From the IMG/VR virus record IMGVR_UViG_3300032011_002077, positions 1-26,138 of that record: a stretch of 26,138 nt of DNA. One strand, given 5' to 3'. The notes under the pieces were generated by a model. That model was given only the letters and a program-made list of their open reading frames with translations. It did not search any database and was not told the DNA's origin. Positions 1 through 26,138 of this stretch are shown here, piece by piece. The first letter of the stretch is position 1; every line of letters begins with the position of its first letter. The translations under genes were made by a program, and so were the position numbers. This stretch comes from a virus.

Positions 1-1
1 T

Positions 2-67
2 GTTGTATTAAAAATACCTTGTGCCTATGGTTATATGAACAGCACTTATTTTGAGGAGACGGACTGA
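2..67 (+). CDS. 3' end of a tail-region protein (partial)
   Basis: An open frame enters from the left edge and runs 21 codons, ending in AYGYMNSTYFEETD and a TGA that shares its last base with the ATG of the next gene (TGATG). The ribosome binding site of the next gene (GAGGAG, 53-58) lies inside this frame. Tight coupling of this kind is the rule throughout the window, so I read it as the C-terminus of a late gene, probably a tail or fibre protein. Too little is present to assign a family. Confidence 0.55.
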   Translation, partial: VVLKIPCAYGYMNSTYFEETD

Positions 68-528
68 TGGCAAATCGTATACTAATAGGCAACAGAGCAA
101 CAGGCGGTTATGGTTTATATGTATCTAGGTCAGGAGAAGATGTTGCAACTTGTAATAAATCTGATTTATATTTCTGGACAGAAAACGAGGAAAGCGGTTC
201 TAATTTTGTAGGGCATGGGCCTCTTCAAGTTGTTCCTATTTCAGGTGGAGCTACAAGTGCGCCTGTGGAGTCTACTACAATTAATATAAGCAGTTCTTCA
301 ACTGCTTCTCTTTCTTTTCAAGACCTCGTTGCAGATGGAGATGATGTCTTAATTATGAGTGGCAGTGCACACCCCACTTCTAACAGTGGCATAGGTTCTC
401 AAAAAGGTATTAAGTTTACTAGTCCTTCTGCTACAGGGGCTACAGCTAATCGTACTTATTCTGGTACAGGAGGCACGTTTACTGTGTTTGTGTTCAAAAG
501 ATTAAATGATGGAGCAGCGCTTACGTAA
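67..528 (+). CDS. Small tail/appendage protein with shared N-terminal tag
   Basis: The 153-residue product begins MANRILIGN followed by GGYGLYVSRSGEDV, nearly the same start as the next gene, while the rest differs. The C-terminal part is rich in Ser, Thr and Gly (INISSSSTASLSF, TYSGTGGTFTVFVFKR) and looks like beta-strand virion protein. GAGGAG sits eight bases before the ATG. The common N-terminus on two different bodies suggests a docking segment that fixes exchangeable tips or decorations to the particle. That is inference; the sequence shows only the shared tag, the virion-like composition and the operon context. No signal peptide or catalytic motif is visible. Confidence 0.7.
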   Translation: MANRILIGNRATGGYGLYVSRSGEDVATCNKSDLYFWTENEESGSNFVGHGPLQVVPISGGATSAPVESTTINISSSSTASLSFQDLVADGDDVLIMSGSAHPTSNSGIGSQKGIKFTSPSATGATANRTYSGTGGTFTVFVFKRLNDGAALT

Positions 529-1061
529 TGGCAAATAGAATATCAATTGGAGCCCACAGCTATGGATATGGCTTGTATGTGTCTCAATCTGGTGATGATG
601 TGCTGAACCCATCAAAAGCTTTAGTGTTTGATTCTCGTGCGGGAAACGCGTGGACAATTAAAAAGATTGCAGAAGGAAGCATTGGACCAAACGCAAGCCC
701 TAACTATAATACTGTAAACCATGCTCTTGGGTATAACCCGTTGGTAGCGGTTCGTTGGTCAAGTTCTATAGACGGTAACAGTAAAGCAACTGAAACATAT
801 GACGCCGCTTTTGGTGAAGTGTTCTTAGAGGCAGGTGCTCAAGGGGGTGGTTATGGAGATGTTTTTTCATCGACTTTTAGAGATGGTTGTGTGTGGACAC
901 ATCACGATACAAACAACATACGAATCTATAACATGTGCAATGAAGCATATGTAGATGAAGGGGAAGAAGATGGAGATGAAAATTTCCTAAGTAATTCAAC
1001 AGTATACTGGGCGTGTATAGTATTTCATAACGGAGACTTTACAGGAGGACGAGGGTTATGA
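528..1061 (+). CDS. Tail/appendage protein, tag-sharing paralogue of the upstream gene
   Basis: The 177-residue product starts MANRISIGA then GYGLYVSQSGDDV, matching the upstream gene over about 28 residues. The remainder is unrelated to it: a segment with HALGYNPLVAVRW, a Gly-rich AQGGGYG stretch and aromatic strands ending in STVYWACIVFHNGDF. The HxLGYxPLVxVRW pattern recurs in phage tail-tip and fibre proteins, as I recall, which supports a virion role. It begins at TAATG with the upstream stop and ends by ATGA overlap with the next gene, so the three are probably translated together. Likely a minor tail or receptor-facing protein. Confidence 0.7.
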   Translation: MANRISIGAHSYGYGLYVSQSGDDVLNPSKALVFDSRAGNAWTIKKIAEGSIGPNASPNYNTVNHALGYNPLVAVRWSSSIDGNSKATETYDAAFGEVFLEAGAQGGGYGDVFSSTFRDGCVWTHHDTNNIRIYNMCNEAYVDEGEEDGDENFLSNSTVYWACIVFHNGDFTGGRGL

Positions 1062-1483
1062 CGGTTTATCATATATTTTACGACAGCAATAAAGACATCG
1101 CTTGGAGCAGCACAGCGGGTGTTACTGATGCAATGAAGACAGAACAAAAGACCGCGCACAACTACGACTATGTACAAATAGACCATAGTGAAACTCCGGT
1201 CGGCGAAAAATATTATATAAACTCTGACGGAGATGCGCTTGTAGAAAAGAGCACATTTGATCCTACGTTCAGTACAACCACGCCCGCGGTGGATGCTGTA
1301 GTGAATGTCACAGGTGTGCCAGCAGGCACAGAAGTCTTTCTGGACGGGGCTTCCGCAGGTACTATGTCAAACACAACGCTTACATTTACAGCGCAGCAGG
1401 CGGGTAGGTTTGATATTGTTCTTAAAAAAGAAAGGTATTATGACTATACTCAAATGATTAAAGTAAAAAGGTATGGGGAATGA
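1058..1483 (+). CDS. Tail-region protein with Ig/PEGA-like C-terminal segment
   Basis: The 141-residue product starts at an ATG overlapping the previous stop (ATGA) and follows a strong AGGAGG. The N-terminal half (MTVYHIFYDSNKDIAWSS) resembles small proteins found next to phage fibre genes. The second half, about residues 70-140, reads VVNVTGVPAGTEVFLDGASAG then FTAQQAGRFDIVLKKERYYDY, the pattern of a compact beta-sandwich of PEGA or Ig type, often used for surface adhesion. I see no catalytic residues. A tail accessory or fibre-assembly protein fits best; the exact family is not recognised. Confidence 0.65.
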   Translation: MTVYHIFYDSNKDIAWSSTAGVTDAMKTEQKTAHNYDYVQIDHSETPVGEKYYINSDGDALVEKSTFDPTFSTTTPAVDAVVNVTGVPAGTEVFLDGASAGTMSNTTLTFTAQQAGRFDIVLKKERYYDYTQMIKVKRYGE

Positions 1484-1668
1484 ACGTTAACTTAGTTAAA
1501 TCTGGGGCTACTTATGCCACGAAAAGACAAACTTATTATCCTGTTCTAGCGGAACAAATAGATTTATTGTATCATGCTATAGATGCTGGAGAATTTGGTA
1601 ATACAGCTAAAACTAGTGACTTTTACGTGAAACTTAAAGCTGTAAAAGATAAGTACCCCAAAGGATAA
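1480..1668 (+). CDS. Small tail-fibre-associated protein (XkdW-like pattern)
   Basis: A 62-residue protein overlapping the preceding stop as ATGA. The core YYPVLAEQIDLLYHAIDAG and the end YVKLKAVKDKYPKG match a pattern I know from short proteins beside tail-fibre genes in many phages, usually of the form YPxxxDQLDxLYxx...AVKxKYPK, sometimes labelled XkdW-like or fibre-assembly. It is predicted soluble and helical. Function is not established; the position next to the fibre-like genes supports an assembly or chaperone role. An AAAGGA near its 3' end serves the tiny gene that follows. Confidence 0.65.
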   Translation: MNVNLVKSGATYATKRQTYYPVLAEQIDLLYHAIDAGEFGNTAKTSDFYVKLKAVKDKYPKG

Positions 1669-1671
1669 AGA

Positions 1672-1698
1672 ATGGGTAAGAAAAAGAAAAAATATTAA
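1672..1698 (+). CDS. Candidate micro-ORF, 8 residues (MGKKKKKY)
   Basis: ATG GGT AAG AAA AAG AAA AAA TAT TAA begins three bases after the previous stop and follows AAAGGATAAAG at good spacing for a ribosome binding site. It would make a very short poly-lysine peptide. It could be a true micropeptide, a translational spacer, or chance A-rich sequence; the spacing and ribosome binding site are the only support. Confidence 0.3.
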   Translation: MGKKKKKY

Positions 1699-1729
1699 GC
1701 ACACGGAAGTTTAATGATTAAACTGATAT

Positions 1730-2950
1730 ATGAAAAAACTATTATTTGCTTTATTGCTAGAAGGTATATCGCTAGGTATTGCTCCCGTATATGCAGATCA
1801 AACAGGAGATTGTACCGCAGGGGACCAGTATTGCGAACAAAACTCGATGAATACTACATCGACTGCGACTACAACCAATACAAATACCAACACCAATACC
1901 AACACTAACACCAATACCAACACTAACACCAATACAAACAACAATACCAATACGACTACAACAACTTCTACTGGTACAAACACCAATACAAACAACAACA
2001 CCAACAACAACACCAATACTAATACCAGCACGTCAACTGGTACTAACACCAACACCAATACAAATAACAACACCAATAGCAGTACGTCTACTACGACGGG
2101 CACAAACACAAACACTAATAACAACACCAACACGTCGACTAATACTAATAACAATACCAACACATCGACTAATACAAACAACAACACGAATACTAGTACG
2201 TCTACAAACACAAACAATAATACAAATACTAGTACGTCAACCAACAACAACACAAACACAAACAATAATACAAATACTAGTACGTCAAACAATACGAACA
2301 ACAATAACAATACTTCGACGAGCACTAGTAACAATACAAACACAAACAACAATAACAATACTTCTGACAACACTAATACTAACTACAATGAGTCCAATTC
2401 AAACTCGAATGTAAGTACTAACAACAAGAACGAAAACACCAGCACTTCTGATAACACTAATAGAAACATTAATGAATCGAAGTCTGAGCAAACAATTAAT
2501 CAGAACATCACTACTAAAGCCCCACCAGCCTCCGCAATCGCCCCTAGTATAATGAGTTATAGCCAAGACCTTTGCACAACAGGAGTAAGTGGTGCTTTTC
2601 AGGGCCAAATCTTTGGGCTCAGTGGGGGTAAGGCGGTTAGAGATGAAAACTGCGAGCGGTTAAAGCTCTCTAAATATCTTTATGATACAGGCATGAAAGT
2701 CGCCGCAGTTGGAATCTTATGCCAAGATATAAGAGTGTTCCGTGCAATGTATATGGCAGGCACTCCTTGCCCATACCAAGGTAAGATAGGAAAAGAAGCT
2801 CAAGCATCTTGGGATGCAAACCCTAAAGACCGACCTGATTACATAGAAGCAAAAGCAAGCTACGTTGCTAAATGTATTAGAACTGAAAATTCATCTGGAC
2901 AGAATAAGTCAAGGCTAACGTGTAAGCGTGAATTTGATAAGGGCAGCTAG
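1730..2950 (+). CDS. Exported Asn-Thr repeat protein with conserved C-terminal domain
   Basis: The 406-residue product has three parts. Residues 1-22 (MKKLLFALLLEGISLGIAPVYA) form a signal peptide. Residues about 40-250 are almost only Asn, Thr and Ser in NTN-type repeats. Residues about 270-406 form a folded domain with conserved-looking Cys and basic residues (SYSQDLCTTG, ENCERLKLSKYLYDTGMKVAA, LCQDIRVFRAMYMAGTPCPY). I recall similar C-terminal domains in marine phage genomes without a known function. No strong ribosome binding site sits directly before the ATG: the nearest purine run, GGAAG, is about 20 bases upstream and better placed for an out-of-frame ATG at 1714. The in-frame TGA just upstream leaves 1730 as the only start. 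It overlaps the next exported gene by 23 bases. The repeat may be a flexible stalk or glycosylation-rich spacer, which is inference. Confidence 0.8.
   Translation: MKKLLFALLLEGISLGIAPVYADQTGDCTAGDQYCEQNSMNTTSTATTTNTNTNTNTNTNTNTNTNTNTNNNTNTTTTTSTGTNTNTNNNTNNNTNTNTSTSTGTNTNTNTNNNTNSSTSTTTGTNTNTNNNTNTSTNTNNNTNTSTNTNNNTNTSTSTNTNNNTNTSTSTNNNTNTNNNTNTSTSNNTNNNNNTSTSTSNNTNTNNNNNTSDNTNTNYNESNSNSNVSTNNKNENTSTSDNTNRNINESKSEQTINQNITTKAPPASAIAPSIMSYSQDLCTTGVSGAFQGQIFGLSGGKAVRDENCERLKLSKYLYDTGMKVAAVGILCQDIRVFRAMYMAGTPCPYQGKIGKEAQASWDANPKDRPDYIEAKASYVAKCIRTENSSGQNKSRLTCKREFDKGS
1853..2395 (+). repeat. Asn-Thr (NTN) coding repeat tract
   Basis: About 540 bases coding for nearly pure Asn/Thr/Ser in units of NTN, NNTN and TSTN. 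Codons vary freely (aacacc, aatacc, aataca, aacact), so the tract is conserved as amino-acid composition rather than as an exact DNA repeat. Longer local units also recur, such as AATACTAGTACGTC at about 2188, 2227 and 2272. The extreme composition produces a long open frame on the opposite strand that I do not accept as a gene. Confidence 0.85.
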
Positions 2951-5330
2951 TTTATTTGTACTTTTATTTGCCTCTACCGTTAATGCAACTTATGTATACG
3001 AGGCAAATCAAAATCTTATTGACTTAAAAACAAACTATATAGCTACTTCTTACAACCTAGGTGCTGGAGATGATCAGGTCTCAAGTGTTTTTAATTTAGA
3101 CTTTACTTTTACTTTTTATGGACAAGATTTTACATCTGCTCGAATGGCAACCAATGGCTGTTTACACTTTGGGTCGACAGGAGGTTATTGTAACGACTAC
3201 ACACCTGATCCACTACCTGAAATTACATACACCCTATATCCTTTCTGGACTGATTTAATACGAGATAATGGCTCAAAGGTTCTAGCCAGAAACTTTACCG
3301 ACAAGTCTGTTTTTGGTTGGTACAACCTACGAGAATACAATCGAGGCAACACTGATAATTCTTTTGAAGTAATACTCTGGAAGTCAGACGATAGCTTTGA
3401 GTTTAGATACGGCGGGCTGGATATAATAAACCACGACGTATTGATAGGGGAACAAGGCACATCAGGGCAAACTTACACTTATTTGTTTCATGATCAGTGT
3501 GGTAAAGGAACAACGAATGCGGCAGGAACTTGTGTAAATACTACTTGGAATGCTAGCTCTTTTAATACATTATTAGAGAACGGTGGTAGTTTATATGGAG
3601 TCGGTTCCGGCAATGGATTAGACTGCAGTAACCCTTTAAACAATACCGCCTGTTCAGGATATGACGCAGCTTATTTAACGCAACAGTGTGATTTAGATGG
3701 ATTATATTCTACTCAGTGTCCTAACTATTGGGATGATTTATTCGACTATGAGTGTTCGTACGACTCGCAGCATTCGCCTGCGTGTCCGGGATATATGGTC
3801 GAAACTTTTGAACAAGATACCTATTATGAAGAAAGCATGTATGGTTATGACGACCATGAAGAAGACATGTATGGATATGAAGACTCGTATTATGAAGAAG
3901 ATTATGGCTATGAAGAAGAGCTTATATATACTGCTGAGTTCCAAGGGTTAGAGCACTACTACGAAGAAGAAGTTTATTACGAAGAAGATCTTTATCTTGA
4001 AGAGACAATATACTTTGAAGAAGAATACTTTGACTTGTTTGAAGAAGAATACTTTGAGCCGCACGAAGAATACTTTGAGCCTTTTGTAGAAGAGTTTCTT
4101 GAAGAAGAGTATATTCCTTTAAGTTATATAGAAGAAGAAACTTATATAGAACAGATATATGAAGAAATATTATTAGTAGATGAATATTATGAAACCGACT
4201 ATGACCTACCTATATTAGAAGATTTCTTATTAGATCATTTTGAACATGAAGAACATCTTGAAGAGTTTATTGAAGAAGAACCAACAGAGTTTTTAGAATT
4301 TGAAACCATAGAAGAATTAGAGGAGTGGATTGAGAGTGAAGAAAGTGAAGAACTGCTTGAGGAACTTGCAGATGCAAATGAGGAAGAAGTTCGAGAACTG
4401 GAGGATGCGGAGGCAATTGAAGAAGAGAGCCAAGACAGAGAAGAAAATCTCGAAATTGCTGTCGCAGAGAACGAAGATAAGAAAAACAATAAAAGGGCAG
4501 AGCAACTAAATGTTGTAGCTAACACCATTCGAGCCGCAAGTAATAGTGTTAGTGGTACTACTTCTGGAACATCAACGCACGCTACAGGAACTTCAGCTGC
4601 TGCTGGCGGTGTGTCAGTTAGTTCTCAAGGTTCAGGTGTAAGTTCCTCTGTTTCTGGAGGTACGGTAAGTATAGACAGTTCGCCCAGTATCTCTGCTCAA
4701 GTTGCGAGTTCCGCAGCTCAAACTCAACAGATTCTTACAGAAGTAATGAGCCCTACAACAACCGGTAATGTTGGTATAGGCAATGTAACTGCGGACACTA
4801 CAAGTGGGGCCCTGGCTAGTAATGAAACAAGTGTTGACAGTACAAGCGGGGCCCCAGGAAGTAATGAAGTAAGTGTTGACAGTTCATCTACGGTCGTTGC
4901 TGGTAATAACACTACAACAAACGACGTAATGAACACGACGGTACAGTCTTCTGGTGTAAGTGTACAGACACAATCTGTAGAATCACAGATAGAGACTGCA
5001 GTAGCTGATGTAGGTACTACAACAGATACGGACCAGCTTGTTGCACAAATTGTGGCCAATAATGTAAAAGTACAGCAAGAAGAAATGGAAGAACAACAAG
5101 CGGAAACAGGCGAGTATGCAGACTCTAGTGCGTTAATAGGGTTCATGGCTTACGTACCGGGGTTCACGGCCTACCGGCAAGTAGATATACCAGATCAAAC
5201 AATGTGGTACCAACCTAAAGAAATTTATAGTAATATATCCATAACAGATAATAATGCTGCATTCCTTGGAATGTATTCAGCGAATCTGCAAGGAATTAAT
5301 AGTTTAAAACAAATGCAACCCAATTTATAA
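2928..5330 (+). CDS. Large exported protein: nidogen-like domain plus Tyr/Glu-rich stalk
   Basis: The 800-residue product starts at GTG inside the previous gene and has a clean signal peptide (MNLIRAASLFVLLFASTVNA, residues 1-20). Residues about 35-195 resemble an extracellular NIDO-type domain: FTFTFYGQDFTSARMATNG, PFWTDLI, FEVILWKSDDSFEFRYGG. A Cys-containing linker (about 230-295) follows. Residues about 296-510 are dominated by Tyr, Glu and Asp (EEEYFDLFEEEYF). Residues 530-700 are Ser/Thr/Gly/Val-rich. The last 60 residues form a separate conserved-looking end (SALIGFMAYVPGFTAYRQ, MWYQPKEIYSN, YSANLQGINSLKQMQPNL). The pairing with the NTN protein and the adjacent membrane genes suggests secretion into the envelope or attachment at the cell surface, possibly in adsorption, exclusion or lysis. 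The function is unknown. It is long for a phage accessory gene and highly acidic. Confidence 0.8.
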   Translation: MNLIRAASLFVLLFASTVNATYVYEANQNLIDLKTNYIATSYNLGAGDDQVSSVFNLDFTFTFYGQDFTSARMATNGCLHFGSTGGYCNDYTPDPLPEITYTLYPFWTDLIRDNGSKVLARNFTDKSVFGWYNLREYNRGNTDNSFEVILWKSDDSFEFRYGGLDIINHDVLIGEQGTSGQTYTYLFHDQCGKGTTNAAGTCVNTTWNASSFNTLLENGGSLYGVGSGNGLDCSNPLNNTACSGYDAAYLTQQCDLDGLYSTQCPNYWDDLFDYECSYDSQHSPACPGYMVETFEQDTYYEESMYGYDDHEEDMYGYEDSYYEEDYGYEEELIYTAEFQGLEHYYEEEVYYEEDLYLEETIYFEEEYFDLFEEEYFEPHEEYFEPFVEEFLEEEYIPLSYIEEETYIEQIYEEILLVDEYYETDYDLPILEDFLLDHFEHEEHLEEFIEEEPTEFLEFETIEELEEWIESEESEELLEELADANEEEVRELEDAEAIEEESQDREENLEIAVAENEDKKNNKRAEQLNVVANTIRAASNSVSGTTSGTSTHATGTSAAAGGVSVSSQGSGVSSSVSGGTVSIDSSPSISAQVASSAAQTQQILTEVMSPTTTGNVGIGNVTADTTSGALASNETSVDSTSGAPGSNEVSVDSSSTVVAGNNTTTNDVMNTTVQSSGVSVQTQSVESQIETAVADVGTTTDTDQLVAQIVANNVKVQQEEMEEQQAETGEYADSSALIGFMAYVPGFTAYRQVDIPDQTMWYQPKEIYSNISITDNNAAFLGMYSANLQGINSLKQMQPNL
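3815..4460 (+). repeat. Tyr/Glu-rich low-complexity segment within the exported gene
   Basis: GAAGAAGA and TATGAAGAAG words recur for about 650 bases and encode YEE, EEEYF and later pure acidic helices (SEESEELLEELADANEEE). The first part alternates aromatic and acidic residues; the later part looks like an acidic coiled coil. The low complexity creates several spurious frames on both strands. Confidence 0.8.
4800..4883 (+). repeat. Tandem 42-base repeat, two copies
   Basis: Copies at 4800-4841 and 4842-4883 differ at a few positions and encode TSGALASNETSVDS and TSGAPGSNEVSVDS. The repeat is in frame and lies in the Ser/Thr-rich part of the exported protein, consistent with recent in-frame expansion. 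Confidence 0.85.
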
Positions 5331-5696
5331 ATGGACTGGTTTCAAAACAAAACAACACAACTTATAGCCCTGGCTGGGATTGTCAGTACATTAGCCGGCT
5401 TTGGCTACACAGGTGCAGGTTACGTTAATAGAATTACTAATCTTGAGTCTAAAATGGCTCGGTATATAAATGAAATAGATGCTTTAGCAGATCAAGTTGT
5501 TGATATAGAAAAACAAGTTGTCGCTGTAGACGAGCAAATTAAATCTTTAAACATAGAAACACAGGACTTGAGCCCTATTAAAGATGATATTGTTGCACTA
5601 CAAACAAGCGTTGCAGGCATAAACTCAAGCATTGACTCTATGTACGATGATGTACGTAGTTTAAAAAATATGAACGATAACCCTCTCGCAAATTAA
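5331..5696 (+). CDS. Membrane-anchored coiled-coil protein
   Basis: The 121-residue product begins directly after the previous stop codon. Residues about 9-31 form a transmembrane helix (TQLIALAGIVSTLAGFGYTGAG). The rest is a long heptad-patterned helix (LESKMARYINEIDALADQVVDIEK onward). A single N-terminal membrane helix with a coiled-coil tail recalls inner-membrane spanin-like or tail-lysis accessory proteins, but spanin pairs cannot be confirmed because no lipoprotein partner is visible. Its place among exported and membrane genes supports an envelope role. Confidence 0.7.
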   Translation: MDWFQNKTTQLIALAGIVSTLAGFGYTGAGYVNRITNLESKMARYINEIDALADQVVDIEKQVVAVDEQIKSLNIETQDLSPIKDDIVALQTSVAGINSSIDSMYDDVRSLKNMNDNPLAN

Positions 5697-5707
5697 GGAG
5701 TAAAAAT

Positions 5708-5920
5708 ATGGGACTTTATGTAAAAGACATTGGTTTAACTAAGTGGTTTAAGGAAAAGATTTTAGGCATAACAGAAATTACTGTTAGGGCTAGAAACAAA
5801 AAAGGTCAGTATCTTAAAGATGACCCTAAGACCAAAAAGAACGAAGCTTATACTAAAAAAGTAGTAAAGAAGAAAGCTACTAAAAAGAAAGCAGCGAAGA
5901 AGAAAACTATTAAGAAGTAA
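5708..5920 (+). CDS. Small protein with lysine-rich histone-like tail
   Basis: The 70-residue product follows AAGGAG at good spacing. Residues 1-40 are mixed (MGLYVKDIGLTKWFKEKI, VRARNKKGQYLKDDPKTKKN); residues 48-70 consist of Lys with Ala and Thr (KKVVKKKATKKKAAKKK), like histone H1 or bacterial histone-like tails. It probably binds DNA, RNA or acidic protein; the neighbouring Glu-rich exported protein is one possible partner, which is speculation. It shares one base with the next start (TAATG). Confidence 0.7.
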   Translation: MGLYVKDIGLTKWFKEKILGITEITVRARNKKGQYLKDDPKTKKNEAYTKKVVKKKATKKKAAKKKTIKK

Positions 5921-6297
5921 TGGGCGACGAGCAATATCATCCAAGCAGTAGATTCGGTGGCGACATGTCTCGAAACGAAGTTGAGATGGATTTATCCAAG
6001 TTCATGGAAATGCTTCAAGAAAACTCTGCGCTTAAAGATAAAATTAGAACCTTAGAAGATGAGAAAAACGATAACCCTTATCAAAAGTTTATTTTTGTCG
6101 CACAAGCCATAGACAGTTGGAGAATTATACCGAGAGCGTTTTTAGGTGTGTATATGTATCTTTTGTATTACACAACTTTTTGGTTTATGGATCTGCCTGA
6201 ACCTAGCTTTGAACAGTCAGGATTGATTTCGATTGTTGTAGGTGCTGGGGCAGCCTGGTTTGGCCTCTATACAAACAGTTCTAAACCTAAAGTATGA
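5920..6297 (+). CDS. Small membrane protein, possible holin-like
   Basis: The 125-residue product starts at TAATG with the upstream stop. A soluble, charged N-terminus with a short coiled coil (LSKFMEMLQENSALKDKIRTLEDEK) is followed by two membrane segments, about residues 72-90 (IPRAFLGVYMYLLYYTTFWF) and 100-117 (SGLISIVVGAGAAWFGLY). Phages of this type often carry such proteins in the lysis cluster at the end of the late region. Sequence alone does not separate a holin from another small membrane protein. Confidence 0.65.
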   Translation: MGDEQYHPSSRFGGDMSRNEVEMDLSKFMEMLQENSALKDKIRTLEDEKNDNPYQKFIFVAQAIDSWRIIPRAFLGVYMYLLYYTTFWFMDLPEPSFEQSGLISIVVGAGAAWFGLYTNSSKPKV

Positions 6298-6325
6298 AGT
6301 GGGCTTCCCGTTTGAGATAATCACA

Positions 6326-6736
6326 ATGCTTGGCTCAACCTTGTTGAGTAGTCTATTAAGTATTTGGTCTCAGTCTAGAAAAGCAAAAGAAGAACAACAA
6401 AAGCTTCTTATAACAAGAGGCGAGTTTGAAATGAAAGCTATTAAAGCAGCCAGAGATGTTAAAGACAAAGGTTTTGCTTGGACACGAAGAATTATAGCTT
6501 TAGTTTCTATTTTTGCTATAGTTCTATTACCAAAAATGGTCGCAGTGTTTTACCCAGATGTAGATGTAACTGTTGGTTTTACAAACTGGCGTCCAGGCTT
6601 TTGGTTTTTTAGAGATGGAAGGGATGTTTTCGAATGGATTACTTTTCAAGGTTTGGTGATAACGCAATTAGATACCAATTTAGTATCTGCCATAATTGGT
6701 ATGTACTTTGGTGGTAGTTTAGTAAAAGGAAAATAA
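6326..6736 (+). CDS. Putative holin-type membrane protein (3TM-like)
   Basis: I place the start at MLGSTLLSSLLSIW (6326), with GAGAT eight bases upstream; an earlier in-frame ATG at 6242 would overlap the previous gene by 56 bases and give an unlikely extra N-terminus. The 136-residue protein has a charged helix (SRKAKEEQQKLLITRGEFEMKA), a membrane segment RRIIALVSIFAIVLLPKMVAV and a second hydrophobic C-terminal segment NLVSAIIGMYFGGSLV. The order N-terminal amphipathic helix, charged helix, WTRRIIALV, terminal membrane segment matches a family I remember as holin-like in marine phages and gene-transfer agents. The assignment is tentative. Confidence 0.6.
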   Translation: MLGSTLLSSLLSIWSQSRKAKEEQQKLLITRGEFEMKAIKAARDVKDKGFAWTRRIIALVSIFAIVLLPKMVAVFYPDVDVTVGFTNWRPGFWFFRDGRDVFEWITFQGLVITQLDTNLVSAIIGMYFGGSLVKGK

Positions 6737-6737
6737 A

Positions 6738-6866
6738 ATGGTAGAAAGGCTTAGGAAAGAAGCTGCGTATTGGAAAGAAGAAGCTTTACGATATCGTTTT
6801 TTATTTAGGTTTTTATTTGTTTATTTAATCTTTGATTTACTAATTCATTTTGATTTTTTAAAGTAA
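6738..6866 (+). CDS. 42-residue single-pass membrane protein
   Basis: This short frame begins two bases after the previous stop and follows AAAGGAAAATAAA. The product has a basic amphipathic N-terminus (MVERLRKEAAYWKEEALRYR) and one strongly hydrophobic segment (FLFRFLFVYLIFDLLIHFDF). It is the last plus-strand gene of the late cluster and converges with the minus-strand genes. It could be a small lysis regulator, for example an antiholin, but only the topology is visible. Confidence 0.65.
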   Translation: MVERLRKEAAYWKEEALRYRFLFRFLFVYLIFDLLIHFDFLK

Positions 6867-6920
6867 AGAAAGTACAGCTACAACAGCTACAATAGTTCCG
6901 AAGTAGACTACTAAAAACAT
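6858..6920 (-). CDS. Candidate tiny membrane peptide (possibly ATA start)
   Basis: On the minus strand a frame ending at 6858 encodes MFLVVYFGTIVAVVAVLSLL from the only ATG (6920). The frame stays open upstream as TEAVDKYIWGA, which looks like the natural start of a small membrane protein, but the codon there is ATA (6954-6956), inside the end of the HTH gene and just after a run of eight A. Either an ATA start, an indel in the A-run, or chance is involved. It overlaps the converging plus-strand gene by nine bases. Confidence 0.35.
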   Translation of the reverse strand: MFLVVYFGTIVAVVAVLSLL

Positions 6921-6939
6921 AGCCCCCCAAATATATTTA

Positions 6940-7152
6940 TCAACCGCTTCCGTTATTTTTTTTCTTATCTTGAATAAACGTTGCAACATCTTCGGTATCC
7001 ACAAAAATTTTTCTACCTATTTTATAATAGGGAAGAGCAAGTCTCCCATGATACAGCATGGAGTAAATAGTTTTATCGTTGTTATGGAAGACTTCTGCTA
7101 TGGCTTTAATGTCCATAACAGGTCCATATTTATTCAGTAGTACCTGTTTCAT
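6940..7152 (-). CDS. Excisionase/AlpA-type HTH DNA-binding protein
   Basis: The 70-residue product carries a MerR-like winged helix (HTH_17 type): IAEVFHNNDKTIYSMLYHGRLALPYYKIGRKIFVDTEDVATFI, given here in its natural order, with the recognition helix near residues 26-38 and the wing YKIGRKIF. The end is Lys/Asn-rich. Such proteins act as phage excisionases or small transcriptional regulators. No integrase is present in the window, so a regulatory role at the end of the leftward operon is as likely as excision. Its start lies inside the DUF3310 gene. Confidence 0.8.
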   Translation of the reverse strand: MKQVLLNKYGPVMDIKAIAEVFHNNDKTIYSMLYHGRLALPYYKIGRKIFVDTEDVATFIQDKKKNNGSG

Positions 7153-7474
7153 CAGAACCTTCCTGGTTTCTAAGTTTATTAATAAACCAAACAGCTTTTT
7201 CTAAATCTTCTTGTCCATTTTTATCTGGATAACGGTAAGTGTATTTAATTATTGTGCCTTTTAAATACCCTATAAATTCATCTTTTGTTAAGCTATCTTG
7301 AATAACGTCGATGCACTCACGGTTAGTTTTATTATAGTGGGGTGGATGATTAACCATATCTGCTGTGGTTTTATCTTCTAGTGGTTTATCTTCTAGTTTA
7401 GCCATAAATTCCTCTTTACAGTTTCCAATATTAACAAGGTGTTGTCCTGATAATATTCTATCTAAGTTTGTCAT
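7130..7474 (-). CDS. DUF3310 family protein
   Basis: The conserved core MVNHPPHYN, then ECIDVIQDSL, FIGYLKGTIIKYTYRY and EDLEKAVWFINKL is the typical DUF3310 signature (phage SaV-like proteins, function unsolved, usually in nucleotide or replication gene clusters). The start is uncertain: 7474 gives 114 residues with AAGGG about 12 bases upstream, while 7405 gives 91 residues with a well-placed GAGG. The longer form is listed. The HTH gene overlaps its 3' end by 23 bases. Confidence 0.8.
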   Translation of the reverse strand: MTNLDRILSGQHLVNIGNCKEEFMAKLEDKPLEDKTTADMVNHPPHYNKTNRECIDVIQDSLTKDEFIGYLKGTIIKYTYRYPDKNGQEDLEKAVWFINKLRNQEGSDETGTTE

Positions 7475-7476
7475 AT

Positions 7477-7875
7477 TTATGTACCCTTATTTAAACATAT
7501 ATTAGATATTATATGCACAAAGTCCTTTACATGTACAGCTTTCTCTTCGAACTCTTGTATGGAAAAACTCGCTTTGTCAAACTCTTTTGTAACCAAAACT
7601 TGATTACCGATACCCATAACGGCATATACAGGAAGACCAAAAGTATGTTGTTTAGTAAGCCAATCACGTTGTTGTTGAGATAAATTAAATTTAATTAAAG
7701 TTGTTGAACGAACAGGGAGTTTGTTTTTGTATTTATATTCCATAAAACAAAAACCATTAGGGCCAGAGTAAAAGCAGTCAGGAACACCTCCGTGATACGG
7801 ATCATTGATCTTCCACTTATATATTTCTTTAGGTAAAAGTCGGTGTACTTTAGAAATAAATTTATGTTCTGTCAT
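7477..7875 (-). CDS. VRR-NUC-like PD-(D/E)xK nuclease
   Basis: The 132-residue product is close to the usual length of stand-alone phage VRR-NUC or Holliday-junction-type nucleases. Catalytic motifs are visible: G30-V31-P32-D33, then MEYKYK with E46 and K48, followed by a Gln-rich helix LSQQQRDWL (67-73) and the strand GLPVYAVMGIG. This is the PD-(D/E)xK arrangement with a D and an ExK about 13 residues apart. It likely cleaves branched or structured DNA in replication or recombination. Its start is overlapped by a small upstream gene and it lies within the replication operon, two bases before the DUF3310 gene. Confidence 0.8.
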   Translation of the reverse strand: MTEHKFISKVHRLLPKEIYKWKINDPYHGGVPDCFYSGPNGFCFMEYKYKNKLPVRSTTLIKFNLSQQQRDWLTKQHTFGLPVYAVMGIGNQVLVTKEFDKASFSIQEFEEKAVHVKDFVHIISNICLNKGT

Positions 7876-7993
7876 CTAAGGGTAAGTAGTTCCAATTCCA
7901 ACACTCCCTGTTTTCGTTATAAATCAATAACTTATGGAGCATACGTACATGTGCGACACATAATGACGCAAGCATGTACGCAGCTATCCCCAT
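7862..7993 (-). CDS. 43-residue unknown protein
   Basis: This short frame fills an otherwise empty 117-base gap. Its ATG shares a base with the upstream stop (TAATG at 7991-7995) and its end overlaps the VRR-NUC gene by 14 bases, so it is well coupled on both sides. The product starts MGIAAYMLASLCVAHVRMLH and ends NENRECWNWNYLPLDDRT. I do not recognise the family. The initial half is hydrophobic and helical; the end is polar and aromatic. No separate ribosome binding site is visible, consistent with coupled translation. Confidence 0.5.
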   Translation of the reverse strand: MGIAAYMLASLCVAHVRMLHKLLIYNENRECWNWNYLPLDDRT

Positions 7994-8661
7994 TACGATA
8001 TGCTATCGTATATGCTCTTTGCATAGTTATAGTCTTCGTCTAGAACCCATCCTTGATTCTCAACAGATAAGTTATAGAACTTTTGCGCAGCTCTATTTTG
8101 AGTCTGTACCGAAGCTAACTTCCAAAGAGAGGAGAATCTGTCACCGCCCAATTGAGCGATTTGAGTATTCCATTCTCTTGATACTCTTAGTTTAGAAGAA
8201 GCAAAATCCATTAAGAAAGGAGTTCTAACTATATCTCCTGTAGTTGGATCTTTCATAAGAAGTGTATGAGATTGAGTTTGTACAATATCATGGTCTTCTA
8301 CTTTTAATTCTTCTGAAGCAAGAAAATCCATTGCTTCTTTATGCGTAGGAAAAGTACCTTTAAGACCGCCTCCTTCTGAAAGCTTTCTCCAAACAACAAA
8401 TTCTTCTTTAAACAAAAGATTTATAATATAAAGCTCTCGTCCTAAAAGTTTGTTAGTAACGGTGTTAACAAAGTCGCCAGGTTTGGCTCCTTCTAAATGA
8501 TCCTCATGGTTAGGATCTACTTCATTACTTAATTGTTGAAGTAGTTTAACCCGAGGGGTTTGTAGATGATCACTAGTAACATTTTCGTTACCAAGACCAG
8601 CTGCTTCTTTAACATGTGCAGGCACAGAGGTAGAAGTTAACGCTATAGCATTTTCATTCAT
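7993..8661 (-). CDS. Replication-associated protein, possibly ssDNA-binding
   Basis: I choose the second methionine (MNENAIALTS, 8661) because AAGGAG lies nine bases before it, while the ATG at 8682 has none. The 222-residue product shows HLQTPRVKLLQQLSNEV, EGAKPGDFVNTVTNKLLG, IINLLFKEEFVVWRK and a C-terminal segment with QNRAAQKFYNLSVENQGWV. I have seen this arrangement in unnamed phage proteins beside family A polymerases, where an ssDNA-binding role has been suspected. No other SSB is visible in the window, which makes that role attractive but unproven. The last codons contain a seven-base perfect hairpin (TACGATA/TATCGTA, 7994-8010). Confidence 0.6.
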   Translation of the reverse strand: MNENAIALTSTSVPAHVKEAAGLGNENVTSDHLQTPRVKLLQQLSNEVDPNHEDHLEGAKPGDFVNTVTNKLLGRELYIINLLFKEEFVVWRKLSEGGGLKGTFPTHKEAMDFLASEELKVEDHDIVQTQSHTLLMKDPTTGDIVRTPFLMDFASSKLRVSREWNTQIAQLGGDRFSSLWKLASVQTQNRAAQKFYNLSVENQGWVLDEDYNYAKSIYDSIS

Positions 8662-8687
8662 GCTTCGTTCTCCTTGTTTCATTATTA

Positions 8688-9065
8688 TTATTTAGATCTG
8701 AAATTAACACGCGTTAATTCCGTTGCTTTTACGCCTGGGACATTCATTCCCATTTGTAGAAGTTCTCGAAAAGCAGTTGCGGACATACGCTTTTGTAAAA
8801 GCTCAAACTGCTTAGTTTGGATAAGGTGTTGGTAAACTTGATCCCAGTCTTCAACTGTAGGTACAATTTCTTTCTTTATAGAAACAGTACAGCCGTCGTT
8901 ACCGACACGGTCAATTCCTTGTTGTTCTAGGGTGTATGCAATCTTAGCTTCAAGTTCCATCTTTTGGCCTTTTAAACCTTTTTCTTCTGTTTGAAGGGTT
9001 TTAAGTTCTGCTCTTATGTTTGTTAAGGCTGTGAGCAACTCATCCATAGTTCTCTGTTCTTCCAT
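8688..9065 (-). CDS. Coiled-coil replication-cluster protein
   Basis: The 125-residue product has an N-terminal coiled coil (residues about 8-48: LLTALTNIRAELKTLQ onward to LEAKIAYTLEQQG) and a compact C-terminal domain (DGCTVSIKKEIVPTVEDW, VPGVKATELTRVNFRSK). The arrangement recalls siphovirus Gp157-like proteins, though I cannot confirm the family. Start choice is open: 9065 overlaps the upstream end closely, and an internal ATG (MDELL) has AGAGAA before it. It sits between two replication-cluster genes and probably serves as a structural or DNA-binding partner. Confidence 0.6.
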   Translation of the reverse strand: MEEQRTMDELLTALTNIRAELKTLQTEEKGLKGQKMELEAKIAYTLEQQGIDRVGNDGCTVSIKKEIVPTVEDWDQVYQHLIQTKQFELLQKRMSATAFRELLQMGMNVPGVKATELTRVNFRSK

Positions 9066-9066
9066 T

Positions 9067-9321
9067 TTAGTGTAGGGTCTCCTCCCCGGTTGTTAAATCA
9101 TTAGTTAATACATGTACGCCTTCTAATAAATCTAATGCATGCGCACTAGCTTGAGAAAGCAATTCTTCAGCTGGCACAGAAGTATTATCTCTATCCATAG
9201 CCATTAGCTCAACGACGACAAACACAAGAGCCGCTGCTAGTGTGTGCGAATCAAAATTACTAAGGTTTTCCATATCGTCAAAATCTAAATTTTCAAGTAG
9301 TACTGTTTTGGTTTTTGCCAC
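9067..9321 (-). CDS. Small acidic protein of unknown function
   Basis: An 84-residue product starting at GTG with GAGG six bases upstream; the start is 29 bases inside the helicase gene. The protein is acidic and helical (ENLDFDDMENLSNFDSHTLA, AALVFVVVELMAMDRDN) with no Cys or catalytic motif. The close coupling to the helicase suggests a partner or regulator of replication, which is inference. Confidence 0.65.
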   Translation of the reverse strand: MAKTKTVLLENLDFDDMENLSNFDSHTLAAALVFVVVELMAMDRDNTSVPAEELLSQASAHALDLLEGVHVLTNDLTTGEETLH

Positions 9322-10663
9322 TGTTTACCTCACTTAATATGTGTAGAAGATTTTCCATTCTTCCTAGTTTACCATTAAGTTTATCATAAACAGACTCTTC
9401 CCAAGTGTCTCGTGCTGTAATTAATATTGTTTCAGTTTTGTTAGTTTGTCCAGAGCGATGTATACGTCTATTAAACTGTTGAAAATGCTCAGCGTTGTAC
9501 GTAGGGCTGCACCAGATGCATGTTGTTGCTTTAGTTAAGGTTAGACCGTGGCTCGCGGATTGTGGGTGAGCAAACAGAACTTGTACTTGTCCAGCTTGAA
9601 AACGTGAAACAATATCTTTACGTTTATGTGCCGGTACTGAACCGTCAATAAGTTCATATGAAATCTTTTTCTTTTCAGCTATTTTAATTAAAGCATCACG
9701 TTCGTGTTTCCAATTAAAAGCTACAAGAGAATGTTTACGTACATCAACTAGATCCATAACAAGATCGTAACGTTCTTGATGAAAATACTGTACGTTGCTG
9801 TCTTCATCATAAACACCGCCGGATACTAATTGTAATAGTTTCTTGACGCGTGCTCCTGCGTTTACAGCATTAATGGTTCCTTGTTTTGTATACAACACAG
9901 ATTCTTCTGCTAATGTTTTATACATTGCCATAACTTTAGGTGATAAGGAAGTGTAAACAGTACGAACAATATTGTCTGGAAGATCTATACAGTCTTCCAG
10001 GGCGTGTCGTATTGTAATGTCTTTAAGCCTATCGGCTACTACTTCTTCGATCCCGGGTTTATCAATCCATTCATTAGCAAAACCGTTGAAACGAGGAGTA
10101 CATACTTGATTACGAAAGGCATAAAAACGTTGACCTAATCTTTTACCGTCGTCGACTAAATAAACTGGGTGCCATAAATCTAAAATACTATTAGTGTTAG
10201 GAGTACCAGACATGGCAATCCTATTATTAAAGTATGGGATAAGATTTTTGAGGTTTTTAGAACGTTTTGCTTCTCGGTTTTTAAACGCGGTAAACTCATC
10301 AATAACGATCGTATCGAAAGACTTAACAAAATGTAAATTTTTCTGTAGAAAATTGACAGCTTCAAAGTTAGTGATGACCATGTCAAGGTTGGTGTCATTA
10401 AATATTTTTTCTCGATTTTTTGCATAAGCAACTCCATATGTAATAGAAGGTTGAAATTTTAATATATCCTCAACCCAAGCTGCTTCTAAAATTGATAGGG
10501 GCGCTAGTACTAGCGTTCTACCTCCTAATGTAACGTGCGCATCTAAGACTGCACGTGTTTTTCCTGTACCAGGATCAGATGTAATTAAACATCTAGGATT
10601 CTCTATAACAAAGTTAGTGGTATCAACTTGATGAGAATACGCGGTTGGTATTTGTTGATTCAT
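9293..10663 (-). CDS. SNF2/DEAD-like superfamily 2 helicase
   Basis: The 456-residue product has the motifs of an SF2 translocase in order: Q-like N-terminus with YSHQ, Walker A SDPGTGKT (29-36), motif Ia LVLAPLSILEAAW, Walker B IDEFT (D122, E123), motif III SGTPNTN (152-158), motif IV LVAFNWKHERD, motif V SASHGLTLTKAT and motif VI QFNRRIHRSGQ (396-406). The HRSGQ form and the LAPLSIL motif point to the SNF2 branch common in phages. It probably remodels or unwinds DNA during phage replication or recombination. GGAAG precedes the ATG. It is short for cellular SNF2 enzymes but normal for phage ones. Confidence 0.9.
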   Translation of the reverse strand: MNQQIPTAYSHQVDTTNFVIENPRCLITSDPGTGKTRAVLDAHVTLGGRTLVLAPLSILEAAWVEDILKFQPSITYGVAYAKNREKIFNDTNLDMVITNFEAVNFLQKNLHFVKSFDTIVIDEFTAFKNREAKRSKNLKNLIPYFNNRIAMSGTPNTNSILDLWHPVYLVDDGKRLGQRFYAFRNQVCTPRFNGFANEWIDKPGIEEVVADRLKDITIRHALEDCIDLPDNIVRTVYTSLSPKVMAMYKTLAEESVLYTKQGTINAVNAGARVKKLLQLVSGGVYDEDSNVQYFHQERYDLVMDLVDVRKHSLVAFNWKHERDALIKIAEKKKISYELIDGSVPAHKRKDIVSRFQAGQVQVLFAHPQSASHGLTLTKATTCIWCSPTYNAEHFQQFNRRIHRSGQTNKTETILITARDTWEESVYDKLNGKLGRMENLLHILSEVNSGKNQNSTT

Positions 10664-10724
10664 AATTCATCTTCCGTGTTTTATTATTCATTATTCATTA
10701 TTCATTGTATAAACTTATTTTAAC

Positions 10725-11480
10725 TTATTTTATACCCCATTGGCAAGCAGGAAATTCACCTTTTCCATACGAACACCAGCGACAAGCGCTTGGTGATGGG
10801 TTGGGTGGAAATTCTGTTGCTGTAGTCATAGCAATTGCTCGACTATGGAGTGATGGCATAAAGACCATTGCTTCTTCGCGTGTATATGCTTGTCTAGTTA
10901 TTTCTCCGTGATCTAAATACCACAGTTCTGTTTGAACGTGTTGTAGTTTAGGAAACTTAAAGAAAGATCCTATTGCATATGTTAGTGCTTGTTGTGCGTG
11001 TGCAATTTCATTACCAAACATTTTACCTGTTTTGTGGTCAATTACACGAGCTGAAGTTTCTGTTTCATGTAGAATGGCATCTAATTTTATACGTCCCCAT
11101 ACATCTGGGGCCATCCAACCGCATGGTTGCCATTCGATTGTAAAGCCCCATTCCCCTTCTAACTCAACCTTACCTTCTATATATTGATGTTTTAAAAGAG
11201 CAAACTCGCTTTCAAATTTTTTAAGTGTTTCGGGGAGTTCAGATATCTTGTCGCATACATAGTCTTCGGCTTCTTTATGAATAAGCGAACCCCGCTTAGC
11301 TGCTGGTCCGTAGTCTTCTTGTATGCGTTTTACTTTTGCGATGTAGCTTCTGTAAGCACAGGATTCAAAAGTTTTTAAAGTAGAATGTGACCAAGCTGGT
11401 ACAAGTCCCAACTCTTTTGGGGTTTCAGGCTGTATAACTGCGTCCGTATCAGGCCTAGAATCCTGGGTTAACTGTGTCAA
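10725..11480 (-). CDS. Cas4/RecB-like PD-(D/E)xK exonuclease with Fe-S cysteines
   Basis: The 251-residue product starts at TTG overlapping the upstream TGA (TTGA), with ACAAGGA just before it. Motifs: WSHSTLKTFESCAYR (C41), RGSLIHKEAE (H68), RIKLDAI (D134), VIDHKTGK (D148, K150), QQALTYAI and a terminal Cys group ACRWCSYGKGEFPAC (C233, C236, C246). The four cysteines in these places are the Fe-S arrangement of Cas4, AddB and related nucleases. In phages such enzymes process DNA ends for replication, recombination or host DNA degradation. No CRISPR genes are nearby, so a CRISPR role is not indicated. Confidence 0.88.
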   Translation of the reverse strand: MTQLTQDSRPDTDAVIQPETPKELGLVPAWSHSTLKTFESCAYRSYIAKVKRIQEDYGPAAKRGSLIHKEAEDYVCDKISELPETLKKFESEFALLKHQYIEGKVELEGEWGFTIEWQPCGWMAPDVWGRIKLDAILHETETSARVIDHKTGKMFGNEIAHAQQALTYAIGSFFKFPKLQHVQTELWYLDHGEITRQAYTREEAMVFMPSLHSRAIAMTTATEFPPNPSPSACRWCSYGKGEFPACQWGIK

Positions 11481-13951
11481 TGCGTTCCTTGTTTTGTTAG
11501 TTGAATATCTTTTTCATCAAAATGTATATCTAATAACGATTGTTTCACATCTTCTTTTAAATGCCAAGTTAATAATACACCTCGGGGAGCAGAACTAGTT
11601 CGTCCTTCTCCTAAACGTTTGCGTGTAATATTAATATTTAATCGGTTCATTGCTTTAGTAAAGTCTCTAATAGATAGTGATTTAGTGTTGTCTGTTAAAA
11701 CATCGTAAACAATTTTAAAATGTTGCATTGGTATAATGTTTTCTTGTTCTGATGAAGCAATCCAATTCTTTATATATCTTTGTGCTGTACTTATACCACC
11801 AGCGTCAAAAGTATTTGTAAGCGGTATATCTAATATATCAACAAAATATTCTAAATCGTTTGTTTTAATTGCATTGGCAAATTCTTCAAGTACAGACATT
11901 GATACTTGTTTCATTTCTTGTTTAGCTTTATTTTCTAAAGCTGTATGTGCCATACGTACATCTACCTGGAAAGCTTGTAAGAAGCCTGCAAAAGAATAAA
12001 GTTCTTTATCAAGTACTTCTAAATTAGTTATTAAATCAGGATGTCGTTCTTCTATTTTATATTCTTGACGAGGTCCTACATTGTAACGTCTGTCTCCGTC
12101 TTCTATTTTTACAGCATCTGCTCTGTTTGTAAGAAATATAAAGTTACAAAAGCTGGGTAATTCTATTTGGTTTGTACGCATTGCTCTGATTGTAAGATTG
12201 GGTTCTGTTATTTGGTGTTTTAATTTATCTGCCATTTTACCCATGTTGCCTGAAGCAGCCATTCTAAACTCATCTACAATTAAGAAGAGTGCTGTACGCA
12301 TGTATAAATTAAAATGTTCTTCTATGTTTTCAAGTGAACGCATGGGGACTTGTTGTTCGCCAAAAAGGGGTTTAAGTATTTTATGAACAAACAAGCCCTT
12401 ACCTGTACCAGGCACACCTGTAAAGATCCATGCGGTCATTGTCTTCCGTTTATTTTGATAAATATACGCAAGCCAATTTATAAAATGTTCTACTTCTGTG
12501 TCTCCGTCGCCAACTATATGTTTTACTAATTTGTATATGTTGGGTATGTATCTTTGAAGTTTTATAGATTCTCCGTAAGTAAGTACATTTACATCTTTAA
12601 CTGCGTCCATCATGTACGGAGTTTTTCTATAAAGATTTACATAGTATGGAGCGTCTTTTAAATTAATTCCTTTTTCAGATGAAGGATCAAATACAACTTT
12701 TGCGTCAGGTACGTAGTCCGGGGCCGCTCTGTTGTGCGTACGCATAAAACCATCTAATGAGCTTTTCTGTGTAGGTGTTAATGGATAATCATCTGTAAAC
12801 TGTTGAATATCTTCGTCGAAAACGCCGTTAAAGTAAGTGTCTGTATAAAAGTCTCTTAATATAACAGGTAGCACATTTTTACCCGCAGAGATTTCTTCTT
12901 TGTATGTTTCAAATATACTTTTATAAAAATCAGGGTCAGCTTTTTCTATTTCAAATATAGGTTCGCCTTTAAAGTTGTACATATAATGAGGGTTAGTAAG
13001 TAGGAAATAATAAGCACCGCTATCGCCCCCGTTAATATTACAATTTACATAAGGATCAGAGACTCGGCATATTTCTATGCTCATTCTGTCTGGGTTTTGA
13101 AGTACTTCTTGTGTTTCATTATTAACATTAATAGTTGTGACACGCTCGTTCTTCTTAGACAACCCAGCTTTTTTACGTAGTCCGTTTTTAATTTGCAGGC
13201 CTATATTGTGTACTTTTTCAGGGTTAACGTCCTTTACTAACTGGGAAACGTCTACGGTTGGCGATCCACGGTTCACTGCACATAACCTTTCTCCTGTTAT
13301 AGGGTCTTGTACGCCTACAAACTTAGGCGGAGCTATGTATATTAGTTTAGAATTTTCAGCAAGGCTTACGTCTAATGGGTAAGATAAGCTTTGACCATTT
13401 GCAGAAAGACTTAATTGATTAGATAGAAAGTCTATTTCGTAATTTAAAGTTTTTAACCACTCTTTTAATATTGTAGGAGTCATTGGGTCTTTAAGTATAA
13501 AGAACAAATGCATTGAAGCTTTATTGCCTTTAAGCCCTAATGAAGCAGAGGCTTGTGCAATGTAGCTTACATCATGAAACTCAGGAGGCATGTAAGATAT
13601 AAACTGTTCTGAAATAGTTTGAATATCATGTGTGTTTAAAGTTGTTTTGTTAGCTAATGGAAATTCAATACCATCTAAATCAAGAACTAAAAGATCTGTT
13701 TGTGCAATACGATCAGTAAGAAACGCTCTAGATTCGTTTTTAATTTTTCTTTTAAGTAATCCTTTGTACATACAAGCACCGGCAGCTGCATGTTTTTGTA
13801 TGTATTTAAATAGAGAATCAAACCCTTCGTGAGTTTTATCTATGTTGTGGTGATATGAACTAACTTTTTTTACTAAAGGATATGGTGCAATTCCTTTAGT
13901 GTTAATTTCTTTTATAAGTCGTTGTTTAGCTTTAAGAAAGACAACTTCCAT
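11477..13951 (-). CDS. Primase-helicase (AEP-like primase plus D5-type AAA+ helicase)
   Basis: The 824-residue product joins two activities. N-terminal archaeo-eukaryotic primase motifs: LVLDLDG with D91/D93, KASMHLFF with S146/H148, and LDVSL with D194. After a linker, a D5/SF3 helicase: IFTGVPGTGKG (Walker A, 510-519), ALFLIVDEF (Walker B, D560/E561), FIFLTNRADAV (sensor 1) and GDRRYNV (arginine finger, 621-622). It should lay primers and unwind the fork for the adjacent family A polymerase. AAGGAG precedes the ATG. The stop overlaps the Cas4-like start by TTGA. The length agrees with large phage D5-type primase-helicases. The SF3 part is unmistakable; the primase class is a motif reading. 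Confidence 0.88.
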   Translation of the reverse strand: MEVVFLKAKQRLIKEINTKGIAPYPLVKKVSSYHHNIDKTHEGFDSLFKYIQKHAAAGACMYKGLLKRKIKNESRAFLTDRIAQTDLLVLDLDGIEFPLANKTTLNTHDIQTISEQFISYMPPEFHDVSYIAQASASLGLKGNKASMHLFFILKDPMTPTILKEWLKTLNYEIDFLSNQLSLSANGQSLSYPLDVSLAENSKLIYIAPPKFVGVQDPITGERLCAVNRGSPTVDVSQLVKDVNPEKVHNIGLQIKNGLRKKAGLSKKNERVTTINVNNETQEVLQNPDRMSIEICRVSDPYVNCNINGGDSGAYYFLLTNPHYMYNFKGEPIFEIEKADPDFYKSIFETYKEEISAGKNVLPVILRDFYTDTYFNGVFDEDIQQFTDDYPLTPTQKSSLDGFMRTHNRAAPDYVPDAKVVFDPSSEKGINLKDAPYYVNLYRKTPYMMDAVKDVNVLTYGESIKLQRYIPNIYKLVKHIVGDGDTEVEHFINWLAYIYQNKRKTMTAWIFTGVPGTGKGLFVHKILKPLFGEQQVPMRSLENIEEHFNLYMRTALFLIVDEFRMAASGNMGKMADKLKHQITEPNLTIRAMRTNQIELPSFCNFIFLTNRADAVKIEDGDRRYNVGPRQEYKIEERHPDLITNLEVLDKELYSFAGFLQAFQVDVRMAHTALENKAKQEMKQVSMSVLEEFANAIKTNDLEYFVDILDIPLTNTFDAGGISTAQRYIKNWIASSEQENIIPMQHFKIVYDVLTDNTKSLSIRDFTKAMNRLNINITRKRLGEGRTSSAPRGVLLTWHLKEDVKQSLLDIHFDEKDIQLTKQGTH

Positions 13952-13961
13952 ATTGGTCTCC

Positions 13962-14138
13962 TTATTTTTTTTGGTTATATATTTCCTGTCGGTCTATTCC
14001 AATCCTTTCATCTGCTTGAAAGGCTAGTTTAACTTGTTTATTACCTAGTGCAGTAACTGTAACTTCACAAATAATATCATCATCTAAATGGATGATAACA
14101 GACTCGTGCTTTTTTCTGGTTAGTACTAAATTACTCAT
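13962..14138 (-). CDS. csrA-like: CsrA/RsmA-like RNA-binding translational regulator
   Basis: This 58-residue gene lies in the gap between polymerase and primase genes. It starts at ATGA overlapping the polymerase stop. Against the E. coli CsrA that I know, the match runs the full length: SNLVLTRKKHESVII (against LILTRRVGETLMI), then CEVTVTALGNKQVKLAF (against VTVTVLGVKGNQVRIGV) and GIDRQEIYNQ (against VSVHREEIYQ). RNA-contacting positions are kept as L6, R8, K9 and R50; the usual Gly after the basic pair is His11. CsrA dimers bind GGA loops over ribosome binding sites and repress or stabilise mRNAs. Here it could time phage replication genes or redirect host carbon metabolism. The direct effect is inference; the family call is strong. 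Confidence 0.88.
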   Translation of the reverse strand: MSNLVLTRKKHESVIIHLDDDIICEVTVTALGNKQVKLAFQADERIGIDRQEIYNQKK

Positions 14139-15934
14139 TTACTATAAACGTTACTAAAATGTCCTTCTGCATCTAAGGGTAAACTTGAACACCAAACAGG
14201 TGGTTTCTTCATTATAGCGAGTATTTGATCTAAAGTCTCATCTGGTTTTTCTTTAGAACTCAAAGCAATAATTTCATCATGGACTGTAAGCACTACATCT
14301 ACTTCAGGCAGCTGGTGTGTTGTAAGTATTTGATCTGTTATTACAATTCTTGCAAGGGCTTGGATAATGTTTTCACATACCCTGGGGCCGTGTGTACGTA
14401 TCATAGAATTGTTTCTTCCTGTATATAGAAACTCACCATTTATATATTGTAAAGCAGGATATTTTAGAAACATTTTATTTGGTAATTTAATTGCATTGTT
14501 ACTTACAGCTAAAGGTCCATAAGTATTTCCGATTTGATTTCTATCCATCATAGAATAAAGAAGTTGTTTACATACAGACCATAACCTGGGAATGTTGTAG
14601 TAAGTTGCACGATATTGTTGAACAATAGTGCGTGCTGTTTCAATAGTTACTTCTACAGACGGGCTACCAGATGCAAGGGTGTATTGAAATTTTTCAGCTC
14701 CCATACCATAACCTAGTCCTAATATTGCTGTTTTACCTACATATCTTTCCAGCTTGTTGTCTTTTGTAATAGGACGTCCATAGATTTCTGATGCAAATTG
14801 ACAATATACATCTTCGCCTCGGTCAAAAGCGGCGAGTAAGTCTTCTTGTCTTGCTAACCAAGCAAGCATTCGTGCTTCAATATTAGATAAATCTGCTACA
14901 TAAAGGAACTGATCGTCTCTACATGTAATAGCATTACGTAATTTGGACCCACGCGGGAGGTTTTGTAGGTTAATTTTCTCAGAACCACCAAACCGTCCCG
15001 TGTGAGCTGCGTAATATCTTAAAGGAACAGAGAAAGACCCATCAGGGTTTACAGAACTAAGAAACCTTTCGGCTCTTGTTTCTTCTAACCGCGACTTTAC
15101 TGCTTCTCTTGCGTCCCAGATATGATTGTACTGGGGATACATATTACACATTTGAATGTATGCAGAATCGTTTTTACCAAAAGCTGGAATTATCTTTCCA
15201 GTTCTGGGGCTGCGTTTTGTAGGAACTGTAATACTTAAGTCCTCTAAAAAATTTGCAAATTTTTGTTGTGATGCCAACACTTCTCTTGTTGTTGTACTGT
15301 TTTCTATTTTGCGTGCTGTTTCATCAGCCAGCTCCTGTTTGTACGTGTACACCAAAGCACGGTCGAGTGTAAGTTTTGGTTCTACAAACATACGGACTGT
15401 AAGATCCATTAAATCAAGTTCGCTTTGAGGAAATTCGTGGTGCATTTTGTAATAGAGTGCATACGTAAGATCTACGTCTTGTATGCAATAACCACCAATT
15501 TCTTCGTCTAGCTGGGGGTCAAGGTCGCGTATTCCTTTTGCGTTAACAAGTTCTTCTCCTTTACGCATGGTAGGGTTATCAGGGAATAAACGTTTGCACA
15601 CATGTTTTAGAGATGCTGATTCATTTGGAAACAGACCACGACTCATGGCTGCAGTGTCGTAATAATATTTTGCATAAACACCGAATACCTGGGTCAAAAT
15701 GTACGCGTCAAATAAAGTATTGTGACATACAAGTGCGGCGTCATCCCAGTCGATCTGTTCAAGAAAATCTTTTACTTCATCTTCAGGGATCCAAACTGTG
15801 TCTTCGTCATTAAATTTTACACCCACGCCCCAGACTTTAAATTCATCGTCCTGCACATATTGTACTGTACTCATTTTACCGAGTGACAAACGCACATCGT
15901 AATAAGTCTCAAAGTCGAGGGTAATTAAATTCAT
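14135..15934 (-). CDS. Family A DNA polymerase with 3'-5' exonuclease
   Basis: I start at MNLITLDFETYYD (15934), preceded by CAAGGA; the ATG five codons upstream lacks a ribosome binding site. The 599-residue product has exonuclease motifs LDFE (D7, E9), CHNTLFD (N72, D76) and YCIQD (Y149, D153), then the polymerase: AHTGRFGG, motif A VADLSNIEAR (D348, E353), motif B RYVGKTAILGLGYG (R397, K401, L405, Y409) and motif C VVLTVHDE (H552, D553). No 5'-3' exonuclease is present, as usual for phage enzymes. The residue equal to E. coli Phe762 is Leu405. Leu at this site is common in marine viral polymerases and is linked with slower, more accurate synthesis. This enzyme should replicate the phage genome with the nearby primase-helicase. 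Confidence 0.93.
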   Translation of the reverse strand: MNLITLDFETYYDVRLSLGKMSTVQYVQDDEFKVWGVGVKFNDEDTVWIPEDEVKDFLEQIDWDDAALVCHNTLFDAYILTQVFGVYAKYYYDTAAMSRGLFPNESASLKHVCKRLFPDNPTMRKGEELVNAKGIRDLDPQLDEEIGGYCIQDVDLTYALYYKMHHEFPQSELDLMDLTVRMFVEPKLTLDRALVYTYKQELADETARKIENSTTTREVLASQQKFANFLEDLSITVPTKRSPRTGKIIPAFGKNDSAYIQMCNMYPQYNHIWDAREAVKSRLEETRAERFLSSVNPDGSFSVPLRYYAAHTGRFGGSEKINLQNLPRGSKLRNAITCRDDQFLYVADLSNIEARMLAWLARQEDLLAAFDRGEDVYCQFASEIYGRPITKDNKLERYVGKTAILGLGYGMGAEKFQYTLASGSPSVEVTIETARTIVQQYRATYYNIPRLWSVCKQLLYSMMDRNQIGNTYGPLAVSNNAIKLPNKMFLKYPALQYINGEFLYTGRNNSMIRTHGPRVCENIIQALARIVITDQILTTHQLPEVDVVLTVHDEIIALSSKEKPDETLDQILAIMKKPPVWCSSLPLDAEGHFSNVYSK

Positions 15935-16200
15935 TTTCTGTCCTTGCATAGTGCTATTAGGTCGTTATACCTATAGAATTTTTTTGTAACATTATCGTAA
16001 TGCCAGCCTGTGTGTTTGTGTTTGCCTTTGTATTTAGACTCGACAAACATTTCTTTTGGGTATCCGTGCAACATGTAATCCTCCAATGATTTAACGGAAA
16101 CACCATAACCGGGATCAAAAATTGAACTGGCTATTAGTGTTTGATTTCTTTTCGGCGTTTGAGCCACGCTTCGTATTCGCCCTTTTTCGCTCTTTCCCAA
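15931..16200 (-). CDS. Unknown basic small protein
   Basis: A frame of up to 89 residues ending just before the polymerase start (overlap of four bases at ATGA-like spacing). The main body reads SSIFDPGYGVSVKSLEDYML, then GYPKEMFVESKYKGKHKHTG and KKFYRYNDLIALCKDRK; it is basic with several aromatics. The start is uncertain. The listed start is TTG at 16200 with a weak AGCAGG, which overlaps the upstream gene by 67 bases; an ATA at 16134 that shares a base with the upstream stop (TAATA) would give 67 residues. I do not recognise the family. It sits in the promoter-proximal part of the replication operon. Confidence 0.5.
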   Translation of the reverse strand: MGKSEKGRIRSVAQTPKRNQTLIASSIFDPGYGVSVKSLEDYMLHGYPKEMFVESKYKGKHKHTGWHYDNVTKKFYRYNDLIALCKDRK

Positions 16201-16334
16201 CCAACCTGCTTACTATGTATCATATTGTAGGCAGTACCCATTGATACATATTGAAACACAATATATATAGTATCTTCTTCAGGGTAGGTATAGGGGTGTA
16301 GTCTATTCCTTTTGACGTATACAAATGTTGACAC
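16134..16334 (-). CDS. First gene of replication operon, unknown small protein
   Basis: The 66-residue product starts at GTG (16334) with a well-placed AAGGAG. It reads MSTFVYVKRNRLHPYTYPEE, then DTIYIVFQYVSMGTAYNM and a basic end EAWLKRRKEIKH. There is no clear motif. It is the first gene after the minus-strand promoter at 16385-16413, so it should be expressed strongly with the polymerase. Basic composition and position suggest a small regulator or nucleic-acid-binding protein, without direct support. Confidence 0.65.
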   Translation of the reverse strand: MSTFVYVKRNRLHPYTYPEEDTIYIVFQYVSMGTAYNMIHSKQVGWERAKKGEYEAWLKRRKEIKH

Positions 16335-16353
16335 AATTACTCCTTAATTGCAG

Positions 16354-16381
16354 TTGACTTTTAAGAAAAAGTCTTTATAAG
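16354..16381 (+). promoter_or_regulatory. Plus-strand sigma70-like promoter for the lone virion-like gene
   Basis: TTGACT (16354-16359), a 16-base spacer and TATAAG (16376-16381). It points at the isolated plus-strand gene at 16430, which has AGAGGAA before its ATG. It faces the minus-strand promoter and their start regions overlap. Confidence 0.55.
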
Positions 16382-16384
16382 AAA

Positions 16385-16413
16385 AGTATAGTACAAAATT
16401 ACTTGTACTTCAA
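16385..16413 (-). promoter_or_regulatory. Minus-strand sigma70-like promoter for replication operon
   Basis: Read on the minus strand: TTGAAG (16408-16413), a 17-base spacer, then TATACT (16385-16390). Transcription would start near 16378 and run into the gene at 16334 and the polymerase operon. The -10 matches consensus at five of six positions, the -35 at four. Confidence 0.5.
16390..16409. promoter_or_regulatory. Inverted repeat between divergent promoters (candidate operator)
   Basis: AGTACAA (16390-16396) and TTGTACT (16403-16409) form a perfect seven-base inverted repeat with six bases between. It fills the spacer of the minus-strand promoter and lies at the expected start site of the plus-strand one, a good location for a repressor or switch protein, or for a leader hairpin. 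Confidence 0.45.
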
Positions 16414-16429
16414 ATAAGAGGAAATAATC

Positions 16430-16843
16430 ATGGCAACTTTTAGTTCTGATTCAGTATCTGGTAATTCATCGTTCAAACCTTTTCCGGGTGGAACTATGGG
16501 TGTTAGATACGCAAAATATACAGTAACTGCAGCTTGTAATACAAATGACGTTTATCAAATGATTGACGTTTTTGCTGGTGAAACTGTGCATGACGTTAAA
16601 ATTAAATCTTCGGATTTAGACACAGGTACAGATCTAGTATTTGACGTCGGTGACGGCTCTGATACTAACATGTATATTGATGGTTCAACAGTTGGGCAAG
16701 CAGGAACTTCTGACACCACAGGTGTCGCTGATTTAGCGCCTGTAGCTTACACTGCTGATGATACTATTGATATTCTTGTTGAAGTAGATCCAGCTGGTGA
16801 TGTAGCAACTGGAACACTAGAAATGTGGGTTTACGTTTCGTAA
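16430..16843 (+). CDS. Virion-associated (decoration-type) beta protein
   Basis: The 137-residue product has no signal peptide, almost no Cys and many beta-forming segments: RYAKYTVTAACNTNDVYQM, DVFAGETVHDVKIKSSDLD, GTDLVFDVGDGSDTNMYIDG, ADDTIDILVEVDPAGDVATG. The DVGDGxDTxxYIDGS and TADDTIDxLVE patterns are ones I associate with phage capsid-decoration or minor virion proteins. It is the only plus-strand gene between 6.9 and 26 kb. It has its own promoter (16354-16381), a good ribosome binding site and a strong hairpin after the stop, so it appears to be an independent, highly expressed transcription unit. Virion location is inferred. Confidence 0.7.
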   Translation: MATFSSDSVSGNSSFKPFPGGTMGVRYAKYTVTAACNTNDVYQMIDVFAGETVHDVKIKSSDLDTGTDLVFDVGDGSDTNMYIDGSTVGQAGTSDTTGVADLAPVAYTADDTIDILVEVDPAGDVATGTLEMWVYVS

Positions 16844-16852
16844 ACAAGTCAG

Positions 16853-16939
16853 GTACGTACGCTTTTGGCTAGCCGGACGCAGACGTATCGCCCTTTAGGG
16901 CGTATACGGATGAGGTAGGTGGGCCAAAAGTGTAGGTAC
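16853..16939. terminator. Large imperfect hairpin at convergent gene junction
   Basis: An outer stem pairs 16853-16869 with 16923-16939 (perfect core CTTTTGGC with GCCAAAAG, plus a TAC-rich extension with two mismatches). An inner hairpin pairs CGTAT-CGCCC (16884-16893) with GGGCGTATACG (16898-16908) around a TTTA loop, with one bulged base. It fills the gap between stops at 16843 (plus) and 16944 (minus), which suits a bidirectional terminator. No clear U-run follows, so a different structured RNA is also possible. Confidence 0.55.
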
Positions 16940-16943
16940 TGCG

Positions 16944-17144
16944 TTAAAATGGATTTGCATCTTCCCATTCGGGTTCGCAAATAGTACAACATTCTGGAGT
17001 TCCACAATTAGTGTGTATTTCTTTTTGTTTCCAATACATTTCTCTAATGTGTTTACCCAAAGCCTTATCATTAGGATATTCCATAACTAGTTGATTAAGT
17101 TCTTTTAATCCTAAAAATTGATGTTCTTTGTTTTTAACTTTCAT
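16944..17144 (-). CDS. Small cysteine-motif protein
   Basis: The start at 17144 (MKVKNKEHQFLGLKELN) overlaps the upstream stop by 11 bases and has GGTGG before it; upstream in-frame ATGs would run far into the previous gene. The 66-residue product is helical and basic, ending in a Cys group NCGTPECCTICEPEWEDA (four Cys) that could bind zinc. Function is unknown. It is the last gene of the right-hand minus-strand operon, before the convergent hairpin. Confidence 0.6.
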   Translation of the reverse strand: MKVKNKEHQFLGLKELNQLVMEYPNDKALGKHIREMYWKQKEIHTNCGTPECCTICEPEWEDANPF

Positions 17145-17625
17145 TAGTCCACCATGTGGGTTTATCTCTGCCTTTATCCCATTTTGCATAAGTCTTTTCA
17201 TTGATGCAATAGTCTCTGTATGCTTTGACTGGGTCTTCGTTTTTGTATTGATCTGGCATTGCTTGTGCAATTGGAGTCATAGCGTTTAAAGGAATGTTTC
17301 CTGGAAGTTGATCTAAACCTCTATACAACTTTTCTACGCTTTTGTGTTTTTTGCCATAACGAAAAGTATATTCGCTACCTAAAGCTAAAAAGTGTTTAAG
17401 CAACCACCTGTAATTACTATGTGTTGTTCTGGCCCAGATTGTACAAGGGTGGTTTTTGTATGCAACTTTATAAAGACCAACTTCGTCTGCATACTCATCA
17501 CCATCTAATTCTCGGTGTGCAGTACATAACATTTGAGCGGTTTCTAAAGGCATCTTGACCAACATTTTGTCAGGTTGTGCTTGAGCTGATTTTATTGGAC
17601 AGCTGTCAAAGTAAAATATGTTCAT
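17134..17625 (-). CDS. Conserved phage/bacterial protein of the NHPxxxWAR type
   Basis: The 163-residue product has a striking conserved-looking pattern: MNIFYFDSCPIKSAQAQ, DKMLVKMPLETAQMLCTAHR, YKNHPCTIWARTTHSNYRW, EYTFRYGKKHKS, then IPLNAMTPIAQAMPDQYK and CINEKTYAKWDKGRDKPTWW. I recall this family in many phages. It has an overall likeness to a small-genome protein family sometimes linked with pyrimidine-dimer DNA glycosylases, but I cannot confirm that link or an activity. Conserved His, Arg, Asn-His-Pro and Trp residues suggest an enzyme or nucleotide-binding protein. It starts by ATGA overlap with the upstream stop. Confidence 0.65.
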   Translation of the reverse strand: MNIFYFDSCPIKSAQAQPDKMLVKMPLETAQMLCTAHRELDGDEYADEVGLYKVAYKNHPCTIWARTTHSNYRWLLKHFLALGSEYTFRYGKKHKSVEKLYRGLDQLPGNIPLNAMTPIAQAMPDQYKNEDPVKAYRDYCINEKTYAKWDKGRDKPTWWTNES

Positions 17626-17915
17626 TGGTCAAACCCATAAAATTTTCTTGGTCCTTCTGGTATGTTATCCCAAATGTCTTTTGGCAGACGTTTACCATTA
17701 AAGTAGTAAATTCTAGACCACACATTGTCATTTATAACACGTTTAGTCGTTTTTCTAACGGTTGTATCCACGTTTATAAGCTCTTCTATGTAATTTAGAA
17801 CTATATCTTTGAGTTCTGTACGTGTAAGAAGCTTTTTGTTTGTGGTACTGTTGTATTTTTGAGCTAAATCTAGACGTTGCTCGTCCGTTAGTTCTATAGA
17901 AACGTTTGTTTTCAT
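17622..17915 (-). CDS. Unknown protein with possible RHH-like N-terminus
   Basis: The 97-residue product follows GGAGA at good spacing. The start MKTNVSIELTDEQRLDLAQ followed by helices LLTRTELKDIVLNYIEELI resembles a ribbon-helix-helix DNA-binding fold, which is tentative. The C-terminal part (NDNVWSRIYYFNGKRLPKDI) is basic and aromatic. It overlaps the next gene by ATGA, and its own start lies two bases after the previous stop. Confidence 0.6.
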   Translation of the reverse strand: MKTNVSIELTDEQRLDLAQKYNSTTNKKLLTRTELKDIVLNYIEELINVDTTVRKTTKRVINDNVWSRIYYFNGKRLPKDIWDNIPEGPRKFYGFDQ

Positions 17916-17916
17916 A

Positions 17917-18150
17917 TTATCTCCGTATTAAATATATGGCACAGGCCATAAGTCCTATACTAAAAGTTGATTGTACAAGGGCCCCGGTCCAGTGTAATGA
18001 AAATAAATTATTAAAAAACCCAAGCAAGAAAAGAATATATAGATCTTGTTTAAATATAAGAGTGGCTAAATCTATAAAAATTAGACTGATTATAAAAAGT
18101 AAGCAGCCTAAGAAATTTAAAAAACGTTGGTTAGAGAGGAAACACATCAT
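17917..18150 (-). CDS. Small multi-pass membrane protein
   Basis: The 77-residue product follows AGGAG seven bases before ATGATG. Three hydrophobic stretches are visible: FLNFLGCLLFIISLIFIDLA, DLYILFLLGFFNNLF and VQSTFSIGLMACAIYLI. It has a short basic C-terminus. No family is recognised. Its start region can pair with a 12-base inverted repeat in its long leader (18121-18132 with 18228-18239), so translation may be structure-controlled. Confidence 0.65.
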   Translation of the reverse strand: MMCFLSNQRFLNFLGCLLFIISLIFIDLATLIFKQDLYILFLLGFFNNLFSLHWTGALVQSTFSIGLMACAIYLIRR

Positions 18151-18239
18151 AAAAAACTCCTATTCATGACTAGTTGTAATTTATTCAGTTTTAATGGGTT
18201 TTACGGAAAGGCCGTTTCAATCTTCAGAACCAACGTTTT
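18121..18239 (-). repeat. Perfect 12-base inverted repeat across leader and coding start
   Basis: AAAACGTTGGTT (18121-18132) inside the membrane-protein gene is the exact reverse complement of AACCAACGTTTT (18228-18239) in its leader. In the minus-strand mRNA the two arms could pair, enclosing the start codon and ribosome binding site in the loop. Confidence 0.6.
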
Positions 18240-18261
18240 AATATTCCATTACAAAACTGAA
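18184..18261 (-). ncRNA. Structured leader RNA candidate
   Basis: TTCAGTTTT (18184-18192) pairs with AAAACTGAA (18253-18261), and AATGG (18193-18197) pairs with CCATT (18246-18250), with a two-base bulge. A smaller hairpin ACGG/CCGT sits inside. The element lies between a terminator-like hairpin and the membrane-protein gene at 18150. With the 12-base inverted repeat it makes two competing folds, so it may be a regulatory leader. Confidence 0.45.
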
Positions 18262-18274
18262 AGCAACAGAATAA

Positions 18275-18298
18275 ATTGAGGGGGTTATTCCCCCCAAT
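18275..18298 (-). terminator. Terminator-like hairpin with stop codon in its loop
   Basis: ATTG and GGGGG pair with CCCCC and CAAT around TTATT, with one bulged A. On the minus strand it is followed by ATTTATT. The stop codon of the 26-residue gene lies in the loop. A strong GC stem followed by a U-rich run fits an intrinsic terminator or attenuator. Confidence 0.6.
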
Positions 18299-18365
18299 CT
18301 ACACATGAGTCGTTCCAACAACGCGCAAACATTTTTCTTCTCGACTCACTATGTCTTTTAGTCAT
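18285..18365 (-). CDS. 26-residue basic Cys-containing microprotein
   Basis: The ATG overlaps the previous stop (ATGACTAA, 18358-18365) and the frame runs 26 codons to a TAA in the loop of a strong hairpin. The product reads MTKRHSESRRKMFARC then WNDSCVDWGE. The dense positive charge, a Cys pair and tight coupling to the upstream gene support translation; no family is known. The terminator beginning inside its end suggests this is the last gene of its transcript. Confidence 0.5.
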   Translation of the reverse strand: MTKRHSESRRKMFARCWNDSCVDWGE

Positions 18366-18624
18366 CAAATAAAGTGATTTCTATATTCATTTCACCATCG
18401 TTGATGTACAAATTATATTGAGCTTCACAGTAGTTAGTATATCGCTCTTGCAAATAAGTGTAATGATGTAGCTCATATGCTTTAGCTGTATTAAAGGGTG
18501 TTTCGCCTACTTCGGATCTTTCATGGCAGTTTGATATAAACATATCTTCTAGCCATGATATATAGGGCTTTTTTTCTTGAACAAAACGTTCATATGAAAG
18601 GTATGGGGTTTGATCTTCTTGCAT
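18358..18624 (-). CDS. Unknown small protein
   Basis: AGGAGG sits directly before an ATG at 18624 (MQEDQTPYLSYERFVQEKK), two bases after the previous stop; a longer frame upstream lacks a ribosome binding site. The 88-residue product is helical, acidic and aromatic (YELHHYTYLQERYTNYCEAQ), ending INDGEMNIEITLFDD. No motif is recognised. It lies in the small-gene cluster transcribed after the VWA/MoxR genes. Confidence 0.65.
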   Translation of the reverse strand: MQEDQTPYLSYERFVQEKKPYISWLEDMFISNCHERSEVGETPFNTAKAYELHHYTYLQERYTNYCEAQYNLYINDGEMNIEITLFDD

Positions 18625-18625
18625 T

Positions 18626-18919
18626 TTACCTCCTGGTTTTTTTGAGAAATCTAAAGACTTCAATAAAAGCGTTTTCATGCTTTGGTTGTATTATAGCACA
18701 AATTTTATACAGAAGATTTTCATAAGCTTTTTCTCTAGCTTTAGATATAGAATACTGTCTAGTTAAAGTAAGTTGTAAAGCTTTGTGTTTTACAAGTTCA
18801 GGCGTAATATCAAGTATTTCTTCTGCTTTATGAACAGTATCTGCATGAGTTTCTATAAGATGATCCATTAATAATTGTTCATCATGTTCTTCCATTGACC
18901 ATTCTTTAACTTTGCCCAT
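18626..18919 (-). CDS. Unknown helical small protein
   Basis: Start chosen at MGKVKEWSMEEHDEQ (18919), with AGGAGA upstream; it overlaps the previous gene by 14 bases. The 97-residue product is nearly all helix: LLMDHLIETHADTVHKAEEI, LVKHKALQLTLTRQY, AREKAYENLLYKICAIIQ, ending EVFRFLKKTRR. It could be a small helical adaptor. The upstream extension to 19060 lacks a ribosome binding site and is rejected. Confidence 0.65.
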   Translation of the reverse strand: MGKVKEWSMEEHDEQLLMDHLIETHADTVHKAEEILDITPELVKHKALQLTLTRQYSISKAREKAYENLLYKICAIIQPKHENAFIEVFRFLKKTRR

Positions 18920-19133
18920 TTTCTTTCTCCTCATAAAATGCATAAATTTCTTTAGCTCGTTTAATAAGTAATTGAGAGACATTAGGGTTTTTAGAAGAAT
19001 CAGGGTCTTTAAATACAACTTTTCCTGTTTCTGCATCTTTCTCAAATAATATAGTTCCACGCCCCCAACCTAAAAGGACTGAACCTTTTCCGTTGATGCC
19101 ATAAGTAACTCTTGATCCTGGATATTTAGCCAA
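18906..19133 (-). CDS. Unknown small protein, TTG start
   Basis: The 75-residue product begins at TTG with AGGAGG eight bases upstream, inside the end of the previous gene. The first half is beta-like with Gly (YPGSRVTYGINGKGSVLLGW); the second is a helix (NVSQLLIKRAKEIYAFYEEK). No family is recognised. The use of TTG, with a very strong ribosome binding site, parallels the Cas4-like gene. Confidence 0.65.
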   Translation of the reverse strand: MAKYPGSRVTYGINGKGSVLLGWGRGTILFEKDAETGKVVFKDPDSSKNPNVSQLLIKRAKEIYAFYEEKENGQS

Positions 19134-19689
19134 TTCGGAACCCTCCTGAGTCTTTACAAAACTCTATAAAAGTTTTAAGATTTTTACGATCCCACGGATA
19201 GCCTGTATCGAAATGAGGTTTTTCCTTTTTGCCTTTACATGCGTTACATATTGTAGGTGTATTGGAATCATCCATGTGTCTATAGCCAGTAGCGTCGCAT
19301 ATTTCACAGGGGACATTACCTAGAGATTCTAAATGTTCTTCTCGTGCTTGTTCCCATCTGTCAATATCACCGTTTTCCATAGATTTTTCTAAACGTTTAG
19401 CAATTCTAAGAGCTTTAGTCTTAGTAATTAAATGAAAGTCGTTGTGCATACCTGCGGTTGCATCTTCAACAGTGACGATGTTTTCACACATATTGACAAC
19501 ATATTGCCAAAGGGGACGCCAATACCATACGTTATTGCGAAAATAATAGCCTGGGTTATCCCGTTCATATTTTTGCCTTGCAGTAAAGTATTCTTCTTTT
19601 TCTTCAAAAGAAGGTGGTTCATCTCCTTCCCATTCTAAGTCTGGGGCAAGTTTGAACTCTTTACGTTCTCCATATAAATCGAAACCCAT
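19126..19689 (-). CDS. YFRNNVWxWRPLW family protein with DnaJ-like zinc motif
   Basis: I start at MGFDLYGERKEF (19689), which follows GGAGG. The 187-residue product shows the pattern I associate with a widespread phage family: M-G-F-D-L-Y-G at the start, GYYFRNNVWYWRPLWQYV (residues 47-64), then MHNDFHLITKTKALRIAKRL. Near the end are two Cys pairs CEIC (128-131) and CNAC (148-151), like a DnaJ zinc finger. The function is unknown; the zinc motif suggests protein or nucleic-acid binding. It lies downstream of small membrane genes in the VWA cluster. Confidence 0.7.
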   Translation of the reverse strand: MGFDLYGERKEFKLAPDLEWEGDEPPSFEEKEEYFTARQKYERDNPGYYFRNNVWYWRPLWQYVVNMCENIVTVEDATAGMHNDFHLITKTKALRIAKRLEKSMENGDIDRWEQAREEHLESLGNVPCEICDATGYRHMDDSNTPTICNACKGKKEKPHFDTGYPWDRKNLKTFIEFCKDSGGFRIG

Positions 19690-19691
19690 GA

Positions 19692-19991
19692 TTATTTCCT
19701 CCAATCTGGTTGTACTTTTTCCCATTGTAAAATGGGGATTTTGTGTTTGTTCTTTTTAACTGCTATTACTTCATGTACCATAAATTTTTTCATGATAAAT
19801 AAAATAACAGAAGCACATAAACCGCCAAGCATTGCAGCGACCATACCACTATAGGTGCCATAAAAGCACACCATAAGGGTTACAGTAATAGCAATGTCAA
19901 CAAAAATGTCCGCGCCGATAGCTTTACGTCCGCCAGCTTTAAGCACTAGCAAAAGTAGTCCGAATGCGCTCATAATTCCTATTAGCAACAT
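19692..19991 (-). CDS. Small membrane protein (three hydrophobic segments)
   Basis: The 99-residue product begins with MLLIGIMSAFGLLLLVLK and continues DIFVDIAITVTLMVCFYG and GMVAAMLGGLCASVILFI, so it is mostly membrane, with a basic soluble tail (VKKNKHKIPILQWEKVQPD). GAGGGAT lies upstream of 19991, and a later ATG (MSAFG, 19973) with AGGAAT is an alternative. It is part of a run of four or more membrane proteins next to the VWA gene, hinting at a membrane-linked AAA/VWA system. Confidence 0.7.
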   Translation of the reverse strand: MLLIGIMSAFGLLLLVLKAGGRKAIGADIFVDIAITVTLMVCFYGTYSGMVAAMLGGLCASVILFIMKKFMVHEVIAVKKNKHKIPILQWEKVQPDWRK

Positions 19992-20100
19992 CGTTTTTAT
20001 CCCTCCACATTTTGATTAATTGATCCATAACAGCAAGTAATTCTATTAGTAGAATTAAAAATGCAGTTATTCCCGAAATGGCCATAGTAGCTGAGCTCAT
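19939..20100 (-). CDS. 53-residue single-pass membrane protein
   Basis: AGGAGA precedes the ATG, which overlaps the previous stop (ATGA). The product begins MSSATMAISGITAFLILLIE, giving one membrane helix (about residues 6-25), then LLAVMDQLIKMWRDKNDV and a basic end. It overlaps the next membrane gene by 53 bases in another frame. The overlap is unusually long, but the start signals on both genes support both. Confidence 0.6.
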   Translation of the reverse strand: MSSATMAISGITAFLILLIELLAVMDQLIKMWRDKNDVANRNYERIRTTFASA

Positions 20101-20207
20101 CTATTTCTCCTTTCTATTCTTTTTTTATTAACAAGGGTGTAGTTTTTAGCAATATAAGCTAAAAGTACGGTTTTTAGACCAAAAAAGGTCATTAAAGTAA
20201 CATTCAT
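20097..20207 (-). CDS. 36-residue membrane peptide
   Basis: Starts at ATG 20207 with GGAGA upstream and overlaps the end of the previous membrane gene (ATGA); its stop overlaps the next ATG in the same way. The product reads MNVTLMTFFGLKTVLLAYI then AKNYTLVNKKRIERRNR, one hydrophobic stretch with a strongly basic tail. Function is unknown; the coupling on both sides makes it a believable gene. Confidence 0.6.
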   Translation of the reverse strand: MNVTLMTFFGLKTVLLAYIAKNYTLVNKKRIERRNR

Positions 20208-20383
20208 AATAATCTCCATATTAAATATATTGTTACACTTATAGCGGCTACGATGCCCGCCATAGCAAACATATGATGTATGCTAGCGGCAAGAGCACCG
20301 AAACCAAGAAGAATTACTAGTCCAGTTAAAGCTGAGACAGAGTATTCCTTCACTAATTTTTTACATTTTGATAATTTCACCAT
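20204..20383 (-). CDS. 59-residue two-helix membrane protein
   Basis: Start set at MVKLSKCKKLVKEYS (20383) with AGAGGAGG before it; it begins 23 bases before the end of the VWA gene. Two membrane segments are seen: VSALTGLVILLGFGALAAS and MFAMAGIVAAISVTIYLIW. Ends by ATGA overlap with the next small gene. Its overlap with the VWA gene suggests it works with that protein, possibly as its membrane anchor or target (inference). Confidence 0.65.
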   Translation of the reverse strand: MVKLSKCKKLVKEYSVSALTGLVILLGFGALAASIHHMFAMAGIVAAISVTIYLIWRLL

Positions 20384-21497
20384 ATGGCGCCTCCTCTGCA
20401 CAAGTGGTTACCCATAAAACTGGAAAAGGCGGTTCGTCTCCGAAGTCGCTTGACTCTAAGTCGGTAAGATAGACGGCGGCTTTAACATTAGGGCAATGTT
20501 CCTTAATATAATCAAAAGCGGGATAGAACATAGTTCCACCACGACCTTTGTAAGTAACTTTAAGGGGTAAATCCTCACGGCTGTACTTGGTATATTCATT
20601 TACTTCAGTGTCACACTGTATGAAATGCACACTTTCAGGATTAAGATCATGAAGTATTGCAGTGGTTTCACTTGTAAATTGTTGTAGCTCATCGTCACTG
20701 ACTGAGCCAGAGGTGTCAACAATTACAGCTATCTCTTCCAGGGCGGGTGTATGTAGAGATGGCAGATATAGTCCTTGAGCAATAAATCTACGATTAGGTC
20801 TAATCCATGTAAAGTCAGATTTATTATTGGATCTAAAGAACCTAGCAAGAACACCACGCCAGTCGACTTTGGGTTCTAACACATCAGCTACTAAAGATTC
20901 TAGATTGCCAGATAATTTACCAGCTGTACGTGCGGCCTCGGCTGCTTGTTGTATTGCAACATGAAAATCAGCTTCTACAGCACCTGATACGTCTTGTCCT
21001 TGTGTCATAGAAGGATGATCCATTACACCACCACAGCCACCTGGGTCGTTGTGTCCTTTTAACAGCACACCAAATCCACCTTTTTCTTCACCTAAGTCAT
21101 CAGGTAATATGCTATATATTTCTTCTGTAGACATAGGTTTGGGGTTGTCGTATTTGTCATCAATAAGCTCTGTTTCTGGAAGAATAAATCCTTCTTTTAT
21201 AAGTGTATTGTTAATACGATAGTCGGCAGCAATGTTCCATTTGTGTCCGTCACGTTGATTACGACGTAACATATGCAGCAAAGCAACATGCATTACTTCG
21301 TGGGCTACGAAACCTGTTTGTTGCACAGGTTTTAGTCTGTCAAACCACTTAGGGTTTACCAACAGTTCTACGCCGTCGGTAGCACCAGTGGGAACTTCGT
21401 CGGTTAATTTGACCTTTAATCTTAGCGCCAAAGTGCCGAAGAATGGGTGGTCTAATAATAATCGACTACGTGCTTTTGTTATTTGTTCATGGCTCAT
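20361..21497 (-). CDS. DUF2201-like protein: HExxH metallopeptidase-like plus VWA domain
   Basis: The 378-residue product starts MSHEQITKARSRLLLDHP. A zinc-type motif AHEVMHVALLH (H66, E67, H70) with a following NIAADYRIN (D92) marks the metallopeptidase-like part. The C-terminal half is a von Willebrand A domain with an intact MIDAS: VIVDTSGSVSDDEL (D261, S263, S265), later YKGRGGTMF and VYLTDLES. This two-part layout is typical of DUF2201 proteins, which travel with MoxR-type AAA+ ATPases as here (23091-24134). In such systems the ATPase remodels a partner or activates the VWA protein. The phage substrate is unknown; the adjacent tiny membrane proteins are candidates. Confidence 0.88.
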   Translation of the reverse strand: MSHEQITKARSRLLLDHPFFGTLALRLKVKLTDEVPTGATDGVELLVNPKWFDRLKPVQQTGFVAHEVMHVALLHMLRRNQRDGHKWNIAADYRINNTLIKEGFILPETELIDDKYDNPKPMSTEEIYSILPDDLGEEKGGFGVLLKGHNDPGGCGGVMDHPSMTQGQDVSGAVEADFHVAIQQAAEAARTAGKLSGNLESLVADVLEPKVDWRGVLARFFRSNNKSDFTWIRPNRRFIAQGLYLPSLHTPALEEIAVIVDTSGSVSDDELQQFTSETTAILHDLNPESVHFIQCDTEVNEYTKYSREDLPLKVTYKGRGGTMFYPAFDYIKEHCPNVKAAVYLTDLESSDFGDEPPFPVLWVTTCAEEAPYGEIIKM

Positions 21498-21503
21498 GGT
21501 TCA

Positions 21504-22166
21504 TTATTCCTGTATTTTTAAGTAAAGTGCTCTCTCCTTGGGTACTGCATAGAGATCATGGTTCTGTAATCTCCATTCACGGTCCGCGGTTCGAGGTGCA
21601 GTAACTTGACCTGCTTTAGGGTTTTGATACCAAGAATGAATTAAATGGTCTAAAGCAGCATCTTCGTTTTCTGTTTTATCCTGAATTTGTTGGATTTTTT
21701 CTATGAAATCCCAATAAGAATTTTGTTTATCCCAAGCACTTAAATAGTTTCTAAACTGTGTCCATTGCTTAGCGTCACGTTTATCAGTTATATAACCTTT
21801 ATTAATAAGTTCTTTACCTTGCAAGTAATTGGGTTGCTCGTTCCAACGTTTAACATATAAATTACGGTGAGAAGTAACTTTAGAAACTTCACATCGTAAA
21901 TAGCTTTGTTGGTAGTGCTGAATAATAGAATCACCGACTTTTATAAAGTTTCCAAGCTTCCTTCTTGGATCATAATTAAAAGAAACAGGATACAAGTCTA
22001 TGTTTCTAACTTGGTCGTGCACATTCTTTTGCACACTGTCAAAAAGGAAGCCGTCATATTGGTATGGCACACCCATATTTTGACATTGCCTGGATTCAGC
22101 GTTGTTATACCTATGAATTAATTGACTAGGAGATTCGTTAAGCACATACGGTTGTACCAGGCCCAT
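21504..22166 (-). CDS. Unknown protein in the AAA/VWA module
   Basis: The 220-residue product starts by TGATG overlap with the upstream stop. It has no signal peptide or membrane helix. Sequences of note: QPYVLNESPSQLIHRYNN, SVQKNVHDQVRNIDLYPV, QQSYLRCEVSKVTSHRNLYV and a helical section AWDKQNSYWDFIEKIQQIQD. It does not match a family I know. Its position between the ATPase and the VWA gene suggests a substrate, adaptor or regulator of that module. Confidence 0.65.
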   Translation of the reverse strand: MGLVQPYVLNESPSQLIHRYNNAESRQCQNMGVPYQYDGFLFDSVQKNVHDQVRNIDLYPVSFNYDPRRKLGNFIKVGDSIIQHYQQSYLRCEVSKVTSHRNLYVKRWNEQPNYLQGKELINKGYITDKRDAKQWTQFRNYLSAWDKQNSYWDFIEKIQQIQDKTENEDAALDHLIHSWYQNPKAGQVTAPRTADREWRLQNHDLYAVPKERALYLKIQE

Positions 22167-22894
22167 CAGTCATCTCCCAGCAATGAAGCTGTCAATATAG
22201 TTTTGTTGAGATTTTGCTCAATTGGTTCAATTTTAGAACGTTGTTGTTGTTCTTTACGCTTACGCTGTTGTTTTTCATGAACTTTAGAGATTTTCTCTTG
22301 CGAAACAAGTTTAGATAAAGCTGGCCAAGCCTTGAGAGCTTGATTAAGAGTTGTGAATTGATTTAGAGTTTGTTCAACTTTGTCTGTATCAATTCTTTTC
22401 TTAGCTTGACGATGAGATTCGTCTTGATGCTTTTTCTTAATGTTATCTATGTATGGTTTTGCAGATTCTGCTACTTCTTCAGGCAAGTTGCCAATATTAG
22501 CATTGATTGGAACACCTGATTCTCCACGCCAACTGTCTGGTTTACATATCATCCAAACAGGTATAGATAACGGAACAGTAATTTCTGTGTCATCAACAAA
22601 GTTTTCACAAATGACACGTTCCTCGTCTTTATATGTAGTATCAAACATCATCATGTCTGTTTTAAGAGTAAGTTCCTCTGTTTCAACAAGAACATCATTG
22701 AGTTGAAGAATACCAGCAAACTGATGTCGCATAAATTCTTCAAGCGCACGAACTTTACCAGAAAGTAAAGTTTCATATAATGCATCTGCATCAACGGTGT
22801 CTTGTTTAATTTCAGGGTTAGACTTGTCATAAAGTCTTTTGAAATTGTTGACAATTTCTCGCTGAAGGTACTCAGCCATACGTACTGTAGCCAT
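22166..22894 (-). CDS. Unknown protein with coiled-coil tail in the AAA/VWA module
   Basis: The 242-residue product follows TTAGGAG. The N-terminal part has helices (AEYLQREIVNNFKRLYDK) and a beta region (VPLSIPVWMICKPDSWRGES); the C-terminal third is a basic Lys/Gln-rich coiled coil (VHEKQQRKRKEQQQRSKIEP). I considered a nucleotide-modification-associated domain but cannot support it. Located between the ATPase and the VWA protein, it is most likely a component of the same module. Confidence 0.6.
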   Translation of the reverse strand: MATVRMAEYLQREIVNNFKRLYDKSNPEIKQDTVDADALYETLLSGKVRALEEFMRHQFAGILQLNDVLVETEELTLKTDMMMFDTTYKDEERVICENFVDDTEITVPLSIPVWMICKPDSWRGESGVPINANIGNLPEEVAESAKPYIDNIKKKHQDESHRQAKKRIDTDKVEQTLNQFTTLNQALKAWPALSKLVSQEKISKVHEKQQRKRKEQQQRSKIEPIEQNLNKTILTASLLGDD

Positions 22895-22903
22895 AAAATA
22901 CTC

Positions 22904-23080
22904 CTAAGTTAAAAGATTAACAACGCCAGCAATGGTTATTACTGAACATACAAAACCATATGCCATAATAAAAACACCAAAAATGGGGTTATTGGATTGA
23001 TCAAAGATTTTATAACCAACTGGAAGCAGTATTGTGCCACCAGCAGCTATAATAAAGATAAGAACTTCGTAAAAAGCCAT
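22904..23080 (-). CDS. 58-residue two-helix membrane protein
   Basis: AAGGAG lies six bases before the ATG. The product has two membrane segments, VLIFIIAAGGTILLPVGY and GVFIMAYGFVCSVITIAGVV, joined by a short polar loop FDQSNNP. It lies between the ATPase and the two unknown genes and is the first of several tiny membrane proteins in this region. Family unknown. Confidence 0.7.
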   Translation of the reverse strand: MAFYEVLIFIIAAGGTILLPVGYKIFDQSNNPIFGVFIMAYGFVCSVITIAGVVNLLT

Positions 23081-23090
23081 AATATTCTCC

Positions 23091-24134
23091 TTATAAGATT
23101 ACATTTGAATTATCAATGATCCACTTTTGTATAGGTGGTGAATCAATAATAGGTTTATAGTTTGGACTTGAGCTAGCCCTAGCTTTGTCATGCTGTATTG
23201 ACTGTTTAACAAGCACCACTTGATACTCGGTTTCTAGCTTGTTGCAAATACGCATAACATTAGCCACCTTGTCTTCGGTTGCTCTAGATGCTAACGCACC
23301 TGTAAGAGCATACAAGATAGCTGGATCTGAATCGTGTTTGTATTTGTGTGGATTCTCGATCAAATTGTCAATGTCAGGTAGTGAGTCAGCAATTTTTCTA
23401 AATGCTACATACTCACCTGCTGGGCCATCGCCAACTAATGCTGATACACCGTAAAACAGTGTTTCCTCATTATTGTTTATCTTCAACTTCTTATCCACTA
23501 ACGACCAGCTCCTAGGAGTAGGAAAAGAGTAGTGGTCTGCGTCAAATGAATACAACAGCCCAGGGCGATATCTCATAAATGAGATAAGCGAATCGCTAAT
23601 GCCTTTTCCAATAGCCCACTCACACCAGTCATCTACATTTGGCTCTAACTCATAATGAGCAAGCCTGTTTCTGACGGGGGATGGCATTTGATAGACAGCA
23701 GCAGAATCGGTAAGTCGGTTACCTGCAGCTATTATAGACCAGCCATGCGGTAGATGATAATCCCCAACCTTTCTGGTTAATAACAACTGCAAGAACGCGT
23801 TTTGTGTCGCGGGCGGCGCTGTAGGTAATTCGTCAATGAAGAATAAACCACGCTCACCATCCCGCTCTACAATTGGAAATACATCTGGGACAGCCCACGA
23901 TGTAAAATATTTGTCTTGGTCTTTGACTTTGACTACACGCGGCACGCCACGTACGTCAACAGGGTCAAACAAGTTTGCACGAAACTCTAATAAGTTTTGT
24001 TTTAAACTTTTTGCAACTTGATATGGTATTTCTGATTTGCCGATACCTGGACCACCCCATATCATGGTGTTAAGTCCGGCACGCATATTACTTACAATCT
24101 CTGGAAAGAGATGTTTGGGACGTATTTGGTGCAT
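23091..24134 (-). CDS. MoxR-type AAA+ ATPase
   Basis: The 347-residue product has GGPGIGKS (Walker A, 27-34), a long insert FDPVDVRGVPRVVKVKD, Walker B LFFIDELP (D101, E102), sensor 1 IIAAGNR (N139) and PSPVRNRL with arginine fingers near R155-R157. FIDELP and the helix-2 insert are typical of MoxR or CobS-like ATPases. Such ATPases pair with VWA-domain proteins as chaperones that assemble or activate metal-dependent or membrane systems; the VWA partner is at 20361-21497. In a phage the purpose is unknown. AGGAG precedes the ATG at 24134. Confidence 0.88.
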   Translation of the reverse strand: MHQIRPKHLFPEIVSNMRAGLNTMIWGGPGIGKSEIPYQVAKSLKQNLLEFRANLFDPVDVRGVPRVVKVKDQDKYFTSWAVPDVFPIVERDGERGLFFIDELPTAPPATQNAFLQLLLTRKVGDYHLPHGWSIIAAGNRLTDSAAVYQMPSPVRNRLAHYELEPNVDDWCEWAIGKGISDSLISFMRYRPGLLYSFDADHYSFPTPRSWSLVDKKLKINNNEETLFYGVSALVGDGPAGEYVAFRKIADSLPDIDNLIENPHKYKHDSDPAILYALTGALASRATEDKVANVMRICNKLETEYQVVLVKQSIQHDKARASSSPNYKPIIDSPPIQKWIIDNSNVIL

Positions 24135-24428
24135 ACTCCTACTCCTAAATTAAAATTAAAAAACAGCTAACCAACTGGCACAGTGGTTTTACTGAATAAA
24201 GTGATTAAGTGCCTTGTCGGCACACATACTTGTGAATAAGCTTTAAAAGTGATAGCCTAGAGCCTGCTTTCACATTCACAGACCTAGGCTACCCTCTGAT
24301 TTATACCCCGAACCAGACCAAGGGGTACTTTTTGGTAGATGTACTGGATTTTAGGTCCAGACAACAGGATAAGTACCAACCTAAAGCCCTTTGAGAAACA
24401 AAGTAGAGCTGACACTTCGGGACATTAA
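24135..24428. ncRNA. 294-base intergenic region rich in hairpins
   Basis: No gene is seen here on either strand. Structures in order: GTGCC/GGCAC (24209-24223), TAGCCTAG (24253-24260) with CTAGGCTA (24284-24291), TACCCC/GGGGTA (about 24303-24327), and a hairpin CTGGA/TCCAG (24344-24348, 24356-24360) whose TTTTAGG loop can pair with CCTAAA (24380-24385). TTGGTA (24332-24337) can pair with TACCAA (24374-24379). It could be a structured RNA, a leader of the ATPase gene (minus strand) or an origin. The strand is undecided. Confidence 0.4.
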
Positions 24429-25160
24429 TTACGCATTGTCATACATTGCTTTAGCTGTCTCATTAGTAATAGACTTACTAGTGATTTTTCCAGACTTATC
24501 AGCATGTTGGTTGTAATTCCACTCAGCTAAACGCTGTAAACGATTCTCAACTGCTTGTTGGACTCTAAAACGATTGATCTCAACATCTTTAAGACCAAAC
24601 TTGTCATCCATTTTGTTAAGAAAAGCTGATAACATTCTAGCTTTACGACCGAGCTGAACCATTTTGTCTTCTCTATCGATAAGCCAATCTGGTATCTCCT
24701 GATCTTCTTTAATGGTGCTAATTGAATCTTTATACTCAAAAGCAACACTAGCGAACTCAGCCCAAGTCCTAGTACCTAGCTGTAATGCATTGATACCAGT
24801 TGTTTGTGGATCAACTTCCAATAGTTGACTGAAGCCGTCAACGACTTGTTCAACTTGGCTGTTGAAGTATTTTTCAGCTTTGTCGTCACTGTGCGGTTGC
24901 TCAGTGCCATACTTAGCATCAAAGACTGTCATAATTTCAGATACAACTACTTCGTTGTAGGTAGGATTACCTGCATCGTCTAGTTTATATCTGCGGAAGA
25001 AAAAGTCAGGAAGGACGATTGCCACTTCTTTAGCTCTTTCTTCACTGCCTTCAGGATCACCATTCGTATCTGCACGATATGCAGACTCAGGTGTTTCGTT
25101 TGAAGGGGTTAGTTCTACCGTCTCTAATTCCGACGGGTCAAAATGATCTACATTAGCCAT
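24429..25160 (-). CDS. Unknown acidic protein
   Basis: Start chosen at MANVDHFDPSELETV (25160), with GAGGAGAT before it; the frame extends upstream without a better signal. The 243-residue product is acidic at the N-terminus (ELETVELTPSNETPESAYRA) and helical in the second half (LGRKARMLSAFLNKMDDKFG, INRFRVQQAVENRLQRLAEW). No known motif. It precedes the structured region and the ATPase. I recall comparable acidic helical proteins ahead of MoxR genes in marine phages, but that memory is too weak for a claim. Confidence 0.65.
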   Translation of the reverse strand: MANVDHFDPSELETVELTPSNETPESAYRADTNGDPEGSEERAKEVAIVLPDFFFRRYKLDDAGNPTYNEVVVSEIMTVFDAKYGTEQPHSDDKAEKYFNSQVEQVVDGFSQLLEVDPQTTGINALQLGTRTWAEFASVAFEYKDSISTIKEDQEIPDWLIDREDKMVQLGRKARMLSAFLNKMDDKFGLKDVEINRFRVQQAVENRLQRLAEWNYNQHADKSGKITSKSITNETAKAMYDNA

Positions 25161-25226
25161 TTTTATCTCCTCTATATATAGAAGGTTAATATTCACTCAC
25201 CAAGGTGAGCAGTTAAATAAACCGCT

Positions 25227-25430
25227 TTAGAATTTAAGCAGTTTAAATTTGTTGCCATACTTTCGTTTATTTATACCTTTCCAGCTTAGCTCTTTACGCC
25301 GGCTGTAACTTAAGCTACTCCAATGTCTGAGTGCCATCGCGCTAGGTATGCCATAACGAATACGGTCTCGTTCATCCTCATGTTGATGAAACAAGTCATC
25401 AAGGATGTGTTGTGGTAAGTCTATGTCCAT
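25227..25430 (-). CDS. Unknown small basic protein
   Basis: The 67-residue product starts MDIDLPQHILDDLFHQHEDE and ends in a basic stretch (RRKELSWKGINKRKYGNK). AGGGAC lies upstream. It has an acidic N-terminus and a basic C-terminus. A conserved hairpin (25474-25505) stands about 45 bases ahead, as it does for the gene at 26047, so both are probably controlled the same way. No family recognised. Confidence 0.6.
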   Translation of the reverse strand: MDIDLPQHILDDLFHQHEDERDRIRYGIPSAMALRHWSSLSYSRRKELSWKGINKRKYGNKFKLLKF

Positions 25431-25473
25431 AATTATGTCCCTATGTTTTATTAATTAAATTCATTTCTAAAGT

Positions 25474-25505
25474 ACAAACGGACTGTCCGTTAGGACAGCC
25501 GTATG
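25474..25505 (-). repeat. Leader hairpin element, copy 1
   Basis: A 10-base stem: ACGG (25478-25481), a bulged A, CTGTCC, loop GTTA, GGACAG, CCGT (25499-25502). The second copy at 26089-26120 keeps the loop and outer stem but has CTGTTC and GAACAG, a paired change that preserves base pairing. On the minus strand a U-rich run (TTTGTACTTT) follows the stem, like a terminator or attenuator. It is about 45 bases before the gene at 25430. Confidence 0.8.
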
Positions 25506-25578
25506 GAAAATTAACCACGATGTTAAAATCTAGCACGGCACAGTAATTCGCACACTTACAGGTGGTTTATACCCATGA

Positions 25579-25614
25579 AAAAAGCTACAGCCCCCGAAGG
25601 GGCCATAGCTTTTT
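25579..25614. terminator. Strong bidirectional intrinsic terminator (UUCG tetraloop on minus strand)
   Basis: AAAAAGCTA (25579-25587) pairs with TAGCTTTTT (25606-25614), and GCCCC with GGGGC around CGAA (TTCG on the minus strand), with a small internal loop. U-runs are present in both directions. It begins ten bases after the stop of the 25625-26047 gene and ends that transcript. Confidence 0.9.
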
Positions 25615-25624
25615 GGGGACTAAC

Positions 25625-26047
25625 TTATACTCCAGGTATTTGAACTTCTCTTGTTCCAAATGCTTCTGGAGAAGTATCAAGAGCATGATCACTAAACCAA
25701 TTAATAAGTTCTTGGTTGGTTATAACAACCAACGGAACTCTGATATAACCAGAATGAAAATACTCAACAACATCAGATACAACACCAGCTTCTTGCAAAG
25801 CTACTAACATGCCTTGGTTTTCGCTGTAATCTTTGATGTATACAGGTATTTGTTCATAACCAAAATGCTTGTCTATTAATGCTTGTGCATCATCATCAAT
25901 CATGTTGATTGTTGCAGTGGCTATTGGCTCACCGGTGTCAACTTCTTTTAGCGTAAGTGCTAAAGATCCGTTGTTTGTGTACTTAGTAGGTACAACTCTA
26001 CATAACCAAGACTTAAACAGTACTTGGGGAAAATTACGAATGTCCAT
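25625..26047 (-). CDS. DUF4313-like protein
   Basis: The 140-residue product reads MDIRNFPQVLFKSWLCRVV, then TNNGSLALTLKEVDTGEPI, ATATINMIDDDAQALID, VYIKDYSENQGMLVALQEAG and IRVPLVVITNQELINWF. The ALxLxxxxTGEPIATATxN and VxIKDxSENxGMLxALxxAG patterns match DUF4313-type proteins as I remember them; their role is unknown and they occur on mobile elements. It is a single-gene unit: a conserved hairpin about 46 bases upstream and a strong terminator downstream. AGGAGA precedes the ATG. Confidence 0.7.
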   Translation of the reverse strand: MDIRNFPQVLFKSWLCRVVPTKYTNNGSLALTLKEVDTGEPIATATINMIDDDAQALIDKHFGYEQIPVYIKDYSENQGMLVALQEAGVVSDVVEYFHSGYIRVPLVVITNQELINWFSDHALDTSPEAFGTREVQIPGV

Positions 26048-26088
26048 ATTCGTTCTCCTATATTAATTGTTAATAACACTCCAAAAGG

Positions 26089-26120
26089 ACAAACGGACTG
26101 TTCGTTAGAACAGCCGTACG
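26089..26120 (-). repeat. Leader hairpin element, copy 2
   Basis: The same element as 25474-25505: ACGG (26093-26096), A, CTGTTC, loop GTTA, GAACAG, CCGT (26114-26117). The inner stem has exchanged a C-G pair for U-A while the loop, bulge and outer stem are unchanged. It lies about 46 bases upstream of the gene starting at 26047. The shared sequence continues AC-AAACGG on one side and CCGTA on the other. Confidence 0.8.
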
Positions 26121-26138
26121 TGTACCATGACTACTGGT

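Follow-up and report, generated by a model that had tools for sequence, protein, structure and literature searches.

The leaders of two neighbouring early genes of this marine phage each carry a hairpin that represents a real, previously undescribed control element, since the stems of its counterparts in relatives differ and yet pair, and loops are common within a genome. By analogy with phage N4, we tentatively propose that these hairpins might act as DNA-level promoters of the early genes, a reading to which we give somewhat less than an even chance. A hairpin working at the RNA level in the leader is a close rival. Positions refer to the window, which is the whole 26,138-nt IMG/VR virus fragment that was analyzed.

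Twin hairpins upstream of two early genes

Direct reading of the sequence located two hairpins of 25 nt each on the minus strand (25478-25502 and 26093-26117, plus-strand letters ACGGACTGTCCGTTAGGACAGCCGT and ACGGACTGTTCGTTAGAACAGCCGT, respectively) at a spacing of 615 nt. On the gene strand both follow the consensus ACGG-CTGTYC-TAAC-GRACAG-(T)-CCGT, with a 10 bp stem, a UAAC loop and a single bulged T. The inner stems differ at one position only, where a C-G pair is replaced by U-A, confirming the first-pass annotation, which had described twin elements with common loop, bulge and outer stem and a compensated inner-stem change. The features of this region and the related genes are:

26120..26138, strand not assigned: beginning of an inverted repeat resembling an operator, GTGTACCA-N7-TGGT(ACAC); truncated here by the contig end but whole in L001
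26093..26117, minus: hairpin 2, ACGGCTGTTC-TAAC-GAACAG(T)CCGT; upstream of gene A
26068..26092, minus: stretch 3' of hairpin 2, TTGTCCTTTTGGAGTGTTATTAAC; conserved, common to the L003/L004 leaders
25625..26047, minus: gene A, 140 aa, MDIRNFP..., ATG at 26047; phrog_37545-like
25579..25614, minus: intrinsic terminator of gene A, AAAGCTATGGCCCC-TTCG-GGGGCTGTAGCTTTTTT; 76 nt before hairpin 1
25478..25502, minus: hairpin 1, ACGGCTGTCC-TAAC-GGACAG(T)CCGT; upstream of gene B
25449..25477, minus: stretch 3' of hairpin 1, TTGTACTTTAGAAATGAATTTAATTAATA; A+T-rich spacer up to the ribosome-binding site
25227..25430, minus: gene B, 67 aa, MDIDLPQ..., ATG at 25430
24429..25160, minus: gene C, 243 aa, MANVDHFDP...; family marker used for finding relatives
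23091..24134, minus: MoxR-type ATPase, homologue of N4 gp24 (phrog_1297)
20361..21497, minus: metallopeptidase-like/VWA protein (PF13203 and PF09967; phrog_1314), positioned as gp25 beside gp24 in N4

The hairpin core occurs twice in the window compared with 0 expected copies (100 shuffles), and a search of the 26-kb window for more copies found none besides these two. RNA folding yielded -15.4 and -13.0 kcal/mol (z -4.9 and -3.9). The distance to the start codon is 45-48 nt for both genes, each beginning MDI, which agrees with the roughly 45 bases noted earlier. An Rfam search for a curated RNA family gave no match, and a candidate pseudoknot between loop and leader (UAAC with GUUA) was dropped, as it was not conserved on inspection of the leaders. 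GTGTTATTAA is also found 3' of hairpins in several other lineages. Past hairpin 1, 20 of 21 leader bases (25456-25476) are antisense to the start of a gene beginning MTEHKFISKVH (window 7844-7864, plus strand), a match that may be due to chance.

The terminator of gene A had been omitted from the first-pass annotation. Since the gene B hairpin lies after it, a new start is expected there. A terminator precedes the gene B hairpin in the window, in L003/L004 and in a distant lineage with CGGTGG- and GCGAG-type stems, where the gap to the hairpin is only about 35-45 nt in L033/L055; in L005 and L013, gene A is without a clear terminator and the gene B hairpin is absent too. In L035, a tRNA gene with a CTA anticodon (812-885; amber-suppressor-like, Pyl by ARAGORN) is located between gene A and its terminator. 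A Pfam search with the early genes gave no match, and a structure model of gene A (pLDDT 58) was too weak for use. The DNA polymerase of the phage belongs to family A. Elsewhere, the window encodes two low-complexity proteins, one Asn/Thr-rich (1730-2950, 406 aa) and one Glu/Tyr-rich (2928-5330, 800 aa).

Stems diverge in relatives while pairing is kept

Profile searches with gene C returned up to 80 loci each, with loci overlapping between searches. Exact-pattern scans of IMG/VR detected a near-identical contig only, or chance matches, mostly coding, and a genome-contig scan with gene C found no relatives. L001 is nearly identical to the window and runs on past its contig end. There, a GTGTACC/GGTACAC repeat cluster (L001 8885-9330) lies between leftward replication genes and rightward endonuclease-terS genes; the equivalents between the divergent modules of L034, L041 and L072 carry TGTTCCA/TGGAACA or TGTAACA, a different word in the same layout; these may be operators or an origin.

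L003 and L004 harbor three hairpins each, ahead of an MNYIK-start gene, gene A and gene B. Their loops are UAAC, with one GAAC, on the stems ACGGCTGTCC, ACGGCTGACC and ACCATTGTTC, and the 3'-side bulge shifts (after pair 5, 2 or 6) or is missing. Just upstream of gene A, L003 (3239-3430), L004 and L005 (2838-3030) have a non-coding stretch of about 190 nt, strongly conserved and apparently structured, that is lacking in the window.

In the more distant relatives L032-L035, L041, L043 and L055 (about 54-57% identity in gene C), hairpins of the CGGTGG-CTAAC and GCGAG-YTAAC types occupy the two syntenic places. Two-sided changes were found in 6 of 11 pairs, and 84% of cells pair, compared with 26-38% when the partner is slid. 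Likewise, the stems' own arms pair in 93% and arms swapped between stem classes in 36%. Mean stem identity is 38% while the loop is constant, the set itself having been found via its UAAC loop. As MAFFT misaligned hairpins of different lineages, each family was modelled separately, and in 21 whole records the covariance models gave strong matches at early leaders only. The hairpin ends 41-52 nt before the ATG in 15 of the 21 cases listed. The search of genome and relatives and the covariance model proposed in the first-pass annotation have thus yielded counterparts that keep both pairing and gene-start position, with many two-sided stem changes, and its claim of selection for nucleic-acid structure is strongly supported. 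The single compensatory pair in the window is thin evidence alone; the relatives' family is decisive.

A strand-specific loop rule and a possible DNA-level promoter

For a wider survey, 148 overlapping loci were reduced to 56 distinct leader hairpins, with G.T and A.C treated alike. On the sense strand 23 loops were T..C and 1 was G..A, compared with 74:55 in controls (P=3e-6; Fisher 2e-8). The data that first suggested this rule overlap in part with those of the test, and perhaps 8 of the related lineages are independent. Template-strand GNA or GNNA loops were present in 21/56 leader hairpins versus 48/657 controls (P=3e-9), and the window loops read C.GTTA.G on that strand, whereas the RNA-stable loops GNRA, UNCG and CUUG accounted for 0/56. 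Mismatches of G.T and A.C stood at 4:5 in the T..C class and 13:2 in the other leaders, the latter as expected for RNA. The interruption of the stem, a bulge or a mismatch, is mostly single and 4-6 bp from the loop (17/21 irregularities in the T..C class). Loops of the d(cGNNAg) and d(GNA) kind are unusually stable in DNA, although a literature search returned no confirmation.

Loops are often common within a genome (UAAC and UAGC in L125, UUC in L072, UAACC in L104, and UCC in L076 and L098, three each by strand-symmetric count); other loops include CAAG in L109 and CAGUA in L013. Pairs with different stems within one genome had the same loop in 13 of 102 cases, versus a permutation mean of 4.2 and a maximum of 14 in 2000. 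A third lineage with twin leader hairpins is seen around L030 1662 and 4396 (L013/L014 copies), with GATC-CAGTA-GGTC in common and differing outer stems. In L063, L065, L067, L070, L071, L082 and L095 a second, proximal hairpin, mostly ..GATAC-GGGT-GTATC.., is found about 27 nt before a gene starting MYSLYIL.

In an N4 promoter the template loop must have 5'G and 3'A, which form a sheared pair, and must be closed by C:G, while other stem bases are free provided pairing is kept (PMC4496689). Since a sense T..C loop is a G..A loop on the template, the leader hairpins of the T..C class match the G..A part of this requirement for the N4 early-promoter hairpin. The DNA-hairpin promoter, a reading absent from the first-pass annotation, is favoured by the loop-strand asymmetry together with the N4 comparison, and the template loops and the equal share of G.T and A.C mismatches in the T..C class also make us lean towards it. 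The hairpins would then be transcription-start elements of the phage's first early units. The template strand may extrude into a short hairpin whose G..A loop is stable and which acts as early promoter; RNA would begin immediately 3' of this hairpin, about 40-50 nt ahead of the start codon. The listings for the hairpins of the window and of L003 contained no sigma-70 pair, and a -10 scan around the leader hairpins gave no positional peak.

The polymerase that would read these hairpins is presumably not a recognisable N4- or T7-type enzyme. Four near-complete relatives of 58-61 kb, which are sister lineages and not the window's own (the window being a fragment), were searched with a vRNAP profile, and nothing rose above noise, whereas a left-out divergent vRNAP scored 103 bits. 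The polymerase motif was found only in their DNA polymerase, and their giant virion protein did not align with vRNAP. A search with PF00940 (T7-type RNAP) gave no match, the control being equally silent. The lack of such enzymes in these relatives speaks against a DNA-level promoter, as do stems of 9-13 bp with a central bulge, which are longer than those of N4, R-Y instead of C-G closing pairs in the TYC-loop relatives, and the other loops of some relatives. Hairpin promoters without an encoded single-subunit polymerase would imply that the host RNA polymerase or an unrecognised virion polymerase must read the extruded hairpins. That a large podovirus-like marine phage clade uses template-strand DNA hairpins as early promoters with no recognisable encoded single-subunit RNA polymerase is an extension that we consider rather unlikely.

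Alternative explanations

It is quite possible, if short of our preferred reading, that transcripts of the early genes start at the stem or just ahead of it, and that the hairpin protects their 5' end or sets the translation and stability of each early unit. The position at the head of the unit, the kept pairing, a GC-rich stem in an A+T-rich leader (z to -4.7) and a single U.G wobble variant in L034 all agree with this. UNAC loops fold as a GNRA-like U-turn (PMC5311481), and the T4 gene 32 mRNA offers a precedent with its stabilising 5' CUUCGG hairpin (PMC8948821). Moreover, TATAAT is located 7 nt upstream of the L003b/L004b stem and is conserved where the sequence further upstream differs, which fits an RNA 5' end at the hairpin and counts against the DNA-level promoter. 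On the other hand, the T..C rule spans tri-, tetra- and pentaloops without a common known RNA fold, UUCG and GNRA loops are missing though the terminator of the same genome has TTCG, and the G.U bias is absent in the T..C class.

An RNA operator, in which a phage protein reads the loop and coordinates early-gene translation, is improbable. The hairpin recognised by T4/RB69 gp43 has a UAAC loop as well and lies about 40 nt ahead of gene 43 (PMC3014915), so loop and distance are the same, and the loop is common within genomes despite differing stems; however, the polymerase here is of family A, its gene is without such a leader, and no RNA-binding candidate was identified. As the hairpins precede unrelated genes, simple autoregulation is out.

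The first-pass annotation had read the hairpins as possible attenuators or antitermination sites, and we regard attenuation, termination or antitermination in the leader as very unlikely. The U-rich stretch that it noted 3' of the stems (TTTGTACTTT, TTTGTCCTTTT) is indeed present in the window, though interrupted, a boxA-like UGUCCUUUAGAA follows in the window set, and a scan flags the hairpins as weak terminators. The hairpins of the CGGTGG/GCGAG lineage, by contrast, have neither U-tract nor boxA-like motif. Antitermination by hairpin 2 would have to read through the strong terminator that ends the gene A unit, and after hairpin 1 the 18-kb operon contains 14 terminator-like sites versus 12.5 in shuffles, i.e. 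no excess. RNase III processing, likewise raised earlier, is unlikely on stems of about 10 bp. The protein-binding element that the first-pass annotation also listed may still apply.

A functionless leftover of a recent duplication, with the paired change arising by chance, would suit the likeness of the window copies beyond the hairpin (79% over 56 nt) but is hardly credible, being contradicted by many relatives in which position and pairing are conserved and stems have diverged.

Comparison with known systems

Intrinsic terminators and attenuators differ in the U-tract directly after the hairpin, interrupted in the window set and absent in the CGGTGG/GCGAG set. The intergenic CUUCGG hairpins of T4 resemble the present ones in their fixed loop, variable stems and occurrence in intergenic phage regions, but they have a UUCG loop and are abundant in T4-type genomes (cited in PMC8948821), whereas UAAC/UYC loops in early leaders only are found here. 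The gene 43 operator of T4/RB69 likewise consists of a hairpin with a UAAC loop some 40 nt ahead of a start codon, but it is single and precedes a family-B polymerase gene; here several hairpins stand before unrelated genes, the polymerase is of family A, and covariance-model matches lie only upstream of early genes, not of the polymerase gene. With the ESAS/SAS elements of Cluster K mycobacteriophages and Cluster EF Microbacterium phages the hairpins have in common that lineage-specific repeats occur upstream of several start codons, and the Cluster K ESAS are also inverted repeats. Those, however, have an arm consensus with a variable spacer, in contrast to the common loop with variable arms here, and their 17-bp inverted repeats stand beside a 13-bp SAS, whereas no SAS was seen at the ribosome-binding site in the leaders read.

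The closest parallel is with N4. A scan of the genome of this member of the Schitoviridae located a TTC-loop hairpin ahead of gp1 and TCC-loop hairpins ahead of gp2 and gp15, presumably the early promoters P1-P3 of its virion RNAP; for two of these three the distance to the ATG is 51 and 40 nt, compared with 41-52 nt for the leaders here. In both cases inverted repeats precede early genes and stem bases vary while pairing is kept, and TTC/TCC sense loops (template G-R-A) recur in the relatives. The N4 template-loop rule (5'G, 3'A, C:G closing) holds in the window, and the relatives are enriched for G..A with a varying closing pair. The phages also share a gp24-type ATPase adjoining a gp25-type VWA gene with N4, and their portal family cross-matches that of N4 while the head protein family differs. 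N4 hairpins have a 5-7 bp stem and a 3-nt loop, in contrast to 10 bp with a bulge and the 4-nt loop UAAC (template GTTA) in the window, and N4 encodes its cognate virion RNA polymerase, which was not found in the four 58-61 kb relatives; we therefore do not assign the element to the N4 vRNAP system, although it may work like it. In that system, RNA synthesis begins 3' of the hairpin and depends on gyrase. As far as we know, promoters of this type have been described essentially in N4-like phages, which possess a giant virion polymerase. An N4-like loop rule without the N4 polymerase would, if true, part the promoter type from its enzyme; alternatively, it would reveal a second code, in RNA or DNA, for the early genes of phages.
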